IMG/VR virus record: IMGVR_UViG_3300017917_002193
Location: 1-63,882 of that record
From: a virus
Reading direction: 5' to 3' (one strand)
Length of the DNA: 63,882 nucleotides
Each line of letters opens with the position of its first letter. Positions within the stretch are counted from its first letter, which is position 1. Shown here one piece after another: positions 1 to 63,882 of the stretch. Under the pieces are notes generated by a model, which was not told the DNA's origin, searched no databases, and worked only from the letters and a program-made list of their open reading frames with translations. The position numbers were made by a program, and so were the translations under genes.

Positions 1-2
1 AA

Positions 3-212
3 CAAGCGGAACAAAAAATAGATACCATCATGGGTGAACTGGGTGGTCAATACATTGGCCAAAACAGATGGGGCGATCATTATTTTGCTTTTGATGTTCG
101 GCCCAACACAACCAAGCAAGAGCTAGAAGCCTATGTGAATACAAAACTCAGCCAGGTATACGGCAGCTATTATTCAAGTGGCGGCCTCTATGCTGTGTGG
201 ACAGGAAAATAA
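3..212 (+). CDS. C-terminal fragment of an unknown protein cut by the window edge
   Basis: The reading frame is open back to base 3 with no stop. The first internal ATG (base 30) has no Shine-Dalgarno sequence, so I read this as the 3' end of a gene that starts outside the window. The visible end is about 69 residues, rich in Gly, Tyr and Asn, ending in GGLYAVWTGK. No domain is recognised. It lies 12 bases upstream of the endolysin and may belong to the same transcript. Confidence 0.6.
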   Translation, partial: QAEQKIDTIMGELGGQYIGQNRWGDHYFAFDVRPNTTKQELEAYVNTKLSQVYGSYYSSGGLYAVWTGK

Positions 213-224
213 AAGGAGCCAACA

Positions 225-857
225 ATGAGCGAATGCATTCTAACACTTGACCAATTAAAACAAATGGTCAATAATAAACATCTTGAACACTGGTACGAAG
301 CCTTGGAGCAATTGTTACCAGACTACGATATTAACACCCCACATCGAGTAGCACACTTTATTGCACAGTGCGCACATGAAAGTGGTAACTTTAATTTCAT
401 CAAGGAAAACTTAAACTATCGCTGGGAAACTTTGCGTAAGATATTCCCTAAGTATTTTCCCACAGATGATTTAGCAAAGCAGTATGCTAGTCGTCCCAAC
501 AAGGCCGAAGCCATTGCCAATCGTGTGTATGCAAATCGCATGGGCAACGGTGACGAAGCATCGGGCGACGGATATAGATTTTGCGGGCGTGGGTTAATTC
601 AACTCACTGGACGTGACAACTACACGTTCTTTGCCGGCAGTTTGGGTATTCCTGTTGAGGAAGCCGCAGAGTACCTGGCCACATTTGAAGGTGCCGCACA
701 GAGCGCCTGCTGGTTCTGGGAACAAAATAACCTCAATAGATTTGCAGACGCAAATGATGTGCGAGGACTAACTCGGGCCATCAATGGTGGCTTTATTGGT
801 TTAGAAGATCGTATCAAACACACTAACCATGCATTACACGTCATGGGTGTAAATTAA
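225..857 (+). CDS. GH19 chitinase-like endolysin
   Basis: This is a 210-aa peptidoglycan-degrading enzyme of the lysozyme-like/GH19 superfamily. The motif AHESGNF (residues 50-56) carries the probable general acid Glu52, and GRGLIQLTGRDNY (121-133) is the GH19 signature. There is no signal peptide or membrane anchor, so release to the murein should depend on the downstream holin. An AAAGGAG ribosome site precedes the ATG. The length matches single-domain phage GH19 lysins without a separate wall-binding domain. The function is well supported; the exact bond cleaved is inference. Confidence 0.9.
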   Translation: MSECILTLDQLKQMVNNKHLEHWYEALEQLLPDYDINTPHRVAHFIAQCAHESGNFNFIKENLNYRWETLRKIFPKYFPTDDLAKQYASRPNKAEAIANRVYANRMGNGDEASGDGYRFCGRGLIQLTGRDNYTFFAGSLGIPVEEAAEYLATFEGAAQSACWFWEQNNLNRFADANDVRGLTRAINGGFIGLEDRIKHTNHALHVMGVN

Positions 858-876
858 AAACAAGTAGGAGCCAACA

Positions 877-1368
877 ATGCCACAAAAAGATTATGTAAAG
901 CTCAGCGCAAGCGAGCAGAAAAAGGAAGATTGGATGAATACCAAATGGCGTCCGGCCATGGGCTGGATGTACATGGTTGTGTGTATGGCTGACTTTGTGG
1001 TATTCCCTATACTGTGGAGTATTGTGCAAGTACACGGCGGAGGCCAAGTCAACAGTCAATGGCAGCCAATTACTCTCCAAGGTGCAGGTTTGTTCCACAT
1101 TGCCATGGGTGCTATCCTAGGTATCGCGGCTTATGGTCGTACGCAGGAAAAAATGGCCGGGGCCAACAATGGCGGTTTATCCGTCCCCGGCAATGTAGGA
1201 ACTACTTACAATGCGCCCACACCAGTAATGGCTGCTCCAAGAGCCAGCACTGGGTTCAGCGCACCAACACCAAGCTACAGTGCGCCTGCACCTAGCTTTG
1301 GCGATGTTGGTACTGGTTGGGGAGGCAAAAAAGCTCCACCAGAGCCAGAATTTTATCCTGAAAGGTAA
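877..1368 (+). CDS. Putative holin
   Basis: A 163-aa protein with two predicted membrane segments (about residues 28-51 and 70-87), a charged N-terminus and a Gly/Ala/Pro/Ser-rich tail from about residue 95. Its position 19 bases after the endolysin, the hydrophobic hairpin and the segment GLFHIAMGAILGIAAYGRTQ fit small phage holins that open the inner membrane for the lysin. The long low-complexity C-terminus is unusual for a holin and might lie in the periplasm or cytoplasm. Good AGGAG ribosome site. It could instead be another small membrane protein. Confidence 0.65.
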   Translation: MPQKDYVKLSASEQKKEDWMNTKWRPAMGWMYMVVCMADFVVFPILWSIVQVHGGGQVNSQWQPITLQGAGLFHIAMGAILGIAAYGRTQEKMAGANNGGLSVPGNVGTTYNAPTPVMAAPRASTGFSAPTPSYSAPAPSFGDVGTGWGGKKAPPEPEFYPER

Positions 1369-1372
1369 TATC

Positions 1373-1585
1373 ATGAAAAGTATTGTATTTGCAATTTTAG
1401 TTGCGTTTGGCACACCTTATGTGTATGCCAACACAGAAGCCAAAGAAACACGACAGGTCTGTGTTGATGTTAAAAAAGATGGCAAAACTGTGACAGATCC
1501 CAAGACTGGCAAAGCCAAACAAACTTGTAGAACTGTCAAGGTGCATAAAAAATTAGACGATGCAACCAAAGTGCCAGCCAAATAA
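1373..1585 (+). CDS. Small exported protein in the lysis cluster
   Basis: 70 aa starting at the ATG after GAAAGG. Residues 1-19 form a signal peptide with a likely signal peptidase I site after VYA. The mature part is Lys-rich with two cysteines separated by a Lys/Gly/Asp/Thr loop, so a disulfide in the periplasm is plausible. A longer upstream start (base 1280) would overlap the holin gene and bury the signal peptide, so I reject it. The lysis position suggests a spanin-like role, but there is no lipobox and no coiled coil, so the function is unknown. Confidence 0.6.
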   Translation: MKSIVFAILVAFGTPYVYANTEAKETRQVCVDVKKDGKTVTDPKTGKAKQTCRTVKVHKKLDDATKVPAK

Positions 1586-1591
1586 AATAAT

Positions 1592-1620
1592 TTGACTAGC
1601 CCCCAAGAGTCCTGTATAAT
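1592..1620 (+). promoter_or_regulatory. Sigma70-type promoter for the dnaJ/clpA operon
   Basis: TTGACT (1592-1597), a 17-base spacer, then TATAAT (1615-1620). The -10 box sits in the left arm and loop of the terminator hairpin, so transcription would start near 1627 and leave an mRNA leader of only about 18 bases before the ATG at 1645. Confidence 0.75.
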
Positions 1621-1644
1621 TAATTTTACAGGACTTTCTTTTTT
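1608..1644 (+). terminator. Rho-independent terminator of the lysis operon
   Basis: A 9-bp perfect stem AGTCCTGTA (1608-1616) / TACAGGACT (1627-1635) is followed by a T-rich run (1636-1644) that ends directly at the next start codon. It shares bases with the promoter above. Confidence 0.75.
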
Positions 1645-2424
1645 ATGGATCACTACAAAACTTTAGGCGTTGACCGCAGTGCCAGTGCTGATGATATCAA
1701 GCAAGCATATCGCCGCCTAGCACGTGAGCATCATCCAGATCGTGGAGGAGACACTGCACGATTCCAAGAAATACAAGCGGCATACGATACACTGAGCAAT
1801 CCACAAAAACGTGCAGAGTATGATCGCCCTACATCAAACAGCCAAGCATTTAACTTTCAAGACTTTGGTAACATGCATGACATATTTGGTCAGATGTTTG
1901 GCGGAGGCTTCCATCCTTTTGGACAAAACCCTCGTCGTAGTCATGTACGTCTGTCATTATGGATCAGCTTGCATGATGTAGCAGTGGGCGGAACTCGTGT
2001 GGTAAATTTGGGTACTCAATCTGGCACATCAACTGTGAGCATTGACATTCCCTTGGGTATCAACGACGGCGACAATGTTCAATATGCCGGCATTGGCCCA
2101 GGTGGCACTGATTTGGTTGTGCAATTCCGTGTGCATCCGCATCAGTTCTGGGAACGACACGGGCTCAATTTGGTGATAGATCAAAAAATTCCACTGTGGG
2201 ATTTGTTGCTGGGCGGCAAACTAAAACTCACCAGCATTACTAATACCGAACTTGAAGCCACAATACCGGCTGGAACACAACCAGGCACAATGTTGAGATT
2301 GCGTAGCCAAGGATTACGAGATCGCAACGGCCAACAAGGCGATGTGTTTGTCAGAGTCAGCACATATTTGCCAACCAACATTGCTCCTGAAATATTGGAT
2401 GCCATTAGAAAACATCGCACTTGA
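1645..2424 (+). CDS. DnaJ/CbpA-like co-chaperone
   Basis: 259 aa. The N-terminal J domain (about 1-62) has the diagnostic HPD tripeptide at residues 30-32, needed to stimulate Hsp70 ATPase. A Phe/Gly-rich linker follows (about 68-98), then a two-lobed C-terminal substrate-binding region. No CxxCxGxG zinc repeats are present, so it is a class B (CbpA-type) J protein. Phage DnaJ proteins would use host DnaK. It is followed 52 bases later by the ClpA-like gene, suggesting a shared protein-remodelling role. AGGA lies 12 bases before the ATG, so initiation may be weak or nearly leaderless. Confidence 0.88.
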   Translation: MDHYKTLGVDRSASADDIKQAYRRLAREHHPDRGGDTARFQEIQAAYDTLSNPQKRAEYDRPTSNSQAFNFQDFGNMHDIFGQMFGGGFHPFGQNPRRSHVRLSLWISLHDVAVGGTRVVNLGTQSGTSTVSIDIPLGINDGDNVQYAGIGPGGTDLVVQFRVHPHQFWERHGLNLVIDQKIPLWDLLLGGKLKLTSITNTELEATIPAGTQPGTMLRLRSQGLRDRNGQQGDVFVRVSTYLPTNIAPEILDAIRKHRT

Positions 2425-2449
2425 CACAGCGATTGCAACCGTTTACACT
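2421..2449 (+). promoter_or_regulatory. Sigma70-type promoter before the clpA-like gene
   Basis: TTGACA (2421-2426), 17 bases, TACACT (2444-2449), overlapping the dnaJ stop codon. The GTTTACACTATATA stretch here is repeated almost exactly in the promoter at 61707-61736. Confidence 0.55.
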
Positions 2450-2476
2450 ATATACTGAAACAACAACAGGTACCCT

Positions 2477-4753
2477 ATGCAAAATAATCCCGAAATCGAA
2501 GCCATTGTAGAAGATTCTGTGCGCATTGCTCGCAATCACCAGCACGAATATGTGTTGACCGAACACTTGCTATTGGCATTGATCCGGCATGCACCATTTA
2601 GAAAAGTGTTAGAAAAATTTGGTGTAGCAGTAGATGTTATTGACACCGAAGTTGATGCATATCTTCGTAGTCTAATTAATCTGGTCAAACCCGACAAAGA
2701 CCTACAGCCAAGAAAAACACAAGCCTTGGAACGTTTGTTTAACCGCGCCAATGTGCAAGTGATGTTTACTGGACGTCGTAGCATGAGCACTGTGGATCTG
2801 TATCTCTCAATCATGAGTGAAACACACAGCCATGCTCAATACTTCATGCTCAAGCATGGGGTCAAGAAACAAGAGTTTGTGGAGTTTTGGCAAAAGAATT
2901 ACAACCACAGTGATGCCAAGCTCACCAACAACCAGGCCAATGAAATTCTAGAAGAGTACTGCACCAATTTGACTGCAATGGCCAAGGCAAATCGTCTTGA
3001 GCCCATGATTGGTCGATCGTCTGAACTAGAAGAAATGATTGCTGTGCTGGCTCGTCGCTTCAAAGCCAACGTGCTCATGGTGGGCGACCCTGGTGTGGGT
3101 AAAACACACATTGTAGACGGCCTAGCACAGGAAATCAACGCAGGCCGTGTGCCAGAGTTTATTAAAGGTCACGAAGTCTGGGGCTTAGAAATTGGTAGCT
3201 TGCTGGCTGGATCTAAGTACCGCGGTGAGTTTGAAGAAAAGTTCAAGGCTGTGATCGCCGCACTGGAAACCAAAAAGAACGCTATCCTATTCATTGACGA
3301 AGCGCACACCATGCGTGGCGCTGGATCAGGTAGCAACAGTAGCCTAGACTTTGCTAACATGCTCAAGCCAGCTATCACACGTGGTAATCTCAAAGTTATT
3401 GCTTCAACTACTTGGGAAGAATATTACGAAAGCTTTGAAAAGGATCGTGCGTTGATGCGCCGCTTTTATCGCTTGAGTGTTGACGAACCAGATGCGTCAA
3501 CCACTGAACAGATTTTGATTGGCTTGAGCCCACGTTTGGAGAAATTCCACAATGTGCTGATTGACACTGAAGCAATGACAGCGGCTGTGGAGTATGCAAA
3601 CCGTTACATTCATGATCGCAAAAATCCTGACAAGAGCATTGACTTGCTGGATGCGGCTTGTGCTCGTGAACGTGTTAAAGATCTTGGCAATGTCACCATC
3701 ACACGTGAAATGATTCAAGCACAAGTAAGTCGTGTTGCTGGTGTGCCCACAGACAAACTGCAAAACGAACGTAGCACCAAGATTGTTGAACTAGAAAGCA
3801 ACGTCAAGCAAAAGCTGTATGGTCAAGAGTCAGCCGTGGACACAGTGCTGGAACGGGTGTACATCAGCTTTGCTGGCATTGGCAACGAAAAACGTCCAAT
3901 GAGTAGCTTCTTGTTCTTGGGACCAACTGGTACAGGTAAAACAGAACTGGCCAAGTTGTTGGCAGAAAACCTGGATATGAAACTGTTGCGTTATGACATG
4001 AGTGAATATCAAGAGCGCCACACTATCTCAAGTTTGATTGGTGCACCTCCTGGCTATGTAGGCTTTGAGGATGGCAACGTAGGGGGCGGCAAACTGATCT
4101 CAGACATCAGCAAGAATCCTTTTGCTATTTTGTTATTTGATGAGATTGAAAAGGCTCACCCCGATGTCACCAATATCATGTTACAAATGTTGGACGAAGG
4201 ACATATCTCTTCGTCCAATGGCAAACGTGTGGATGTCAAAAACTGTATCATTATCATGACATCTAACTTGGGCGCACGTGACAATGAAAATAACAATATT
4301 GGCTTTGGATCTAGCTTGGAGAAAACTGGAAGCGAAGACAAAGCACTGAAAGACTTCTTCCGCCCTGAACTGCGCAACCGTATTGATGCTATTGTAAAGT
4401 TCAAGAAGCTGGACATGTTGGCCATCAAGAAGATTGTTGTGAAGTTTGTTGACGAATTACGCACCAGTTTGGCGTCAAAGAATATTCGACTCAATCTCAG
4501 CGAGCCAGTGATTGAATATCTTGCTGACAAAGGATATGACAGCAAAATGGGCGCACGTCCGCTGAGTCGCAAGATTGACGAGCTTATCCGTGTGCCGTTG
4601 AGTAAGAAGATCCTGTTTGATCAGTTGCGTGATTGTACAATTATTGTTAGCCTTGTAGACGACAAGATTGAGTTTGTAACAGAAACTCTACTGTTGCCCG
4701 GTATAAACAATGAAGGAATTATTTGTGTTGACCCAGTACAAAATACAGACTAA
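2477..4753 (+). CDS. ClpA-like AAA+ unfoldase
   Basis: 758 aa, the usual length and layout of ClpA. A Clp N-domain (about 1-145) leads into two AAA+ modules. Walker A sites are GDPGVGKT (203-210) and GPTGTGKT (482-489); Walker B sites are AILFIDEAH (269-277) and AILLFDEIEKAHPD (550-563). The ClpB-type coiled-coil middle domain is absent. A loop in the second module carries Ile608-Gly609-Phe610, the IGF/L tripeptide with which ClpA and ClpX dock on ClpP. No clpP gene is in this window, so host ClpP is the likely partner. Substrate is unknown; the phage tmRNA tag ending in ALAA is an attractive one (inference). Confidence 0.92.
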   Translation: MQNNPEIEAIVEDSVRIARNHQHEYVLTEHLLLALIRHAPFRKVLEKFGVAVDVIDTEVDAYLRSLINLVKPDKDLQPRKTQALERLFNRANVQVMFTGRRSMSTVDLYLSIMSETHSHAQYFMLKHGVKKQEFVEFWQKNYNHSDAKLTNNQANEILEEYCTNLTAMAKANRLEPMIGRSSELEEMIAVLARRFKANVLMVGDPGVGKTHIVDGLAQEINAGRVPEFIKGHEVWGLEIGSLLAGSKYRGEFEEKFKAVIAALETKKNAILFIDEAHTMRGAGSGSNSSLDFANMLKPAITRGNLKVIASTTWEEYYESFEKDRALMRRFYRLSVDEPDASTTEQILIGLSPRLEKFHNVLIDTEAMTAAVEYANRYIHDRKNPDKSIDLLDAACARERVKDLGNVTITREMIQAQVSRVAGVPTDKLQNERSTKIVELESNVKQKLYGQESAVDTVLERVYISFAGIGNEKRPMSSFLFLGPTGTGKTELAKLLAENLDMKLLRYDMSEYQERHTISSLIGAPPGYVGFEDGNVGGGKLISDISKNPFAILLFDEIEKAHPDVTNIMLQMLDEGHISSSNGKRVDVKNCIIIMTSNLGARDNENNNIGFGSSLEKTGSEDKALKDFFRPELRNRIDAIVKFKKLDMLAIKKIVVKFVDELRTSLASKNIRLNLSEPVIEYLADKGYDSKMGARPLSRKIDELIRVPLSKKILFDQLRDCTIIVSLVDDKIEFVTETLLLPGINNEGIICVDPVQNTD

Positions 4754-5459
4754 TCAGCGGGACCGACTGTTCTTTGATCGGTTTGAATACAGTTTTCGTT
4801 TCAAACAGCGTGAAGTGTATGCCATTCGTGGCTTGCCAGACACTGCTAAGTTGATGAAATTTATTGAAAACCGTAGAGCATGGATGCGTAGTGTAACCTA
4901 TCAACGCAATCAAGCTGACGAACACTTTACACTGGAAAGCATTGAGAGTCTATTGGCCACCAAGGATTTGCTGTCTAACCACCCCACTGAATTTAAAATG
5001 ACTGTGAGCGGTGACTGGGCGCTGATTTATACCAATGACCTTAACTTGGTAGATAGGATTTCTAGACTGCCACAGGTGTGGTGTGACCGTACAGTAATCA
5101 AGGCCGAAGTAGCTCGAGCACGTGACACCGTGGTAATCAAAGAGCCACAGTATCGTTATCGTACATATTTTAGAGAACGAAAGATGCGGCCCGAAGTCAA
5201 ACTGCAATTGCTGGATTGGATTAAATCACAGCATTATCAAGACGTTGACAATGTGCGAGCCAGCGGAGCCTTGCAAGGATGGTTAAAAAATGAGTATGCA
5301 TCTTGGCGCAAAGACTGGTGTATGCGACACTATTACATTGAGCACAATGACACTCGTTACGAAACCATGATTGGCATGGTAGCCCCAGGATTTGTACGAA
5401 AAACAGTGCGAATTATCAGCCCAGAGGAAAATCTACTAGAGCAAACTGCTGATAAATAA
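4710..5459 (+). CDS. Conserved-looking protein of unknown function, coupled to clpA
   Basis: 249 aa, basic and aromatic-rich. The start lies 44 bases inside the end of the ClpA-like gene, implying translational coupling. No catalytic motif is recognised. The C-terminal third is rich in Trp, Arg and Tyr, which would suit nucleic-acid or virion binding. I cannot assign a function. An adaptor for the unfoldase and a structural protein are both possible. Confidence 0.75.
   Translation: MKELFVLTQYKIQTNQRDRLFFDRFEYSFRFKQREVYAIRGLPDTAKLMKFIENRRAWMRSVTYQRNQADEHFTLESIESLLATKDLLSNHPTEFKMTVSGDWALIYTNDLNLVDRISRLPQVWCDRTVIKAEVARARDTVVIKEPQYRYRTYFRERKMRPEVKLQLLDWIKSQHYQDVDNVRASGALQGWLKNEYASWRKDWCMRHYYIEHNDTRYETMIGMVAPGFVRKTVRIISPEENLLEQTADK
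5453..5458 (+). promoter_or_regulatory. T4-like late promoter core (TAAATA)
   Basis: TAAATA, within GATAAATAAT, ends 7 bases before the ATG at 5466. T4 late promoters use TATAAATA read by a phage sigma and the sliding clamp. At this distance the mRNA would be nearly leaderless. Confidence 0.5.
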
Positions 5460-5465
5460 TACACT

Positions 5466-5633
5466 ATGGCTAAAATACACGAAGAAGTAATAGTGATTAA
5501 ACTCAGCAAACTGGCTAAGGACTCTGACTCTCCTGCCCGCATTGCCACTGAAGATCTAGTGGCTGCGTTGGGCTCTGTGGCAGAAGAACTTGCTGGTGCT
5601 GGTGTAATTGTAGAAGTAGAATCCGCACAATGA
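5466..5633 (+). CDS. Small acidic conserved protein
   Basis: 55 aa beginning MAKIHEEVIVIKLSKL and ending VEVESAQ. The pattern is an alternating beta strand, a Lys-Asp linker, an Ala/Glu-rich helix and a final beta strand, resembling a small protein common near structural genes of marine T4-like phages (family memory, not checked). The stop codon overlaps the next start (ATGA), indicating co-translation. Function unknown. Confidence 0.7.
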   Translation: MAKIHEEVIVIKLSKLAKDSDSPARIATEDLVAALGSVAEELAGAGVIVEVESAQ

Positions 5634-5995
5634 TCACCACACAAACGATTTTGAACCGCACAGTCTATGGCGATGCTGCCGGCAATTATGATGGCTCCAG
5701 CCAAGACTGGATCAGTGATGCAGTCAAGGCTGCAAATTACTATCGCGGTCGCGGTGGTATCCAAACCATCAATTTTGATGTCACAGGGTTTGAAGGTGTC
5801 CTGCACCTAGAAGCCACACTGGATACTGTGCCCGAAACTGCCACTTGGTTCAATACGTTTACATTTGGTGATGGTTCTACTACGCCACTGACTGATCGCC
5901 ACCCCGAAACTGTGCTAGGAAACTTCACATGGATGCGTGTGCGTGTAACAGGATTCAGCGGCGGAACTATCAATTCAGTCACTATTTCTTACTAA
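5630..5995 (+). CDS. Probable beta-sandwich virion protein
   Basis: 121 aa, rich in Thr, Gly and aromatic residues with alternating strand patterns and almost no Lys, typical of tail or capsid decoration proteins. It overlaps the upstream small gene by 4 bases. No enzymatic motif is visible. The virion assignment rests on composition and on neighbours carrying late promoter motifs. Confidence 0.65.
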   Translation: MITTQTILNRTVYGDAAGNYDGSSQDWISDAVKAANYYRGRGGIQTINFDVTGFEGVLHLEATLDTVPETATWFNTFTFGDGSTTPLTDRHPETVLGNFTWMRVRVTGFSGGTINSVTISY

Positions 5996-6007
5996 ACACA
6001 ACTCAAC

Positions 6008-6013
6008 TAAATA
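6008..6013 (+). promoter_or_regulatory. T4-like late promoter core (TAAATA)
   Basis: TAAATA ends 6 bases before the ATG at 6020. There is no ribosome-binding sequence in between. Confidence 0.45.
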
Positions 6014-6019
6014 CTGGGT

Positions 6020-6763
6020 ATGAAGCAAATTGTTATTATGCCCGGCGGCTTTCACCCATTTCATGCAGGACACTATGCCCTGTATAATTCTGCACGTCAA
6101 GCCTTTCCCAATGCCGAAGTATTTGTGGCAGCCACAAACGACACATCGGCACGACCATTCCCATTTGCAGTGAAAGAAAAACTGGCCAAACTAGCCGGTG
6201 TTGATGCTGGACATTTTGTACAAGTAAAGAGCCCATTTCAAGCCAAGGAAATCACTGGTAAATTTGATCCCGAAACAGATCAGTTGATCTTTGTGCGCAG
6301 TGAAAAAGACGCAGACAAGCCACCACAACCTGGCGGTGTTAAAAAAGACGGTTCTCCTAGCTATTTGCAACCCTACAAAGGACAAAAAGAACTTGAACCC
6401 TTTGTTCGTCATGCTTACATGGCATACTTGCCCACAGTGGAGTTTGGTCCTGGCATGACATCGGCAACAGAAATACGCACTGCATGGCCTCGATTAAACG
6501 ACAAGCGCAAACAAGCTCTTGTCATGAGTTTGTATCCCATTACACAAAGCAAACCAGCCTTGGCACAAAACGTTGTCAAACTGTTGGACACTGCTATCAT
6601 TGGTGAACAGCCCATGGATGAAAACCAAGGCTGGGCCGCAACCTACAACGAAAGCGATGACTACATCGAAGAGAAGTGGTCAGCAAAATACAAGCGTTCA
6701 ATCAACTGCAATAATCCCAAAGGCTTTAGCCAAAAAGCCCACTGCGCTGGTCGTAAAAAATAA
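6020..6763 (+). CDS. HxGH nucleotidyltransferase-fold protein with Cys-containing tail
   Basis: 247 aa. The start MKQIVIMPGGFHPFHAGH has the HxGH signature of the cytidylyltransferase/NMNAT-like superfamily (HAGH, 15-18). The second signature of that fold is less clear; GPGMTSATEIR (about 148-158) sits where the ISSTxxR loop is expected. The last 25 residues (INCNNPKGFSQKAHCAGRKK) form a basic module with two cysteines, a type seen at the ends of phage virion proteins. The substrate is unknown. It may be packaged, given its neighbours. Confidence 0.7.
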   Translation: MKQIVIMPGGFHPFHAGHYALYNSARQAFPNAEVFVAATNDTSARPFPFAVKEKLAKLAGVDAGHFVQVKSPFQAKEITGKFDPETDQLIFVRSEKDADKPPQPGGVKKDGSPSYLQPYKGQKELEPFVRHAYMAYLPTVEFGPGMTSATEIRTAWPRLNDKRKQALVMSLYPITQSKPALAQNVVKLLDTAIIGEQPMDENQGWAATYNESDDYIEEKWSAKYKRSINCNNPKGFSQKAHCAGRKK

Positions 6764-6773
6764 GCCACTCCTG

Positions 6774-6806
6774 TATAATCCGTAAATAAACTACACATTT
6801 TTACGG
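6774..6806 (+). promoter_or_regulatory. Promoter and hairpin leader of the glycosyltransferase gene
   Basis: TATAAT (6774-6779) is followed by TAAATA (6783-6788). CCGTAAA (6780-6786) can pair with TTTACGG (6800-6806), a 7-bp hairpin that runs into the GGAG ribosome site of the gene at 6815. It could control access to that site. Confidence 0.45.
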
Positions 6807-6814
6807 AGAACCCA

Positions 6815-7702
6815 ATGGCTGAACAACAAATTCAAATCCAAGTCGATCTTGAATATCTAAAAACTACTCGAGTACATATCTGTATGCCTTGTTACGGTGG
6901 CATGCTCAGTGAACAAACTTTCATGAGTTTTGTTAAATGGAGCAATGCTTGTCGCCAATTGGGTATTGATTGGACTGTGGAAACCATGACCAACGAGAGC
7001 TTGATTAGTCGTGCTAGAAACACACTCACAGCCAAGTTCTTGCACACCAAAGAGTCAACACACTTGATGTTTATTGACGCTGACATTGGCTGGGAACCAT
7101 GGCACCTATTGGTGTTGCTGGATCGCAGAGTTGATGTTATTGGTGGTTTGTATCCCATGAAGAGTTTGCCTGTGAAATGGTGCGTCAACGGTATCCCTGG
7201 CAAAGAAGATGGTGTTGATAATCTTGTGGAAGTTACAAAAACTGGCACAGGCTTCTTGCTAATCAAGCGTGAAGTATTTGAAAAGCTAGATGCACACCCT
7301 GCTGTGAAACCATTCACAAACGACATTGGTTTGCCAGCTGAACTCAACCCTTACATGAAAACTTACTTTGACACCGCAGTGCGCGAAGGACGTTACTACA
7401 GTGAGGACTGGACATTCTGCGAAAACTGGCGTGACCTAGGCGGCCAAGTGTTTATTGACAAGCGCATCTTGCTCAAGCACGTGGGTACCTATGTGTTTGA
7501 TGCACAGACACAAGACAAGTTGTATCAAGACTTGCATGCCATTGTACACCCCAAGATTGCCGGTGCGCATGAAGCCGCAAAACAGCCCATTGATGTAACT
7601 GAGCCTGAAGTTTTCGCTTCTAGCGACTCACTAGACACGGCTATTACCGCAGATACACAGCAACAACCTGCTGTCATGGAAGAAGTCACCAGCGCAAAAT
7701 AA
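6815..7702 (+). CDS. GT-A-type glycosyltransferase-like protein
   Basis: 295 aa. The N-terminal half resembles a nucleotide-sugar transferase: a first strand with CMPCYGGMLS (about 25-34), then SLISRARNTLTAKFL and the DxD-like motif FIDADIGWEPWH (about 85-96) that would hold metal and sugar nucleotide. A second conserved block, EDWTFCENWRDLGG, is near residue 195. The last 45 residues are low-complexity (Ala, Thr, Glu). The gene stands between presumed virion genes, so it may modify the virion or DNA. The acceptor is unknown. Confidence 0.75.
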   Translation: MAEQQIQIQVDLEYLKTTRVHICMPCYGGMLSEQTFMSFVKWSNACRQLGIDWTVETMTNESLISRARNTLTAKFLHTKESTHLMFIDADIGWEPWHLLVLLDRRVDVIGGLYPMKSLPVKWCVNGIPGKEDGVDNLVEVTKTGTGFLLIKREVFEKLDAHPAVKPFTNDIGLPAELNPYMKTYFDTAVREGRYYSEDWTFCENWRDLGGQVFIDKRILLKHVGTYVFDAQTQDKLYQDLHAIVHPKIAGAHEAAKQPIDVTEPEVFASSDSLDTAITADTQQQPAVMEEVTSAK

Positions 7703-7705
7703 CGG

Positions 7706-7711
7706 TAAATA
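7706..7711 (+). promoter_or_regulatory. T4-like late promoter core (TAAATA)
   Basis: GGTAAATACAGCTTATG: the motif ends 6 bases before the ATG at 7718, with no Shine-Dalgarno sequence. Confidence 0.5.
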
Positions 7712-7717
7712 CAGCTT

Positions 7718-10168
7718 ATGAACATCCATGAGCTGTCAACCTATAATCTTGCTGATGCGGTAAAATTCCATGACCGCTTGAATCCGCGCCTATTTGGGCG
7801 CGATGAAAAACTTCTACCCGTAGTTAGACAAAAGCTCTTGGAGATCGCCGCAGATTTCCAAGAGTTTCTTGGTGTTGAGGATTTGCAAATCCAAGACATC
7901 ACAATATCAGGCTCCAACGCAGCCTACAGCTACACTCTACACTCAGACATAGACTTACACCTTGTGGTAGATCGTCCCAACGACGAAGTTTACCGCGAAT
8001 TGTTTGATGCTAAAAAATATCAATACAACGACGAGCACAACATCACCATTGGTGGTTATGATGTAGAGCTGTATGTACAAGACGCTGACCAAACACATGT
8101 AAGTCAGGGCATTTATTCAGTGCTGAATGATGACTGGATTTCAGTGCCCAAGCGACGTCGTGCTGATATTGATGACATGAGTGTGCGTCACAAGTACGAA
8201 GACATTGGTCACCGTGTAGAACAAGCCATTGAAAGCAATGACTTAGAGCGTGTAACAGCTACAATAGAGAAAGTTAAGCAGATTCGCAAAGCTGGTTTAG
8301 AAGCCAATGGCGAGTTTGGTCCTGAAAATCTTGCCTACAAAATGTTGCGCAAACAAGGCTACATTCAGCGACTGTTTGATCGTCGCAATGAATTGCGTGA
8401 CGCAGAACTCAGTTTGAACGAGCGCAAGAAAAAGAAAAAGCCACGTCAGAAGTATGGTGTGTTTGGCGGATACTGGTTCCCTGGTTTTGCTTACGCTGGT
8501 CAAGATCATGCCGCTGGCACCGAAGGTGGTGGGGATGGTGGCGGGGAAAGCATACGTGAAGCCAGCACGCCTGATGGGGTCAGCGCCACCACTTGCATGT
8601 TCTTGAACGAAGAACCCGAAACTCGTGCATTGCTGGAAAAGTTTATTCAGTATGTTGCTGGTCGTCTGGAAATCAAAGACATGCCACACATTGAGTTGCA
8701 TGACGATTCCAACTGGAGCGAAGGCAACACCAGCTTTGGTAGATTTGATCCTGACACTCATACATTACATGTAAGCTTGCCCAATCGTCACATTCTAGAT
8801 ATCATGCGCACCACAGCACATGAACTAGCACATTGCCGTCAACACGAAATTGAACCCTTGCCCGACAATGCTGGAGAAACTGGCAGTGGCTGGGAAAACG
8901 AAGCGCATGCTGTGGCCGGTATTATCATGCGTGATTTTACTGATCAGCATCCTGAATATTTCAATAGCGACAATGTTGAAGCCAACGAAGTCGACGAAGG
9001 CATAAAATCAAAACTGGCTGCGGGTGCATTGGGCGCCGCTTTGGCATTGGGTGCTGGTGGTGCCAAAGCACAAACAGTTGGGCATGCATTGGGAGCCGCA
9101 GTAGACACAGCTCGAGTAGTACAGTCGCTTAAAAACATGGGCTGGAGTGGTGCTAGAGAAGACTTATCACAAGAAATTAAAAACTACAGCCGTGCGCTGG
9201 GTGGTGACGCCAATGCGCAAAATCAAAGCTGGCTGTATCGTCAACAACAACGTCAAGGCACATTGCCACAGCAAGCACAACCAAGTGATCAGCAAGCTCA
9301 AGACGATTTTGAAGCATACAAAAAAGATTATTATCGTAAAAAAGCTGAGTTTGACAAGCGTTTTCAACAAAACGAATCAGCGTCAGGGTACATTCCTACA
9401 AAGCGTCAAGCAAAAGATCCACGTTACAGCACGGCGCTGACAGTGGATATCAAGCCTGGTGAAGTAGGTAGACAAGCCAACAAAATGGCGTTGAAAACTG
9501 ACAGTCAAGGCAAACCTGCGCTGTTGATGAAAACTGCAAACTTACGAGAAGGTCTGAGTTTGCAAGAAAGACTAGAACAAGAATTGTCTAGATTAAACAA
9601 AGACAATCCTTACGAATTTATTGACCCACGCAACAAGCCTGCACCGGCCAACAAATATGGTATGAACGGACATGTTGATGAAGATTACAGTGCTGACAAT
9701 CCTCCAGGACCAGAAAGCAAACCCACCATGCCCAAGGGCACTTTGCGTGTAGATGTGTCTGACATGTATGACTGGTATAAACTAGGAACGCACATTAGCA
9801 ATATGAAAGGGCTTGGCCAGCATGACTTTGGCTCAGGACCTCCCAGTACTATTGTTAGCTTCGGGGACGAAGATACTGAACACGAATTCATTGGGGACTT
9901 AGAAGCCACAGGGCTAGATGTCACAGACATTGATCCCAAGGATCCAAAAAAGCGTCCGGGCAAAACAATCAAAACTGATCCCACATACAATGTAGATGAA
10001 AACTTTGCCGATGGCAAAAACCCAGGTCGCAAGGGCCTGGCCAAGCGAGTGGGCGTGGACTGCAAACAGCCTGTGAGTAAGCTTCGTAGCATTGCCAAGA
10101 ATAGTTCAGGCGAAAAGCAAAGAATGGCACATTGGTGTGCCAACATGAAATCAGGTAAGAAAAAATGA
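7718..10168 (+). CDS. Nucleotidyltransferase / zinc metallopeptidase fusion, probable virion protein
   Basis: 816 aa. Residues about 55-170 carry a nucleotidyltransferase motif (ISGSNAAYSYTLHSDIDLHL, with Asp77 and Asp79). A Lys-rich linker and Gly-rich segment follow. Residues about 290-410 hold a zinc peptidase site, HELAH (368-372), with a downstream Glu-rich helix that could give the third ligand. About 430-450 is an Ala/Gly-rich hydrophobic stretch; the middle is Gln-rich. The tail (about 765-816) is a basic, two-cysteine module. The mosaic of enzyme and packaging-like modules suggests a protein delivered with the DNA, but that is inference. It overlaps the next gene by 4 bases. Confidence 0.78.
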   Translation: MNIHELSTYNLADAVKFHDRLNPRLFGRDEKLLPVVRQKLLEIAADFQEFLGVEDLQIQDITISGSNAAYSYTLHSDIDLHLVVDRPNDEVYRELFDAKKYQYNDEHNITIGGYDVELYVQDADQTHVSQGIYSVLNDDWISVPKRRRADIDDMSVRHKYEDIGHRVEQAIESNDLERVTATIEKVKQIRKAGLEANGEFGPENLAYKMLRKQGYIQRLFDRRNELRDAELSLNERKKKKKPRQKYGVFGGYWFPGFAYAGQDHAAGTEGGGDGGGESIREASTPDGVSATTCMFLNEEPETRALLEKFIQYVAGRLEIKDMPHIELHDDSNWSEGNTSFGRFDPDTHTLHVSLPNRHILDIMRTTAHELAHCRQHEIEPLPDNAGETGSGWENEAHAVAGIIMRDFTDQHPEYFNSDNVEANEVDEGIKSKLAAGALGAALALGAGGAKAQTVGHALGAAVDTARVVQSLKNMGWSGAREDLSQEIKNYSRALGGDANAQNQSWLYRQQQRQGTLPQQAQPSDQQAQDDFEAYKKDYYRKKAEFDKRFQQNESASGYIPTKRQAKDPRYSTALTVDIKPGEVGRQANKMALKTDSQGKPALLMKTANLREGLSLQERLEQELSRLNKDNPYEFIDPRNKPAPANKYGMNGHVDEDYSADNPPGPESKPTMPKGTLRVDVSDMYDWYKLGTHISNMKGLGQHDFGSGPPSTIVSFGDEDTEHEFIGDLEATGLDVTDIDPKDPKKRPGKTIKTDPTYNVDENFADGKNPGRKGLAKRVGVDCKQPVSKLRSIAKNSSGEKQRMAHWCANMKSGKKK

Positions 10169-10647
10169 GAGCCCGTGAATTCCTTGACGAATTAAAAATA
10201 GACAATCGCGGTGGCCTGGGTGCAGTGCCCAACAACCAAGACATTGATTACTTTGGCTTGCGTGTAGCCATGAAGCCCAGCATGTTTTTAAAGTTATCAC
10301 TGCCACTGGACGCCAACCAACCCGACGAAGCAGAAACCATACAGTATATTGCCAAGAATCTTGACACACAGGGCATTGGTGCACCATTCTTGGAAGTGGC
10401 ATTTCCCGCTGAGTGGGATGAAGGTGTATTCAAGAATCCAGCACAAGTCAAAGGTCACGACGGTCGTCACAGAATGTATGCTATTATGCAACAGCAAGGT
10501 GATGATCCTGTAGAGGTACATATATTTCCACGAGGTGGTATGCGTCGCAGAGACATTACACCTGAAATGATTGATGCACTGCGCCAAGGCATAGTTGGCC
10601 AGCGCGGTAGTTATGTATCGGGACCAATATTTGGAGAAGCAGAATGA
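10165..10647 (+). CDS. ParB-like fold protein with prohead-targeting-like N-terminus
   Basis: 160 aa. The first residues, MRAREFLDEL, resemble a T4 capsid targeting sequence. The core has KGHDGRHRMYAI (about 98-109), reminiscent of the GxxRxxA motif of ParB/Srx-type CTP- or ATP-binding domains, then an Arg-rich strand. The ATGA overlap on one side and a 4-base overlap on the other tie it to the metallopeptidase and gp88-like genes. Enzymatic activity is unproven. Confidence 0.7.
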   Translation: MRAREFLDELKIDNRGGLGAVPNNQDIDYFGLRVAMKPSMFLKLSLPLDANQPDEAETIQYIAKNLDTQGIGAPFLEVAFPAEWDEGVFKNPAQVKGHDGRHRMYAIMQQQGDDPVEVHIFPRGGMRRRDITPEMIDALRQGIVGQRGSYVSGPIFGEAE

Positions 10648-11801
10648 AAATTAGAACCATTGTAGAAGCCGCAGAAGGCATTCGTAGACTGGGCGGTTTC
10701 CCGGTCAAAGTAATAAACGTAGAACAAAGCGGCGAACAGATTGACGAGCTCAAACTAGACGCACCCAGTCGTCGTATTTCACGTGATGAACTGCAAGGCT
10801 ATGCTGACCGTATCAAAACTGGCACCAAGACCAAGCGTGACAAATTTGCCCCCATTATTCACGGTTCAAACATCAAAGCCATTACAAAAGATGATGGCGG
10901 CACTGAGTGGGACTTGGATGACTTGGCCACTCAAATCACCACACGTCCACGAGCTATTCTAGGCACCAATGCCAAGATGGAAAAGTCAGCCACAGAAGGC
11001 GAAATAATTTATGACTTAACACTGCCTGCGCTGAGTGGCATTGTGGTAGACGAAGAAACAGGGGATTTTGTAGAGATCACAACGTGTCCCGGTGCTGGGC
11101 AATGTCAACTATTCTGCTATGCTAGAAAAGGTGGCTATGTTATGTTCCCCGCTAGCTCAATGAGTGCGGCACAAGCACTGAACTTCCTGGTCAATGACCC
11201 CGATGGTTACATGGCCAAAGTAAATCAAGAAATTGCCACAATCAAACGAAAGACTGACAAAGTAGGAATTCAACTTGTTGTGCGCTGGCACGATGCTGGC
11301 GACTTCTTTAGCAAAGACTATCTCAATCTAGCATTTAAAATTGCAGAGCAAAACCCCGAAGTCAAGTTCTATGCATACACCAAGATTGCTGATGTTGCCA
11401 CTGGTGCCAAGCCTGACAACTTTATCATCAACTTCTCAAGCGGTAGCAAGCGTGGCGAAGAAAAGAAGATTGAATTCCACAAATCACAGGGCAATGTTGT
11501 CAAGCAAGGCGTAACAGTGCCCAAGGACATGTTCTTTGACTTGATTGCACGACAGGGTAACAAGCTGATCAAAGACGCTAAAGGTCGTACACAATTCCGT
11601 GATGACGCTGCCTTGGAAGAATTCAAACAACGTTTGGCACAAAAATACAATGTGCCCGTGGATTCTATTATCACGTATGACCAAATGCTGTCAACTCCAG
11701 TAGGCGCTGAGCCTCGTTGGAATGTTATTGTACAACCTGGCGCAGGTGACCGTGCAGCCAACCGCAAGGATGTGATAGACAGTTACTTGATGTTCCACTG
11801 A
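10644..11801 (+). CDS. Gp88-like cysteine-motif protein
   Basis: 385 aa. The N-terminus MKIRTIVEAAEG resembles a prohead-core targeting peptide with a cleavage-like site IVE/A. The central part has CPGAGQCQLFCYARKGGYV (Cys148, 154, 158), the hallmark of phage gp88-like proteins, followed by VRWHDAGDFFS and a (beta/alpha)-rich region. The cysteines probably hold a metal or Fe-S cluster; the reaction is unknown. Family naming is from memory of mycobacteriophage gp88 and should be confirmed by profile search. Confidence 0.7.
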   Translation: MKIRTIVEAAEGIRRLGGFPVKVINVEQSGEQIDELKLDAPSRRISRDELQGYADRIKTGTKTKRDKFAPIIHGSNIKAITKDDGGTEWDLDDLATQITTRPRAILGTNAKMEKSATEGEIIYDLTLPALSGIVVDEETGDFVEITTCPGAGQCQLFCYARKGGYVMFPASSMSAAQALNFLVNDPDGYMAKVNQEIATIKRKTDKVGIQLVVRWHDAGDFFSKDYLNLAFKIAEQNPEVKFYAYTKIADVATGAKPDNFIINFSSGSKRGEEKKIEFHKSQGNVVKQGVTVPKDMFFDLIARQGNKLIKDAKGRTQFRDDAALEEFKQRLAQKYNVPVDSIITYDQMLSTPVGAEPRWNVIVQPGAGDRAANRKDVIDSYLMFH

Positions 11802-11802
11802 T

Positions 11803-12447
11803 ATGAGAGCTAGTGAATTATTATCTGAGGGGTTAAATCATCCTGTTATTGTAGTGGACGTACAACCTGCGTATGAACAATACAATCCGCAAGTATGTCA
11901 AAAAATTGTTGATTTTGTGCAAAAGCAAACTGGGCCTGTGCTAATGTTTGTCAATGCAGAACAAGATGGTATGACAGATGATACTATCGAAAGTATTCGT
12001 TACTGGTGGGAAGAAAAAGCAGGTGTTGACTATGACGAGTATGACAACGATCCTGCATACACTGGGCCCATTAATTGGAACAGATTTACTATAGTTGATA
12101 AAGGATATGGCTGGTTTAGACCTTGGATGGACCAGAGAGTGCAACCCAAGTTTATTATTCAATTAATTCGCTATATGTACCAACACAAGTTAAATGACAT
12201 TCGTGATGATATAGATGGGGTGTATCAATACATGACACACAATCCAGTGGGCAACGAGATTGTTGATTGGCAAGATTGGATGGAAGACGAGCCGTTTGTT
12301 ATCAACTGGACCAGTGTTGCACAATTAAAGCGTTTTAACGGTGCTTACTTAGTGGGCGGTGGACGGGAAGAATGCTTGCGAGAAGTTGAATTGTTGATGA
12401 ATGCATTTAACATTCGTTACAAACGAATTGACAGCTTGGTATATTAA
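11803..12447 (+). CDS. Unknown protein with targeting-like N-terminus and isochorismatase-like start
   Basis: 214 aa. MRASELLSEG matches the targeting-peptide pattern (LSE/G). After it, HPVIVVDVQPAYEQYNP resembles the first strand of isochorismatase-like hydrolases (VVDVQ), but no catalytic Cys or Lys motif is clear. The last part, YLVGGGREECLREVELLMNA, looks like the closing strand and helix of a Rossmann-type sheet. It starts one base after the gp88-like stop. Function unknown. Confidence 0.68.
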   Translation: MRASELLSEGLNHPVIVVDVQPAYEQYNPQVCQKIVDFVQKQTGPVLMFVNAEQDGMTDDTIESIRYWWEEKAGVDYDEYDNDPAYTGPINWNRFTIVDKGYGWFRPWMDQRVQPKFIIQLIRYMYQHKLNDIRDDIDGVYQYMTHNPVGNEIVDWQDWMEDEPFVINWTSVAQLKRFNGAYLVGGGREECLREVELLMNAFNIRYKRIDSLVY

Positions 12448-12448
12448 T

Positions 12449-12467
12449 CTGCTACTAAATATAGCAG
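12449..12467 (+). promoter_or_regulatory. Hairpin containing a TAAATA late promoter core
   Basis: CTGCTA (12449-12454) / TAGCAG (12462-12467) flank TAAATA (12456-12461), 19 bases before the polyprotein ATG at 12481. Confidence 0.4.
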
Positions 12468-12480
12468 TGAGAACAACATT

Positions 12481-15114
12481 ATGCTATTAACAAACTTATT
12501 TGAATCTGCTCTACGAGACAAAGAAGACTTGCAAGCCAAGCGCAAAGCCATTCAGGACATTCAAATGGATCCCAATACCCATAAAGATCCTGAGCTTAAA
12601 AAAGAGCTTGCTCGACGCAAAGCTGACTTGGAAAAAGAAGCCAAGAAAAAAGGTCTTGCAGAAAGTGCCGAAAATTTAAACATTGGTGACGATGTTATCA
12701 TCACTGGCAATGTACAGTACAACGGTGCAACCGGTGTTATCAAAGACTTTGGGCGCGACAATCGTTTTGTCATAGTTGATTTGTACAATCATGGCCCACA
12801 CAGTTTTCACAGTTCAGATGTAAGTTATAACGATTACGCAGACAGCGATGAGGAAGAAGCAGATCGGTATGATCGCGACGAAGATTTCCGTGACTATGTG
12901 AGCCGCACTGAAACAGACGAAGCCAGTGACATTTCTGGATTGCTGGCTGCTAATCAGTACAACAAAGTATTCCGTATCACAGCTGAACTAGCCGAAGGCG
13001 GCGTTAAAAAGTTTAAAGTGCGAGCTCAAAGCGAGCGTGTTGCTCGTGAGAAGTTTCTCAAGCATGCCAGCATGGCAAAGATCCTCAAAGTAGAAGATAT
13101 CACAGACATTAGCGAGAGTCTTGCTGATGAGTTCATGAAGATGGCACGTGAAAAAGGTTACAATCCTAGACTACGTGGTACACCTGATGAAGAACGTGCC
13201 CGTACAGATGCAATGTTAAAGCAACGTGCCGCAGATCGTGCAGCCGCACCCAAACCGGCTGGCCCAACACCAGAAGAACGTGCCGAACTAGAAAAGCAGT
13301 TGGCAGCGTTGGAAGCCATGTATGATCCCAATTACGACTACAGCGATGACTACAGCGTTTGGAAGAAGCATCACGAAATTTCCAAGCGCATCTCTGCTAT
13401 TAAAAAGCAACTAGGCGAAGGCTTGCGTGATCCCAAAGACAATCCTTGCTGGAAAGGGTACCACCCTGTGGGTACTAAAAAGAAAGCAGGACGCACTGTT
13501 CCTAACTGTGTGCCTAATGCCAACGAAGGTGTGGCGGAAGACCAGTTAGATGAAATCAGTCAAGATACTGCTAGAAGTTATGCTCAAAAGGCAACCCAAA
13601 GTAAAAAAGACTTAACTAACCAAACATATCGCAAGGGTGCAGACACTGATAAGTTGAACAAGAAAATTCAAAATCGTCAGCAAGGTTTGAATCGTGCCCA
13701 TACTGATAAGCGTTATTACAAAGACGAGTTGGGTGTGGCGGAAGGCTCGGAACAAGTTTATCGAGTATTGGCCGTTGACAAGAGCAACGCACTGTCCAAG
13801 CAAGTGAAGTTGAAAGTAAAAGCCAGTTCATTGGATGAAGTGTTTGAACGATTGGCAATCAATGATTGGTATCCATTGGAAATCAACGGTGTAGAAGTAA
13901 TCAACGGCAAGCGCCTAAAGCAAGGTGTGGCGGAAGGCTCACTAGAGGAAATGAACCGTAGAGGGTTCTTAAAAGGATTGGCTGGTGCTGGAGCAGCCTT
14001 GGCTGCAGGTGGCGCGATAGCAAAAGGTTACAATCCGATCTATGCTGAGAAGAAGAAAAAAGAACGAGAAGAACGAGAAAAGGCTCGGCCCGAACAACCG
14101 GGCAACCATCAACAAATACCAAAACCAAAACCACGTGATAGTTATAACTCTATACCGAAGGAAGGTGTGGCGGAAGGCTTGTTGAACGAAGGCCAATATG
14201 AAATGATGATGAGTAATGGGCAAGTAAAAAAGTTCATTGCCAAAGACGATGCTGATGCCAAACGCATTGCCGCCGGACACGGTGCTAAAAGTGTTATTAA
14301 ACTAAGAGGTGGTGTTCCTGCTGGTAAAGTGGCAGAGCAAGGTGTAGCGGAAGGCAAGGAAGATAAGATTGCCCAACTAAAGAAAGACTATGATACAGCA
14401 GTTCATTGGAGCAAAAATGAAACAAGCCCACAAAAGCGTGAGGCTGCTCGTCAAAAGGCTGAGAAGATCAAACGTCACTTAGATACACAATATAAGCAAG
14501 GTGTAGCGGAAGGCATTTTTGGTTTAACTTCTAAAGAAAAAGCCAAGATACAATACGTCACTGCTAAGATTAGTGATATTCCTGGCAATTGGGATCACAA
14601 GAATCAACAATACACCGAAAGAGGTTTGGCAGATTTAAAGAGTGTAATGAAGAATGAAAAGTATCTAAAGTATGCGTTATCTCTAACCAGCGATGATTTT
14701 GAAGCAGAAGGTGTGGCGGAGGGTGCCAACATTGTTGGCCAAGATAGTGATTTAGATCAACAGGTGTTTACATTGAATGTCGACGGTAAAACAGTTTTGT
14801 TTACCTACTGGGATTATGAAAACAATTTCCAAAGCCCAGACATCAAAGACATCTATCAACAGGCTCGGGAACAGTTGGGCAAAAAACTATCACCAGAACA
14901 GATCAAAGCAGTTGCTCGCAGTGTATTTAAATCGTTCAAGCAAGGTGTGGCGGAAGGCGAAAAGGTTGGCAACATGGATGCTGATAAGTTTGATGCTGCC
15001 ATGGCTCGTCTTAAAAAGTTAGCCGGTGCCGGGCCACTAAAAACAGTGTGGGATCCACAAAAACGTGTGTACAAGAATGTACCAGTAGCACAACAGCCCA
15101 AGGATAAAAAATGA
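12481..15114 (+). CDS. Multidomain virion protein with GVAEG repeats (candidate cleavable polyprotein)
   Basis: 877 aa. The start, MLLTNLFESALRDK, fits a prohead-targeting peptide (LFE/S). Residues about 60-350 contain an SH3-like beta module, a KFKVRAQSERVAREKFLKH-type beta-alpha-beta module, a helical Glu/Arg region, and NPCWKGYHPVGTKKKAGR with a matching Cys. From residue 350 eight GVAE[GD] repeats separate seven unrelated segments of about 53-80 aa. One segment begins with a twin-arginine-like stretch, NRRGFLKGLAGAGAALAAGG. In T4, the gp21 protease cuts after (L/I)xE; VAE/G is close to that. I infer processing during head maturation. No enzyme domain is recognised. Confidence 0.8.
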   Translation: MLLTNLFESALRDKEDLQAKRKAIQDIQMDPNTHKDPELKKELARRKADLEKEAKKKGLAESAENLNIGDDVIITGNVQYNGATGVIKDFGRDNRFVIVDLYNHGPHSFHSSDVSYNDYADSDEEEADRYDRDEDFRDYVSRTETDEASDISGLLAANQYNKVFRITAELAEGGVKKFKVRAQSERVAREKFLKHASMAKILKVEDITDISESLADEFMKMAREKGYNPRLRGTPDEERARTDAMLKQRAADRAAAPKPAGPTPEERAELEKQLAALEAMYDPNYDYSDDYSVWKKHHEISKRISAIKKQLGEGLRDPKDNPCWKGYHPVGTKKKAGRTVPNCVPNANEGVAEDQLDEISQDTARSYAQKATQSKKDLTNQTYRKGADTDKLNKKIQNRQQGLNRAHTDKRYYKDELGVAEGSEQVYRVLAVDKSNALSKQVKLKVKASSLDEVFERLAINDWYPLEINGVEVINGKRLKQGVAEGSLEEMNRRGFLKGLAGAGAALAAGGAIAKGYNPIYAEKKKKEREEREKARPEQPGNHQQIPKPKPRDSYNSIPKEGVAEGLLNEGQYEMMMSNGQVKKFIAKDDADAKRIAAGHGAKSVIKLRGGVPAGKVAEQGVAEGKEDKIAQLKKDYDTAVHWSKNETSPQKREAARQKAEKIKRHLDTQYKQGVAEGIFGLTSKEKAKIQYVTAKISDIPGNWDHKNQQYTERGLADLKSVMKNEKYLKYALSLTSDDFEAEGVAEGANIVGQDSDLDQQVFTLNVDGKTVLFTYWDYENNFQSPDIKDIYQQAREQLGKKLSPEQIKAVARSVFKSFKQGVAEGEKVGNMDADKFDAAMARLKKLAGAGPLKTVWDPQKRVYKNVPVAQQPKDKK
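13528..14958 (+). repeat. Eight interspersed 15-base repeats coding GVAEG
   Basis: Copies start at 13528, 13732, 13924, 14164, 14341, 14500, 14710 and 14944. Four are exactly GGTGTGGCGGAAGGC; two differ only by GTA for GTG; the first ends GAC and the seventh is GCGGAGGGT. Most are preceded by CAA or GAA. Spacing is 159-240 bases, always a multiple of three. The segments between them are unrelated. Codon identity is higher than protein constraint alone requires. Confidence 0.92.
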
Positions 15115-15233
15115 GAACTTATACATTCACTCATACCAACGCTGATGGCAGCAAACGTGTTGAAGTCATTGAAGCCAAAACAGTAACCGAAGCATTGGCT
15201 ATCTATCGTCAACGTCTCAAAGAAACTATCTAA
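15111..15233 (+). CDS. Small protein of unknown function
   Basis: 40 aa beginning MRTYTFTHTNADGSKRVEVIEA and ending RQRLKETI: a beta hairpin followed by one helix. ATGA overlap with the polyprotein gene and TAATG overlap with the next gene support translation. No motif is recognised. Confidence 0.6.
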   Translation: MRTYTFTHTNADGSKRVEVIEAKTVTEALAIYRQRLKETI

Positions 15234-15514
15234 TGAGAGCAATTGAGTTTACAGAAGATTTGTTAGGCGTACAAGAACGTCGTGCCAGACGTGCTGGTGC
15301 AAGACCCACACGTGGGCATGAGCCAGTGGAACGCTATCACAAAAAACCCAGTCGCGAAGAACTAGACGAACTTAGCTTTTTAGGCAGTGAATGTACCAAG
15401 GACTGTTCAGGCCACCGTGCTGGATATGCTTGGTACAAACGCAAAGGCTACGAACCTGCGTCATGGTCTCCTAGCTTTAACAAAGGTGCCGCACTGGCCA
15501 AAGCAGGTAGATAA
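15233..15514 (+). CDS. Small Cys-containing basic protein with targeting-like N-terminus
   Basis: 93 aa. MRAIEFTEDLLG resembles a capsid targeting peptide. An Arg-rich stretch follows (about 16-27), then SECTKDCSGHRAGYAWYKRKG (about 50-70), a compact motif found in several virion-type proteins of marine T4-like phages (from memory). It is strongly basic and probably DNA-binding inside the head. It shares one base with its upstream neighbour. Confidence 0.7.
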   Translation: MRAIEFTEDLLGVQERRARRAGARPTRGHEPVERYHKKPSREELDELSFLGSECTKDCSGHRAGYAWYKRKGYEPASWSPSFNKGAALAKAGR

Positions 15515-15515
15515 C

Positions 15516-15923
15516 ATGAGAAACTGGATTAATTTATTAGAAGCTGTGGAAAAAGGTTGTCCACCAGCCACACAAAGCATTGAATTAAATTTAAAGAATC
15601 GTCAGAAAGCCATAGACGAATATAGATACGGCCCACTGGATCCCAACGAGCCCAACGAAGAATTTTGGCAAGCCAAGGCCGAGGAATGGAATATCAGCGA
15701 CCCCGACGATGCCAAAACAGCACGTTGCGGAAACTGTGCAGCCTTTGACATGACAGACAAGATGATGGATTGTATGGCACGGGGCATCGGTGCAGAACCT
15801 GGATCAGATCCACAGGATACCATTGATGCTGGGCACTTAGGCTACTGCAAGTTTTTGAAATTCAAATGTGCGGCCAAACGCACTTGTGATGCATGGGTCG
15901 AAGGAGGCCCAATCCGTGACTAA
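15516..15923 (+). CDS. Cys-rich protein with targeting-like N-terminus
   Basis: 135 aa starting at ATG 15516, just after the previous stop; a longer start at 15387 lies inside that gene and is rejected. MRNWINLLEAVEKG fits the targeting pattern (LLE/A). The C-terminal half has RCGNCAAF, a central MDC, GYCKFLKFKC and RTCDAW, seven cysteines arranged like a small metal or Fe-S site. Function unknown. Confidence 0.72.
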   Translation: MRNWINLLEAVEKGCPPATQSIELNLKNRQKAIDEYRYGPLDPNEPNEEFWQAKAEEWNISDPDDAKTARCGNCAAFDMTDKMMDCMARGIGAEPGSDPQDTIDAGHLGYCKFLKFKCAAKRTCDAWVEGGPIRD

Positions 15924-15993
15924 TAACAACTATCCAGTTTATCCCGAGGATGACGGTACTGACCGTCCAAGAAATCCTTACTCGCCCGTCTAA
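15916..15993 (+). CDS. Very short GTG-initiated ORF
   Basis: 25 aa, Pro/Asn/Tyr-rich (ends RPRNPYSPV). A perfect AGGAGG (15902-15907) lies 8 bases before the GTG, which is what supports it. It overlaps the upstream stop by 8 bases. No homology is claimed. Confidence 0.45.
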   Translation: MTNNNYPVYPEDDGTDRPRNPYSPV

Positions 15994-16010
15994 GCACGAT
16001 ACATAAGTGC

Positions 16011-16856
16011 ATGATTGATATTTGCACTGTAGTATTCGAAGACGAAATCCCAACTTTAAAAGCACAAGCCAACAGCATAGACCTGTATTGCCAAAACATT
16101 GGCATACGCAATATCTATGTAGTGCTAAACGACGCCGAAACCTTGGTAGAAAAGATTGATCCTGCATGGTGGGGCAGTTTGAGTGAGCGTGTGTTGGTTA
16201 TTCCTAGAACAGCATTTTCTGCACCCTGGGCCGAAGACGGTTGGTTAACTCAACAGCTTTGGAAGATGCTGGTGTCAGCTATGAGTTACAATCAGTACAC
16301 CATGGTGCTGGATGCTAAAACAATATTTGTACGTGAGTTGTCGTTGGAACATCTATTCAGCGAGTCGGGTAGACTTACTATTGGCCAGTTGCCGGTATTT
16401 GAAGTATTTGAGCCGGCTAGACAGATTTGCAATAAACTATTTGACATTGACATGCAGATGCAAGCAGGCCCCGGCGGTGTTCCATTTTTATTCAACAATG
16501 ACACTGTGCGATTGATGATTGCCGAAGTTACTCGGCGCACCAAGACAACCTTTGCGCTGTGGTTTCAACAGCAAGGGCGGCTCACAGAATTTATGTTGTA
16601 TTCAGCATTTTGCCAGTACCAATACGGTAGTTTAGATCTGCTGTACACCAAAGAAAATACGCTGGGCACACCCGTCAATGTATGCCACACTGAAGTTGCC
16701 CGCTTTGACGAAAAATTAAAACAAATGAAAAACAGTGGTACAATAACTGTGAGTGTGCATCGACGTGCATGGAGCGAGTTGTCAGAAGATCAACGCAACA
16801 ATTACAGAATGATGCTGATTGATCGTAGCGTATTCACTGCATACGGATTGAAATGA
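16011..16856 (+). CDS. Glycosyltransferase-like protein (DUF6492-type)
   Basis: 281 aa. It has a GT-A-like Rossmann start (MIDICTVVFEDEIPTLKAQ), a YTMVLDAKTIFV motif (about residue 97-108) in the DxD position, and AGPGGVPFLFN further on. It resembles the product of 19245-20126 in layout. It overlaps the PIG-L-like gene by 4 bases, forming a three-gene block likely to act on sugars. Donor and acceptor unknown. Confidence 0.6.
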   Translation: MIDICTVVFEDEIPTLKAQANSIDLYCQNIGIRNIYVVLNDAETLVEKIDPAWWGSLSERVLVIPRTAFSAPWAEDGWLTQQLWKMLVSAMSYNQYTMVLDAKTIFVRELSLEHLFSESGRLTIGQLPVFEVFEPARQICNKLFDIDMQMQAGPGGVPFLFNNDTVRLMIAEVTRRTKTTFALWFQQQGRLTEFMLYSAFCQYQYGSLDLLYTKENTLGTPVNVCHTEVARFDEKLKQMKNSGTITVSVHRRAWSELSEDQRNNYRMMLIDRSVFTAYGLK

Positions 16857-17368
16857 AAGCATTGTGTCTTGTTGCTCACCCCGATGACTGCGTGATATTT
16901 GGATACAGTTATATACACCATCATCCCGAGCATGAGTGGACCGTGGGATATCTAACTTACACTGCTGATGATGCCCGTGGTGCCGAATTACAACAGTTTT
17001 GGCAACGTAGAGGAATTGGTTGTGTATTTCTAGGATTTGAAGATGACTGGCATGATCAGGAACAGCAACAATTTAACTGTTGGCCTCCCATGGAAGCACG
17101 TGCAAAATGTTCTACCCTGGCTGCTGGTTACGATATTGTGCTAACACACGATGCCAACGGTGATTACGGGCATATACATCATCAGCTGGTGCACCAAGCT
17201 GTGTGCGATCACCCAGGGTTGGTAACATTTGCGCCACCGGGACAAGGTACTGTGACACTGGCATTACCCCCAGATACATATAGCATACAAGAGTTGCCCA
17301 TGCATGGCAACATAGTACAGGGGTTTCATCCCCGTGAACACCAAAACAGTTACAAGGAACAAGCATGA
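16853..17368 (+). CDS. PIG-L/LmbE-type deacetylase
   Basis: 171 aa. AHPDD (8-12) is the metal-binding signature of LmbE/PIG-L N-acetylglucosaminyl deacetylases, and HDANGDYGHIHHQLVHQAV (about 100-118) provides the later His ligand and acid. It is shorter than cellular members (about 230 aa) but both motifs are present. It is likely to deacetylate an N-acetyl sugar on a glycan or nucleotide-linked intermediate made by neighbouring glycosyltransferases (inference). Confidence 0.85.
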   Translation: MKALCLVAHPDDCVIFGYSYIHHHPEHEWTVGYLTYTADDARGAELQQFWQRRGIGCVFLGFEDDWHDQEQQQFNCWPPMEARAKCSTLAAGYDIVLTHDANGDYGHIHHQLVHQAVCDHPGLVTFAPPGQGTVTLALPPDTYSIQELPMHGNIVQGFHPREHQNSYKEQA

Positions 17369-18177
17369 AATTAATGGTAGCAGGTTGCAGTTTTAGTGCT
17401 GTGAGCAAAACATTGCCCGGAACTAGTTGGAGCGAAGTGTTGGCACGAAACCTGGGATGGGATTTGGTAAACTTGGCAAGACCGGGTTGCAGTAACGGCG
17501 GAGTAAGAATTCAAATCGATGAAATCATACGCCAGCGTCCAGACTTTGCTGTGATAACTCCTACCTTCTGGGACCGAATGGAAATACCAGCCAAAGCCGC
17601 ACCTTATAACTGGGATCAAGAACGTCAGGCCTGGGATCCACCGTTGCAACGACATCTGCAAAATAGAAAACTAAAAAATGGGTACGATCGTGATGATGGA
17701 ATAGACAACGTCAACTACGGCAACAACAACTACAACATGATCTGCGAAACTATTTTTACCTTGGCGGAAAATTTCCCCAATCAGTACAGGCATGGCGACA
17801 TTGACAAACGCACCCAAAATGCAGTCAAGCAATACATTGATCAAATCTACGACAGTAACTGGAAAAAACAACAAGATGAATGGATTATACGAGAGGGTAT
17901 CATGCAGTTGTTTTTAGAAAAAATTCCGTTCATTGTAGTGCCTTCGTTGCTATGGCCGTTTGACCCTGATAATCAAACACAATGGCGCAGTGCTTTCCCA
18001 ACACAACTGATACCCGATCACTACATTGTGCTAGATGATCACCAATCTCCTTTGGCCATTGCTGGTGGCAATGGGTTTGATGGCGAGGACCCTGGATACC
18101 ATTCCAGCCCGCGTGGGCAAGAAATCATAGCCGACAATTGGCTACAGCGCATGAAAAACGATTTTAAATTAGTTTAA
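17365..18177 (+). CDS. SGNH/GDSL-type hydrolase-like protein
   Basis: 270 aa. GCSFS (7-11) in the nucleophile position, ARPGCSNGGVRIQ (block with conserved Gly/Asn, about 43-55) and YHSSPRGQEIIADNW near the C-terminus (catalytic His region) are SGNH features. It is one of three such proteins in this window. Likely activity is an esterase or O-acyl transfer on glycans. It overlaps the PIG-L-like gene by 4 bases and converges on the reverse-strand gene that follows. Confidence 0.7.
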   Translation: MKLMVAGCSFSAVSKTLPGTSWSEVLARNLGWDLVNLARPGCSNGGVRIQIDEIIRQRPDFAVITPTFWDRMEIPAKAAPYNWDQERQAWDPPLQRHLQNRKLKNGYDRDDGIDNVNYGNNNYNMICETIFTLAENFPNQYRHGDIDKRTQNAVKQYIDQIYDSNWKKQQDEWIIREGIMQLFLEKIPFIVVPSLLWPFDPDNQTQWRSAFPTQLIPDHYIVLDDHQSPLAIAGGNGFDGEDPGYHSSPRGQEIIADNWLQRMKNDFKLV

Positions 18178-19263
18178 CCAGAACTCAGAGGCAATGTGCA
18201 ACCGTAACAGTTTTACAATGTTGTGGTTGGCATTGTGCTCGGTGGATAAAATCATTTTGCGATTGTGGCTCAGACGTTCTTCCACATAGTCGCACAACAA
18301 CTCGCAATCAGTTTTGTGCAGTTTTAACACTTGTTCAAACGCCATGGTCCAACGTTGAATATCATCTTCAACTAAGTCATAACTTTCATCAATATAAGGA
18401 TGAAATGTTTTATATCCCAAACGATTGAGGTGTGCAAGATACCCTTGGATTCCAAATACTATAAAAGGACGTTGCGCCATCATAGGTTTGGATATTTTTT
18501 CTGCCATAAAAAACATTGAGCCTGAGCTGACGCTTTCTGCGGCTATGGAGCAATATGTTTGTTGATAAATGTTCCAAGGCACAGTTTGGCTATCACTGTG
18601 TGCAATTGCATCAGACACTTCCCAAGCAGGATCTAAATTGGGACTCACATAAGGCCACTGCAATTCTACGCCATCAAACTGTTTTTGAACTTGTTCAGTA
18701 ACAGGGTTGGTATAACTGCCAGTAAACACATCTCGGTAGGTCACAATGTTTTTATCCAATAATCCGTGATGTTGCATACTCAACATCACAAAGTCACGAT
18801 TGGGTCTACGACTGCCCAGCAATGCATCAAACATAAATGGGCGTTGAGTAGTAGTTATATCCTGCAACTGATTGAACTTGATATCGCGATTGTATATCCA
18901 CCAAGGTCTGTACACATATCGAGTGAAATCAAAAGGTTGTGCAAGATCTTGTCCACCAGCCAGCAATGCCCAATTACTAATTCCACTGTTCTGTGCCCAG
19001 TCTGTGATTTCTGCAACAGAACTGAATTCAATGTCGCTCAACAACACTAAGTCAAATTGACTCAAGTCAATGTTTTCATTACCGGATTGATAACAAAAAT
19101 TATAAGGGAGATTAAATTTAACTGGCACCGCAGCCACTTTGTATTCGCTAGCCAGTGCTTGGTCAATGGTACCAATAGAATCGTCATCAATGTACCAATC
19201 ATGCGCACAGTTTACTCCGTAAGTGTATGCCCAAATTTTTAATTTTAGTTTTGCTTTAAACAT
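18169..19263 (-). CDS. GT10/GT-B-like glycosyltransferase-family protein
   Basis: 364 aa. The C-terminal third carries SMFFMAEKISKPMMAQRPFI, then FGIQGYLAHLNRLGYKTF, the arrangement seen in fucosyltransferase-like donor-binding halves (xEKxxxxxxxxxPfI..G). Four other products here share it (49089, 50045 in part, 50692, 57537). It is last in a three-gene reverse operon overlapping its neighbour by 19 bases. The exact sugar is unknown. Confidence 0.6.
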   Translation of the reverse strand: MFKAKLKLKIWAYTYGVNCAHDWYIDDDSIGTIDQALASEYKVAAVPVKFNLPYNFCYQSGNENIDLSQFDLVLLSDIEFSSVAEITDWAQNSGISNWALLAGGQDLAQPFDFTRYVYRPWWIYNRDIKFNQLQDITTTQRPFMFDALLGSRRPNRDFVMLSMQHHGLLDKNIVTYRDVFTGSYTNPVTEQVQKQFDGVELQWPYVSPNLDPAWEVSDAIAHSDSQTVPWNIYQQTYCSIAAESVSSGSMFFMAEKISKPMMAQRPFIVFGIQGYLAHLNRLGYKTFHPYIDESYDLVEDDIQRWTMAFEQVLKLHKTDCELLCDYVEERLSHNRKMILSTEHNANHNIVKLLRLHIASEFWLN

Positions 19264-20126
19264 TGTTCTACTATATTTTTATAGTGATCAAAATCTTTCA
19301 CAGTTAACGTATCCCAATCAAACTGCATACTGAGTCTCAAGTCTGGCACAGCATCGCACACTGCATTGTACTTTGTGGGATCCAGCAATGCCAGTTTGTC
19401 AAGGCTGTCATATTCAAAACGTCGTTGTTCGTGATAGTCAACATTGCCACATACCACTGCCCAGTCACCCAGCAATTCAGGTTCAGCAAACCATTTTATA
19501 AGTTCGCCATTGCCCCAGGGCGGAATAGTCGGCATCCCGGGCACAGCTTCTATAGTAGCGTCAAGCCAGTGCTTGCCAGGCCAACGTTGTGCCATGTGTT
19601 GCTTATATGCGTTCCAGTCTGCTTTGCGCACTGGTACAAACTCTGTAACAAAGCAATGCGGGGTTGGTCTAGGAATACCAGTTATAGATTCAAACATTCG
19701 TTCATAACTGCCTTGCGTGGTATTCATCAAGCTCATTAAATTTAGACGCCCGTCTTTGATGGGACTGTACGGAGCAATAAGGAATGTATCGGGATCTTGA
19801 ATCATCATTACTTCACGATCCAGCATGTCAATATAGCTAAGTTTGATAGCTTGCTGGCGTAGCCAGTACGTGCGATAATCGCCCTCAAATACCCAATTGT
19901 TGACTTGGGGGTAGCGTTCGTAAATTACACTGTCGTCCATGTAGCTAAACGTGCTGGTGTCAATACCATACTTGCGGAACGCTTGATCAACTCGAGATTT
20001 GTCTAAGTTACGTGTGCATGCTACAATGGTTTCTGTTACCCCTTGTAGCATGTGATCCCACTGCAAACTAAAACACGCATGCGGCATGCGGTATTCTGCT
20101 AAAAATAAAATTCTTGTTACACTCAT
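19245..20126 (-). CDS. Glycosyltransferase-like protein (DUF6492-type)
   Basis: 293 aa. The central MMIQDPDTFLIAP is a likely DxD-like site and the whole resembles the 16011 product in motif order. It lies between the radical SAM gene and the GT10-like gene with short overlaps (4 and 19 bases), so the three are probably made together. Function beyond sugar transfer is unknown. Confidence 0.55.
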   Translation of the reverse strand: MSVTRILFLAEYRMPHACFSLQWDHMLQGVTETIVACTRNLDKSRVDQAFRKYGIDTSTFSYMDDSVIYERYPQVNNWVFEGDYRTYWLRQQAIKLSYIDMLDREVMMIQDPDTFLIAPYSPIKDGRLNLMSLMNTTQGSYERMFESITGIPRPTPHCFVTEFVPVRKADWNAYKQHMAQRWPGKHWLDATIEAVPGMPTIPPWGNGELIKWFAEPELLGDWAVVCGNVDYHEQRRFEYDSLDKLALLDPTKYNAVCDAVPDLRLSMQFDWDTLTVKDFDHYKNIVEQCLKQN

Positions 20127-21175
20127 TCTCTACCACCACAACTGTTAACGCATTGATAAAGTCTACCATCAGCAATGCTGGCCCGTTTCCAGGTTTCTTC
20201 TATCTTTTCAAACCAATCCAAGCAGTGTGCTAAATCGTATTGCAAGGCATTGTTTTCATGAACTAGTCCTTGTAACTGCTCATTGCCAGGATGATGCATA
20301 GTCTGTGGGTAGTAACCTAAAAAACAACAAGGATAAATTGAGCCGTCGGCAGCAATGTAGATTTCTTCCTGACGTTTGTGCTCACAAACCAATCTTAGTT
20401 CAGGTTCATCTTTTGCAATCTTTATAGTTTTGTGATTAAACCAAGTTTTATGATTTTCCAATAGTGCATGCACATCCGGAACAATGTGAGGTGGAGCAGG
20501 ATCATGCCCTATGCGATGGCTGAATTCGCCTGTTCGCCGAAACACTGGGCCTGTGTCTCTACCATCGTAGATGTTTTCAAACCGCACAAACCCCAACTGA
20601 GACGCTAGATCTCTGCAAGCTTTTTCTTGATACCGATTGTGATCAAATGGTATAAAACGCCAAACAGCATGTCCGCCAGCACTTATAAATGCAGTAGCAT
20701 TTTCAATTACAGCATGCCAGTTGGTGTCCTGCCTATACAAACTGTGGGTGTCGGCTAGCCCATCCAACGCAAAACCAATTGTAACTCCAGGTAATGCTAG
20801 CTTCTTCCACCAGGCCTGACCCCGCATGCTGCCATTTGTAGTAATGTTCACAGCTACACCGTGGCTCACCAGATATTCCACTATTTCTACTCCGTCGTGT
20901 GCAAGAGCAAAGTCTCCAAGATTGCCATTGAAATTAACACCATAAAATTTGTTAGTCTTGTGAGGAAATCCATCCTGTGGTGGTGGGGGAGGTTTGAGTT
21001 GATCAAGGAAACTGGGCTGAAAAATGTGTTTGAACTGCTCCAAACTTAGTTCAGTCACAGGATACCCTGAATTGTATTCAAGCCCACGATAATTTCTAGG
21101 GCACATGGGACAGCGAGCATTGCATCTAGTGGTGAGTTCCACATGTACTCGACGTATATCTGCTAGTTTTAACAT
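20123..21175 (-). CDS. Radical SAM protein with a C-terminal Cys cluster (SPASM-like)
   Basis: 350 aa. RCNARCPMC places Cys18, Cys22 and Cys25 in the canonical CX3CX2C that binds the SAM-cleaving [4Fe-4S] cluster. Later motifs ADGSIYPCCFLGYYP (about 275-290) and CVNSCGG at the C-terminus look like auxiliary cluster ligands of a SPASM or twitch domain. Such enzymes modify peptides, sugars or tRNAs. It is first in the reverse operon, behind a TATAAATA motif. Substrate unknown. Confidence 0.85.
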   Translation of the reverse strand: MLKLADIRRVHVELTTRCNARCPMCPRNYRGLEYNSGYPVTELSLEQFKHIFQPSFLDQLKPPPPPQDGFPHKTNKFYGVNFNGNLGDFALAHDGVEIVEYLVSHGVAVNITTNGSMRGQAWWKKLALPGVTIGFALDGLADTHSLYRQDTNWHAVIENATAFISAGGHAVWRFIPFDHNRYQEKACRDLASQLGFVRFENIYDGRDTGPVFRRTGEFSHRIGHDPAPPHIVPDVHALLENHKTWFNHKTIKIAKDEPELRLVCEHKRQEEIYIAADGSIYPCCFLGYYPQTMHHPGNEQLQGLVHENNALQYDLAHCLDWFEKIEETWKRASIADGRLYQCVNSCGGRE

Positions 21176-21180
21176 ACGGA

Positions 21181-21188
21181 TATTTATA
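21181..21188 (-). promoter_or_regulatory. T4-type late promoter, reverse strand (TATAAATA)
   Basis: The plus strand reads TATTTATA, so the reverse strand has the exact T4 late consensus TATAAATA, ending 5 bases before the ATG at 21175. Confidence 0.6.
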
Positions 21189-21202
21189 GGCTAGGATAAT
21201 GG

Positions 21203-21208
21203 TAAATA
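21203..21208 (+). promoter_or_regulatory. T4-like late promoter core (TAAATA)
   Basis: GGTAAATAGCTTTATG: TAAATA ends 5 bases before ATG 21214, back to back with the reverse-strand late motif 15 bases away. Confidence 0.45.
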
Positions 21209-21213
21209 GCTTT

Positions 21214-21498
21214 ATGTCCAAGCACTTTGTAAAAATTGTATGTGATGTCTACTGCGACTGGACAGTACAGCCGCCACGCTATCGTGCCTATGTAGATGAT
21301 GAGTTATTCACCGAACGCACTTGGGTTTGGAAGAATGTTCACCTGGAAGAAGCATTTCAGATCGAAGCTTGGCCCGGTAAGTATAACATACGCTATGAAA
21401 TAATAGGCGACAACGCTACTTTGCGTACTGAAAACTACAGAGTAGAATACGGACCGGCAACAGTTAACAATGTTGGCGAATTGGTGATTACAAAATGA
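21214..21498 (+). CDS. Small beta-rich protein, probably structural
   Basis: 94 aa starting MSKHFVKIV. An in-frame ATG at 21199 exists, but its codons overlap the TAAATA motif, so the second ATG is preferred. Alternating strands with many Trp, Tyr and Glu suggest an immunoglobulin-like or carbohydrate-binding sandwich. It overlaps the next gene by 4 bases. No enzyme motif. Confidence 0.6.
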   Translation: MSKHFVKIVCDVYCDWTVQPPRYRAYVDDELFTERTWVWKNVHLEEAFQIEAWPGKYNIRYEIIGDNATLRTENYRVEYGPATVNNVGELVITK

Positions 21499-21683
21499 GA
21501 ATACGTGAAATCATGGAAAGCATGGCATCTACTACATCCGGTGCTATTGCCACTATAAGTCAGCCCTTGGGCAGAATTCAAACTCGTGGCGGTTCGCTTT
21601 TGGGAGGTAAATATACTAACGATCCCACTCCCAATACACCTGAGTGGATGAAAGCTTTTAAAGGAAAACGTCGTGCTAAGTGA
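21495..21683 (+). CDS. Short basic protein with prohead-targeting-like N-terminus
   Basis: 62 aa. MRIREIMESMAST is a clear targeting-peptide pattern with a cut-like site IME/S. The rest is Gly/Thr-rich, ending in a basic KAFKGKRRAK. After cleavage it would be a ~54-aa basic peptide suited to DNA inside the head. The ATGA overlap upstream and the 11-base overlap with the Dps-like gene indicate coupling. Confidence 0.7.
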   Translation: MRIREIMESMASTTSGAIATISQPLGRIQTRGGSLLGGKYTNDPTPNTPEWMKAFKGKRRAK

Positions 21684-22113
21684 TTTATTAAAACAGCTAT
21701 TGGCCACTAACTTTGCTTACTATCTCAAGGCACAGTATTTTCATTGGAACGTGGAAGGGCCAGACTTTGGACAATTGCACGAATTCTTTGCAGAAATTTA
21801 CGGCGATTCATACGGCGCCATAGACCGTATTGCTGAATACATTAGAACCCTGGACGACTACGCACCAGGTAGTTTTGAGCGTTTTCAGGAACTATCACAA
21901 ATTGCAGGGCAGACTAAAATTCCTCGTGCCCGACTCATGCTAGAAGAACTACTTGCCAACACTGAAGAAATGAAATCTATAGTGATGCGAGTATTTGAAG
22001 TTGCACAAGGTGAAGGTCGCGAAGACATTGCGAACTTCATGGCCGAGCGTCAAGATGCGCATGGCAAGTATGCCTGGCAACTACGTAGTTTCCTGAAAGA
22101 CGCGAGAGCATGA
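21673..22113 (+). CDS. Dps-like ferritin-family protein
   Basis: 146 aa with a GTG start behind AAAGGAAA. The Dps ferroxidase ligands are present at standard spacing: His24 (in YFHWNVEG), His36, Asp51 and Glu55, i.e. H-x11-H-x14-D-x3-E. The length is near the Dps norm (about 155-165) but the N-terminal DNA-binding tail is missing. Dps cages oxidise Fe(II) with H2O2 and guard DNA. The position directly after a targeting-type gene makes packaging or late expression plausible (inference). Confidence 0.88.
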   Translation: MLSDLLKQLLATNFAYYLKAQYFHWNVEGPDFGQLHEFFAEIYGDSYGAIDRIAEYIRTLDDYAPGSFERFQELSQIAGQTKIPRARLMLEELLANTEEMKSIVMRVFEVAQGEGREDIANFMAERQDAHGKYAWQLRSFLKDARA

Positions 22114-22793
22114 GCAACGACATACATCAAATCCTTGAACGACTGGCCCTTATCGAAGGCCGCACAGTACCAGTAACGCCCACGGGCAAAGGCTTGGACC
22201 CACAGCAAAAAGATGCCAAGCAGTTACCGGCCTTGTTCAAACCTAAAAAAATACAAGCTTTGGGTGCCAAGACTGATCCCACCCACCCCATGAAAGGCAT
22301 GGCTGTGGGTTCGCTTGAGGAAGCTATGCAAGAAGTGGAAGAGGATATGTTGTCAAAAGTTAAAAAAGACTTGACAACATATCTTGACAAACTAGAACAA
22401 AAAGTAAAAGTCGATCGCGATCTCAAAGACAAAGCCAAAGACGAGATTGAAGATGAAAACCCAGCCAAGTCTGGGAGCCAAAGTCATCACGAAGAGGAAG
22501 AAGTAGAAGAAGATCCAACTCCCAGCGAAGTTGGTGACACTGCTGAGCCAGCGCCTGTTCCCTCTACCAACCCCACACTGCCCGAAGGGGCACCTGTAAA
22601 AACATTTACCATGGAAGATGGCACATGTGTAGAGTGCTGGGGCAATGAACGTGACGGGTTTGAGCTACGTCGTGGAGAGCGCAAGTTGCCCACAAGGTTC
22701 AAAGACATTGATCAAGCTGACATGGCCATGAAGATCTGGCAAGCCCGACGTCGCAAAAACGACATGGATCAAGATTATATAGAAGAACGATAA
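22110..22793 (+). CDS. Acidic coiled protein with cleavage-like N-terminus
   Basis: 227 aa. The start, MSNDIHQILERLALIEGRTV, includes LIE/G, matching the presumed head-protease site. A Pro/Lys-rich spacer is followed by a Glu/Lys coiled region (about 65-120), a very acidic stretch (Glu-rich around 125-140) and a compact C-terminal module with CVECWGNERDGFEL. It overlaps the Dps-like gene by 4 bases. Scaffold-like or internal head protein is my best reading. Confidence 0.62.
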   Translation: MSNDIHQILERLALIEGRTVPVTPTGKGLDPQQKDAKQLPALFKPKKIQALGAKTDPTHPMKGMAVGSLEEAMQEVEEDMLSKVKKDLTTYLDKLEQKVKVDRDLKDKAKDEIEDENPAKSGSQSHHEEEEVEEDPTPSEVGDTAEPAPVPSTNPTLPEGAPVKTFTMEDGTCVECWGNERDGFELRRGERKLPTRFKDIDQADMAMKIWQARRRKNDMDQDYIEER

Positions 22794-22794
22794 T

Positions 22795-25152
22795 ATGCTG
22801 TTAAACGATTTTTACGCCAATAAAGGCAATTTAATTACTGAAACTCGAACATACAAATTATGGGAGAGTGCTGGGCGTAAATTAGTCGAAGCCGAACTTA
22901 CTGCCAATCAAATCAATCAACTGTTCCAACAAGTTGAGCAAGGTGCAACTGCCGCAGGCGGTAACCGCACCATGATTGGCAAGGGCAAGGATGCTGCCAG
23001 CGCAATAAACCAAGCCTGGGAAGATTTAAAAACCAAAGTACAGAATTCAGGACCAATCAAAGGTGTTGACGCCATGTACGACAAGGCTGCTGAACAACTA
23101 AAGCAAGCCACAGGCGGTGACCAAGGCGTCATGAAATATGTACAAAAGTATCGTGACTTTGCCAAGAAACATCCAGTAGCACAGAGTTTGATTTACTCAG
23201 CACTGATCGCTGCCGCTGGTATTAGCGGCGCAGGTGTTGGCGGTGCAGCCGCATTGGGATTGTTCAAGCTAGTAGACAAATTGTTGCAAGGTGAGAAATT
23301 CTCTAGTGCCGCTTATGCTGGCGCTAAAACTGGTGGCATGGCTTATGCCGCTGGACAGATTGGGCAAGCACTCAAAGGTGGTGCTGAAACTGGGCCTGGC
23401 ATGGATGCAAAATTTACTGATGTAAGTAAAACCATGCCCGACGGTACTGTGTTGCCCAATGACAGCGTGGCTAGTAATGTAGCAAAACAAATGGATGTTC
23501 TCAAGGACCTTGGCTTGCCCAAAGATGCAACATACGGTCAAGTTGTCAAGGCCATGAAAGCCCAAGGTTATCCAGAAGATTGGATCACTGGTACTATACA
23601 AGATGCAGGCAAAAAAGCTACGCAGGCAGTATCTAGTGCCGCAACCGATGCAGCCACCCAGGCAGCACAAGGCGGAGTAGCGGCAGTAAGACAACAAGCA
23701 AGCAACGAAGCCCTTAAAGCAGTTCAGCAAGCAATTGCCAATGGCGCTAATCCTGGATCACAAAGCGAATTAGCAGACGTTGCACAATCTGTATTAGAAA
23801 AATACAGTACATTACAAGGCGGTCCTTTGAGTGTTCAAACTGCTGAAACACTTGCACAAAAGATTGCTATGCAGGCAGCTTCAAAGGCTGTAAAAGAATC
23901 CCAAACATATAGAAAACAATCAGTGTCCCTGTCTGACGTTGTTATTCATCAATTATTTGAAGCAGTTGTTGCCGAAGGCCCAGGATGGGATAAATTCAAA
24001 GCTGGTGCAAAACAAGCAGGCGCTGGTATTGCCAACATGGCTCGTGGAGCCGGCACCGGGGCAATGGGCTTGGCAAAGCAAGCCGGCGGCGCTATCAGTC
24101 AAGGCATTGGCAATGTTGCTGGTGCCGCAATGCAAAAAGCACAGACTGTGGGCAAGAACTTAACTACCAAAGTCACTGCTGACAAATTAATGAGCGCATG
24201 GAAAAAAGCTGGAAGTCCCACAGACAGCGAAGCAATTGCCAGTGTACTATCTAAAACTGGTGTTGATTCTGGCGTGATTGATTCTGTGTATAGCACAATG
24301 CAGATTCCCCGTGGCGCATCCACAGTTGACACAACATCAGCCAACCAGGCGGCAGCTCCAGAAAAACCAACAGCGCCAACTGCTCTGACTGCTCAGACCA
24401 AAGCGCCTGCTCCTACCAAAACAGGCACTACTGCGGCGCAAACACAACCAACTACACCAGCCACTGCTACTGCACCTGCTAAACCAGATGCTGGCGCAGT
24501 CAGCGAGCCAGCACAGGCCCCAGGCACATCAACTGGTGGTGCATCAACCATGTCCACTATTACAAATCCTGAAACTGGCAAACTCTACACCAAAGCCGAA
24601 CTACGTGCCAAGTATGGTAGTTCACCTGATGCCGCTCCGGCTGCCGCTACTACGCCCACAGAGCCAGCCACAGCAAAAGCAACAGCAACAACACCTCCAG
24701 CGACTACCACAGCACCAGCAGCCGGTAAAGCGGCAAATCCGTTTGCATATGACTATGCCGCGGCAGCCAAGATGGCTGGTATTAAACCCAAACAACCTGC
24801 ACCTACACCTGACTACAGCAAAACATTCTCAGGTTATGGTAAGCAAACAATGACTGTGAAGCCAACAGTTGCAAAAACAGCGACCCCGGCACCAGCGGCT
24901 CCAGCCGCGCCAACTGCACCCAAAGCTCCGGCAGCACCGGCTCAACCAGCATGGACTGGTCGCGCTGGTACAAGCCCAAAGATTTCTGCACCACCCAAAG
25001 CTGGCGCACCCACAGCAGACGAACGTGCCAAACTTGATCAAAAGATTCAAGCGGCTTTGGCCAAACAAGCTCCTGCCCCAGTAACTGAATCCTTGGTTTG
25101 GAGCAAAAACTTTGACCCCAGCAAATCATTACTTCGTAAAATACGAAAATAA
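22795..25152 (+). CDS. Large Ala/Pro-rich probable internal virion (ejection) protein
   Basis: 785 aa. The N-terminus includes ETRTYKLWESAGRKLVEAE, with LWE/S as a cut-like site. About 125-190 contains a hydrophobic AAAGISGAGVGGAAALGLF segment that could enter membranes. Another VAE/G appears at about 395 (VVAEGPGWDKFK), followed by a Gly/Ala amphipathic stretch. About 510-770 is Pro/Ala/Thr low complexity. The mix of membrane-active and disordered parts is typical of proteins ejected with phage DNA. Composition limits any homology claim. Confidence 0.62.
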   Translation: MLLNDFYANKGNLITETRTYKLWESAGRKLVEAELTANQINQLFQQVEQGATAAGGNRTMIGKGKDAASAINQAWEDLKTKVQNSGPIKGVDAMYDKAAEQLKQATGGDQGVMKYVQKYRDFAKKHPVAQSLIYSALIAAAGISGAGVGGAAALGLFKLVDKLLQGEKFSSAAYAGAKTGGMAYAAGQIGQALKGGAETGPGMDAKFTDVSKTMPDGTVLPNDSVASNVAKQMDVLKDLGLPKDATYGQVVKAMKAQGYPEDWITGTIQDAGKKATQAVSSAATDAATQAAQGGVAAVRQQASNEALKAVQQAIANGANPGSQSELADVAQSVLEKYSTLQGGPLSVQTAETLAQKIAMQAASKAVKESQTYRKQSVSLSDVVIHQLFEAVVAEGPGWDKFKAGAKQAGAGIANMARGAGTGAMGLAKQAGGAISQGIGNVAGAAMQKAQTVGKNLTTKVTADKLMSAWKKAGSPTDSEAIASVLSKTGVDSGVIDSVYSTMQIPRGASTVDTTSANQAAAPEKPTAPTALTAQTKAPAPTKTGTTAAQTQPTTPATATAPAKPDAGAVSEPAQAPGTSTGGASTMSTITNPETGKLYTKAELRAKYGSSPDAAPAAATTPTEPATAKATATTPPATTTAPAAGKAANPFAYDYAAAAKMAGIKPKQPAPTPDYSKTFSGYGKQTMTVKPTVAKTATPAPAAPAAPTAPKAPAAPAQPAWTGRAGTSPKISAPPKAGAPTADERAKLDQKIQAALAKQAPAPVTESLVWSKNFDPSKSLLRKIRK

Positions 25153-25193
25153 GAACACACCTTAGGACCGGTACTCGTTACCGTTGTGTGTAG
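25153..25193 (+). other. Nested hairpin in the intergenic region
   Basis: ACACAC and GTGTGT enclose CGGTA / TACCG, giving a two-part stem just after the preceding stop codon. There is no T run, so it is an RNA-processing or stability element rather than a clear terminator. Confidence 0.4.
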
Positions 25194-25205
25194 GCGGCTG
25201 CTGCC

Positions 25206-25300
25206 TTGACATCTGCGATTCGCTACCGTATAATGTCTAGAGTGAGCTTTTGTCTTGATTGCTCAAAACATTTGACATTGCTCACTCCATCCCGTACAAT
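25206..25300 (+). promoter_or_regulatory. Two tandem sigma70-type promoters
   Basis: The first is TTGACA (25206-25211), 17 bases, TATAAT (25229-25234), a perfect consensus. The second is TTGACA (25272-25277), 17 bases, TACAAT (25295-25300). Both point at the small gene at 25320. Confidence 0.82.
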
Positions 25301-25319
25301 TAATGCTCAAGGAGAAATC

Positions 25320-25580
25320 ATGGAAACCAAAACTTTTAACGGCGAACAGAAGCTCAAGCTTACCCAAATCATCAACGAAGGCATGCAGGTCATGCACGAA
25401 GTGGAAACATTGAACGAGGGTTTGAGTGATACTATCAAGGCCGTGGCCGAAGAATTAGAAATCAAGCCAGGCGTGTTGAAGAAAGCCATCCGATTGGCCC
25501 ACAAAGCCAGCTTTGGACAAGAGCAACAAGATCATGAGTTGCTAGAAACAATTCTTACCACAGTTGGCAAAACTCTATAA
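25320..25580 (+). CDS. DsbA-like small dsDNA-binding protein (putative)
   Basis: 86 aa from the ATG behind AAGGAGA; upstream in-frame starts fall inside the promoters and are rejected. The mostly helical sequence with IKAVAEELEIKPGVLKKAI and a C-terminal ETILTTVGKTL resembles, in length and pattern, T4 DsbA, a late-transcription DNA-binding protein. That match is from memory and weak. The double strong promoter and position before the polymerase show it is an early, abundant product. Confidence 0.6.
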   Translation: METKTFNGEQKLKLTQIINEGMQVMHEVETLNEGLSDTIKAVAEELEIKPGVLKKAIRLAHKASFGQEQQDHELLETILTTVGKTL

Positions 25581-25652
25581 GTACTGTTTTCAACAGCGAG
25601 TCGCTCACGTTACGAGCATGTATCATGGCCTACCAGCCACAATTGGAGAACA

Positions 25653-28313
25653 ATGAGTTATATCGACGCACTATTTGATCGTGAACACGATCGCATTCAC
25701 GTGGTAGAACGTCGTAATGGGCAAAGAGAGTATCGTGAATACTCGGCCAATTACGTGTTCTATTACGATGACCCTAGAGGCAAGTTTCAATCAATTTACG
25801 GCACACCGGTGAGCCGTTTCAGCACACGCAACAATAAAGAGTTCCGCAAGGAAATGCGCATCCAATCGGGTAAGCAACTTTATGAAAGCGATATCAACCC
25901 CATTCATAGATGCTTGGAAGAAAACTACAAAAGCATTGATGCGCCAACACTGCAAACAGCATTTTTCGACATTGAAGTAGCATTTGATCTTGTGCGTGGC
26001 TTCTCCCCTGTGGAGGATCCATTTAACCCTGTCACTGCTATCTCGGTATATCTTGATTGGTTGGATCGACTGGTGACATTGGTAGTGCCACCACAGCACA
26101 TGAGTTGGGAAACCGCGCAAGAAATTGTTGCGCAGTTTGAAGACACTGTGTTGTTTGAGCGTGAGGAAGACATGCTCAATGCGTTTTTGGATTTAATTGA
26201 TGACGCTGACGTACTGAGTGGCTGGAACAGCGAAGGCTATGATATTCCTTACACTGTTAACCGCATCACACGTGTGCTTTCCAAAGATGACACCCGCAGA
26301 ATGTGCTTGTGGGGACAGTTCCCCAAACAGCGTACATTTGAACGCTATGGCGCTGAAGCACAAACATATGACTTGATTGGTCGTGTGCATATGGACTATA
26401 TGCAACTGTATCGCAAGTACACCTATGAAGAACGCCACAGCTACAGCTTGGATGCCATTGCCGAACACGAACTAGGCGAGCGCAAAACTCAGTTTGAAGG
26501 CACACTGGATCAACTATACAATCAGCACTTCAAAAAGTTTATTGAATACAACAGACAGGATACTGCACTGTTGAATAGACTAGACAAGAAACTGAGATTC
26601 CTGGATCTAGCCAACGAACTGGCACACGCCAACACTGTGTTGCTACAGACCACCATGGGTGCTGTGGCAGTGACTGAGCAGGCCATTATCAACGAAGCTC
26701 ATGAACGTGGCATGGTTGTGCCCAATCGTAAACAACGCCTTACTGATGACGACACACAAGCCGCTGGCGCTTATGTTGCGTACCCCAAAAAAGGCATTCA
26801 CGAATATGTGGGATCAGTAGACATTAACTCACTGTATCCATCAGCTATTCGTGCGCTGAACATGGGACCAGAAACTATTGTAGGACAGCTACGGCCCATC
26901 ATGACAGATCGATACATTGCCGATCGTATCAAGTCAGGTATGAGCTTTGCCGCAGCCTGGGAAGGTTTGTTTGCCAGCCTGGAATACACTGCTGTGATGG
27001 AACAACAACGTGGCACAGAAATTACCATTGACTGGCAAGGTGGTGAAGAGAGTGTACACAGTGCCGCTGAAGTTTGGAATATTATCTTCAACAGCAATCA
27101 ACCTTGGATCATGAGCGCCAATGGCACCATCTTTACATTTGAAAAGAAGGGTGTGATTCCGGGCTTGCTGGAACGTTGGTATGCTGAACGCAAGGAGATG
27201 CAGGCCAAAAAGAAAGACTCAAAGGACAAAAAGGAAGAAGCGTTCTGGGACAAGCGTCAGTTGGTCAAGAAGATTAACTTGAACAGTTTGTACGGTGCTA
27301 TTCTTAACCCTGGTTGTAGATTCTTTGACCATCGTATTGGACAAAGTACAACACTGACTGGTAGAGCCATTGCCAAACACATGGACGCATATATCAATGA
27401 GTGCATTGCTGGAGAATACGATCACGTAGGCGAAGCTATCATTTATGGTGACACAGACTCGTGTTATTTCTCAGCATGGCCTGTGCTGAAAAAGGAAGTG
27501 GCAGAAGGTCGCATGGAGTGGAGCAAAGATATTGCCATCCAGCTGTATGACTCAATTGCTGATCAAGTCAACGCCAGCTTCCCGGAGTTTATGGAAAGTG
27601 CGTTCCACTGCCCAAGAGAAATGGGTGGCCTAATCAAAGCTGGTCGAGAACTTGTGGCAGACCGTGGATTGTTTATTACAAAGAAACGCTATGCTGTACA
27701 GATTGTTGACTTAGAAGGCAAGCGCCTGGACGTAGAGGGACGGCATGGCAAAATCAAAGCCATGGGCCTAGATCTCAAGAGAAGTGATACACCCAAAGTA
27801 ATTCAAGACTTCTTGAGTGAGATCCTTGAACGACTGCTGGCCGGTAGTGATCGAGAAAGCATTGTTGAGCGCATTCGTGAGTTCAAGTATGAATTCAAAG
27901 AGCGTCCGGGCTGGGAAAAAGGTTCACCCAAACGTGTAAACAACTTGACCAAGTATGGCAAAGAAGAAGAAAGACTGGGCAAAGCCAACATGCCAGGGCA
28001 TGTGCGAGCCGCACTGAACTGGAACAGTTTGCGTAGAATGAACAGCGACAACTATTCGATGCAGATTGTTGATGGCATGAAAGTGATTGTCTGCAAACTC
28101 AAAAGCAATGCTCTGGGATGGACATCAATTGCCTATCCCACAGACGAAGCACATTTGCCGGCTTGGTTCAAAGAGTTGCCATTTGATGATGCTGAAATGG
28201 AAGCCACTGTTATTGATGGCAAAGTAGATAACTTGTTGGGTGTGCTAGACTGGGATTTGGCTTCGGCTACAAACACAGAAAACACGTTCCAATCACTGTT
28301 TGACTTTACATGA
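25653..28313 (+). CDS. 43: Family B DNA polymerase (T4 gp43-like)
   Basis: 886 aa, close to T4 gp43. Proofreading motifs are AFFDIEVAFD (Asp106, Glu108), SGWNSEGYDIPY and YNRQDTALL. Polymerase motif A is SVDINSLYPSAIR (Asp390), motif B is KKINLNSLYGAILN, and motif C is IYGDTDSCYF (Asp600, Asp602). The C-terminal NTFQSLFDFT looks like a clamp-binding peptide, fitting the sliding clamp encoded two genes downstream. No intein or split. The TGA overlaps the next ATG. Confidence 0.97.
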   Translation: MSYIDALFDREHDRIHVVERRNGQREYREYSANYVFYYDDPRGKFQSIYGTPVSRFSTRNNKEFRKEMRIQSGKQLYESDINPIHRCLEENYKSIDAPTLQTAFFDIEVAFDLVRGFSPVEDPFNPVTAISVYLDWLDRLVTLVVPPQHMSWETAQEIVAQFEDTVLFEREEDMLNAFLDLIDDADVLSGWNSEGYDIPYTVNRITRVLSKDDTRRMCLWGQFPKQRTFERYGAEAQTYDLIGRVHMDYMQLYRKYTYEERHSYSLDAIAEHELGERKTQFEGTLDQLYNQHFKKFIEYNRQDTALLNRLDKKLRFLDLANELAHANTVLLQTTMGAVAVTEQAIINEAHERGMVVPNRKQRLTDDDTQAAGAYVAYPKKGIHEYVGSVDINSLYPSAIRALNMGPETIVGQLRPIMTDRYIADRIKSGMSFAAAWEGLFASLEYTAVMEQQRGTEITIDWQGGEESVHSAAEVWNIIFNSNQPWIMSANGTIFTFEKKGVIPGLLERWYAERKEMQAKKKDSKDKKEEAFWDKRQLVKKINLNSLYGAILNPGCRFFDHRIGQSTTLTGRAIAKHMDAYINECIAGEYDHVGEAIIYGDTDSCYFSAWPVLKKEVAEGRMEWSKDIAIQLYDSIADQVNASFPEFMESAFHCPREMGGLIKAGRELVADRGLFITKKRYAVQIVDLEGKRLDVEGRHGKIKAMGLDLKRSDTPKVIQDFLSEILERLLAGSDRESIVERIREFKYEFKERPGWEKGSPKRVNNLTKYGKEEERLGKANMPGHVRAALNWNSLRRMNSDNYSMQIVDGMKVIVCKLKSNALGWTSIAYPTDEAHLPAWFKELPFDDAEMEATVIDGKVDNLLGVLDWDLASATNTENTFQSLFDFT

Positions 28314-29248
28314 AACTAAGCGAGTTAATTGATTATAAGAACTTGATCGATACATTTAGCCTTGACGATATTCATCGCGAGGCTAGACATCGTTTGGACG
28401 GAGTAATTCACAAAGTTGTCACACATCCTGTGCAGTTCCAAGGATATACACGTCAATTGATTGACAACGGACACGGCGTAGATCGTGCGTTTGAAGCAGT
28501 GCATGATTCAGTTCAGCAGATTCAAAATCAACTGATCAAATCCATACAAGAACTAGAGCCTGAACAATATCGCGCCAGCACTAGACTGTACCAAGACGAA
28601 ATGTGTTACGAAACCAACGAATACATTTTGAACCGTCGCATGCATCTTGACAACGAAAGCTCAGACTTGTTGCAGGGCCGTATTGTGCGATACACTGACT
28701 GGCGTGTGCCAGGTGTGATATTCCGTCCCGGACTTGAGGATTTTATTGAGCAGTTGGTGCCACTGGATCCACTGTATGTTGTGGACCAAAATCTTGAATT
28801 ACTGATGCCATCGGTCAACAAGTTTACACCAGAATATCAGCGTAGACTTAGACTGTATGCCATAGACGATCGCACCACAACACCAGTGTTGAAAGACTTG
28901 CCCAATGGGCAGTTTGGTTATGTGTTTGCATACAACTACTTTAACTTCAAACCCTTGGAGTTAATTCAACACTACCTTGATGAGTTTTGGGTCAAGCTAC
29001 GGCCAGGTGGCGTAGTGTTTATGACCATCAATGACTGTGATTATGGGCACGGTGCTGCCTTGTCCGAAAACAGTTTTATGACTTATACACCTGGTTCTCG
29101 CATTGTCGAACATGCGGAAAATCTTGGGTTTGAAATTAATGATCGGTACCGTGGCCAAGGCAACGTTGCATGGATTGAAATTCAAAAGCCCGGGGAAATT
29201 TACAGCCTCCGCGGAGGCCAAACTTTGGCAAAAATAGTTCACGACTGA
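28310..29248 (+). CDS. Unknown protein, possible methyltransferase fold
   Basis: 312 aa. The N-terminal half is helical. The second half has FGYVFAYNYFNFKPLELI and LRPGGVVFMTINDCDYGHG, which resemble the late strands of a class I SAM-dependent methyltransferase, but the early glycine-rich SAM loop is not obvious. It lies between polymerase and clamp, overlapping the polymerase by 4 bases. Nucleotide or DNA modification is conceivable; I cannot decide. Confidence 0.6.
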   Translation: MKLSELIDYKNLIDTFSLDDIHREARHRLDGVIHKVVTHPVQFQGYTRQLIDNGHGVDRAFEAVHDSVQQIQNQLIKSIQELEPEQYRASTRLYQDEMCYETNEYILNRRMHLDNESSDLLQGRIVRYTDWRVPGVIFRPGLEDFIEQLVPLDPLYVVDQNLELLMPSVNKFTPEYQRRLRLYAIDDRTTTPVLKDLPNGQFGYVFAYNYFNFKPLELIQHYLDEFWVKLRPGGVVFMTINDCDYGHGAALSENSFMTYTPGSRIVEHAENLGFEINDRYRGQGNVAWIEIQKPGEIYSLRGGQTLAKIVHD

Positions 29249-29249
29249 C

Positions 29250-29278
29250 TTGAACTTTCTAAATAAACCTGTTACAAT
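29250..29278 (+). promoter_or_regulatory. Sigma70-type promoter of the sliding clamp gene
   Basis: TTGAAC (29250-29255), 17 bases, TACAAT (29273-29278). TAAATA (29260-29265) lies inside the spacer, so both host and late phage polymerase could act here. Confidence 0.65.
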
Positions 29279-29298
29279 CAACACTAGGAGAACATTAA

Positions 29299-30021
29299 AT
29301 GAGAGATTACCTATTAGACTTAGTAGAACACACATATGATCTGGGCTGTATTGACTTGATCAAAATCACTGGCGACGAAAAAGAAACTGCGATTTCTGGA
29401 CTCAGTGAAGACCTCAGTGTTGTTGTGCAAGCAAAATTCAAAAACCCTGTGCCAGACTTTGTTGGTACATTTGGTATGCCCAATTTGAGCAAGCTCAAAA
29501 TTTTGCTTAACTTGCAAGAGTATCGCGAAAATGCCAAACTTGGTATTACCAAGAAAGCCACTGGTGCACCTGATGGCATCAACTTTGAAAACGCCACTGG
29601 CGACTTCAAGAACAACTATCGCTTTATGGCTGCCGAAGTTGTTACAGAAAAACTCAAAACACCCAAGTTCAAAGGTGTAAACTGGCACATCACTTTTGAA
29701 CCCACTGTGGCGTCGATCCAGCGCCTCAAGATGCAAGCACAAGCCAACGCAGAAGAACCCAACTTCCAGGCCAAGACCGAAGACGGGCATTTGAAGTTCT
29801 TCTTTGGTGATCACAGCACACATGCTGGTAACTTTGTGTTCCATCACGATGTTGGAGGTACATTGAAACGTGCGTGGGCTTGGCCAGCCGCACAGTTTAT
29901 TTCAATCATGGGATTGACTGGCGACAAGAAAGTACAGATCAGTGATGACGGTGCCGCAATGATTACTGTGGACTCGGGCATTGCTGTATATGAATATATC
30001 CTACCAGCACAGAGCAAATAA
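29299..30021 (+). CDS. 45: Sliding clamp (T4 gp45-like)
   Basis: 240 aa, near T4 gp45 (228). The pattern of two repeated beta-alpha-beta lobes and the segments FVGTFGMPNLSKLKILLNLQ and ISDDGAAMITVDSGIAVYEY fit the T4-type clamp family. It should form a trimer on DNA for the polymerase and, in T4-like phages, for late transcription with the TATAAATA sigma. AGGAG ribosome site. No clamp loader genes appear in this window. Confidence 0.87.
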   Translation: MRDYLLDLVEHTYDLGCIDLIKITGDEKETAISGLSEDLSVVVQAKFKNPVPDFVGTFGMPNLSKLKILLNLQEYRENAKLGITKKATGAPDGINFENATGDFKNNYRFMAAEVVTEKLKTPKFKGVNWHITFEPTVASIQRLKMQAQANAEEPNFQAKTEDGHLKFFFGDHSTHAGNFVFHHDVGGTLKRAWAWPAAQFISIMGLTGDKKVQISDDGAAMITVDSGIAVYEYILPAQSK

Positions 30022-30024
30022 CGG

Positions 30025-31572
30025 ATGGAATTCGGTCAACAACATGATTTGACTGCACGGCAAAAAGACTACGCAATCTTTTTGCCAGCTATCAGCAGTT
30101 TTTATTCGACGTACATAGGACGTCAACGTCACGAAAACTACGTTGACCAGTCACGTATGCCCAAAAACTTGCAGGACATGGAAATGATGAATTTCCTTAA
30201 TCCGCAAAAGGGACTGTTCCCTTACAAGTGGGCACTGTACTCAGCTGGGCATGCTGACTTAGACCTTTCAAAGTTCAATCCCAAAGAGGACATGTTGCGT
30301 AACCGTGACCCTGGATCAACCTTGCTGTGCGACTCTGGAGGATTCCAGATTGCCAAAGGTGTATGGGAAGGTGACTGGAAAGCCAATTCAGGTTGCCCCA
30401 AAGCACAAAAGAAACGCGAAGCTGTGTTGAAGTGGCAAGATGGTATTGCTACTTATGGGCTTACACTGGATATTCCAACATGGACATCTAAGTGGCCAGG
30501 GTCTACAAAGAAAACTGGTATCCGCAACTACCAAGATGCCGTGGAAGCCACAATCTTCAACAACGATTACTTTATTGCCAATCGTCGTGGTGTAGACAAC
30601 GGTGGTGCTAAATTCTTGAACGTGTTGCAAGGTGCCAATCACGTAGAAGCCGACTCATGGTACGAAATCATGAAGCACTACAGTGATCCCAAGAAATATC
30701 CTGGCCGCCACTTCAATGGCTGGGGCATGGGAGGTCAAAACATGTGTGACGTACACTTGGTACTCAAGCGCATTGTTACATTGATTCACGACGGATTGCT
30801 GGAAGAGGGTGTGCATGATTGGATGCACTTCTTGGGCACTTCAAAGCTGGAGTGGGCTGTGTTACTTACAGACATCCAACGTGCTGTGCGTCACTACCAC
30901 AATCCCAACTTTACTATTAGCTTTGATTGTGCATCACCGTTCTTGGCCATTGCCAACGGACAGTTGTATTACAACAGCAGTTATGAGCCTGGCAGTAAAT
31001 GGACTTATAGTATGGCGCCCACTGCTGACAACAAGAAATATGCTACGGATAATCGCGGATTCCGAGATGCTGTCACACAAGATGGTATCCATACAGTGTT
31101 TGAAGAGTCTCCCATTAGCCAACGACTCAAGATCAGCGATGTTTGTGTTTACAAACCCGGCGACCTAAATAAGATTGGCAAAGAAGGCAAGACTTCATGG
31201 GACAGTTTCAGCTATGCATTGCTCATGGGGCACAATTGTTGGAGTCACCTCAATGCTGTTCAAACTGCCAACGAGCTGTACGATCAAGGCCAAAAGCCCG
31301 GCATGTTAACTGGCAGAACCACAACTGATCATGATTTCCGCAACATTGTGGAAGACATTTTCAGCCAAAAGGATCGCCAAAAGAGCTTGGATAAAATTGA
31401 GTATTATGGTAAAATACTAGACTTGATTATTGGCACACGTGGGTTTACTGGCAAGAGACTTGTTAGTGCAAGGCCCATGTTTGATGCATTGTTTGAAGTT
31501 GAAGAAGTCGAAGCAACTGATCCAGATGAACTTGATCAAGACAAACTGGATGCACTAGAGGATTCGCTATGA
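30025..31572 (+). CDS. dpdA: DpdA-like DNA guanine transglycosylase
   Basis: 515 aa related to tRNA-guanine transglycosylase. LCDSGGFQIAKG has Asp103 in the place of the TGT general-base Asp with its GGFQ loop, and SFDCASPF holds Asp301, the position of the TGT nucleophile. The CxCxxC zinc site of bacterial TGT is not seen. With FolE, QueD and QueE also encoded, this fits DpdA enzymes that swap guanine in DNA for a 7-deazaguanine. It overlaps the next gene by 4 bases. A tRNA role is less likely but not excluded. Confidence 0.85.
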   Translation: MEFGQQHDLTARQKDYAIFLPAISSFYSTYIGRQRHENYVDQSRMPKNLQDMEMMNFLNPQKGLFPYKWALYSAGHADLDLSKFNPKEDMLRNRDPGSTLLCDSGGFQIAKGVWEGDWKANSGCPKAQKKREAVLKWQDGIATYGLTLDIPTWTSKWPGSTKKTGIRNYQDAVEATIFNNDYFIANRRGVDNGGAKFLNVLQGANHVEADSWYEIMKHYSDPKKYPGRHFNGWGMGGQNMCDVHLVLKRIVTLIHDGLLEEGVHDWMHFLGTSKLEWAVLLTDIQRAVRHYHNPNFTISFDCASPFLAIANGQLYYNSSYEPGSKWTYSMAPTADNKKYATDNRGFRDAVTQDGIHTVFEESPISQRLKISDVCVYKPGDLNKIGKEGKTSWDSFSYALLMGHNCWSHLNAVQTANELYDQGQKPGMLTGRTTTDHDFRNIVEDIFSQKDRQKSLDKIEYYGKILDLIIGTRGFTGKRLVSARPMFDALFEVEEVEATDPDELDQDKLDALEDSL

Positions 31573-32102
31573 AACGGGACGGGCACGACGGTACTGAATT
31601 TTTTGTAGGTACTGAAATTGAAAAAACGCCAATGTACAACATGCCCACACTGTTTGTTGTGGGCGTACATGATGTTAACACTATTCAATGGAAACTGGAT
31701 ACTGCCAACGACCGGCGTCGTGACAAAATCCAGCATATCTATTTTGGTGCCAACATGAGCTTTCCCAATCCCCCAGTAAATGACGCCGAAACATGGAAGC
31801 AATGGGAAGACATGATCCAACATTTCTTGGATCTTGGATACTGGTGTACGCTAGACATTGATAGTTCGGCTGTGGAGGGCTTAGCCGAAGGTGTATTGGT
31901 TGAGTACTCAAACTTTGTTCCAATGATTTCAGTCAAACTGCCGTACCTGAGGTTGCTGGGCTATAATGCCACACTCAAGTTGGACGACAAAGATTTTGAC
32001 GCAACCAACGCTGGTGTGTGGTGTCACACAGTACACTCACTAACTGACCGAGATCATTTTACCAGCTGGCGCGAATACACCAAGGACGAAGTGCTGAAAT
32101 GA
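31569..32102 (+). CDS. Unknown protein coupled to dpdA
   Basis: 177 aa beginning with a disordered, Gly/Asp-rich stretch, then a compact alpha/beta domain (MPTLFVVGVHDVNTI, HIYFGANMSFPNP, LGYWCTLDIDSSAV). ATGA coupling to dpdA and to the hydroxylase-like gene suggests a role in base modification or its control, but no catalytic motif is recognised. Confidence 0.6.
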   Translation: MKRDGHDGTEFFVGTEIEKTPMYNMPTLFVVGVHDVNTIQWKLDTANDRRRDKIQHIYFGANMSFPNPPVNDAETWKQWEDMIQHFLDLGYWCTLDIDSSAVEGLAEGVLVEYSNFVPMISVKLPYLRLLGYNATLKLDDKDFDATNAGVWCHTVHSLTDRDHFTSWREYTKDEVLK

Positions 32103-32758
32103 TAGAGCTTATGTACAATCCAAAACTACTGGATTGCATAAACGAGCAAGATCTTCAGCCGTTTTATGCTGTAGATCAGTTTGAGTATCTCAAGCCCATC
32201 GAACAACAGTTTTTGATCATCAAGCAAGAGTGGGATGGTAGAACTATTGACCGTTCGCTGTATCAGAATTTTGAAAATCTACAACATTGGTTGGTTAATA
32301 GTCCTCAACAATGGGAAATTGTAAACTTAAAAAAGATAGAATTCAACAGTGTGATTGAGAATTCTAAAATTGTTGACTATCAAGGAACAGTGGCTGAGGA
32401 TGCTATGCCACGCACTCTTGACATACTAAAAAGTAATTTGGGCAATAGATTATTGGATGTCACTGTGTCATGCATTGCGCCTGGTACCAAAATTCATCCA
32501 CACCGAGGAAGATTTTATAATTCTCTACGTGCCCATTTAGGGTTGCAAATTCCCGCAGGAGATTGTAAAATCAAAGTTAGCAATGAAACTAGATCATGGC
32601 ATGAAGGAAAGTTGCTGATATTTGATGATCGCATGACCCACGAAGTATGGAATAACACTGACCAAACCAGAGTAGTTTTGATTTTTGATTTTATCCCAGA
32701 TCCTATCCCAGGATTTTTTGTACCAGCAGAAAGTTATTATGAATCAGCAAGAGCGTGA
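32099..32758 (+). CDS. Aspartyl/asparaginyl beta-hydroxylase-like dioxygenase
   Basis: 219 aa. APGTKIHPHRGRFYNSLRAH holds the first iron-binding His of the 2-oxoglutarate/Fe(II) family, and FDDRMTHEVWNNTDQTRVVL contains the distal His and the Arg that binds 2-oxoglutarate. The length fits single-domain members. The substrate could be protein or a modified base. It overlaps both neighbours by 4-20 bases. Confidence 0.82.
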   Translation: MIELMYNPKLLDCINEQDLQPFYAVDQFEYLKPIEQQFLIIKQEWDGRTIDRSLYQNFENLQHWLVNSPQQWEIVNLKKIEFNSVIENSKIVDYQGTVAEDAMPRTLDILKSNLGNRLLDVTVSCIAPGTKIHPHRGRFYNSLRAHLGLQIPAGDCKIKVSNETRSWHEGKLLIFDDRMTHEVWNNTDQTRVVLIFDFIPDPIPGFFVPAESYYESARA

Positions 32759-33182
32759 AACAGTAGAATCTATCAAGCAACATGCCCAACGACAAATTTG
32801 GGTTACATTCCGCAAGGAAGGCATTCATTGCTATCCAGCGGCTGCCACTGACCCAATGTTGGCCACTGGCGATGAATATGACGTAAGTTTTTTAGGCACC
32901 CCGCATAGACATATTTTTCACTTTCGTGTGGGCATTGATGTATTCCACAATGATCGTGACATTGAGTTTATTCAATTCAAGCGTTGGCTTGAAAATCTGT
33001 ACAGCAAAGATATCTTGAAACTTGACTATAAAAGTTGCGAGATGATTGCAGATGACCTATATACTAGCATTGCAGAGCGATATCCCAATCGTGCTGTAAC
33101 CATTGAGGTAGCCGAGGATGGCGAGAACGGGTGCCTCATTAATTATAATCTTTCTCGTCCTAACCTTTCTGTTAAATTCTAA
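32739..33182 (+). CDS. Unknown alpha/beta protein
   Basis: 147 aa from ATG 32739, 20 bases inside the hydroxylase-like gene; the ORF can be extended to 32685 but that would increase the overlap. HRHIFHFRVGIDVFHNDRDI and a KSCEMIADDLYTSIAE helix suggest a tunnel-fold-like architecture, reminiscent of pterin enzymes, but the zinc ligands are not clear. Its position in the deazaguanine block is the only functional hint. Confidence 0.55.
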   Translation: MNQQERETVESIKQHAQRQIWVTFRKEGIHCYPAAATDPMLATGDEYDVSFLGTPHRHIFHFRVGIDVFHNDRDIEFIQFKRWLENLYSKDILKLDYKSCEMIADDLYTSIAERYPNRAVTIEVAEDGENGCLINYNLSRPNLSVKF

Positions 33183-33195
33183 AGGAAAATCAAAA

Positions 33196-33417
33196 ATGGG
33201 CAAGCGTGAATATCGTCCCAATCCCCGTGCAATCCAATGCTTGGAGGATCTAGGTAAATTCCTAGATTTTTGCGTGGAGTATGGCTATCGTTACAACGAG
33301 AGCGATCTCTACAATTTCAAGAGTTATGCTTGGCAACAGTATAACAAATACACATCAGGCAAAAATGCCAAGGACATGTGGTTTGAGGACGCACGTCGTC
33401 TAGGAAGACCCATCTAA
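33196..33417 (+). CDS. Small basic hypothetical protein
   Basis: 73 aa from ATG 33196 behind AAAGGAAAA; the longer ORF start at 33118 lies inside the previous gene. Rich in Tyr, Arg and Lys with two helices (CLEDLGKFLDFCVEYG). TAATG overlap with the following gene. Function unknown. Confidence 0.6.
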   Translation: MGKREYRPNPRAIQCLEDLGKFLDFCVEYGYRYNESDLYNFKSYAWQQYNKYTSGKNAKDMWFEDARRLGRPI

Positions 33418-33839
33418 TGAGTGGCGCCGCAAGAGAAAAAGATCAAGCGGACTTTGACTTGGAACGCTTTGTTGACATGTTTGACGAAGCTATGACAAGC
33501 CGAGATCCACGTGTGGTAGATGCACTGCGCGGACTCATGATGATTGTGACTTTGACTCGACCCGAATCGCACAGTTCAGGACGGCATGATCGCAATTCGG
33601 GCCCTTTGCGTAGACTATATGAGGATATGAATCACATCAACAATCGAATGCATCGTGTTGAAGAGGAATTTCGTAGCCTACAGCATCGATATGTTCGCAA
33701 CGAAACAGAAGAACTGCGATACAAGTATCCTTACGAAACATACACACAGAGTGCCAGGGCCCAAAGTATTGACCAAGATATGTTGGAAAAAATGAAGAAC
33801 CTAGCTAGTGCCAAAATCAAAGGACTATACGACAAATGA
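33417..33839 (+). CDS. Helical hypothetical protein
   Basis: 140 aa, mostly helical; about residues 65-98 (LRRLYEDMNHINNRMHRVEE) have heptad-like spacing, so a coiled-coil oligomer is likely. It shares one base with the previous gene and four with the glycosyltransferase. No motif is recognised. Confidence 0.58.
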   Translation: MSGAAREKDQADFDLERFVDMFDEAMTSRDPRVVDALRGLMMIVTLTRPESHSSGRHDRNSGPLRRLYEDMNHINNRMHRVEEEFRSLQHRYVRNETEELRYKYPYETYTQSARAQSIDQDMLEKMKNLASAKIKGLYDK

Positions 33840-35050
33840 GAAAACTATTCTACATGGGATTGGAAAGTTACGAAGCTCGTTACACATTACAATTAACAGA
33901 GTGGAATCGGCGTGTGTTTGAACGTCGCGGACTGGATGTTGTGTATGTGCCCGGCAACACCATTGACAACACACAGGCCATCTCAGTAGGACAAGTGCTA
34001 GACGCACATGGTCGCAGTTACTTTGCCATGAGCCAAATGATGAACTTGGTTCAGTTAATGAAGAACGGTGAAGTCACTGGCGAAGATGTTGTGTACTTTG
34101 AGGACATGTTTAGCCCGGGCTTTGAAAGCTTGGGCTATATCATTAATCAAATTCCCCGCGAACAAGTGCCACGCATTTATGTACGCTGTCTAGCACAGGC
34201 CATTGATCCTGATGACTTTGTGCATGTTTGGGGCATGAGTAAGTGGATGAGTTTGTACGAGCAAATGGTCAATGAGATTGTGACATTCTCAGGCGGTGCT
34301 GTGTTGGCCACAAACGAAGAAATGGTTGCACACATGCGCATTGCCAACTGGACTGCACCAATTTACAACATCAGTGGGCTGGCATTTGGCAAGGACGAAG
34401 TACTGGAACGCATTGGTGGTGCGCAAAATATTGTTCCGTTTAATCAGCGTCCACGACGTGTGGTGTTTGCCGCACGTTTTGATCAAGAGAAGCAACCTGG
34501 CTTCTTCATGGACCTTATTGAAATGTACAGTGAGCTTACCACAGAACCTTGTGAGTTTGCAATCCTACAAGGTGGTCCACTACGTAGCAATAATCCTGAG
34601 TATGTGGAACGTGCTCGTCGCATGGCTGCCGAGGGTAAACTAAAGATTTACGAAAACTTAAAGAAGGACGAGTACTATGCCCTCGTTAATAATAGTCGTG
34701 TGCTATTTAATTGTGCGTTACAAGACTGGGTCTCCAACACAGTCAGTGAAGCCGATACTTTGGGGTGCAACGTTGTATATCCTGCTTACCGTAGTTTCCC
34801 TGAAACTTTTGCCAATGACCCCAACAGACTCTACGTCCCATGGAGCATTGACGATGCCTATCACAAACTGCAAAACAACTTGCGAGAGCCACATCACAAC
34901 ATAGGATTGATCTCAAACTGGAACAATGGTACAGTGGATCGTATTATTGACATTCTCGAAGGCCGTGGTGAACAATGGAATCGTGCAGGTAACCGCTACA
35001 GAGATCATGTGGCACATGAAAAATATCAAGTGGTGAAAATAGAAGAATGA
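33836..35050 (+). CDS. GT-B (GT4-type) glycosyltransferase
   Basis: 404 aa. PRRVVFAARFDQEKQPGFFM starts the donor-binding lobe, followed by AILQGGPLRSNNPEYVERAR and NCALQDWVSNTVSEADTLGC, in which the EADTLGC element takes the position of the E-x7-E motif of GT4 enzymes. It lies directly before galE and a DegT-like gene with 4-base overlaps, forming a sugar-synthesis operon. It may glycosylate modified DNA or surface structures; the acceptor is not evident. Confidence 0.78.
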   Translation: MRKLFYMGLESYEARYTLQLTEWNRRVFERRGLDVVYVPGNTIDNTQAISVGQVLDAHGRSYFAMSQMMNLVQLMKNGEVTGEDVVYFEDMFSPGFESLGYIINQIPREQVPRIYVRCLAQAIDPDDFVHVWGMSKWMSLYEQMVNEIVTFSGGAVLATNEEMVAHMRIANWTAPIYNISGLAFGKDEVLERIGGAQNIVPFNQRPRRVVFAARFDQEKQPGFFMDLIEMYSELTTEPCEFAILQGGPLRSNNPEYVERARRMAAEGKLKIYENLKKDEYYALVNNSRVLFNCALQDWVSNTVSEADTLGCNVVYPAYRSFPETFANDPNRLYVPWSIDDAYHKLQNNLREPHHNIGLISNWNNGTVDRIIDILEGRGEQWNRAGNRYRDHVAHEKYQVVKIEE

Positions 35051-35997
35051 ACGTAATCGTAACTGGAGCCTCAGGCTATATTGGTGGCCATGTAGCATTG
35101 AAACTGCGAGATGCTGGCCACTCAGTAATTGGTATTGATCGCAGACCTTGCCCTAACAATCTCGCTGAAACATACAGCAAGTTTATCACTGCTGATTTTG
35201 TCAGCAAGGATGCATTGTCGGAGATTGTGCGAGCCCAGCCTGGGGCTATTATTCATTGTGCCGGTACCAGTTTGGTTGGGCCCAGCATTGCCAACCCTGC
35301 TGAATATTATGACAACAATGTAGCCAAGACCTTGGTGCTGTTGAACCTTGTTCGGCAAGCTATTCCACGTTGCAGGGTTATTTTTTCAAGCTCTGCGTCG
35401 GTGTATGGTACTCCAGTTATGACTCCGTGCCACGAAGTTGATCCACGTGAGCCTATTAGCCCTTATGGCGAAAGCAAGCTCATGATTGAAATGGCCATGG
35501 CCAGTTATCGCACTGCATACGGCTTGGATTATGTTGCATTTAGATACTTCAATGCCTGCGGTGCTGACTCAACCACTAGACACGGGCAAGAACACGGTGC
35601 CACACATATCATTGCCCGTGTGCTAGAAAGTCTAAGAGATGATGCAGAGTTTACGCTCAATGGCAAAAACTACCCCACTGATGACGGTACTTGTGTTCGA
35701 GACTATGTACATGTAGAAGACATTGCTCGAGCACACGTCATGGCATTGGACCCAACTGTGGACGCTGGCATTTACAATCTTGGTACCAGCCAAGGCACCA
35801 GCAATCAGGAAATTATCAATGCCGCTGAACGCATTACTGGACGTAAATTAAAGATCCAAGTAGGCACACCTAGAACTGGTGATCCAGCAGTGCTCACAGC
35901 CAGTGCTGAAAAATTTAGTCGTGTTTGCCCCAGCTGGAAAATGTATTCTTTGGACGACATGATCACTCATGCTTGGGCTTGGTACAATCGCAAATGA
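35047..35997 (+). CDS. galE: UDP-glucose 4-epimerase-like (extended SDR)
   Basis: 316 aa. GASGYIG (7-13) is the NAD-binding loop; the catalytic Tyr140 and Lys144 lie in SPYGESK, with Ser114-116 (FSSSASVYG) upstream. RYFNACGAD and the VRDYVHVEDIARAHV block are classic GalE signatures. It should interconvert UDP-glucose/galactose or the N-acetyl forms, feeding the neighbouring glycosyltransferase. Length is typical. Confidence 0.92.
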   Translation: MNVIVTGASGYIGGHVALKLRDAGHSVIGIDRRPCPNNLAETYSKFITADFVSKDALSEIVRAQPGAIIHCAGTSLVGPSIANPAEYYDNNVAKTLVLLNLVRQAIPRCRVIFSSSASVYGTPVMTPCHEVDPREPISPYGESKLMIEMAMASYRTAYGLDYVAFRYFNACGADSTTRHGQEHGATHIIARVLESLRDDAEFTLNGKNYPTDDGTCVRDYVHVEDIARAHVMALDPTVDAGIYNLGTSQGTSNQEIINAAERITGRKLKIQVGTPRTGDPAVLTASAEKFSRVCPSWKMYSLDDMITHAWAWYNRK

Positions 35998-36575
35998 GCT
36001 TTCAAACACTGTTTGACTTTGAATCTGCACTGGCCAAGTACACTGGTGCCCCGTTTGTCGTAGTCACTGACGGTTGTACACATGCCATTGAATTGTGTAT
36101 GCGATACGAACGTGTGACCAGTTGTGATCTCACTGCATACACATACCTAAGTGTGCCACAAATGCTAAAACAGTTGGGTGTGTATTATACCATGCGCACT
36201 GAGTACTGGACTGGCGAGTATCGATTTCATGGCACACGCATTTGGGATTCAGCACGTAGGCTAGAGCACAACATGTACCGATCTGGGCAAATGCAGTGTT
36301 TGAGTTTTGGTCACAGCAAGCCATTGCAATTGGGCAAAGGCGGGGCCATACTGTTGGACGATGAGCAAGCTTATCAAGAGCTCAGTTGCATGCGCAGTGA
36401 TGGCAGAGATTTAAGAATACACCCGTGGGAACTACAAGAAAATTTTGGAGAAGGCTACCACTATTGCCCCACACTGGAAACTTGTCAGCAAGGTATTGAG
36501 TTGCTGAAACAAACTACGCCGCAAAGTCAAAAAGCAAACTATCCAGATTGCCGAAAGATTATTATCAATCATTGA
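35994..36575 (+). CDS. Shortened DegT/DnrJ-type aminotransferase-like protein
   Basis: 193 aa from the ATG overlapping the galE stop. It has DGCTHAIELCMR, a WDSARRL strand where the PLP-binding Asp lies, and SFGHSKPLQLGKGGAILL with Lys109 as the Schiff-base lysine. Normal family members are about 370 aa, so roughly the C-terminal half is missing with no frameshift visible. It may be a compact phage variant or a non-catalytic sugar-binding relic. Confidence 0.75.
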   Translation: MSFQTLFDFESALAKYTGAPFVVVTDGCTHAIELCMRYERVTSCDLTAYTYLSVPQMLKQLGVYYTMRTEYWTGEYRFHGTRIWDSARRLEHNMYRSGQMQCLSFGHSKPLQLGKGGAILLDDEQAYQELSCMRSDGRDLRIHPWELQENFGEGYHYCPTLETCQQGIELLKQTTPQSQKANYPDCRKIIINH

Positions 36576-36600
36576 CAATGCGATCTAAATATTTTATAAT
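36572..36600 (+). promoter_or_regulatory. Consensus sigma70-type promoter of folE
   Basis: TTGACA (36572-36577), 17 bases, TATAAT (36595-36600): both boxes perfect. It overlaps the stop of the DegT-like gene. Confidence 0.88.
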
Positions 36601-36640
36601 ACTATAATGTCATCCACGACACTAACTCGGAGAAACTAAA

Positions 36641-37468
36641 TTGACACAAGAATTTAAACCAGACCCAATCATTCAAGCCAATCCCCGGCCCGAATTTAAA
36701 CCAGATGAATATGTTCCGCTTGACAAGGAAGTGTACGTAAAGGCCGCAGACATGATGAGTGACAAAGGATACCAAGAAGGAAAATACCTAGGTGACTTCC
36801 TTCGATTTAAGATGAAGCGTGAGGGCAAGCGTTTCTGGGCAGGCGACAACATCAGCGACTATGTTTCGGAAGAAGACAAAGCACGACTAATTGACGAAGC
36901 AACAGAAGCATTTGAAACTGTGTTGGATCGTTTGCTAATTGATCGTGAAAACGATCCCAACAGTCACGGCACGGCACGACGTCTGGCCAAGATGTACTTT
37001 AATGAAATAATGGCAGGAAGATATGAACCAGCACCAGACGCAACAGCTTTCCCAAACGACTCGCAGGACCGCTATGAAGGTATGCTCGTGGTTCGCAGTG
37101 AACTTCGTAGTATGTGTAGCCATCATCATCAACCCGTTACTGGGGTTGCTTATATTGGCATTATCGCGGCAGAAAAACTAATTGGCCTTTCTAAGTACAC
37201 ACGCATCGCACAGTGGTGTGCTAGACGTGGTACTCTCCAGGAGGAGCTTTGCAATGACATTGCTCGGGAGATCATGAAGGCCACAGGCAGCAAAGACGTA
37301 GGTGTGTATATTCAAGCAGTTCACGGATGCTGTGAGAATCGCGGTATCATGGCACACTCAAGCTTGACACAGACCACAGTGCTCAAAGGTGTGTTTGGTT
37401 CAGATCCAGCAGTTAAGAAAGAGTTCATGGACAATATCAAACTGCAACAAGAATTTGCACCTCGATGA
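36641..37468 (+). CDS. folE: GTP cyclohydrolase I-like (FolE)
   Basis: 275 aa with a TTG start behind CGGAG; no ATG fits. The catalytic core has MCSHHHQPVTGVAYIGI (zinc Cys and His), KLIGLSKYTRIAQWCARR and HGCCENRGIMAHSS (second zinc Cys). The N-terminal 90 residues differ from bacterial FolE. It makes dihydroneopterin triphosphate from GTP, the first step to 7-deazaguanines. It has its own strong promoter, and the candidate nuclease gene overlaps its stop codon. Confidence 0.9.
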   Translation: MTQEFKPDPIIQANPRPEFKPDEYVPLDKEVYVKAADMMSDKGYQEGKYLGDFLRFKMKREGKRFWAGDNISDYVSEEDKARLIDEATEAFETVLDRLLIDRENDPNSHGTARRLAKMYFNEIMAGRYEPAPDATAFPNDSQDRYEGMLVVRSELRSMCSHHHQPVTGVAYIGIIAAEKLIGLSKYTRIAQWCARRGTLQEELCNDIAREIMKATGSKDVGVYIQAVHGCCENRGIMAHSSLTQTTVLKGVFGSDPAVKKEFMDNIKLQQEFAPR

Positions 37469-38139
37469 CCTTTTGTTTGACCCCTATGACCAAAGACGAA
37501 ATCGGTGCCTTGGTTGGCGCTAATTTCGTCACTACATTTCAAAGCGAAATGGATTTGGTGCTGGGCCCATTGCGAAAGTACATTGCACTGGGCAGGCCGC
37601 TGAGTCTAGGAAAAGAGCTGTGGGAATATGCTGTCAGCGACAGTATTCCCGGTGCTGTATGGAACGGTGCAGGACACAGCTTGATTGATGTTTGCATTGG
37701 ACCAGACATTGGCATTGATGTTAAAAGTGTAAGCAAGCTGGCTGACTCAAAACGAACCACAGAAGCCAGTATGTTTCAAAATTTTAATCAAGACGCCAAG
37801 ACTTATTTTTCGCAGAAAAATACACAAGGGGTCTGGGACATTCATGTCAAAGGATGGCTTGACAAAATTTCTACCATACCAAACTATTACATGTTGGGTA
37901 TCATTCGAGACAAGGATACCCTGGACTGTTGTTTGTGCGGATTCAAAGTTGTCAACACTGGTGTTGTTCTTAGCGAATGTGAGCATAGATTTACTGGTGC
38001 CACAATTAAATTTCAAGGGTTAGTTGATAGTCAGTTTGCAGACCTGCACTACTACAACAGTAAAAGTAGATTGGAAATCAAGCTAAACAGAAAATGCTGG
38101 ACTGACCCCAATTATCATTTACAAATTTACAAGTTCTAA
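37465..38139 (+). CDS. Candidate PD-(D/E)xK nuclease
   Basis: 224 aa. SLIDVCIGPDIGIDVKSVS has Asp75 and Asp85-Val-Lys87, a D-x9-DxK arrangement typical of restriction-type nucleases, preceded by a helix with Glu51 that could complete the site. Two CxxC-like cysteines (DCCLCGF) occur near 150. ATGA coupling to folE suggests it works alongside DNA modification, for example cutting unmodified host DNA. Family assignment is by motif only. Confidence 0.6.
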   Translation: MTFCLTPMTKDEIGALVGANFVTTFQSEMDLVLGPLRKYIALGRPLSLGKELWEYAVSDSIPGAVWNGAGHSLIDVCIGPDIGIDVKSVSKLADSKRTTEASMFQNFNQDAKTYFSQKNTQGVWDIHVKGWLDKISTIPNYYMLGIIRDKDTLDCCLCGFKVVNTGVVLSECEHRFTGATIKFQGLVDSQFADLHYYNSKSRLEIKLNRKCWTDPNYHLQIYKF

Positions 38140-38164
38140 TTCAACAGTTGGCGAGGAGACAAAA

Positions 38165-38533
38165 ATGACTTTGGAAGAAGCACAAGAATCAGGCGTTGCA
38201 CCTTGGACCAATGTTGTGCGTGACGACTTTCACGTTGTAGTATATCGCGACGCTTACCCTGTAACCGACGGGCACTTGCTGTTTGTGCCCAAATATGTTG
38301 CCAACGGTGTAATCGAGGACTGCTTTGCGGATGCGCTAAAGTGGGGCCAAGAAGAAGTGGCTAGTGGCCACTGGGATGGATTCAATATTGGTATCAACTG
38401 GGGTGAAGCAGCCGGACAAACAGTGATGTATCCGCATGTACATCTTATTCCACGTAGAAAAGGTGACATGGAAGACCCACGTGGTGGGGTTCGTCATGTT
38501 ATTCCCAAGCGTGGCAACTACAAAGTTAAATAA
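38165..38533 (+). CDS. HIT-family nucleotide hydrolase-like protein
   Basis: 122 aa. GHLLFVPK (36-43) and MYPHVHLIPRRKGD (His91, His93) are HIT signatures. The first His of the HxHxH triad is replaced (Tyr-Pro precede His91), so activity may be altered. HIT proteins hydrolyse nucleotide conjugates such as AMP-lysine or dinucleoside polyphosphates. GAGGAG ribosome site; located between the nuclease-like gene and queD. Confidence 0.85.
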   Translation: MTLEEAQESGVAPWTNVVRDDFHVVVYRDAYPVTDGHLLFVPKYVANGVIEDCFADALKWGQEEVASGHWDGFNIGINWGEAAGQTVMYPHVHLIPRRKGDMEDPRGGVRHVIPKRGNYKVK

Positions 38534-38565
38534 TACTCTTAGCGGTCTTCTGGCATTCATCCCGC

Positions 38566-38595
38566 TTTACAAATTCTGCAGGCCTATGCTATAAT
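38566..38595 (+). promoter_or_regulatory. Sigma70-type promoter of queD
   Basis: TTTACA (38566-38571), 18 bases, TATAAT (38590-38595); AGGAG follows before ATG 38615. Confidence 0.72.
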
Positions 38596-38614
38596 CTAAC
38601 ATAGGAGAAGTAAA

Positions 38615-39136
38615 ATGGCAAAGTATATTTCAACAAAAACATACGGTAACGAACAAGGTCTTTCATGCTGTTTCCGTCAATGGCGTAGCACCCACAGTCA
38701 TTGCTCACTGCTACATGGCTATTCAATTGGTGTTCATGTTGAGTTTGAAAGCGAGACATTAGATGATCGCAATTGGGTCATGGACTTTGGCGGCCTCAAA
38801 GCGTTCAAAGCATGGCTAGAATATATGTTTGATCATACCTTGGTCATTGCCGAGGATGATCCTTTCTTGCCAATGTTTAAGGAAATGGCTTCACACGGAC
38901 TCCAAGACAAAGGCGGCGTCTGTGATCTACGTATTGTAGAAGCAGTTGGGTGCGAGAAGTTCAGCGAAGCGGCTTTTAAACAACTTGATGTAATCATTAA
39001 AACATTCCAACGTGGGGAAAGCTATACTGTCAATGGAAAAACTTTTGAATGCCGTTATCCAGTGGGACACGGTGTCAAGGTTAGATCAGTAGAAGTTTTT
39101 GAACACGGAGCAAACTCAGCTATCTATCAAGAATAA
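38615..39136 (+). CDS. queD: 6-carboxy-tetrahydropterin synthase-like (QueD)
   Basis: 173 aa. FRQWRSTHSHCSLLHGYSIGVHVEF contains the His/Cys cluster of the pterin tunnel fold; the usual HGH is HGY, as I recall for cyanophage QueD proteins. NWVMDFGGLKAFKAWLEYMFDHTLV matches the D-F-x-x-L...DH substrate-binding block. It acts after FolE to give 6-carboxy-tetrahydropterin. Its own promoter precedes it. Confidence 0.9.
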   Translation: MAKYISTKTYGNEQGLSCCFRQWRSTHSHCSLLHGYSIGVHVEFESETLDDRNWVMDFGGLKAFKAWLEYMFDHTLVIAEDDPFLPMFKEMASHGLQDKGGVCDLRIVEAVGCEKFSEAAFKQLDVIIKTFQRGESYTVNGKTFECRYPVGHGVKVRSVEVFEHGANSAIYQE

Positions 39137-39137
39137 T

Positions 39138-39989
39138 ATGGCACACAAATATCGCTTATCAATCCTATTGCCTACACGTGGCAGAACCGAAGCACTCCAG
39201 CGCAGTTTACAAAGCTTGATTGATTTGGCCGACGACTACACACGCATTCAAATCATGATTGCGTTGGATCGCGATGACACTGTGGGGCAAGAATACTTTA
39301 AAACAGTAATCAAACCATACTTGGACTCAGTGAAAGCAACATATAGTGCCATGCTGTTTGACCCACTGGGCTATATTCGCTTACATATCTACAACAACAA
39401 GCTGGCTGAAAAAACTGACAGTGACTGGTTTGTGATCTGGAATGACGATGCTATTATGCAGACTCAAGGCTGGGACACTGAAATCATCAAACGCACTGGT
39501 GAGTTCAAGCTATTGGCATTCCATACTCACAACGACCACCCCTACAGTATTTTCCCTATTATCCCACGCAAGTGGTATGACTTGCTGGGCTATTTGTGTC
39601 CGCATCCTACACAGGATGGGTGGCTGAGTCAGCAAGCATACATCTTGGATATCTGGGAACGGATCCCTGTGTGGGTCGAACACGATCGGTTTGACTTAAC
39701 TGGCAACAACGGGGACGAAACATTCAAGCAACGTGCCATGTTAGAAGGCCGGCCTGATGATCCCAATGACTTCCACAGTGTGCAAATGATTGCTCTACGT
39801 CACGGTGATGCTGCCAAGATTGCTACATATCTCAAGCACGTAGAAGGCCGGGACATGACCTTCTTTGAAAACGTATTTGCACACAAGCAAGATCCTTGGG
39901 AAAAGCTAGCAAAAAATGACGTAAACAATCAAATGGTGCAGTTTGAAAATCCGCATACACACTTTAACAAGAACAGTACTGCAACCTAA
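39138..39989 (+). CDS. GT2-like glycosyltransferase
   Basis: 283 aa from ATG 39138, one base after the queD stop; the earlier in-frame start lies inside queD. LSILLPTRGRTEALQRSLQS is the GT2 first strand, and DWFVIWNDDAIMQTQGWD contains the DxD-like NDDA motif. C-terminal residues are hydrophilic. Acceptor unknown; DNA-base or virion glycosylation are options. Confidence 0.8.
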   Translation: MAHKYRLSILLPTRGRTEALQRSLQSLIDLADDYTRIQIMIALDRDDTVGQEYFKTVIKPYLDSVKATYSAMLFDPLGYIRLHIYNNKLAEKTDSDWFVIWNDDAIMQTQGWDTEIIKRTGEFKLLAFHTHNDHPYSIFPIIPRKWYDLLGYLCPHPTQDGWLSQQAYILDIWERIPVWVEHDRFDLTGNNGDETFKQRAMLEGRPDDPNDFHSVQMIALRHGDAAKIATYLKHVEGRDMTFFENVFAHKQDPWEKLAKNDVNNQMVQFENPHTHFNKNSTAT

Positions 39990-39991
39990 CG

Positions 39992-39997
39992 TAAATA
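39992..39997 (+). promoter_or_regulatory. T4-like late promoter core (TAAATA)
   Basis: ACGTAAATATCAGATG: the motif ends 4 bases before ATG 40002, with no ribosome site. Confidence 0.45.
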
Positions 39998-40001
39998 TCA
40001 G

Positions 40002-42008
40002 ATGACTTATAAAATTGCTTTTGTTCAGCCCAATTTTCAGCAAGGACCTAGAGAGTTCAATGCCTATTACTTGCCTTATTCAGCGGGTGTGGTATGGAGC
40101 TACAGCCTTGCTGACCCTAAAATTCGCGAGCGGTTTGAAGCCACTCACTGGATTTGGCGACGAGACGTATTGGAGCCTTTGGCCCAAGAACTGGCTCAAT
40201 TGGACATTGTGACATTTAGCACTTACGTGTGGAATCATCGATACAACTATGCTCTGGCTCAACGTATCAAAGAAATCAACCCCCAAGTATTGACTGTGTT
40301 TGGCGGGCCTGAACCTGCTATTACTGATCCTGATCTGTTTCGCAAAGAACCTTTCATGGATCTAGTGATCTGCTACGAGGGCGAAATCACATTCAAACGA
40401 GTGTTAGAGCATTATGAAACTCGAGACTGGGAAACCATTCCTGGCCTGCTGATCAACCGAGATGGCGAAGCAGTAAAGACTCCCGACGCTGAACGTATTG
40501 AAAGCTTGGATCAAGTTCCTAGTCCCTACTTGTCAGGTATATTTGATAAGTTAATAGAAGAGAATCCCGACATCACTTGGCAAGGCACACTGGAAACCAA
40601 TCGTGGTTGCCCGTTTGCTTGTACATTCTGTGACTGGGGCAGTCTAACCTATAACAAAGTTAAAAAGTTTGAACTTACCCGTGTGTTCCATGAGTTGGAA
40701 TGGATGGCCAAACGTAACTTTGACTGGATTTCAATCACTGATGCAAACTTTGGCATGTTCCCCGAACGTGACGGCATGATTGCAGACAAGATCATTGAGA
40801 TGCAAGAAAAGTATGGTTCGCCTAGAACGTTCAGTGTGGCCTGGGCCAAGAACCAAAAGAAAGAAGTTATTGACATTGTCAAGAAACTGTTGGACGCACG
40901 TGGGTTCAACCAAGGCTTAACACTCAGTGTACAGAGCTTGGATTTAGATGTGCTGGAAAACATTCGTCGCAAGAATATGGAAATGAACAAACTCAACGAA
41001 GTGTTTGAGCTTTGTGATCAACGCAACATTCCGGCCTACACTGAATTAATTCTTGGTTTGCCAGGCGAAACACTGGAAACATGGAAAAAGAACTTCTATG
41101 CACTGTATGATCTAAATCAGCACACTGGTATCACTGTGTTCCAAGCACAATTGCTGGAAAATGCCGAAATGAATTTGCTACAGAAAAAGCTGTTCAAGAT
41201 CACCAGTCAACCTGTAACAGACTACTTTGCAGGCAGCTACAGTGTTGAACACATTGAAGAAAGTATTGATGTCATCACTGGCACCAAGGATATGCCTACA
41301 CCCGTGATGCTGGACGCACAAATCTTCTCTTGGTTCCAAACTACATTCCATATCAATGGTTTCGCTACACTGGTAGCCAGATTTATAAACAAACATCTTG
41401 GCGTTAGTTATGCAGACTACTATCAGGAATTGTTTGATTACGCTATGACTCATCCATGGTTAAAAAAAGAAGCCGACGAAGCTAGACAATATTTTTCAAA
41501 CTGGATGCTAACTGGCAAAATCAATCACCCCAAGATTGGTGTAGAAATACACGGCTGGAATATTATTCACCGCACTAGCATGAACATGCATGCAGAAAAT
41601 CGTGTAGACGAGCTGTATGACTTTTTGGAATCGTTCTTGTTGCGTTACAACTTGTCAGAGGACTTGTTGCAAAGCTTGATGCAACTGCAAAGAAACTACT
41701 ACATTAGATACGATCAAAGAAATCAATATCCAATGAATCTAGTAATAGATTATAACATTTGGGATTTCCTAAGTTTTAATCAACCCCTACAAAAAACCCC
41801 TACAACTTACCAACTTGATTTTCCCGAGGATAAAACCATGAGTCTTAACCGATTCCTTGAACTGTTTTATTTTGCACGCCGCAGAAACTTTGGCAAGGCC
41901 ACTGTAGATCGTGTCGGCCAACAAGACACAAAAACAGCACGTCGAGGGCAAGGTGCTGCCAAAGCACAAGGATCATTCTCAGTCAAGAAAAAACAATTGG
42001 CGGCCTAA
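40002..42008 (+). CDS. B12-binding radical SAM protein
   Basis: 668 aa. The N-terminal cobalamin-like domain (about 1-150, with VFGGPEPAIT) precedes the radical SAM barrel with CPFACTFC (Cys203, 207, 210). SITDANFGMFPERDG, TLSVQSLDLDVLENIRRKN and TELILGLPGETLETW are typical of this class. A long C-terminal helical region ends in a basic tail. Such enzymes methylate or rearrange unactivated carbons; the substrate could be a modified base, lipid or peptide. Confidence 0.9.
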   Translation: MTYKIAFVQPNFQQGPREFNAYYLPYSAGVVWSYSLADPKIRERFEATHWIWRRDVLEPLAQELAQLDIVTFSTYVWNHRYNYALAQRIKEINPQVLTVFGGPEPAITDPDLFRKEPFMDLVICYEGEITFKRVLEHYETRDWETIPGLLINRDGEAVKTPDAERIESLDQVPSPYLSGIFDKLIEENPDITWQGTLETNRGCPFACTFCDWGSLTYNKVKKFELTRVFHELEWMAKRNFDWISITDANFGMFPERDGMIADKIIEMQEKYGSPRTFSVAWAKNQKKEVIDIVKKLLDARGFNQGLTLSVQSLDLDVLENIRRKNMEMNKLNEVFELCDQRNIPAYTELILGLPGETLETWKKNFYALYDLNQHTGITVFQAQLLENAEMNLLQKKLFKITSQPVTDYFAGSYSVEHIEESIDVITGTKDMPTPVMLDAQIFSWFQTTFHINGFATLVARFINKHLGVSYADYYQELFDYAMTHPWLKKEADEARQYFSNWMLTGKINHPKIGVEIHGWNIIHRTSMNMHAENRVDELYDFLESFLLRYNLSEDLLQSLMQLQRNYYIRYDQRNQYPMNLVIDYNIWDFLSFNQPLQKTPTTYQLDFPEDKTMSLNRFLELFYFARRRNFGKATVDRVGQQDTKTARRGQGAAKAQGSFSVKKKQLAA

Positions 42009-42010
42009 CA

Positions 42011-42550
42011 ATGAAACATATAAAACTATCATGGCATGATGTAGAAAAACAAGTTCAAGAAATACTTCGACAACTACAACAAGATCAGTGGAAGCCTGAT
42101 TATGTAGTAGGGCTTACACGGGGCGGCCTAGTCCCTGCAAACTTAATCAGCCAGTATCTTGGTATTCGCATGGAAACACTCAAGGTCAGTTTGAGAGACG
42201 GCAATGAATGCGAAAGCAATTTATGGATGGCCGAAGATGCATTTGGTTACGACAGCAACCCAGAAACCAGTGTCAAATCCAATGCAGACCTCAAAAAGAA
42301 AATTCTCATTGTAGACGACATCAATGATTCTGGGGCTACATTAAATTGGATCCGACAAGATTGGCCCAGCGGCTGTTTGCCCAATGCCGTGGATTGGAAC
42401 TATGTGTTCGGAAATAATGTGCGTGTGGCTGTGTTAGTAGATAACGAAGCCAGCGCCGCTACAGTGCCCGTCAGCTACAGTGCCTTGGATATCAACAAAG
42501 CCAATGACCCTTGCTGGATCGTTTTTCCCTGGGAAGAATGGTGGAAGTAA
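42011..42550 (+). CDS. Purine-type phosphoribosyltransferase
   Basis: 179 aa. ILIVDDINDSGAT (98-110) is the PRPP-binding signature and VGLTRGGLVPANL (33-45) is the early loop seen in xanthine/hypoxanthine transferases. It starts two bases after the radical SAM gene. It may salvage a purine or a 7-deazaguanine base to its nucleotide. The inserted segment at about 60-95 is longer than usual. Confidence 0.85.
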   Translation: MKHIKLSWHDVEKQVQEILRQLQQDQWKPDYVVGLTRGGLVPANLISQYLGIRMETLKVSLRDGNECESNLWMAEDAFGYDSNPETSVKSNADLKKKILIVDDINDSGATLNWIRQDWPSGCLPNAVDWNYVFGNNVRVAVLVDNEASAATVPVSYSALDINKANDPCWIVFPWEEWWK

Positions 42551-42553
42551 TCA

Positions 42554-42582
42554 TTGCAAAAACTCAAATTTCTTGCTAAAAT
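42554..42582 (+). promoter_or_regulatory. Possible sigma70-type promoter of queE
   Basis: TTGCAA (42554-42559), 17 bases, TAAAAT (42577-42582); weaker than the folE and queD promoters. Confidence 0.45.
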
Positions 42583-42629
42583 TATCATTATAACAGTCAG
42601 CGGTCTAAGTACTAAACAAGGTCAACAAC

Positions 42630-43478
42630 ATGGATTTTAAAGTCAGCGAAATATTTTATTCAGCACAAGGCGAAGGACGCTATGTAGGCGTGCCCAGTGT
42701 GTTTTTGCGCATGTTTGGATGCAACTTCCAATGCGCAGGGTTTGGGTGTAAGCCTGGTGAAAAAACCACAGAACCAGATGAGATTGCCAAAAGCGTTCAT
42801 CTCTACAAAACATTTGAAGAGCTTCCACTTGTGGACACTGGTTGCGACAGCTATGCATCGTGGCATCCAGCGTTCAAACATCTAAGCCCAACATATACTG
42901 CACCACAACTGGCTGACAAGATTCAAAGCTTGTTGCCTAATGGTCAGTGGATGCAAAGCTCAAACGGTAACCCGGCACACCTTGTGATCACAGGTGGCGA
43001 GCCATTGCTGGCGTGGCAAAAGATCTATCCAGAACTACTGGACATCTTGCACGAACGTGGCTTGCGACATATTACTTTTGAAACCAACGGCACTCAACCT
43101 TTGCACAGAGAGTTTCAACAGTATTTGCAAGACTGGTTTGGTGAGATTACATTCAGTGTAAGCCCCAAACTAAGTGTGTCTGGTGAAACTTGGGAAGACG
43201 CCATCAAGCCTGATGTTGTATGGAATTACGAATTGTACGGCGTAACGTATTTGAAGTTTGTAGTTGAACGACTAGAAGATTTTGAGGAGCTTGATCGTGC
43301 AGTGGCAGCATATCGCGAGCGTGGTTTTGCTGGCCCAGTATTTGTGATGCCAGTGGGCGGTGTAGTGTCAGTGTACGACGGCAATAGAATCCATGTAGCA
43401 GACGAAGCATTGAAACGTGGATACTGGTATAGCCCTAGATTGCACGTTGATCTTTGGGGAAATGGATGGGGGAAATAA
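42630..43478 (+). CDS. queE: 7-carboxy-7-deazaguanine synthase-like radical SAM enzyme (QueE)
   Basis: 282 aa. FYSAQGEGRYVGVPSVFLR and the cluster motif GCNFQCAGFGC (Cys31, 35, 40; CX3CX4C rather than CX3CX2C) mark QueE. LVITGGEPLL and ITFETNGTQPL are SAM and substrate motifs, and FSVSPKLSVSGE is typical of QueE. A long insertion (about 41-100) separates the cluster from the core. It converts 6-carboxy-tetrahydropterin to 7-carboxy-7-deazaguanine. Confidence 0.93.
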   Translation: MDFKVSEIFYSAQGEGRYVGVPSVFLRMFGCNFQCAGFGCKPGEKTTEPDEIAKSVHLYKTFEELPLVDTGCDSYASWHPAFKHLSPTYTAPQLADKIQSLLPNGQWMQSSNGNPAHLVITGGEPLLAWQKIYPELLDILHERGLRHITFETNGTQPLHREFQQYLQDWFGEITFSVSPKLSVSGETWEDAIKPDVVWNYELYGVTYLKFVVERLEDFEELDRAVAAYRERGFAGPVFVMPVGGVVSVYDGNRIHVADEALKRGYWYSPRLHVDLWGNGWGK

Positions 43479-43479
43479 A

Positions 43480-43689
43480 TTGGCAGAAACACATAAAAGA
43501 ACTATAGCAAGGATGATCAGCTACCGTATTACGGCCTGGCTGTTTACAATTTTGTGGACGTATTTGTTCACTGGAGACATTGGCAGTGCCACAGGGTTCG
43601 CTACTGCACTGCACATTTTGCTCAGTGTTGATTATTACATTCACGAGCGTATATGGCTAAAAATCAAATGGGGTAGAACCAATGTTTGA
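43480..43689 (+). CDS. DUF2061-like small membrane protein
   Basis: 69 aa from a TTG start behind GGGGGA; an ATG at 43462 lies within queE and has no well-placed ribosome site. KRTIARMISYRITAWLFTILW and the second hydrophobic segment (FATALHILLSVDYYIHERIW) give two membrane spans typical of DUF2061. Function of the family is unknown. It overlaps the next gene by 8 bases. Confidence 0.75.
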   Translation: MAETHKRTIARMISYRITAWLFTILWTYLFTGDIGSATGFATALHILLSVDYYIHERIWLKIKWGRTNV

Positions 43690-44068
43690 GTTTATTAAAA
43701 AGTTTGGCAAGAAGCCTGAGGTCAAACCTGAGGTCAAGCCAGAGCCAAAGCCTAAAAAGGTCGAAAAAACTGAGAAAGAACGTGCCACCGAAGCAGGCGA
43801 ACCTTATGTAGCAGTGCTGGGCATGGACATTGACTACAACAACCTCACATACGGTAGTTTTGAATTAGATTGGAATGACAAGTTTGTAAGCAATCTTATT
43901 CGTGCCGGGTACCAAGGCAAAACAGACGCTGACATTGTTGATCAGTGGTTCCAGAATGTGTGTCGCAATGTTGTAATGGAAACATGGGAACAAGAACAGG
44001 CTATTAAAAATTCTGGCATTTATGTACAAAGCCGAGATATCGGCGGCGGCCGTAGCGAAATATCCTAA
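43682..44068 (+). CDS. Hypothetical protein with Lys/Pro/Glu-rich N-terminus
   Basis: 128 aa. Residues about 10-40 are repeats of KPEVKPE-like units followed by a Lys/Glu stretch, likely extended or disordered. The C-terminal domain (VAVLGMDIDYNNLTYGSFEL onward) is alpha/beta. It ends exactly where the next gene begins. Unknown function. Confidence 0.62.
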   Translation: MFEFIKKFGKKPEVKPEVKPEPKPKKVEKTEKERATEAGEPYVAVLGMDIDYNNLTYGSFELDWNDKFVSNLIRAGYQGKTDADIVDQWFQNVCRNVVMETWEQEQAIKNSGIYVQSRDIGGGRSEIS

Positions 44069-44284
44069 ATGAAAACGGTTTACCTCACAGACGAAAAAAT
44101 CAGCTACGAGCAAGCAACAAAGTTTTTTGAAGAAGCTGCCACTTGGGCCAAACAAACTTGCTCTAGTTTTGTAACACATCATGTACAAGATGTAAGTGAT
44201 GTGTCATATGTGTATGATCACATTGCCGAGTATCGTTTCAACGACGCTCGTGATGCAATGTTTTTTGAATTGAAGTGGAAATGA
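44069..44284 (+). CDS. Small hypothetical protein
   Basis: 71 aa, no gap after the preceding stop. Helix-strand pattern (SYEQATKFFEEAATWAKQ, then VSDVSYVYDHIAEYRF). No motif recognised. Confidence 0.58.
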   Translation: MKTVYLTDEKISYEQATKFFEEAATWAKQTCSSFVTHHVQDVSDVSYVYDHIAEYRFNDARDAMFFELKWK

Positions 44285-44811
44285 TTTTTAATCACATCAA
44301 AGAACTCAAAGCCCAAGGCAAAAAAATTGGCATTACCTTCAGCACATTTGATATGTTGCATGCTGGCCACATTGCCATGCTGGCCGAGGCAAAGAATCAC
44401 TGTGACTACTTAATTTGTGGCTTGCAAACAGATCCCACAATTGACCGACCTGAAACCAAAAACAAACCAGTACAAAGCATTGTGGAACGTCAAATTCAAC
44501 TCAGTGCCTGTCGCTATGTTGACGAAGTTGTGGTGTATAGCACTGAACAGGATCTAGTGGACTTGTTGTTGATACTGCCAGTTGATGTGCGTATATTGGG
44601 CGTGGAATATCAAGACAAGGATTTTAGCGGCCGGGAAGAATGTTATATGCGCAATATTGAATGCATCTTTAACAGTCGTGATCACAGCTTCTCTAGTTCA
44701 AGCCTTCGCAAGCGTGTTGCCCATGCTGAAACTGAAAGACTGCTACGTGATGAACCCGATCACGAACGTACTACGGCTTTTCCACAAGGCGGATATATTC
44801 AAACAAGATGA
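44281..44811 (+). CDS. Cytidylyltransferase-type nucleotidyltransferase
   Basis: 176 aa using the ATG that overlaps the upstream stop (ATGA); an ATG six bases earlier is an alternative. ITFSTFDMLHAGHIAML has the HxGH motif (HAGH 27-30), and FSSSSLRKRV is the ISSTxxR loop. Similar to TagD/RfaE-like enzymes that activate glycerol-3-phosphate or heptose phosphates. Substrate not determined. Confidence 0.87.
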   Translation: MIFNHIKELKAQGKKIGITFSTFDMLHAGHIAMLAEAKNHCDYLICGLQTDPTIDRPETKNKPVQSIVERQIQLSACRYVDEVVVYSTEQDLVDLLLILPVDVRILGVEYQDKDFSGREECYMRNIECIFNSRDHSFSSSSLRKRVAHAETERLLRDEPDHERTTAFPQGGYIQTR

Positions 44812-45566
44812 TACTGTATGTAAATGGTGACAGCCATGCCGCGGCCGCAGAAGCAGTTAAACACTATGGGTGGGCCTGCGATGACGGTAACTTGCAAGGT
44901 GTTGGTAAAGAGCCGCATCCCGCAAATGATGCAGTAAGCTTTGGGCGACAACTTGCCACACAGTTAGGCTGGGAGTATGTAAATCAAAGCCAAGCTGGTG
45001 GTAGTAATCCCCGTATTATACGTACCACACATGAGTGGTTAGCTACACAATCTAATTTTGACAATGTGTTTTTACTGATACAGTGGAGCACTTGGGAAAG
45101 ACAAGAGTGGTTGCACGATGGTGAATACTACCAAGTAAATGCTTCAGGAACAGATCAAATACCTCAGGACCTGCAGGATAGATATAAGCAATACATTGTT
45201 GATATTGATTGGTCAACATGCACACAGCAAGCACACCAAATTATTTGGGAATTTCACTGCTGGCTCAATAGTAAAAATATCAAACACTTGTTTTTCAACG
45301 GCAACAGTCATTTTGGCGGCACACATTTGGAAAACAACCTAACTTTGCCCATATTCAAAACACACCAAAATTGGGGCAGAAGCTATATTGCACCCTATGA
45401 CCCAGATCAAACGTACAATAGCACGTTGATCAAGCACGGGTTTGAAACGGTAAACCCAAAAAGTTGGCATTTTGGAGCCAATGCCCATTGCTTTTGGGCC
45501 AAATATCTGTTACAATACATGTTCAATAACCAACTTGTGACTCAAGATGAAATACTTGCTAATTGA
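44808..45566 (+). CDS. SGNH-type hydrolase-like protein
   Basis: 252 aa. YVNGDSHAAAAEA (Ser9 in GDSH), VNQSQAGGSNPRIIR with the oxyanion Gly/Asn, and a C-terminal WHFGANAHCFWA near the catalytic His position fit the SGNH superfamily. The second of three such proteins. Acyl-ester or sugar O-acetyl chemistry is likely. It overlaps the exonuclease gene by 20 bases. Confidence 0.68.
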   Translation: MILYVNGDSHAAAAEAVKHYGWACDDGNLQGVGKEPHPANDAVSFGRQLATQLGWEYVNQSQAGGSNPRIIRTTHEWLATQSNFDNVFLLIQWSTWERQEWLHDGEYYQVNASGTDQIPQDLQDRYKQYIVDIDWSTCTQQAHQIIWEFHCWLNSKNIKHLFFNGNSHFGGTHLENNLTLPIFKTHQNWGRSYIAPYDPDQTYNSTLIKHGFETVNPKSWHFGANAHCFWAKYLLQYMFNNQLVTQDEILAN

Positions 45567-46593
45567 CAGTTCCAACATGTTTTTCCGTGCTCGACACCAG
45601 GCGCATCGAGCCAGTGATACATGGACCAAGTTGGGCTTTGCTATTCACTTAACTATCATGAGCGCCAACAAAGTAGCACGGCGATTTGGTGCTGACCATG
45701 TGGTTTTTGCACTGGAAGGACGTAGCTGGCGCAAGGACGTTTACAAACCCTACAAAGCCAACCGCACAGAAGCACGCCAAGCTCTTAGCGAAACAGAAGC
45801 AGAAGAGGACAAGCTGTTCTGGGAAACGTATGACGAGCTGACTAAATACTTGGCTACGAAAACTAACTGTAGCGTGATTCGATGCGCCACTGCCGAAGCA
45901 GATGATATCATTGCACGTTGGATTGCTTTACACCCACAAGATGAACACATTATTGTAAGCTCGGACTCAGACTTTGTGCAATTGGTTGCACCCAATGTCC
46001 AGCTCTACAACGGTATCAATGATCACTTGTTTTCAGTTGACGGTGTAACTGACGCCAAAGGTAACCAATTGAATTTTGCTGTGGGCAGTAACTCAAAGAT
46101 CAAAGTAGGCAAACCCGATGCTGACTTTGTTGTGCCCACTGACTATCAAAAGTGGGTGCTGTTTTTGAAGTGTATGCGCGGCGACCCCGGTGACAATGTG
46201 TTCAGTGCATATCCAGGTGTGCGTATCAAAGGTACAAAGAATCAAGTGGGACTGACAGAAGCATTTGACGACCGAGACAAAAAAGGCTACAATTGGAACA
46301 ATCTAATGTTGCAACGTTGGAGTGATCCTGACGGTGTTGAGCACAAGGTGTTAGAAGATTATGAGAGAAATCGAATGTTAATTGATCTCACAGCACAACC
46401 CGAAGATGTCAAGCGCACGGTAGACGCAGCCATACTTGAACAAATCAGCCATCGCGATGTTGGCATGGTGGGTGCGCACTTTTTAAAGTTCTGTGGCAAA
46501 TATGAGTTGGTAAAACTCAGTGAGCATGCAGACACTGTGGGTCGTTGGATGAACGAAACATACAAGGGGGTATTGAATGACCATAGTAGCTAA
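45547..46593 (+). CDS. FEN/5'-3' exonuclease (T4 RNase H-like)
   Basis: 348 aa. LIDSSNMFFRAR (first metal Asp), CATAEADDIIARW and SSDSDFVQLV (central acidic clusters), and GDPGDNVFSAYPGV (helix-hairpin-helix entry) are the FEN family motifs. It should remove RNA primers or 5' flaps in phage replication. ATG overlaps the SGNH gene end. Confidence 0.87.
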   Translation: MKYLLIDSSNMFFRARHQAHRASDTWTKLGFAIHLTIMSANKVARRFGADHVVFALEGRSWRKDVYKPYKANRTEARQALSETEAEEDKLFWETYDELTKYLATKTNCSVIRCATAEADDIIARWIALHPQDEHIIVSSDSDFVQLVAPNVQLYNGINDHLFSVDGVTDAKGNQLNFAVGSNSKIKVGKPDADFVVPTDYQKWVLFLKCMRGDPGDNVFSAYPGVRIKGTKNQVGLTEAFDDRDKKGYNWNNLMLQRWSDPDGVEHKVLEDYERNRMLIDLTAQPEDVKRTVDAAILEQISHRDVGMVGAHFLKFCGKYELVKLSEHADTVGRWMNETYKGVLNDHSS

Positions 46594-47029
46594 ACCAGTA
46601 ATTGACAAACAGTATTGGATCCTAAAAAAGGATGACCAAAAAGTTGGAGAGTTAGAAGCCGACGGCAGTGGCTATACCATGCGAATTGCAAATCAGATAC
46701 AACGATTTAAAACCATCCCCATGGTTCGCAAGACTGTGGACATTGCGTTTGCACCAGCAGAAAAAGCCACTCCCAGCAAGCCAAGACAGGTATATGGGTA
46801 TGACACAGGGTATCGTGCCTACAATCCTATGTGGGACTTGAAACACAAGCTACCGTTGTTTACCAAGGAAAAGAAATCTAAGTCTTGGTATGCGGCTGGA
46901 TGGTATGCAGTAAAGCAACATCGTTCTTGGAAATTTATACAGAGCCCCAAACTTATTCTATTAGAGCGTTATCAGTATCGTGGCCCATTCCATGATCAGG
47001 ATTCTGCACAAAACAGTGTCAATGATTGA
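46577..47029 (+). CDS. Hypothetical protein
   Basis: 150 aa, basic, Trp/Tyr-rich (WYAAGWYAVKQHRSWKFIQS). It starts 17 bases inside the exonuclease gene and its stop overlaps the next SGNH gene. No motif recognised; association with replication genes only. Confidence 0.58.
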   Translation: MTIVAKPVIDKQYWILKKDDQKVGELEADGSGYTMRIANQIQRFKTIPMVRKTVDIAFAPAEKATPSKPRQVYGYDTGYRAYNPMWDLKHKLPLFTKEKKSKSWYAAGWYAVKQHRSWKFIQSPKLILLERYQYRGPFHDQDSAQNSVND

Positions 47030-47657
47030 AAAATTGGTTACATTTGGTGATAGTTGGCCAGCCGGTGCAGAGCTAGCTGACCAAGACTTGCACACAAGAT
47101 TTCCAGACGTTGTTGCAAAAAACCTAAAGCTAGAATCAGTTAACTTGTCACAGTGTGGTACCAGTATAGATCATGCTGTGTTGGAATTTTTAAAAAACAT
47201 AGACTCAATTGCAGATGATCACAGTGCTGTGCTATTTTGTTTGACTGCAATAGAGCGTGGTATGTATTTTGATCCGCAACCTCAAGAGTTACACCCCCAA
47301 CATCGAGATTTGCCATCACTGAGCTACTACAGCCATATATATTCGCAAGAGCTAGCCAATCACAACAGACTAAAAAATGTTTTGTTAGTGCAAGAGTTAT
47401 GTGAAAAATTCAAAGTGCCCTTGATGTTTGTATGCAATTGGAACTCACCACCAATTCATTCATTATTGAGGTCACATAGATTTTATCACAAGAGCTTGGT
47501 TGAGATACTGGGCATCAAAAATTTTGAAGATGATAACAACTTTTTTGTCACTAGAGAACAGTGCAAATATATCAAGCCCAATCAAGGGCACCCAAACGTT
47601 CAAGGGCATGATTTGATTGCCCAAGAATTAACCAACTGGATAAAGGAAAAAATATGA
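47022..47657 (+). CDS. SGNH-type hydrolase-like protein
   Basis: 211 aa using ATG 47022; the ORF extends to 46980 but that would bury the conserved start. LVTFGDSWPAG holds Ser11 in GDSW, NLSQCGTSIDHAVL is the second block, and GHPNVQGHDLIAQEL has the catalytic His near the C-terminus. Third SGNH protein in the window and the most canonical. ATG-in-stop coupling with the next gene. Confidence 0.75.
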   Translation: MIEKLVTFGDSWPAGAELADQDLHTRFPDVVAKNLKLESVNLSQCGTSIDHAVLEFLKNIDSIADDHSAVLFCLTAIERGMYFDPQPQELHPQHRDLPSLSYYSHIYSQELANHNRLKNVLLVQELCEKFKVPLMFVCNWNSPPIHSLLRSHRFYHKSLVEILGIKNFEDDNNFFVTREQCKYIKPNQGHPNVQGHDLIAQELTNWIKEKI

Positions 47658-48010
47658 ATCCGTTTCGCGATCAAGAAAAATTTATGCGAGCCTGTGATCA
47701 AACAGTGGGCGAATTTAACGAAAAACAATTCAAACTCTACGTTGATTTGATTCGTGAAGAAGTCAAAGAGCTCGAGGACTCTACCACAGCAGTTGATGAC
47801 CTTGATGCACTAATTGACATTCTTGTTGTTACGATTGGTGCTATTCACAGCATGGGCGCCGACGGCGAAGGTGCTTGGAAAGAAGTAATGGCCACTAATT
47901 TCAACAAAATTGACAAAAAAACCGGCAAGGTACGCAAACGTGAAGATGGCAAGGTGCTCAAGCCACAGGGCTGGACACCACCAGATCTCAAACCTTTTGT
48001 CAAAGCATAA
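47654..48010 (+). CDS. MazG-like nucleotide pyrophosphohydrolase
   Basis: 118 aa. YVDLIREEVKELEDSTTAVDDLDALIDILVV has the E-E-x-x-E and D-x-x-D metal-binding helices of the MazG/HisE fold. Phage MazG-like enzymes clear noncanonical NTPs or alter ppGpp. TAATG overlap with the next gene. Confidence 0.8.
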   Translation: MNPFRDQEKFMRACDQTVGEFNEKQFKLYVDLIREEVKELEDSTTAVDDLDALIDILVVTIGAIHSMGADGEGAWKEVMATNFNKIDKKTGKVRKREDGKVLKPQGWTPPDLKPFVKA

Positions 48011-48207
48011 TGAAAACACGAGACGAAATAATCACCGCAATGTGCTATACTTGGCGGCATGACTACGGTCTTGATCGCCAAGAGCATGATGGACCAGGAG
48101 GCTTGATCACCGCAGGCCTTACTGACCAACAACGCAAAGTATTGTGGCAACAGATGGCACAGTTGTTTGACAACGACATTGCACCGTACATGGAATTCAA
48201 ACAATGA
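48010..48207 (+). CDS. Small hypothetical protein
   Basis: 65 aa, helical (MKTRDEIITAMCYTWRHDYG; TDQQRKVLWQQMAQLFDNDI). Coupled to both neighbours by overlapping stop/start codons. Function unknown. Confidence 0.58.
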   Translation: MKTRDEIITAMCYTWRHDYGLDRQEHDGPGGLITAGLTDQQRKVLWQQMAQLFDNDIAPYMEFKQ

Positions 48208-48416
48208 GCTTACACATACACAGATTTGTTGATTTAATCAAAGCCACGGAGGCACGTGGTCAAAAAGACGTATTCATGAGTGTGCGCGATGCCAAGGACT
48301 TGCATGCAGACATTACCAAGCTACTGCTGACCTTGGAACAGATGCGCACTCAGCAAAGTGGTGGCGGGGAAGTCATACAAGTAGAACTCACTGGCGGATC
48401 ATTCAAAAACCCCTAG
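48204..48416 (+). CDS. Small hypothetical protein
   Basis: 70 aa. N-terminal helix then ADITKLLLTLEQMRTQ and a Gly-rich tail. Overlaps the previous gene by 4 bases. No motif. Confidence 0.55.
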   Translation: MSLHIHRFVDLIKATEARGQKDVFMSVRDAKDLHADITKLLLTLEQMRTQQSGGGEVIQVELTGGSFKNP

Positions 48417-48424
48417 TTTATTAG

Positions 48425-48432
48425 TATAAATA
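48425..48432 (+). promoter_or_regulatory. T4-type late promoter (TATAAATA)
   Basis: Exact TATAAATA, 16 bases before the ATG at 48449, with an AGGAG ribosome site in between. Confidence 0.65.
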
Positions 48433-48448
48433 AAACTAGGAGATAATG

Positions 48449-48745
48449 ATGAGTAGACCTAAACCAACGGTATTAGTTGAACACACAAACAAGCACACTT
48501 ACAAAACCGAACAAGTATTGGCGTCCGAAGGTGTTTGGGCAGTGTTCTACGATGGTCAGCCCATCAACCTCAAAACCAGTAACATGCTTACTCAGTACCC
48601 AGGGCCCAAGTACAAGAAAGTCAGTTTCTCAAATCCTGGGCATGCCATCAACTTGGCCAAGAAACTAAACGTACAGTTCAAAACTGACAAGTTTGCTGTG
48701 GTGTTGCTGAAATCGGGGGATACAGTGTACCCCAATGCTCAATAA
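48449..48745 (+). CDS. Small hypothetical protein under a late promoter
   Basis: 98 aa. The second of two adjacent ATGs is used because AGGAG is 6 bases from it and only 3 from the first. Basic with beta-strand alternation (KVSFSNPGHAINLAKKLNVQ). No motif recognised. Confidence 0.58.
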   Translation: MSRPKPTVLVEHTNKHTYKTEQVLASEGVWAVFYDGQPINLKTSNMLTQYPGPKYKKVSFSNPGHAINLAKKLNVQFKTDKFAVVLLKSGDTVYPNAQ

Positions 48746-49100
48746 AACTGTAGTCACTCAACAACTAATAACCAAGCTTGGTTCCAGCATTTGTCTCAGC
48801 GTTGAACAAGCGTTGAAGGAATGGTGGGTCAATATTCGTGACAGTGGCGGCATGCGATTGTCTGAAGCCGGATACATTGTTTTCAATACTTTGGAAATAC
48901 AACGCTGGGAATATGACTTACAAGAACACAAACCACTGACGCCTAGGCTGTATCTAGCCTTGGATCAAAAATTAACTTGCCCGTACTACATTCACGATCG
49001 TAAAAGTGCTAGATTGATTTTGTTTGGTAGTCAAGAAGCCATGATGCTGAGTCTATACGGAGACTTGGATCAATACATCAAGATGCTGTTACGGCAGTAA
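48735..49100 (+). CDS. Hypothetical alpha/beta protein
   Basis: 121 aa, overlapping the previous gene by 11 bases and converging on the reverse-strand gene at 49089. It resembles an often-seen cyanophage hypothetical (from memory). The pattern includes SEAGYIVFNTLEIQRWEYDL and a C-terminal helix. No function assigned. Confidence 0.58.
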   Translation: MLNKTVVTQQLITKLGSSICLSVEQALKEWWVNIRDSGGMRLSEAGYIVFNTLEIQRWEYDLQEHKPLTPRLYLALDQKLTCPYYIHDRKSARLILFGSQEAMMLSLYGDLDQYIKMLLRQ

Positions 49101-50060
49101 GCGTTGAGCCAATAGTTTGGCCTGTGTGATAAATTGTGTTTCGTACCAGGTGGGCAACTGATTCAACACATATTGTTGCTGACTGACCAATCTACTCCAT
49201 AGCTTCGAAGTGTCAACTGCCCCGGTTATCAACGCACGATTTGATTTCAGTGCTTGTTCCAGTCTAGTTTCGTTGGGCAAAGAATCATACGTAGTATCCA
49301 CTACATCATCAAACGTATCCAACCCCATGCCACGCATGTGATCCACAATACCAGCATACCCTATTACAATGGGAATTTGGCATGCCAACAAGGCCAGTAT
49401 GGTTTTTTCAGAAATAATACCAGGATAAGTGTTGTACTCAGTTTCGGTTACAATGTTCACAGCACGTTGAGCGTACAAGTGAGCCAGACGTATGAAATTT
49501 TCATCATTGTCTGTGCCGCGATATGTGGCATAGTTCCACTGTGGTAGTGGTATCTCTGTGCCATAACTCAGCAACCCGTTGGGCCAACGCTGTAGCACAT
49601 CAACTGCACGTCTGCGATGATGGCATAATCTGCCATTAAGACACAACCAACCATGCCGTTGCGGATTGTCTATAACATGCTCCCACAGGTCTCGCTGTTG
49701 TTGGAGTCTGTGTATCAATGCATAATTGTGATTGCAAAATTCTATTAGATTCACAGGACCATGATATTGCGAGTCTAGGTCACGATTCCAGTGTGTTACT
49801 AGTATTTGATTGGCATGCTTGCCGTAATGCTGTGTTATGCGTTCAAGCTCTAGTACTTTGCCGTTTTGAACAGTAGCAAAGTCTTGAAAATGCATGACCA
49901 ACAGTGTGTTGGGCTTGAAATCTACTTGGGGGAGTTTGACTGGCCAGCCCACTACAGGATCATACGGTATATCAAATGTGTTGGGCACCAACACAACATC
50001 AAACCCCAACCCAGTCAGTGTTTTGCGAAATAAGTCTGTGTAATCTACGTAACGTTCCAT
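49089..50060 (-). CDS. GT10/GT-B-like glycosyltransferase-family protein
   Basis: 323 aa from the ATG; a TTG seven codons upstream is possible. The C-terminal block NTYPGIISEKTILALLACQI, then GYAGIVDHMRGMGLDTFDDV, matches the shared donor-binding motif in this window. The N-terminal half has LVMHFQDFATVQN and LCLNGRLCHHRRRAVD. It is last of a three-gene reverse operon with overlapping codons. Specific sugar unknown. Confidence 0.62.
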   Translation of the reverse strand: MERYVDYTDLFRKTLTGLGFDVVLVPNTFDIPYDPVVGWPVKLPQVDFKPNTLLVMHFQDFATVQNGKVLELERITQHYGKHANQILVTHWNRDLDSQYHGPVNLIEFCNHNYALIHRLQQQRDLWEHVIDNPQRHGWLCLNGRLCHHRRRAVDVLQRWPNGLLSYGTEIPLPQWNYATYRGTDNDENFIRLAHLYAQRAVNIVTETEYNTYPGIISEKTILALLACQIPIVIGYAGIVDHMRGMGLDTFDDVVDTTYDSLPNETRLEQALKSNRALITGAVDTSKLWSRLVSQQQYVLNQLPTWYETQFITQAKLLAQRLLP

Positions 50061-50692
50061 GATATTGCTTGTCGAACCCAAGGTATAGAAAATTTAAAAT
50101 CCACAGGCTGCTGATCCAAATAGTGTTGCAACATCTGTATCTTTGTTTCCATGCTGTGCAAATGATGAGCAGTTGTAGCATCGCCTACTTCCAACCAAGA
50201 CACTGCATAATCTGCATCATCTTGGGCTGGTGTGTAATACACCTGTGCTGATCCAATCTGCATGCCTGCGGCTGTTACTAACTCTGCAACCGAATTGATC
50301 TGTTGCCAATCACTGTAGCGTTCGCGATGTTGTACCAGTGTTGTAGCAATAACTGACACCATGGGAGGATTTAAACACAAACTCAAGGCCATGAGTCTAG
50401 TGTCACCACAATCAACCATGAGTTGGCTACCTTCAAAGTGAACCAGTATGGGCTTTCTAATAGGCTCGTGTATTAAGTTTTGATATATGACATTGACGTT
50501 TACCAGTCTGGCTGCTTCATCTTGTATTCCATATTCCCACAACGATAAGTCACGCCCGTGTTGTTGCATGTAGCTGTTGACTATATCCACAGACTGTTGC
50601 AAAGTCTGCTGTGGGGTCAGCGCAGACGTTGGCAACGCTGGGTGATACAACATCACAAACCTATGCCCCAACATTAGTTCAACCATGTCCAT
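50045..50692 (-). CDS. Unknown protein within a glycosyltransferase-like operon
   Basis: 215 aa with the ATG in TGATG overlap with the upstream gene's stop; earlier starts lie inside that gene. Mixed alpha/beta sequence with PILVHFEGSQLMVDCGDTRL. It lacks the SEKT...GFD block of its neighbours, so it may be a partner subunit or an independent sugar enzyme. Confidence 0.55.
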   Translation of the reverse strand: MDMVELMLGHRFVMLYHPALPTSALTPQQTLQQSVDIVNSYMQQHGRDLSLWEYGIQDEAARLVNVNVIYQNLIHEPIRKPILVHFEGSQLMVDCGDTRLMALSLCLNPPMVSVIATTLVQHRERYSDWQQINSVAELVTAAGMQIGSAQVYYTPAQDDADYAVSWLEVGDATTAHHLHSMETKIQMLQHYLDQQPVDFKFSIPWVRQAISWNVT

Positions 50693-51753
50693 CAGCGTAT
50701 TAACTCCACTGTGGTCGCCCACCACTGTGCAAAGTCCACAGGCCACTGCTGACGCATCTGTTGTAGACGTTGCTGGTTAATTCTAGCGGCTTGTTCAGCT
50801 CGCATCCAAGGGCGGTTGGCTTGCATTTGCTCCACAGTTTCTGTGGCCTCAAACAAGAAGTCCACCATTTTATCACCATAGGCTGCTGTGCGGTTTTCAA
50901 TCATACCATCGTAACGATGCTGTACTACATCACTCATGACATCAAAGCCTAGGCTGTGTAAGTATGCCACAGTGTGTTTGCCTGAGTACACTGCCCAAGG
51001 CACAGGTAAGCACAATGCACGGAATATTTTTTCACTCAATGCTATTGTAGAATCTGAACTGTAAGTTTCCATCACAATGTTCATCCAGGCGCTGACATGT
51101 GCTTGTTCTTGCGACAGTGGGTGGTTCCGATAAGGCATGCATTCACGCACACGTTGATAGGTGTCGCGGTAAACGTCTTGGTACTGTGCCTCTAGCTGTT
51201 CAAACTGTTGATCAAAGTTAGCCTGTAGGCCTTGTGTGGCGCTGTTGTCGCCGTTCCACGACCAGCAGTTGAAATTCACATAATCCATGCGGTCAGCATT
51301 GGGTTGATACTCACTGCGTAGTTGCATTTCTAAAAACATCAACATGCGTTTGGGGTCCATGCGGTTTACTGCAAAGCAAAAACGTCGGTTCGGCTGCCAC
51401 TTGGCAATTTCTGGATGATGCGCATATATTCCAAAAAAGCTCTCGGGCAGTTGACACACTTGATACTGTGTGGGCACGTTGACTCTGTTGTCTGTGATTA
51501 CCACAGTGTTGCGGTCAAACATGTAAGGAACTGTTTTGCTGTAGTCTTCGGTGCAAGTGCTAAAGTCATCCACCAAACAAGTGACCACAGTTTGCTCGCC
51601 ACGGCGCCAAACTTTGTTGCTGGCGCCGACGCTGTGGTAGCCCAAGGCAATTAGGTTGCTACGAAAGAAATCTAGCAGTGTGTTCTCGTGCCAAATGCAC
51701 TGACTGGCTTGAAAGATTTCTCCAGTGTATATTTCGTGATAGGGATCGGCCAT
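50692..51753 (-). CDS. GT10/GT-B-like glycosyltransferase-family protein
   Basis: 353 aa. VMETYSSDSTIALSEKIFRA, then YLHSLGFDVMSDVVQHRYDG, is the same conserved block as in the 49089 and 57537 products. FCFAVNRMDPKRMLMFLEM is the linker to the donor lobe. First gene of the reverse operon; no ribosome site is evident at its ATG. Confidence 0.62.
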   Translation of the reverse strand: MADPYHEIYTGEIFQASQCIWHENTLLDFFRSNLIALGYHSVGASNKVWRRGEQTVVTCLVDDFSTCTEDYSKTVPYMFDRNTVVITDNRVNVPTQYQVCQLPESFFGIYAHHPEIAKWQPNRRFCFAVNRMDPKRMLMFLEMQLRSEYQPNADRMDYVNFNCWSWNGDNSATQGLQANFDQQFEQLEAQYQDVYRDTYQRVRECMPYRNHPLSQEQAHVSAWMNIVMETYSSDSTIALSEKIFRALCLPVPWAVYSGKHTVAYLHSLGFDVMSDVVQHRYDGMIENRTAAYGDKMVDFLFEATETVEQMQANRPWMRAEQAARINQQRLQQMRQQWPVDFAQWWATTVELIR

Positions 51754-51777
51754 GTTAATAATTAGCAGAGTTTTTAG

Positions 51778-51806
51778 TTGACCAAAAATTGCTGATCACT
51801 TATACT
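51778..51806 (+). promoter_or_regulatory. TTGACC-family early promoter
   Basis: TTGACC (51778-51783), 17 bases, TATACT (51801-51806). First of the repeated promoter family that serves the small-gene cluster. Confidence 0.75.
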
Positions 51807-51833
51807 GTAAGTACAGTAAGAAAGGAGCCCAAA

Positions 51834-52046
51834 ATGCCCAGAATTGAAAAGCCCGCTGTACAGGCCTTCAAAGTTGTTCTAACTGAGTATGAACGTGGCT
51901 GGGGCCAAAAGCACTGGGACACTTGGTATTTTGACAACGAAGCCGAAGCTCGCAAGGCAGCCATTGACTACAACACCAAGCACAACAATCTAAAAGCGGC
52001 GCCAGACTGGTATGTGCGGGCAGACTACGAAGGCCCAGTTCGTTAA
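51834..52046 (+). CDS. Small early hypothetical protein
   Basis: 70 aa from ATG behind AAAGGAG; the longer ORF starts inside the promoter and is rejected. Trp/Tyr/Ala-rich with a central helix (NEAEARKAAIDYNTKHNN). Promoter 28 bases upstream and a weak terminator hairpin follow. Function unknown. Confidence 0.68.
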   Translation: MPRIEKPAVQAFKVVLTEYERGWGQKHWDTWYFDNEAEARKAAIDYNTKHNNLKAAPDWYVRADYEGPVR

Positions 52047-52055
52047 CCAATCAAT

Positions 52056-52079
52056 CCCTACCAAAGCGTAGGGTCTTTC
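52056..52079 (+). terminator. Short hairpin terminator
   Basis: CCCTAC (52056-52061) / GTAGGG (52068-52073) followed by TCTTTC; it runs directly into the next promoter. Confidence 0.5.
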
Positions 52080-52108
52080 GTGACCAAAAAATCGAGCAGT
52101 GTTATAAT
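52080..52108 (+). promoter_or_regulatory. GTGACC/TATAAT early promoter
   Basis: GTGACC (52080-52085), 17 bases, TATAAT (52103-52108). Slightly weaker -35 than its relatives. Confidence 0.68.
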
Positions 52109-52135
52109 TGTGTTTCAAAAACAAAGGAGCCAAAG

Positions 52136-52387
52136 ATGACTGCAAAAAATATTCTTGTTGCCAACGTTGCAAAAGCACGTATTATCTACAATAAAGAAAA
52201 AGAAACTTACAAAATCAAAATTGCTTTTAACGTTACAGAAACTAATAAAAAAGGACAATTAAAGTTTCCCACTAAATGCGATTTTGTTTCGGGAGAGTTT
52301 GTTTACGAAACACTGCAAGAAGATAAAGAACGCATTATTTCACAAGCCAAAAAACAATTGCGTACAGATTTAATTGAGTTTATTTAA
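52136..52387 (+). CDS. Small early Lys-rich protein
   Basis: 83 aa behind AAAGGAG. Very Lys-rich with beta strands and a terminal helix (DKERIISQAKKQLRTDLIEF). Unknown; nucleic-acid binding is plausible from charge. Confidence 0.65.
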   Translation: MTAKNILVANVAKARIIYNKEKETYKIKIAFNVTETNKKGQLKFPTKCDFVSGEFVYETLQEDKERIISQAKKQLRTDLIEFI

Positions 52388-52403
52388 TTTGCAGGAGTTC
52401 AAA

Positions 52404-52604
52404 ATGGGTTATTGTGTTGTTGGAGAACGCGATTTAAAATGGCAACCCCGAAAAGGGCTAGAAGGTCCTTTTTGGTTTGTGAATCGTGTGCTGTATTACG
52501 ATGCCCGTGAGGGAAAGTACTACGATCCTACTACTGATTTTTATGTAGATCAGGAAGAAATGGACATGCTCAACGCCCAGCTGATGCATATATTGCGTGG
52601 TTAA
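52404..52604 (+). CDS. Small early hypothetical protein
   Basis: 66 aa from ATG behind GCAGGAG; the longer ORF starts inside the previous gene. Tyr/Asp/Glu-rich (YYDAREGKYYDPTTDF). No motif recognised. Confidence 0.62.
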   Translation: MGYCVVGERDLKWQPRKGLEGPFWFVNRVLYYDAREGKYYDPTTDFYVDQEEMDMLNAQLMHILRG

Positions 52605-52650
52605 CCAAAAAAGTAGTAAGTTAGTACTAACTAACTACCGCACTTTTTGG
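52605..52650 (+). terminator. Hairpin terminator ahead of the GIY-YIG gene
   Basis: CCAAAAAAGT (52605-52614) pairs with ACTTTTTGG (52642-52650); a perfect inner palindrome GTTAGTACTAAC spans 52620-52631. The right arm abuts the next -35 box. Confidence 0.55.
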
Positions 52651-52679
52651 TTGACCAAATTTTCCCATTTTGCTATAAT
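52651..52679 (+). promoter_or_regulatory. TTGACC-family early promoter
   Basis: TTGACC (52651-52656), 17 bases ending TTTTGC, TATAAT (52674-52679). Transcription would begin near the ATG at 52686, suggesting a leaderless mRNA. Confidence 0.82.
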
Positions 52680-52685
52680 ATATGC

Positions 52686-53012
52686 ATGATGAGAAAAAAG
52701 CGTTCGGATCGTACTCACGTTGTTTACATGCTGGAGCATGGTGCAGATTTCTACATTGGCGTTACTGCCAAGACTGAAAGTACCCCGCTGAAGTCTGTTA
52801 AGACACGTTGGAACAAACACTGCTATCGTGCCAACACCGAAGACAAGAGCTGGTTGCTGTACGAAAAGCTTCGTGCTCACGACGACGGCTGGACACTGAG
52901 CGTGGTTGCTGTGATCCGCGGCAAAGCCGAGGCTCATGCTCGCGAGCGTGAACTGATCCGTGAACTTCGCCCTAACTTGAACACCGACGTGCGTGTTCGG
53001 CAAAACGGTTGA
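52686..53012 (+). CDS. Small GIY-YIG endonuclease
   Basis: 108 aa from the first of two adjacent ATGs; the longer ORF overlaps the promoter. VVYMLEHGADFYIGVT gives the VYM...YIG halves of the GIY-YIG motif (about 13-25), with an Arg helix (VKTRWNKHCYRAN) and Glu (ERELIRELRP) later, as in single-domain GIY-YIG nucleases. No DNA-binding accessory domain. It may act on host DNA or as a selfish element. Confidence 0.82.
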   Translation: MMRKKRSDRTHVVYMLEHGADFYIGVTAKTESTPLKSVKTRWNKHCYRANTEDKSWLLYEKLRAHDDGWTLSVVAVIRGKAEAHARERELIRELRPNLNTDVRVRQNG

Positions 53013-53037
53013 CCAAAAATCACCGTTTTGCTATAAT
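53009..53037 (+). promoter_or_regulatory. TTGACC-family early promoter
   Basis: TTGACC (53009-53014), 17 bases ending TTTTGC, TATAAT (53032-53037). Overlaps the GIY-YIG stop. Confidence 0.82.
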
Positions 53038-53062
53038 ATACACATACTGAAAAGGAGCTAAG

Positions 53063-53311
53063 ATGTTTGCAAAACAAAGTGAACTGGTTGAATTCCGCGG
53101 AGAAGAATTTGAACGATTTCACGGTAGCCCGTTTGATCGTGGATCTGCTGACAGCTGGTATAATCGTCCGCAAGACCCGCATTGGTGGCCCGAAGGCACT
53201 TACAATGGTGCTCGAGTTGAAGCTCAGGACATGAGCCTGGCTGAGATGCGAGCATACTATGCCGGCTACGAGTACAATGAAGAATTTGGTGGCAAGAAAG
53301 AGTGGGATTGA
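53063..53311 (+). CDS. Small early acidic protein
   Basis: 82 aa behind AAAAGGAG. Trp/Glu/Gly-rich with WYNRPQDPHWWPEGTYNGA. Unknown; one base separates its stop from the next ATG. Confidence 0.62.
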   Translation: MFAKQSELVEFRGEEFERFHGSPFDRGSADSWYNRPQDPHWWPEGTYNGARVEAQDMSLAEMRAYYAGYEYNEEFGGKKEWD

Positions 53312-53312
53312 T

Positions 53313-53498
53313 ATGCGTCCAGAAGAATTCAAATACTGCCAGCGAGCCATGCTGGAACTTGAGAAACCGCTGACAGTGATGCAACGTATCAAAATTCAGC
53401 GCACTGTGGCACAGATCATGGAGCGCAGTGCCGCCAAACTGGAGGAAACCTTTGTTGCAGACGTGGAAGACAAGCTCTACGCTGTGGAAAACGGTTGA
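53313..53498 (+). CDS. Small helical early protein
   Basis: 61 aa from ATG right after the previous stop; the longer ORF is rejected. Fully helical with Leu/Arg/Glu heptads. Unknown. Confidence 0.58.
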   Translation: MRPEEFKYCQRAMLELEKPLTVMQRIKIQRTVAQIMERSAAKLEETFVADVEDKLYAVENG

Positions 53499-53523
53499 CC
53501 AATAATTCCCATTTTGCTATAAT
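53495..53523 (+). promoter_or_regulatory. TTGACC-family early promoter
   Basis: TTGACC (53495-53500), 17 bases ending TTTTGC, TATAAT (53518-53523), overlapping the preceding stop codon. Confidence 0.82.
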
Positions 53524-53553
53524 AGAAGTATAGTAAGAAACAAGGAACCAGAA

Positions 53554-53838
53554 ATGCGCAAGCCACGTTTGATTGAAGGATTTAATAACAGTCAACGCAT
53601 TCGCGTGATAATTGACGGTGTAGGGTTTTACACTACTGTAGGCGGCACCGAAGACATCTGTACTCGCAAACATCGCATGGCAGTGCAGACAGCTTTGATC
53701 AACCTCAGCTCCGACCGTCAGACAGCGTTTATTCGTTGCACTTCAAGGCCTACTGGGTTTGGGTTCAATTACAATTACTACGAAGGTACCGTTGACAACA
53801 ATGCTTGCACTGTGCCCGTTCAAGTTGATCTGATTTAA
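53554..53838 (+). CDS. Small early beta-rich protein
   Basis: 94 aa behind AAGGAA. IRVIIDGVGFYTTVGG and FIRCTSRPTGFGFNYNYYEG suggest a beta barrel. Followed 11 bases later by another early gene. Unknown. Confidence 0.6.
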   Translation: MRKPRLIEGFNNSQRIRVIIDGVGFYTTVGGTEDICTRKHRMAVQTALINLSSDRQTAFIRCTSRPTGFGFNYNYYEGTVDNNACTVPVQVDLI

Positions 53839-53849
53839 GGAGAAACACT

Positions 53850-54278
53850 ATGACCATGCCCGCTGGCAAATATTACATTGGTGACCTGTGCTACGTCATG
53901 CATGACGAGTGGGACGAGTGCTGTGACTTGTTTTTTCCGCCTGGGGACAACATTGGTCGTGGCAAAGAAGGCGAGTTCACTCTCAAGGACGGTCGACGCT
54001 TTGCCAGCTTTGGTACTGCCTACGGTGATGGCATGTATCGTAGCAATGTTGGTACCGAGCACTGTGTGGATTCTGGCTCAATTGGCTGTATCCGTGTTGA
54101 CGACATTCGCGACACTACTTACAACCAAGATCGCATCAGCCAACTGGGCGCCATTGTGGATTTTGATCGACCGTTTGAAGTGTCAGAAGATCAAGGGTTA
54201 CTGATGTTTGGGCACGTGCAGATTGAAACTGCTGACGAAGAAGAAGAATTTGACTGTTTTGACGACGAGGAAATTTAA
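53850..54278 (+). CDS. Early protein with YIGDLCYV motif
   Basis: 142 aa behind AAGGAG. AGKYYIGDLCYVMHDEWDEC opens a compact beta domain found in many phage and some bacterial small proteins (from memory). The C-terminus is very acidic. Function unknown. Confidence 0.65.
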   Translation: MTMPAGKYYIGDLCYVMHDEWDECCDLFFPPGDNIGRGKEGEFTLKDGRRFASFGTAYGDGMYRSNVGTEHCVDSGSIGCIRVDDIRDTTYNQDRISQLGAIVDFDRPFEVSEDQGLLMFGHVQIETADEEEEFDCFDDEEI

Positions 54279-54280
54279 TT

Positions 54281-54781
54281 ATGGCAACTTGGACTGTATC
54301 ACCACACTACAAAAAGTCTTGCGAAGAGCATGAACATTATACCAAAGATGGTATGACTATTATTCGCAAGACAGGGTTTCGTGGCGCTAGTTTTATTGTA
54401 GAAACTTCAGACGATAATCCCCCGGAATTTGAGTTTGATTTTGTGCCCGGTGGCGATGGCTCCAAGGACAGCATTGACATGTACAATTGCTGGGGCAACA
54501 ACATTGAAAATGTCGAACTTGACTCAATGTGGGACGGTTGCTGGGAAGATATTGTTTACCCCGACGATATGGACGAAGAGGAACAAGAGCGGCTGGCAGA
54601 GCGTATTGAAGAAGAAGGCGATGTCTATGACGTGCTGGAAAATCAAGAAGGCTGGAGTCAAAACGAATCCCAAGCTTGGATCTGGGGTCCGATTGAAATT
54701 TGCAACGAAGCTGGCGAACGAGTTCGCATCATTATTGCAGACGAAGATGGCAATGTAACTGACTTTGAAACAGAGGAATAA
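54281..54781 (+). CDS. Highly acidic early protein, possible DNA mimic
   Basis: 166 aa with a large excess of Asp and Glu (DDMDEEEQERLAERIEEEGD near residue 105) and few basic residues. Early phage proteins of this type can mimic DNA and block host nucleases, but no specific family is recognised. Confidence 0.6.
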   Translation: MATWTVSPHYKKSCEEHEHYTKDGMTIIRKTGFRGASFIVETSDDNPPEFEFDFVPGGDGSKDSIDMYNCWGNNIENVELDSMWDGCWEDIVYPDDMDEEEQERLAERIEEEGDVYDVLENQEGWSQNESQAWIWGPIEICNEAGERVRIIIADEDGNVTDFETEE

Positions 54782-54782
54782 A

Positions 54783-54926
54783 ATGTACGCATACAATGTT
54801 CGAGTTTTTCTTAGCAACTCTAACTGGGTTGACACTGTGATCCGAGCCGATACTTGGTTCAATGCCGTCAAGCTAGCCGAAGGTCAAAGCCCAATTGGCC
54901 GTGCTACGTTCCTGAGCGAAGCCTAA
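54783..54926 (+). CDS. Very small early protein
   Basis: 47 aa, MYAYNVRVFLSNSNWVDTVI then a helix and GRATFLSEA. It begins one base after the preceding stop and is followed by a promoter. Unknown. Confidence 0.55.
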   Translation: MYAYNVRVFLSNSNWVDTVIRADTWFNAVKLAEGQSPIGRATFLSEA

Positions 54927-54931
54927 AAATA

Positions 54932-54960
54932 TTGACCAGTGCTGGCAAAGAGCATACAAT
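54932..54960 (+). promoter_or_regulatory. TTGACC-family early promoter
   Basis: TTGACC (54932-54937), 17 bases, TACAAT (54955-54960). Confidence 0.75.
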
Positions 54961-54986
54961 AAGACACTTACCGAGAGGATTTTATT

Positions 54987-55370
54987 GTGGAATTTTTACC
55001 AGTACTGGAACTCATTGACCGGCTATGCATTGCTAGAGTCAAATATCAACGCACCAACGGTGCAAACCAAACTGAACTTGACTGGTACGAAGACAAGTAT
55101 CGTCAACTGCCGCAAAGTGCAGAGCTTGAATACAATGTGGCAGAGATGACCAAAATCCACAATGCTATTTGGGACCTTGAGTGGCAGTTAAAAAGTGGTG
55201 TAGAAGATCAACTTCCATTAGACGAAATTGGTCGACGTGCTATCCGGATTCGTGATCACAACAACCGTCGTATCACTTTTAAAAACAGTATCGCAACCTT
55301 GCTGGGGCACCCAGTAAAGGAAATCAAACACAACCATCTCAGCGACGACAACAATTTGAGAAATGGCTAA
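54987..55370 (+). CDS. Early hypothetical protein, GTG start
   Basis: 127 aa starting at GTG behind GAGAGGA. Two long helices (VLELIDRLCIARVKYQRTNG; VAEMTKIHNAIWDLEWQL). It resembles small phage proteins that pair helices as dimers; function unknown. Overlaps the next gene by 8 bases. Confidence 0.62.
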   Translation: MEFLPVLELIDRLCIARVKYQRTNGANQTELDWYEDKYRQLPQSAELEYNVAEMTKIHNAIWDLEWQLKSGVEDQLPLDEIGRRAIRIRDHNNRRITFKNSIATLLGHPVKEIKHNHLSDDNNLRNG

Positions 55371-55932
55371 GATCAGCAAAAGCCCCGATCGCTACACTTT
55401 TCAATCCCAGAACTACAAGCAAAAGCTAGTGGACCCTGATCCTGAAAAGAGAGAAGCGGCACAAGCCATGTTAGAGTACTACGCTCAGTGGAAAGCTGAT
55501 GCCGACGTGCGCGAACTTGATCACGAGTGGCAACAGAACAACATGGAATATGACCTACGCACCACTGAGTGGATTTTGGAAAAGGTACGGGCCAGCGATC
55601 AATACGCACAGAACCTGTATGCGGCTATATGCAACAATGACTTCGTCAAGAACGATGTGTTTCCTATCTTGAAAGATCAACGTTGGAGTGCTAGCTGGAG
55701 ATACGCAGGCGGTATTATTGCTGACATGCGCCAAGAAGGTGACTACATTGATTGGTACTGCTCGGGCATTGTTGGTGAAGTTGGCGACGAAGAATTCCAG
55801 CACATGAGCAAGGAAGCTCAGGAATCATACCTCTATGCCAAAAACAATTTTGTCAGTGAAAGTGTTGTGACTGATGAGATCCGAGAAGACCTATTTCGGC
55901 TGGGTTGGATAGTGGTTGACCAAGAAGAATAA
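55363..55932 (+). CDS. Early hypothetical protein
   Basis: 189 aa, acidic and helical in the first half (WKADADVRELDHEWQQNN), then WRYAGGIIADMRQEGDYIDW and a C-terminal helix-strand ending IVVDQEE. No catalytic motif. Last of the early small-gene cluster. Confidence 0.62.
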   Translation: MAKISKSPDRYTFQSQNYKQKLVDPDPEKREAAQAMLEYYAQWKADADVRELDHEWQQNNMEYDLRTTEWILEKVRASDQYAQNLYAAICNNDFVKNDVFPILKDQRWSASWRYAGGIIADMRQEGDYIDWYCSGIVGEVGDEEFQHMSKEAQESYLYAKNNFVSESVVTDEIREDLFRLGWIVVDQEE

Positions 55933-56000
55933 GTATATACTGAGAGTTATTGCTGTCTAAAGCAAACAAGTGTTCTGGACGAGAAGGGTAATCGACCGTG

Positions 56001-56606
56001 TTAGGCCATAGCCCACCCCTTAGAAGTTTTTAGAAATCCTTTTATAAGTGCTTGGACACTACCACTACCTGAAATCTGACTAAATTCAGTTTTAGTCAGA
56101 TTTTTTATTTCCCCTGTTAATAAATTTTTAAAGGCATACAGAGTAGGATCATACCTTGAATGTTCTGCTCCTTTTCGACCCATTTTCTTTCTTGTTGTGT
56201 CGCTATGAGTTTTACCATACATAGGATTGTTGGGACCGCTTCTATCGTTTTCTTGGTGCCATTCTATTTTGCGTTGACGCATTGACTCAAGTTTAATCGG
56301 ATCCCAAACTTTACCGATAGTTCCCTCGCCGCCATCTGTCTTATTATGTAAGATACCGGTATTCGTGTTTTTTCGACCATACCATTTAATCATCCTACGC
56401 TCAATGGCGAGAGCACCTAACTCGGTTAGATTTTGTTCAAGTACTACAATCTTGGTTAAGTCATTAGGAACGGATACAGAATGATCTTTACTCCAGGCAC
56501 GATTGCCTATGCCTTTTCCTATGTAATAAGGAGTATCGTTTGATTTGCGAATGTATGCGTAAACATAAAACCCGTTAGGCAAATGTTTAGGTGAATAAAT
56601 ACTCAT
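56001..56606 (-). CDS. GIY-YIG homing-type endonuclease with NUMOD3-like repeat
   Basis: 201 aa. [19 protein letters not shown] (about 14-32) is the GIY-YIG core; [16 protein letters not shown] carries the catalytic Glu region. [20 protein letters not shown] (about 127-146) is a NUMOD3 DNA-binding repeat, as in T4 Seg enzymes. It sits on the reverse strand just upstream of the tmRNA gene, a typical site for a freestanding homing endonuclease. Confidence 0.9.
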
Positions 56607-56687
56607 GCTGTAACTCCAATCAGTTATAGAGTAGTTGGGATTGTCCAGATCCGCGAACTACATCTTTATTTATGCCAATTTATCGTG

Positions 56688-56693
56688 TATAAT
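56688..56693 (+). promoter_or_regulatory. -10 box of the tmRNA promoter
   Basis: TATAAT, preceded directly by TG. No clear -35 box at the right distance; transcription would start near 56700. Confidence 0.5.
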
Positions 56694-56699
56694 AGAGTT

Positions 56700-56968
56700 T
56701 AATGGTAGTAAACTGATTATCAGAAATGGTTGTAAGACGCGGGGGCAGTGCCCGCCAGGTCCACCATAAAAGTTGTGACAGAGTTTTTATGATGGGCCTG
56801 ACACAGGATCGATTACGACAGGAGTAAGGTATTTTGGCTACTCGGTAGGCGATGACCGTAAATCAAGCAAAAAAGATAGACGCAAACGACAACGTTTACG
56901 CATTGGCAGCCTGATAAAGGCTTCCTAGGGTTTTGCCGGGTTCCTAGTAACAGAATACCCGGCACTTC
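56700..56968 (+). ncRNA. ssrA: Circularly permuted, two-piece tmRNA (ssrA)
   Basis: The 3' acceptor piece comes first: P2 strand GTTGTAA (56729-56735), T arm GCGGG-7-CCCGC (56739-56755), acceptor CAGGTCC (56756-56762), then A and CCA (56764-56766). A 27-base linker (56767-56793) follows. The coding piece starts with GGGCCTG (56794-56800), which pairs with the acceptor with one G-U, and has TTACGAC (56813-56819) for P2. The tag frame 56882-56911 reads ANDNVYALAA, ending TGA TAA. A pseudoknot pairs CTAGG (56925-56929) with CCTAG (56943-56947) and GCCGGGT (56935-56941) with ACCCGGC (56957-56963). Exact ends are estimated. Confidence 0.9.
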
Positions 56969-56974
56969 TACGTC

Positions 56975-57550
56975 ATGCTAACAATCAACAAACTACCCAT
57001 AGCCATAGTTGGCAATTATCGAACTGGTTCTTCTGTGCTGGGCAGAACGTTGGCACAACAACACAGTGTACCTTGGCTTCCTGAACCCTATCATAGACCG
57101 CACATTCGTAACCAGCTGGAGCAATGCTACAACACCGGAGTGCCGTATGTTACCAAATTCATAGTAGACCAGTTGACTGGTGCAGATATATATCAAAAAG
57201 TCTTGGCGTCAGATTGTTACAAAATTAGAATCACAAGAAGAGATTTGCTAGCCCAGGTCGTCAGCTACTACATTGCATCACAGAAAAATACTTGGGTGCA
57301 AAAATCCAAAACAGTGCCCAGCTATAATGTTGAAATCAATGCTGACCGTATGAAACAGTTGGCCAGCACAATCATTAGAAACAATGCGCTACTAATGTCG
57401 TTGAACGTTGAATTTGATCTTGATGTTGTGTACGAAGATCTTGATTTTGACGAAGACGGCAGTTACAAAACCACACCACCTGAAAACTTTGATGCAGTAG
57501 TTGAGTTAGCGCAGATAACTATTGAACAACTACAACATGACTGCATTTAA
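56975..57550 (+). CDS. Sulfotransferase-like P-loop protein
   Basis: 191 aa. IVGNYRTGSS (11-20) is the 5'-phosphosulfate-binding loop of PAPS-dependent sulfotransferases, and KIRITRRDLLAQVVSYYIAS (about 79-98) fits the 3'-phosphate site (R...S). It begins right after the tmRNA and is coupled to the next gene. It may sulfate a glycan; substrate unknown. Confidence 0.72.
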   Translation: MLTINKLPIAIVGNYRTGSSVLGRTLAQQHSVPWLPEPYHRPHIRNQLEQCYNTGVPYVTKFIVDQLTGADIYQKVLASDCYKIRITRRDLLAQVVSYYIASQKNTWVQKSKTVPSYNVEINADRMKQLASTIIRNNALLMSLNVEFDLDVVYEDLDFDEDGSYKTTPPENFDAVVELAQITIEQLQHDCI

Positions 57551-58730
57551 CTTCAACAGACCACGCCTGCTCAAAAACGATCGTAACCTTTATGTGCTAC
57601 GCAGACCTCCCAATCAAGATGAATTTACCTTTGAGTTATTGATTGAACTCCTGGAGTCCATGAGCTACGACTTTGAAGCCTATTACATATGGTCTAATCC
57701 GCCCAGCGACCTTGAAGCGTTTTTGACCACTAGAGAATTTTCCCGTCCCAATGTTGTAATAGGTATCAAAGATACCTTGGACATGTGGACTGAATTCAAC
57801 TACTGGCAAGACACAGTGATGCCCGGGGTGGCATTGCTGGATCGTATGGCACAGCAACATCCAGACAAAAACTTTGTTGTTTTTACCAGTTTGGAAAACA
57901 TAAAAGCCGAGCCTGTCACTGCTGACAATTTGCAGTTTGTACAGTGGGGCGGTGATTTATCAAACCAAGCCGCACTGTACCAGGTCCTGGAGCCAGTGCT
58001 GGACAAAAACTTTGATTCACAAAAAACATTTATTAGTTTGAACCGCAACCGTCGCGAACATCGTCTTGTGACTCTGAGTTATTTGTTTGGACTTGGTTAC
58101 GATCAGCACGGGTACATTTCCTATTTGTCACAGAGATCTGAAATCAAAAAACTAGACAGTTTGCTGGATTGTATTCCTTGGCAGTTTTTGGAACGTCAAG
58201 AAGCTGTAAGGGATCACATGATGGAAGGATACAAAATTGTCAACCACAACAAAGATCTCTATGTAGAAGATTACAACATCTACCGTCAGACTAACGACAA
58301 CATCACCAACTTTAACAGCAATCTTCGTCCACTGTATCAAAACAGCTTCTTTGAAATTGTATCTGAAACAGAATTTTCATCGCCTAGTTTCCTAGTTACT
58401 GAAAAAACAGCCAATGCAATATATGCCTGTAACTTTTTTATCATACTGTCGGGCCAAGGAGCAGTGCAACACTTTAAAGACATTGGCTTTGACATGTTTG
58501 ACGATGTCATTGATCACAGCTATGACAGTATAAGCAACCCCATAGACAGAATAGCACTGGCCATAGATCGCAATCAGCGATTGTTTACTGACCCAGACTA
58601 TGTCAAAGATGCATGGATACGCAACCAGCATCGATTTGAAAGCAATATAACCGTGGCCAACGAAATCATGTTTGATTGGTACCGTGATCGCGCACGACAG
58701 CAATTTGATCAAATAAAGTGGCGCACATGA
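57537..58730 (+). CDS. GT10/GT-B-like glycosyltransferase-family protein
   Basis: 397 aa from ATG 57537; the longer ORF begins with TTG inside the previous gene. FISLNRNRREHRLVTLSYL is the lobe linker and SETEFSSPSFLVTEKTANAI, then QHFKDIGFDMFDDVIDHSYD, is the shared donor-binding block. It shares 14 bases with the sulfotransferase-like gene. The sugar is unknown. Confidence 0.66.
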   Translation: MTAFNFNRPRLLKNDRNLYVLRRPPNQDEFTFELLIELLESMSYDFEAYYIWSNPPSDLEAFLTTREFSRPNVVIGIKDTLDMWTEFNYWQDTVMPGVALLDRMAQQHPDKNFVVFTSLENIKAEPVTADNLQFVQWGGDLSNQAALYQVLEPVLDKNFDSQKTFISLNRNRREHRLVTLSYLFGLGYDQHGYISYLSQRSEIKKLDSLLDCIPWQFLERQEAVRDHMMEGYKIVNHNKDLYVEDYNIYRQTNDNITNFNSNLRPLYQNSFFEIVSETEFSSPSFLVTEKTANAIYACNFFIILSGQGAVQHFKDIGFDMFDDVIDHSYDSISNPIDRIALAIDRNQRLFTDPDYVKDAWIRNQHRFESNITVANEIMFDWYRDRARQQFDQIKWRT

Positions 58731-58735
58731 TGTTC

Positions 58736-58743
58736 TATAAGTA
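58736..58743 (+). promoter_or_regulatory. Variant late promoter (TATAAGTA)
   Basis: One mismatch to TATAAATA, 8 bases before ATG 58752. Confidence 0.35.
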
Positions 58744-58751
58744 TTCTTATC

Positions 58752-59855
58752 ATGTCCAATAAATTTTGCCGCTTTTTAAGCAACGGATACAAAATCAATG
58801 TTGATTGGCAAGGCCTGACATGGAGTCCTTGTTGCTTTTACAGCAAAAAAGTGCCGCTGTTAGACCAATCGCAGTTTGAACAAGCACTAACTTACACATC
58901 TAGTGCTACAGATTGGTTGCCCGAATGCCATCAATGCCGACTCATGGAACTCAGCGGCGCACCCGGGCTAAGTCCAAGATTGTCAAGCTTTCAAAAAATA
59001 CACACTGACATTGATGATGGGGTGTGCGGCGCATTAGAACTCAACTTGGACCTAGCTTGCAATGCGGCATGCTTGAGCTGTGGGCCTTATGCCAGCACTA
59101 CTTGGCAAAAGTATGAGATCAAACATCAACTCACTGATCAGCGTCGTGTAAAAAATTACGCCAACAACTACTTACAACAACTGTTGAACACTGTACCGCT
59201 GGACTCAGTACAGAATTTGTTTTTGCTGGGCGGTGAACCACTGTACAGCCCAACTAACTTGACATTACTCAAGCATTTGCATCAGGTACACCCGGCGCTG
59301 GACCAGGTAACATTACAATACCAAACCAATGCTAGTATCATCCCCAGCGCCGAAGTAATTGAACTTTGGAAAGGTTTCAAGTCTGTGGTCATCAGCATGA
59401 GTTTAGACGGCGTAGGAGAACGATTCAATTATCTACGCTGGCCGTTGAAGTGGCACAGAGTTGAACGAACTGTTGATTTCTTGTTGAACAATACCGATGT
59501 GCTGTTCAATGTCAATGCCACCATTAGCCCACTAAACGTGTGGTACTTTGATGAAATTGAGCAGTGGGCCATTAGTGCCATACCGCGTGACAGATTTGTC
59601 AAACGACTGCATTGGCCAGTTCGTCCCAATCGTTGCATGGCTCCCATGGACTTAAACATGACCACATTGGCATTGCGCCAAGCTGTGATAGAAAAATACG
59701 GTAGTGAACACACCTTGGCCAAGGTGTTCAGTAATCTTGAGTTGGTAAAAAATTATCAACCCATGTTTGAACACATTGAACGCCATGATCAAATACGCAG
59801 ACTGAGCTGGCGCAAAACTTTTCCCGAGGCAGTGAAATACTATGATATCATATGA
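58752..59855 (+). CDS. Radical SAM protein with twitch-like Cys regions
   Basis: 367 aa. ACNAACLSCG places Cys103, 107 and 110 in CX3CX2C. Upstream Cys pairs (SPCCFY at 26-29; PECHQC at 57-62) may hold an auxiliary cluster. LFLLGGEPLYSPTN is the SAM-binding GGE motif. It overlaps the PP-loop gene by 14 bases, suggesting a joint pathway, perhaps peptide or sugar modification. Confidence 0.87.
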   Translation: MSNKFCRFLSNGYKINVDWQGLTWSPCCFYSKKVPLLDQSQFEQALTYTSSATDWLPECHQCRLMELSGAPGLSPRLSSFQKIHTDIDDGVCGALELNLDLACNAACLSCGPYASTTWQKYEIKHQLTDQRRVKNYANNYLQQLLNTVPLDSVQNLFLLGGEPLYSPTNLTLLKHLHQVHPALDQVTLQYQTNASIIPSAEVIELWKGFKSVVISMSLDGVGERFNYLRWPLKWHRVERTVDFLLNNTDVLFNVNATISPLNVWYFDEIEQWAISAIPRDRFVKRLHWPVRPNRCMAPMDLNMTTLALRQAVIEKYGSEHTLAKVFSNLELVKNYQPMFEHIERHDQIRRLSWRKTFPEAVKYYDII

Positions 59856-60987
59856 TTCTTATCAATACCGCCTTGGGTATTATGAAGTTGGCAATTTAAA
59901 AATTGTCAACAAAAGTCAAGCCTTGATCGAAGCTACTCGCACTGGCCAAGACGCTCGCTGGAATTTTAACGATGCTGTGTATTCAAAATTTGATTGGACT
60001 GTGCCCATCAATGTATCGTTGCCCGAACTTTATCGAACACGAGCACAACAACTGAGAGATCGTTACGATCATCTCATGCTGTACTACAGTGGCGGTGCCG
60101 ACAGCACCAACGTATTGCATGCCTTTATTGACAACAATATTTTTATTGATGAGATTGTGATGCAGTACCCCAAGCCTATAGAGTCAACCATGAATGACCG
60201 AGACTTGGACAACAACAATTATTTCAGTGAAATTAAGTATGCGGCCATGACGCACTTGGACAAAGTAAAGCATCGCCTAAATCCCAAAACCAACATACGT
60301 GTGTTGGACCAAGCGTTGGACACTACAGAACTGTACAGCAAAGAAGATTGGTTTACAAAATTTCCCTTGGGTACAATGATTACTCCTGCGGCAACTGGAC
60401 GTCAAATCTCTGCCATTATTGATCCTGTGCTGGATCGGTTATACGAGCAAGGTAAAACAGTGGGGCAAATATACGGTGTAGACAAGCCCTTGGTGTCCAT
60501 GGAGAACAATGAGTACTATGCATACTTTGTTGATGCGCACACTACACATGCTGTGCCCACTGGATATGACTTGGGGGACTTGGCCAGCAAGTATTTCTTC
60601 CTGGAGTTTTTTTATTGGACTCCGGACTTGCCCGAAATTGTGATCAAACAGGCACAAGAAATCAAACAAGCGGCAGAAGCCAACTCTGTGGTCAAGTGGC
60701 ACGTGGCCAATTCTAAAAAATTATCCATTGCTGACATGCGTGACATTTTGCACCCAATCATATACTGTGCAGAAGCCAATGCCCGAGTGTTTCAAACCAA
60801 AAAACCTGACAGCAATGTGTACCGACCCATGGACAAGTGGTTCTGGCTGCCAGAGTTTGAGAAGTCGCAACAGAACTACCTCAATGTCATCAAGTACCTT
60901 GGAACAGCAATAGATCCCCGGTATCTAAAGAATCAAAACATCTATGCAGGACTTAATCCCATGCCCAGTAGGAGATACAAACTATGA
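59842..60987 (+). CDS. PP-loop ATP pyrophosphatase (Asn-synthetase-like)
   Basis: 381 aa. LYYSGGADSTNVL (81-93) has the SGGxDS loop that activates a substrate by adenylation. The remainder lacks the zinc cysteines of QueC, so it is not a clear 7-cyano-7-deazaguanine synthase; it is nearer Asn-synthetase-type amidotransferase cores but without an N-terminal glutaminase. It overlaps both neighbours by 4-14 bases. Confidence 0.8.
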   Translation: MISYDSYQYRLGYYEVGNLKIVNKSQALIEATRTGQDARWNFNDAVYSKFDWTVPINVSLPELYRTRAQQLRDRYDHLMLYYSGGADSTNVLHAFIDNNIFIDEIVMQYPKPIESTMNDRDLDNNNYFSEIKYAAMTHLDKVKHRLNPKTNIRVLDQALDTTELYSKEDWFTKFPLGTMITPAATGRQISAIIDPVLDRLYEQGKTVGQIYGVDKPLVSMENNEYYAYFVDAHTTHAVPTGYDLGDLASKYFFLEFFYWTPDLPEIVIKQAQEIKQAAEANSVVKWHVANSKKLSIADMRDILHPIIYCAEANARVFQTKKPDSNVYRPMDKWFWLPEFEKSQQNYLNVIKYLGTAIDPRYLKNQNIYAGLNPMPSRRYKL

Positions 60988-61703
60988 AAATTTTAGTGTT
61001 TTACACACCGCGCAGTAAGAGCACCATGGTACATGATGTATTACAGCGGCACTATGGCCTAGACAACATTGGTGATTCGCTTACACTGTCCAGAATTGCC
61101 AATCAAGGGTTTTTGGAATACAACAAGATCATTGACACCATAAACAACACTGACAACATCTGTGTCAAGATGAATCCCAACGACTTTATTGATATCCCAA
61201 ATCAGTGTATCAACTACCGTTACAAAAACATTGACTATGCCAGCTTTGACAAAATTGTTACTATAACCCGCGACAACTACGTGGATGCTGTGTTGAGTTA
61301 TGCTTACATGAACCCACAAGATCAAGCCAGTTGGCATCGTCGTCGCGGTGCCGAAAAAGTTGGAGTACGTTACGAAATCCCAGAGTTCAAGGTGTTTTAT
61401 CTCTTGCGTGGGTATTGCTTGTTTCACAAGATCAAAGCACACATTGAACAAACTGCCGGCGCTGATCGCATGCATCACTATGAATACCAAACAGTTGAGC
61501 AAGATCTTGCTCGTGATTTTGGATTGAACGCCGCAGACTTTGACATTGATTTGGTGCCCAATGGGCTGGATTATAGCCAGCTGGCCACCAACTATGACGA
61601 AATTGTAGAGTTGACAAAACAAGTGTATCAGCGCATGACTGCTTTGCCTGTGGATGAATTGGACAACTGGCGCAGTTTTTTTTGGAATGACCGGTCAAGA
61701 TAA
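60984..61703 (+). CDS. Sulfotransferase-like P-loop protein
   Basis: 239 aa. VFYTPRSKSTM (5-15) is the PAPS-binding loop and KIVTITRDNYVDAVLSYAYM (about 91-110) the 3'-phosphate motif. The second such protein in this cluster. Its stop lies just before the outer-membrane gene promoter. Substrate unknown. Confidence 0.76.
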   Translation: MKILVFYTPRSKSTMVHDVLQRHYGLDNIGDSLTLSRIANQGFLEYNKIIDTINNTDNICVKMNPNDFIDIPNQCINYRYKNIDYASFDKIVTITRDNYVDAVLSYAYMNPQDQASWHRRRGAEKVGVRYEIPEFKVFYLLRGYCLFHKIKAHIEQTAGADRMHHYEYQTVEQDLARDFGLNAADFDIDLVPNGLDYSQLATNYDEIVELTKQVYQRMTALPVDELDNWRSFFWNDRSR

Positions 61704-61706
61704 ATC

Positions 61707-61736
61707 TTGACACCATCAGTGTTTACACTATATAAT
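61707..61736 (+). promoter_or_regulatory. Strong sigma70-type promoter of the outer-membrane gene
   Basis: TTGACA (61707-61712), 18 bases, TATAAT (61731-61736). The spacer contains GTTTACACTATATA, also in the clpA promoter. The leader of about 65 bases includes a TGCG-TTTTT-CGCA hairpin. Confidence 0.8.
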
Positions 61737-61807
61737 ATTCTAGCTGTGCGTTTTTCGCAGTAATACGGAAAGTCATCACGCACGGTTTATACATAAAGGA
61801 AATTAAG

Positions 61808-62257
61808 ATGAAAAAACTTGCAATTGCAACTGCTTTGGTACTTGCCGCTGGTGCGGCTTCAGCTTTGGAACTTGGTGTTACAGCCACTCGTGACTATGCC
61901 GGTGACAACCGCAACTATGGCGGTGTTACATTGGGTCAAAGCTTTGGCAACTTCAACGCCGCTGTGGGTGCAGAGCGTAGCTCAGTAGGCAGTAACGATC
62001 AAAATCGTTACAGTGTTGTTGGCGGGTATGATCTTTTCAAACTAGGTCCTGTCACTGTTACACCACGTGTGGGTGTTGCTTACCTTGACAACCAAGTTGG
62101 TCAAGATGGCTATGCCGCAACTGTTGGTGTTGGTGCCACAGTTCCTGTGACCAAGCAAGTCAGCGTTGGGTTGGCTGTTGACCGTCAGTACGGTCAAGAC
62201 CGTGTTAACCAATTTGATGGTAACCGAGTCACAGCCGCTGTGAAGTATCGCTTCTAA
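61808..62257 (+). CDS. Outer-membrane beta-barrel-like protein with signal peptide
   Basis: 149 aa. A Sec signal peptide (MKKLAIATALVLAAGAASA, cut after residue 19) leads an all-beta protein of about 130 residues with alternating strands and Gly/Asn turns, ending in the aromatic C-terminus VKYRF required for BAM insertion. The length fits an 8-strand barrel such as OmpX or Lom-like proteins. It has its own promoter and terminator. It could block superinfection or alter permeability (inference). Confidence 0.8.
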   Translation: MKKLAIATALVLAAGAASALELGVTATRDYAGDNRNYGGVTLGQSFGNFNAAVGAERSSVGSNDQNRYSVVGGYDLFKLGPVTVTPRVGVAYLDNQVGQDGYAATVGVGATVPVTKQVSVGLAVDRQYGQDRVNQFDGNRVTAAVKYRF

Positions 62258-62277
62258 TCGGCGACTCTTCCCAAAGA

Positions 62278-62304
62278 CCCGCCAAGTTGGCGGGTTTTGT
62301 CTTT
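62278..62304 (+). terminator. Rho-independent terminator of the outer-membrane gene
   Basis: CCCGCCAA (62278-62285) / TTGGCGGG (62287-62294), with a single-base gap, then TTTTGTCTTTT. Confidence 0.85.
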
Positions 62305-62310
62305 TAGTAG

Positions 62311-62339
62311 TTGACCATGAAGCAATGATTTGCTACAAT
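62311..62339 (+). promoter_or_regulatory. TTGACC/TACAAT promoter
   Basis: TTGACC (62311-62316), 17 bases ending TTTGC, TACAAT (62334-62339). First of three promoters in 220 bases. Confidence 0.72.
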
Positions 62340-62413
62340 AGACACAAGTAGTCAAAAAACGCCACTAAATTGTACTTTTTTGCCAGTTTGGATAACTAAG
62401 TTACAAACAGTGG

Positions 62414-62442
62414 TTGACAACAAGACTAAATAGTCTTACAAT
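62414..62442 (+). promoter_or_regulatory. TTGACA/TACAAT promoter
   Basis: TTGACA (62414-62419), 17 bases, TACAAT (62437-62442). A CCAAA...TTTGG hairpin (about 62451-62477) follows, so transcripts may be short. Confidence 0.72.
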
Positions 62443-62500
62443 ACTGAAAACGCCAAAGAACAGCACTGTTGTTTTTGGGCAACAAAAAAAAAATCAGTGG

Positions 62501-62529
62501 TTGACAATGAATGATAACTACTGTACAAT
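62501..62529 (+). promoter_or_regulatory. TTGACA/TACAAT promoter
   Basis: TTGACA (62501-62506), 17 bases, TACAAT (62524-62529). Closest to the short ORF and the terminator at 62753. Confidence 0.75.
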
Positions 62530-62580
62530 TGATAGCATGTGTTAGAGATAACACTAAATTTTTTAGGACATAGAAAACAA

Positions 62581-62727
62581 ATGACACTGAGAGCGTTACA
62601 TTCCGTAGCAAATTGCACAGCCAAACAGAGCGGCTTTATGCCAACCTATTGGTCAGCGATTAGTCTATTGAATAGTGATCGTACACCAGAGGGAATGTCC
62701 GGGTTCGTGGAGACAATGTGTAGGTAA
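62581..62727 (+). CDS. Doubtful small ORF (or part of a small RNA)
   Basis: 48 aa beginning MTLRALHSVANCTAKQS with no ribosome site. The transcript from 62536 to the terminator at 62775 could equally be a noncoding RNA. I see no motif. Confidence 0.3.
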   Translation: MTLRALHSVANCTAKQSGFMPTYWSAISLLNSDRTPEGMSGFVETMCR

Positions 62728-62752
62728 TAAAAAGACTACACAAACTTCAAGG

Positions 62753-62785
62753 ACCCTGGATTAAAAACCCAGGGTTTTTTGTTTT
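62753..62785 (+). terminator. Rho-independent terminator
   Basis: ACCCTGG (62753-62759) / CCAGGGT (62769-62775) followed by a run of T (62775-62785). Confidence 0.85.
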
Positions 62786-62799
62786 TAGCAAGGAGATAG

Positions 62800-62982
62800 A
62801 TGGAATACAAAGAAATAGATTTTGACAATGTTAGCAAACAAATCGTTGAACAAGCTTTCGCTTCTGTTAGTCAAGTACTAACTGAGGAACAGAAACGCAA
62901 ACTTATTCAAGATAAGTTTGAACGAGCGAAAGCGATTCATGATGCAAGGATGGCATGTCCATTGTGGCATACTGATCGCTAA
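62800..62982 (+). CDS. Small helical protein
   Basis: 60 aa behind AAGGAGAT. Mostly one long helix (VEQAFASVSQVLTEEQKRKL) and a basic second helix. It follows the terminator directly, so it may rely on readthrough. Unknown. Confidence 0.62.
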   Translation: MEYKEIDFDNVSKQIVEQAFASVSQVLTEEQKRKLIQDKFERAKAIHDARMACPLWHTDR

Positions 62983-63216
62983 CGTTTATAGGTAAAGTGT
63001 GTATAGGGAACGCGACCCTGCAGGGCACTCAAAACATCCTGCTACTAATGAGGGCGGCCTACCGGATGAGAAGGCTACGGCGATAACGTAGTTGGTAAAA
63101 AGGTAGCGTATTAAAAAGCATTCCGAGCGACGAAGGAAATGAGAGTGCTTTTTAATACACACATTGTGGAACCACATGGGAGTGAAATGTCCGAGGCGCA
63201 GTGTGTTAAATTTTTT
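62983..63216 (+). other. Non-coding stretch before tRNA-Tyr
   Basis: No credible gene on either strand; the long reverse ORF across it is a tRNA shadow. It contains CTACG-7-CGTAG (63075-63091), the long hairpin listed separately, and a short TGTGG-AA-CCACA hairpin near 63166. It may encode structured RNAs I cannot name. Confidence 0.4.
63108..63158 (+). other. Long perfect hairpin in the RNA region
   Basis: GTATTAAAAAGCA (63108-63120) pairs fully with TGCTTTTTAATAC (63146-63158), 13 bp with a 25-base loop. No T run follows. It may be a processing signal or part of a structured RNA. Confidence 0.7.
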
Positions 63217-63305
63217 GGAGGTGCGGCTACGATGGTGGAGTGGCCCCGGACTGTAAATCCGGTACTTAAGAAACGCAATAGGTTCGAATCCTATCACCTC
63301 CACCA
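63217..63305 (+). tRNA. tRNA-Tyr (GUA)
   Basis: Class II cloverleaf: acceptor GGAGGTG / CACCTCC, anticodon arm CCGGA-CTGTAAA-TCCGG with anticodon GTA, long variable arm, T arm ATAGG-TTCGAAT-CCTAT, discriminator A and encoded CCA (63303-63305). Confidence 0.93.
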
Positions 63306-63310
63306 GTTTT

Positions 63311-63385
63311 GGTAGTTGCTTGAATCGTGGTTCGCTCCACCAGACCGATACGTCTAGAGCGTGTCGAAGTAAGATTCCAACTACC
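63311..63385 (+). other. tRNA-sized element closed by GGTAGTT / AACTACC
   Basis: A perfect 7-bp closing stem spans 75 bases with an inner AGAC-CGATAC-GTCT hairpin (63342-63355), but there is no standard T loop and no CCA. A degenerate tRNA or unrelated RNA. Confidence 0.35.
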
Positions 63386-63732
63386 GAATTTATACTAAGG
63401 CAATAACAAGTACTAGAGTAGATGGAAACCGAGCCATGCGAGACTGCGTGGTCTTCAGGATGCGGGCATTGGTAATTCGGTGCAAGTTGACCTGACGAAA
63501 AGCCAAGAAATTGGTTACCAAAAGGAAGTCGGTCCAGTAGGGTAAGGAAAAGTATTGCTGGCGGAAAGAGCTGTTGAAGGACAGAAGCTACGAATGGGCT
63601 ACCCATCTCCTGGCGCCGTGTAATCCTTCAAGTTTTTGAAATCAGAGGAAAAGCAGAGTGGCGACTGTTCACTGCCTTGAGTGCAGTGCAAGCACAAATG
63701 AGCTGTCATGTGCGCTGGTTTCGATTTTATTT
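63386..63732 (+). other. Non-coding stretch between tRNA-like elements
   Basis: No gene is credible. It includes CCATGC/GCGTGG (near 63437-63454), and CACTGC-CTTGAGT-GCAGTG (63670-63688), which looks like an anticodon arm with TGA (Ser) but lacks a convincing rest of a tRNA. Confidence 0.3.
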
Positions 63733-63810
63733 GGGGTGTGACTGTGTAAATGGCTAACAGCAGGTAGAAACCCTACCTGGTCAGCAGTTCGACTCTGCTA
63801 CACTCCACCA
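63733..63810 (+). tRNA. tRNA-like cloverleaf with abnormal anticodon arm
   Basis: Acceptor GGGGTGT (63733-63739) / ACACTCC (63800-63806), D stem CTGT/ACAG, T arm AGCAG-TTCGACT-CTGCT and CCA (63808-63810) are all intact. The anticodon arm folds as CAGGTAG-AAACC-CTACCTG, leaving a 5-base loop without U33, so no normal anticodon can be assigned. Confidence 0.5.
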
Positions 63811-63811
63811 A

Positions 63812-63882
63812 TTATGTGCGTTTGGTCAAAATGTTAGGGCATCACGACGCAGGGCCTAAAAACCTTGAGGTGCGGGTTCGAA
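63812..63882 (+). tRNA. Possible partial tRNA at the window end
   Basis: GGTTCGAA (63875-63882) looks like a T loop, and CAGGG (63850-63854) / CCTTG (63863-63867) flank an 8-base loop CCTAAAAA, perhaps TAA (Leu) with an extra A. The 3' part is outside the window, so isotype is open. Confidence 0.35.

Follow-up and report, generated by a model that had tools for sequence, protein, structure and literature searches.

The question raised by this locus is which ClpP a phage-encoded ClpA serves, that of the bacterial host or one of the phage's own. The DNA analyzed here, called the window below, is a viral stretch of 63,882 nucleotides (IMG/VR record IMGVR_UViG_3300017917_002193) that carries a clpA-like gene near its first end. 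A preliminary description, made from the sequence alone, had regarded the encoded protein, with no ClpP gene nearby, as built to redirect host ClpP, perhaps so as to reshape the host proteome or clear away defence proteins. We compared the gene and its possible partners with those of related viral contigs and of named phages.

Identity of the ClpA-like protein

The features of the locus are listed in Table 1. The window protein has the same length as E. coli ClpA and aligns end to end with the E. coli ClpA chain 1ksf (E 8e-177). Pfam matches to Clp_N, AAA, AAA_lid_9, AAA_2 and ClpB_D2-small were obtained, and the match to the NCBIfam ClpA model TIGR02639 was effectively full-length, spanning residues 6-721. 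The score of this match was 807.1 bits, which is below the equivalog cut-off of the model (993.15 bits). We therefore call the protein ClpA-like, and file it under phrog_4871, a phage family of ClpA-like proteins (795 bits), rather than as a ClpA equivalog.

Table 1. Positions of the clpA-like gene, its functional elements and its neighbours in the window.
Feature	Position	Strand	Basis or remark
J-domain co-chaperone, DnaJ and DnaJ_C domains, HPD at residues 30-32	1645..2424	+	52 nt upstream of clpA
clpA-like gene, 758 aa, phrog_4871	2477..4753	+	ORF, ATG start; Pfam, NCBIfam and PHROGs matches
Clp N-domain, about residues 1-143	2477..2905	+	Clp_N match 16-63; E. coli ClpA N-domain alignment; model helices 5-141
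D1 Walker A GDPGVGKT, residues 203-210	3083..3106	+	sequence motif, 81-sequence alignment
D2 Walker A GPTGTGKT, residues 482-489	3920..3943	+	sequence motif, 81-sequence alignment
D2 pore loop GYVG, residues 526-529	4052..4063	+	sequence motif, 81-sequence alignment
ClpP-docking tripeptide Ile608-Gly609-Phe610	4298..4306	+	alignment to E. coli ClpA; invariant 81/81
ORF without family match	4710..5459	+	overlaps clpA 3' end by 44 nt

The architecture is that of ClpA, that is, an N-domain, two AAA+ modules and a D2-small domain without an M-domain. We take the N-domain to be the part where ClpS docks in E. coli. Conservation was examined in 81 sequences, namely the window and 80 IMG/VR loci that were the best 80 of at least 596 relatives, so that the counts below cover these loci and not the more distant ones. 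In this set, both Walker A motifs, the GYVG loop and the Walker B acidic pairs were nearly invariant. The earlier reading of the protein as a full ClpA-like unfoldase without a ClpB middle domain is thus confirmed by the Pfam, TIGR02639 and 1ksf matches and by the absence of an insertion at the place of that domain. Since the coiled-coil middle domain is absent and the ClpB model matches only as two separate stretches, identity as a ClpB disaggregase is ruled out.

The ClpP-docking tripeptide

The consensus for ClpP docking in the D2 loop is (L/I/V)-G-(F/L), according to a passage of PMC8745299, and the tripeptide in the D2 loop of the window protein agrees with it. Residues 608-610 align with IGL at positions 617-619 of E. 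coli ClpA, and Ile, Gly and Phe are invariant there in all 81 sequences. Across the loop (residues 600-627), only 5 of the 28 positions are invariant in the window and the best 80 of the at least 596 relatives, and three of the five are these residues, which rules out an occurrence by chance. The preliminary description had placed the tripeptide at the position of the ClpP-binding loop, and the alignment and the invariance bear this out. The results support the view that the window ClpA keeps an intact, strongly conserved ClpP-docking tripeptide.

Burial of the tripeptide had been named beforehand as evidence that would count against docking. In the AlphaFold model of the window ClpA (mean pLDDT 77), the loop at residues 600-621 was disordered, with pLDDT below 50, and the tripeptide had no regular structure and was not part of a buried element. 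The pTM of the model was 0.42, which makes its domain placement meaningless, and local features alone were used. The low pLDDT of the loop is compatible with flexible exposure, although it does not prove docking.

Partner genes in related contigs and named phages

No ClpP, ClpS or ClpX gene was found within the 63,882-base window. The remark that no ClpP gene lies nearby therefore holds for the window, but it reflects the contig edge: the window is a fragment with only 2.4 kb upstream of clpA, so that the absence of ClpP means little, and the ClpP genes of relatives lie beyond this reach.

A search for ClpP (PF00574) was made in 33 contigs of the 80 loci (best 80 of at least 596), mostly the longer ones. 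ClpP-family genes were present in 18 of the 33, mostly as a pair in which ClpP1 is canonical and ClpP2 divergent. When at least 73 kb lay upstream of clpA, a ClpP-family gene was found in every contig (17/17), and with a shorter upstream region in 1 of 16. ClpP1 was present in 16 of those 17 contigs, and the remaining one, G029, had ClpP2 only. The ClpP genes of the relatives lie 40-75 kb upstream of clpA, except in G021, where ClpP1 sits 20.7 kb downstream. In the closest relative, G001, whose ClpA is 89% identical to that of the window, the partner genes lie upstream of clpA on the same strand, with ClpP1 at 53.6 kb, ClpP2 at 55.9 kb, ClpS at 75.1 kb and ClpX at 78.1 kb. The DNA-polymerase region of the window (22.8-30.0 kb) matches 117.5-122.4 kb of G001, about 23 kb downstream of its clpA on the same strand, a spacing close to that of the window.

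ClpS was found in 15 of 34 records; where 84.8 kb or more lay upstream of clpA, no contig lacked it (13/13). ClpX was found in 13 of the 16 related contigs searched, and it retains IGF in the sequences inspected. For ClpS we take Asn34, Asp35, Met40 and His66 to form the N-degron pocket, and Glu79 and Lys84 to contact ClpA. Of 18 loci aligned, 17 yielded a ClpS row (that of RaK2 yielded none), and all six residues were kept in the nine window-clade sequences aligned, while Asp36 and Pro39 vary. N-degron delivery by the phage ClpS is therefore plausible. A complete phage N-degron pathway was dismissed, because the leucyl/phenylalanyl-transferase (PF03588) was found in none of 30 records; the phage would thus depend on host enzymes or on other N-degrons.

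The partner genes were also found in named phages. Thirteen records were chosen among the 60 ClpA matches listed, out of 167 in the phage collection, and six were added later. Among the first 13, ClpP was present in 12 and ClpS likewise in 12 at E 1e-3 (11 above the cut-off). ClpX was found in Phosso, Atu_ph07 and PA5oct, and below the cut-off in SCTP-2. All six further phages gave a ClpP-family match, although those of VnaP and qdvp001 were weak and partial (21.5 and 29.7 bits). The record LR756501 has ClpA without ClpP or ClpS, and its tripeptide is the non-canonical QGM. Phage ClpA thus need not be accompanied by a protease. Running against this trend, VnaP and qdvp001 have canonical-looking loops (GIGL and GVGF) and yet no clear ClpP.

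These findings bear on the idea that the phage ClpA docks host ClpP, displaces host ClpX or ClpA and so redirects degradation. The tripeptide suits bacterial ClpP clefts, whose pocket is the same as that of phage ClpP1 (see below), and the window has no ClpP of its own. However, the short upstream region deprives this absence of weight, and nearly all named ClpA phages tested own a ClpP-family gene. In addition, the degenerate tripeptide of phages of the RaK2 type appears unsuited to host ClpP, and yet these phages have retained their own ClpP, whose pocket is altered. The premise that the phage has no ClpP is not supported by its relatives, which encode a canonical ClpP, usually with ClpP2, ClpS and ClpX, in a set about 40-102 kb upstream of clpA. 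We consider that such hijacking of host ClpP is improbable as the explanation of the protein.

Phage ClpP1 and ClpP2

The catalytic Ser-His-Asp, Leu114 and Arg192 are retained in all 14 window-clade ClpP1 sequences. The docking-pocket positions other than Arg192 are those that we take to form the pocket; published support for them was not found in the literature checked. In E. coli ClpP, the substitution R192K abolishes ClpX binding, as stated in a passage of PMC7112951. Among 80 bacterial ClpPs, Leu114 was present in 75 and Arg192 in 64. By sequence, the docking pocket is common to phage ClpP1 and bacterial ClpP, and because of this host ClpP could be shared in the window clade. For the same reason, the sequence cannot show which ClpP the window ClpA prefers, a point that counts against a phage-owned protease.

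In the ClpP tree, 18 phage ClpP1 sequences group together (98/95) next to alphaproteobacterial ClpP (89/96), which argues for inheritance within phages. The 18 comprise 14 window-clade sequences and those of Phosso, Atu_ph07, SCTP-2 and PA5oct, the last two being of unsure placement owing to long branches.

ClpP2 differs from ClpP1 in its pocket. Its triad (S93, H118, D169) was invariant in the 24 sequences aligned, so that an inactive ClpR-type subunit is ruled out. The ClpP2 model folds as ClpP (pLDDT 81), with M. tuberculosis ClpP1P2 as the top structural match. In the 11 window-clade sequences aligned, most residues of the IGF pocket are missing: Tyr62 is replaced by Met or Ser and Leu114 by Thr, while Leu48 is kept. 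A mixed ClpP1-ClpP2 barrel is only a suggestion. Divergent ClpP of the ClpP2 type occurs widely among viral contigs, with 193 stretches found (L277-L356 among them).

Covariation of the ClpA tripeptide and the ClpP pocket

After four further scans and a search of 38 long contigs for ClpP, which was found in 25 of them, ClpA could be paired with the best ClpP of the same record in 53 phage records. The tripeptide was canonical in 43 of them (33 IGF, 5 LGF, 4 VGF and 1 IGY). Their ClpPs had Arg192 in 39, Arg or Lys at 192 in 41 and Leu114 in 41 of the 43; the exceptions were PA5oct (Ser114, Lys192), XaC1 (Thr114, Lys192), SCTP-2 (Gly192) and G060 (Asn192). In the ten non-canonical phages, which are of the RaK2 type (two each of MNM, IGV and LGM, and one each of IGG, VGM, IGM and MGM), neither Arg or Lys at 192 nor Leu114 was found in any ClpP. 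The Fisher p value of this association was 3e-9, a value that ignores shared ancestry.

The ten non-canonical ClpAs form nearly one clade in the ClpA tree. XaC1 (VGF, Lys192) is nested there with strong support, having Vibrio phage 2.275.O on one side and the RaK2 group on the other, so that at least two changes of tripeptide class are required. As the tree forces only two such changes, few independent events stand behind the covariation. Moreover, the RaK2-type ClpPs have diverged further as whole proteins, with 33-36% identity to that of E. coli, and part of the change in their pocket may therefore be general drift. With these limits, the covariation suggests co-evolving, host-insulated ClpA-ClpP interfaces in RaK2-type phages. 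On a finer scale, pocket position 90 of ClpP is Leu rather than Ile in four phages with the LGF tripeptide (ClpA of L357, L359, L360 and L361; ClpP of G034, G036, G037 and G038), and G068, also with LGF, has Val at this position.

Neighbourhood of clpA and a possible role in assembly

In 79 of the 80 loci (best 80 of at least 596 relatives), the gene immediately preceding clpA encodes a homologue of the J-protein; the remaining locus, L033, has only 137 nt upstream of clpA. The gap between the two genes is 29-97 nt in most of these loci and about 450 nt in eight, and HPD was present in 78 of the 79 J-protein matches aligned. The dnaJ-clpA order also occurs in Atu_ph07 and PA5oct, and in Phosso with a peptide deformylase gene in between (L126 2454-2972). 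This gene places an N-terminus-processing enzyme beside the unfoldase of a phage that also encodes ClpS. No dnaJ was seen beside clpA in the annotated RaK2-type neighbourhoods examined.

Downstream, the ORF overlapping the 3' end of clpA is a fast-evolving but constant neighbour, present in 72 of the 80 best loci with 22-47% identity. A nucleotidyltransferase-like ORF (window 6020-6763, a weak CTP_transf_like match) follows clpA in 73 of the same 80 loci. Four radical-SAM-type ORFs were also seen in the window, at 20123-21175 (minus strand), 40002-42008, 42630-43478 (under the Pfam cut-off) and 58752-59855; one of the four has a B12-binding domain. This number seems high for a phage.

The pairing of dnaJ and clpA could mean that ClpA acts with the J-protein as a ClpP-independent chaperone or translocase in virion assembly. 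Translocase and assembly functions are proposed in a section of a jumbo-phage review (PMC7824862), the ClpA record of fENko-Kae01 is annotated as identified by LC-MS/MS, and clpA of RaK2-type phages is located among structural genes. However, a ClpA working independently of a protease would need no invariant IGF, and LR756501, the sole named record without both ClpP and ClpS, also lacks a canonical tripeptide. We think that this explanation is distinctly unlikely, a little more so than hijacking of host ClpP.

That phage ClpP is a head-maturation protease unrelated to ClpA, as its PHROGs label ('head maturation protease') and a single ClpP peptide in the structural-protein mass spectrometry of CBB (per a part of PMC5259590) would have it, is very improbable: of 21 records examined, 14 have a separate S77 prohead protease that clears the cut-off, 11 of the 12 named phages being among them, so that ClpP is not needed for head maturation; ClpP1 of G001 passes the ClpP subfamily model NF001368 (314 vs 249 bits) and falls below the ClpP-related head-maturation model (104.6 vs 120); and the ClpP pocket covaries with the ClpA tripeptide. 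The same ClpP1 narrowly misses the cut-off of TIGR00493 (301 vs 308.6). The S77 protease was found in three of nine window-clade records, all of them fragments, and not in the window.

A probable phage-owned Clp protease

Taken together, these results make it probable that the window gene supplies the unfoldase, ClpA, to a Clp protease owned by the phage. Because ClpP, ClpS and ClpX are absent from the window, we infer the partners of this exact phage from its relatives. Beside the shared docking pocket, the missed TIGR02639 cut-off, LR756501 without ClpP and ClpS, and the weak partial ClpP matches of VnaP and qdvp001 count against a phage-owned protease.

The protease would act as follows. 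The window phage would carry ClpP1, usually ClpP2, ClpS and ClpX past the edge of the fragment. Six ClpA subunits would unfold a substrate and thread it through the GYVG pore loops into the ClpP barrel, with the IGF of ClpA docked in the clefts of ClpP1. ClpS would bring N-degron substrates to ClpA, and the J-protein, as operon partner, would recruit host DnaK for the preparation or triage of substrates. Host ClpP may perhaps be used too.

A wider reading, which we offer tentatively and hold somewhat short of likely, is that large phages have a private Clp protease in which the lock and key of ClpA and ClpP co-evolve and can drift from the fit to the host. In RaK2-type phages both sides would be altered (LGM, MNM, IGV, IGG and similar tripeptides; Leu114 to Gly and Arg192 to an acidic or neutral residue), giving an insulated protease closed to host ClpX and ClpA and independent of host ClpP. 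The window clade would still be host-compatible, the pocketless ClpP2 forming the blind ring in a barrel shared with ClpP1.

Comparison with known systems

The window protein resembles E. coli ClpA in its full architecture, length and docking-loop position, and differs in having IGF for IGL and in falling under the equivalog cut-off. Unlike the ClpAP/ClpS system of E. coli, that of the phages has its partner genes tens of kb away, a J-protein gene upstream of clpA and, in relatives, a second divergent ClpP.

A part of PMC6102473 lists ClpA (gp292), DnaJ (gp293), ClpP (gp676), ClpS (gp708) and ClpX (gp2) in the Agrobacterium phage Atu_ph07, and suggests roles in virion assembly or host survival. 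Atu_ph07 and the Sinorhizobium phage Phosso are like the window clade in having ClpA with IGF, their own ClpP, ClpS and ClpX, and a J-protein gene adjacent to clpA or one gene apart, although their ClpA is only 40% identical to that of the window and branches elsewhere in the ClpA tree. The RaK2-type phages RaK2, GAP32, CBB, Munch and Sharanji all have a phage ClpA with its own ClpP, and a diverged ClpS was found in the four examined for it (RaK2, GAP32, CBB and Munch). They differ in the degenerate tripeptide, the altered ClpP pocket, the lack of a dnaJ adjacent to clpA in annotated neighbourhoods, and the absence of ClpX in the same four. Moraphages, in a portion of PMC12619734, are large aquatic phages in which ClpA is common and DnaJ occurs in some. 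The modulation of host ClpCP by SPO1-type phages, as outlined in an excerpt of PMC6873191, is likewise an action of a phage on the Clp protease; that factor is a small adaptor-like protein, whereas the present case is an entire unfoldase that comes with a peptidase of its own.

The window gene is thus of a known kind, and the covariation of the interface may be the new part. Titles and abstract openings of the open-access literature gave no evident mention of ClpA-ClpP interface covariation in phages. A search of open-access full text, subscription papers being outside its scope, gave no match for phage-encoded ClpP or Clp as a named topic.

Earlier readings treated these proteins separately. 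In the jumbo-phage review, as far as its relevant section goes (PMC7824862), ClpS is an adaptor to host ClpAP, ClpA a translocase and ClpP possibly host-directed, and in annotation ClpP is labelled a head protease. Our comparison suggests instead that ClpA, ClpP and ClpS travel together as a single machine with matched interfaces. This holds for abundant phages known from metagenomes as well as for jumbo phages in culture. Since the recorded host of one of the latter, Sharanji, is E. coli K-12 MG1655, the question of which ClpP a phage ClpA uses is directly testable in a laboratory strain.

Follow-up and report, generated by a model that had tools for sequence, protein, structure and literature searches.

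A candidate phage polyprotein punctuated by a short DNA repeat that may act as both a prohead protease cut site and a seam for module exchange

What kind of phage protein is built from dissimilar segments that are separated, again and again, by one short peptide encoded in nearly identical DNA? The question is raised by an open reading frame (ORF) at positions 12481 to 15114 of the window (i.e., the whole stretch of viral DNA that was analyzed; 63,882 nucleotides of IMG/VR record IMGVR_UViG_3300017917_002193), which encodes an 877-aa repeat-punctuated candidate polyprotein on the plus strand, as are all of its features given below. The second half of the protein carries eight in-frame GVAE[G/D] sites (DNA, GGTGTRGCGGARG), which a pattern scan placed at 13528 to 13542 (repeat 1; GVAE|D), 13732 to 13746, 13924 to 13938, and 14164 to 14178 (repeats 2 to 4), 14341 to 14355 and 14500 to 14514 (repeats 5 and 6; GGTGTAGCGGAAGGC), 14710 to 14724 (repeat 7; GGTGTGGCGGAGGGT), and 14944 to 14958 (repeat 8). 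Repeats 2, 3, 4, and 8 are identical to each other across the 15 bases GGTGTGGCGGAAGGC. The sites delimit seven segments of 68, 64, 80, 59, 53, 70, and 78 aa, flanked by an N-terminal part of 353 aa and a C-terminal segment of 52 aa (14956 to 15111). Shuffled versions of the protein contained a mean of 0.03 GVAE compared with the eight real ones, and the shuffle expectation for the repeat DNA pattern was 0.29 per whole window with one mismatch allowed; chance is thus ruled out as the origin of the array. At the same tolerance, no further copies were found in the window outside the ORF. The initial annotation had described both the eight-site array, splitting off segments of 53 to 80 aa, and the near-identity of the repeats as DNA, and both are real. 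Shortly upstream of the ORF lies an inverted repeat (CTGCTA-CTAAATA-TAGCAG; 12449 to 12467); CTAAATA is not enriched within the window.

The segments differ in content and company. Segment comparison found a relative of segment 1 (13540 to 13743) in different company in locus L257, relatives of segment 5 (14353 to 14511) in L026 and L270 and of segment 7 (14722 to 14955) in L174, L175, and L037, in both cases with differing neighbors, and a relative of segment 6 (14512 to 14721) in L263. The only Pfam match in the 877-aa ORF was a TAT-signal-like stretch in segment 3 (MNRRGFLKGLAGAGAALAAGGA; PF10518; 13936 to 14175), and no embedded peptidase was detected in that search. NRRGFLKG segments resembling this stretch occur in L057 and L266. 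AlphaFold predicts compact folds for segment 2 (13744 to 13935; a beta-beta-alpha-beta-beta mini-domain; mean pLDDT, 84) and segment 4 (14176 to 14352; beta-beta-alpha-beta; mean pLDDT, 75), with low confidence for the last blocks that contain the GVAE tails (pLDDT, 49 and 41, respectively). Foldseek searches of these two segments against the PDB returned no significant structural match; RNAP epsilon (YkzG) entries came first in the segment 2 search (E = 0.28) and second in the segment 4 search (E = 0.57), both nonsignificant. Sequence identity across contexts is 66 to 97% for these segments. Related mosaic proteins carry other modules as well, among them acetyltransferase-like, NT5C-like, and GP88-like domains, and similar domains exist as separate genes or enzymes too.

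Segments 2 and 4 were searched by their own sequences (i.e., the repeat was not used as bait) and were found in about 14 and 18 distinct neighborhoods, respectively, besides the window, with differing neighbors; their edges elsewhere are nearly always [V/L/M]xE. Neighbors differ on both sides in 11 of the 17 multi-member segment clusters. In the mosaic ORFs of all loci, 485 BLASTN homology ends lie no more than 12 nt from a repeat, compared with 98.8 ± 20 expected for sites placed randomly within the same ORFs.

The repeat is also conserved as DNA. Third-base identity at shared residues is 64% in segment 2 and 90% in its repeat; the contrast is small for segment 4 (70% versus 75%) because the window's own copy of that repeat has GTA, and the nine other copies of it are identical. 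The Ala codon of the repeat is GCG in 106 of 115 copies (92%) from loci fetched independently of the repeat, while GCG accounts for 10.5% of Ala codons in the background of the same kind of ORF; loci fetched with the GCG pattern and loci fetched by segment content together form the basis of this preference. On the basis of the recurrence in other neighborhoods, the position of the homology ends, and the third-base conservation, the exchange of modules at the repeats is well supported by the sequences compared. The earlier idea that the phage swaps segments like cassettes, for which a search of related genomes for the repeat with differing segments between had been suggested, is borne out by segments 2 and 4, by the 11 clusters, and by the concentration of homology ends at the repeats, and a fixed segment order is contradicted in the roughly 14 and 18 neighborhoods.

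Several other arrangements were observed. Segment 2 occurs in tandem (L256:3629-4012), a PKTWHDVDPKLG segment is present twice within one chain of L037, and one segment is common to two adjacent genes in L065. Elsewhere (L291:3979-4204; the same stretch in L292 to L296), an unrelated gene carries segment 4 at its 3' terminus, with FIIE|G at the start of the segment and 25-bp direct repeats (AGGYATGTTAGGATTTAAAGATTTT) on either side; this copy was apparently acquired separately and with a different repeat.

The pattern CARGGTGTRGCGGARGGC matched at least 120 viral contig stretches (contigs up to 374 kb), nearly all within long ORFs carrying one to six GVAE sites. An 18-mer search of 84,980 prokaryote genomes gave 26 matches, one per locus and in GC-rich genomes, which look like chance. 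The ORF had no BLASTN match among isolate phages, and TBLASTN returned short module matches only, in cyanophages and a few others. The isolates nearest to a relative's capsid protein and to the window's DNA polymerase are PA5oct, Phosso, Atu_ph07, CBB, and GAP32, which are large T4-related phages. The source phages can be described as large, environmental, and related to T4. A gp21-type protease (PF03420) was found in 6 of 18 large repeat-bearing records, and the same six carry a gp23-type capsid gene (PF07068); the 12 records with no detectable gp21 may be incomplete. No head protease was detected in the fragment that the window represents. In an alignment by eye, the capsid N termini of relatives have LAE|[NS] where T4 gp23 has LTE|A.

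Does the repeated peptide look like a cut site? T4 gp21 cleaves after Glu in L/I-x-E, and its action on gp22, gp67, and gp68 gives several fragments (PMC9026906). The P1 Glu, free P2, and aliphatic P3 of the seam fit this rule, while its usual P3 residue, Val, departs from it. Counted by position, the nonsynonymous changes in the 317 in-frame near-copies of the repeat number 15 (P4), 12 (P3; to M, I, or L in 11 cases), 16 (P2), 2 (P1), and 57 (P1'). Glu occupies P1 in 114 of the 115 copies in the loci fetched independently of the repeat, and a few variants with Lys at P1 exist. This substitution spectrum (i.e., P1 nearly invariant, P3 aliphatic, P2 free) appears to match that of a T4 gp21-type site. 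Some edges of homologous segments have LKE|G, VME|G, or MVE|G in place of the GVAE peptide. The unrelated KWF module (KWFKEKWV; L301 to L380) is preceded by Glu in all 54 of its contexts and by [LIVM]xE in 52, and it sometimes stands immediately after an N-terminal leader (MRANEIITE|N or MRAEEFISE|D); the Glu before it may belong to the domain itself, not to a cut site. Inside 177 nonredundant segments, [LIVM]xE[AGSND] occurs 20 times versus 44 expected (ratio, 0.45; z = −3.8), compared with 1.24 times expectation in other proteins of the same contigs (0.97 to 1.44 in equal-size samples). Of the controls, the Asp version of the motif came out slightly low (z = −1.3) and the reversed pattern high (z = 3.0), and the depletion could partly be an effect of composition or secondary structure.

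The start of the protein (MLLTNLFESALRD) bears on how it might reach such a protease. Its capsid-targeting-like N terminus (MLLTNLFE|SALR; 12481 to 12516) is compatible with a head-targeting-like peptide ending in LFE|S, which agrees with the head-targeting-like start noted in the initial annotation; at the level of sequence, it resembles the LxE-ending targeting N termini of T4 head-internal proteins. LxE[SAG] leaders are present in 27 of 73 GVAEG ORFs versus 102 of 941 other ORFs (p = 3e-8), so that, with this pattern, a clear leader is seen in only about one-third of the GVAEG ORFs. A motif scan of the N-terminal 353 aa revealed four L/IxE|[S/G] sites, namely, LAE|S at residue 61 (12655 to 12663), LAE|G at residue 172 (12988 to 12996), ISE|S at residue 212 (13108 to 13116), and LGE|G at residue 313 (13411 to 13419), the last one ahead of the CWKGYHPVGTKKKAGRTVPNCVP module. 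The latter two match module starts elsewhere: in L065, L177, and L233, the module after ISE|S stands directly behind an N-terminal leader, and the CWKGYHPVGTKKKAGRTVPNCVP module does so in L022 and L052. LxE motifs, counted over the full length of the protein, do not clearly exceed the number that composition predicts; the signal is carried by the GVAEG array and the module boundaries, not by that count.

The two plus-strand genes upstream begin with MKIRTIVEAAEG and MRASELLSEG (i.e., a start of MKIRTIVE|A in the gene at 10644 to 11801, which has a GP88 domain [PF17338], and a targeting-like start of MRASELLSE|G in the gene at 11803 to 12447). In L119, a GVAEG protein has a domain similar to this GP88 as its C-terminal module. 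An 816-aa neighbor at 7718 to 10168 has a nucleotidyltransferase-like N terminus (a weak match), an HExxH-type motif (AHELAHC) spotted by eye, and a C-terminal NFADGKNPGRKG module that occurs also in L111; it is probably another polyvalent chain.

Cutting gains indirect support from the substitution spectrum, the boundary replacements and KWF contexts, the depletion of internal sites, and the LxE[SAG] leaders, and we also count the gp21 and gp23 genes in the contigs of relatives in its favor. We consider prohead-protease cutting to be the probable best explanation of the constraint at the seam. Shuffling and DNA-level conservation by themselves require no proteolysis, however, and the protein could be an uncut multidomain polyvalent chain, packaged or cytoplasmic, in which GVAEG is a tolerated recombination linker. 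Polyvalent proteins are an established phage theme, the N4 virion RNAP is packaged unprocessed (PMC5512222), and Val at P3 falls outside the described T4 rule. A neutral scar would nevertheless not predict a nearly invariant P1 Glu beside a free P2 and an exclusively aliphatic P3; the LKE, VME, and MVE replacements at boundaries and the avoidance of [LIVM]xE[AGSND] inside segments would likewise be unexpected. We regard an uncut chain as unlikely, if still deserving of some weight.

Cutting might also serve mainly to destroy and expel the chain as a core or scaffold substrate of the prohead protease, with fragments that have no function in the new host. Cleavage of the T4 core proteins yields several fragments, most of which are lost from the head (PMC9026906), but segments 2 and 4 are predicted to be folded and keep their sequences across contexts, cut-like sites inside segments are few, and domains like the GP88, NT5C-like, and acetyltransferase-like modules are present as separate genes or enzymes too; such a role seems decidedly improbable. 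An even smaller likelihood attaches to the idea that the repeat is a mobile element or a recombinase target, able to insert anywhere and with an incidental coding sense. Third-base conservation beyond codon usage and the sharing of copies among many contigs would suit such an element, but near-copies of the repeat number 317 in long open frames and 2 in short ones, and all those in long frames share one reading frame, on which grounds we reject a free-standing mobile repeat. Past about 17 to 18 nt of the repeat, neither a second arm nor a longer conserved flank can be seen, and the chance-like matches in the prokaryote genomes also speak against this explanation.

The reading that we favor, and hold to be probable, is that of a polyprotein that would be targeted to the head of a large T4-related phage and cut by the prohead protease into small internal proteins, with the cut-site DNA doubling as a recombination seam. 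We infer that the capsid-targeting-like N terminus would carry the chain into the prohead core, where the phage's gp21-type protease would cleave on the C-terminal side of the Glu in [V/L/I]xE sites and thereby free a set of mini-proteins of 50 to 80 aa that may stay in the head or be injected. The near-invariant repeat AAGGTGTGGCGGAAGGC that encodes the putative cut site would also be the seam at which recombination joins modules in frame, probably by short-homology or homologous recombination during phage replication, so that related phages would come to carry different combinations from a common pool of modules.

Parts of this design have precedents. The T4 internal proteins (IPI to IPIII and Alt) and gp22, gp67, and gp68, with a short targeting leader, the L/I-x-E rule, and several fragments per chain (PMC9026906), come close to what is proposed here; unlike them, the GVAEG chain consists of many unrelated modules that are singly exchanged between phages, and its site, in which P3 is V, is a repeated, near-identical DNA sequence. 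Polyvalent proteins of phages and conjugative elements, which have been likened to polyproteins by the authors who described them, also place many domains on one chain that is likely delivered into the host (PMC5512222), and the ORF resembles them in its nine GVAE-bounded parts and in segments that recur with different neighbors. An embedded peptidase is common, although not universal, in those proteins, whereas separation of the GVAEG chain would depend on the repeated site and a head protease. The head proteins of SPN3US and phiKZ have multiply cut propeptides with several short-motif cuts after Glu per chain, but these are propeptides of single proteins and not exchangeable modules bounded by repeats (PMC10052503). 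At the DNA level, PeSLs are mobile promoter-terminator cassettes that shuffle T4-type genes (Arbiol 2010 and Comeau 2014, as cited in PMC4503421). They likewise tie short repeated DNA to modular shuffling in T4-like phages but, as described in that source, consist of a promoter and a stem-loop between genes, whereas the GVAEG repeats are coding and lie in frame inside genes. Domain mosaicism of phage proteins also shuffles protein fragments between genomes, and the portion of PMC10684548 consulted mentions no repeated protease-site seam. The initial statement that no described phage polyprotein is built this way must be narrowed, given the multiply cut gp22, gp67, and gp68 (PMC9026906) and the likening of polyvalent proteins to polyproteins (PMC5512222); it stands for the repeat-punctuated, shuffled design, which was not found in the literature searched (a search that covered few subscription papers). 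As far as these sources describe their systems, the proposed GVAEG system combines T4 internal-protein logic, the polyvalent architecture (PMC5512222), and short-repeat shuffling like that of the PeSLs (PMC4503421), the last in a coding, within-gene form.

More broadly, we lean, if only slightly, toward the view that one short DNA repeat serves large T4-like phages both as a head-protease cut site and as a module exchange point, giving them a shared combinatorial pool of packaged mini-proteins. Phages inject proteins along with their DNA, and the choice of these proteins may matter in overcoming host defenses. If the proposed system is real, a new injected module could join the chain in frame and rely on the same single targeting peptide and protease as all the others, and the seam would provide a simple pattern for finding many small uncharacterized phage proteins.
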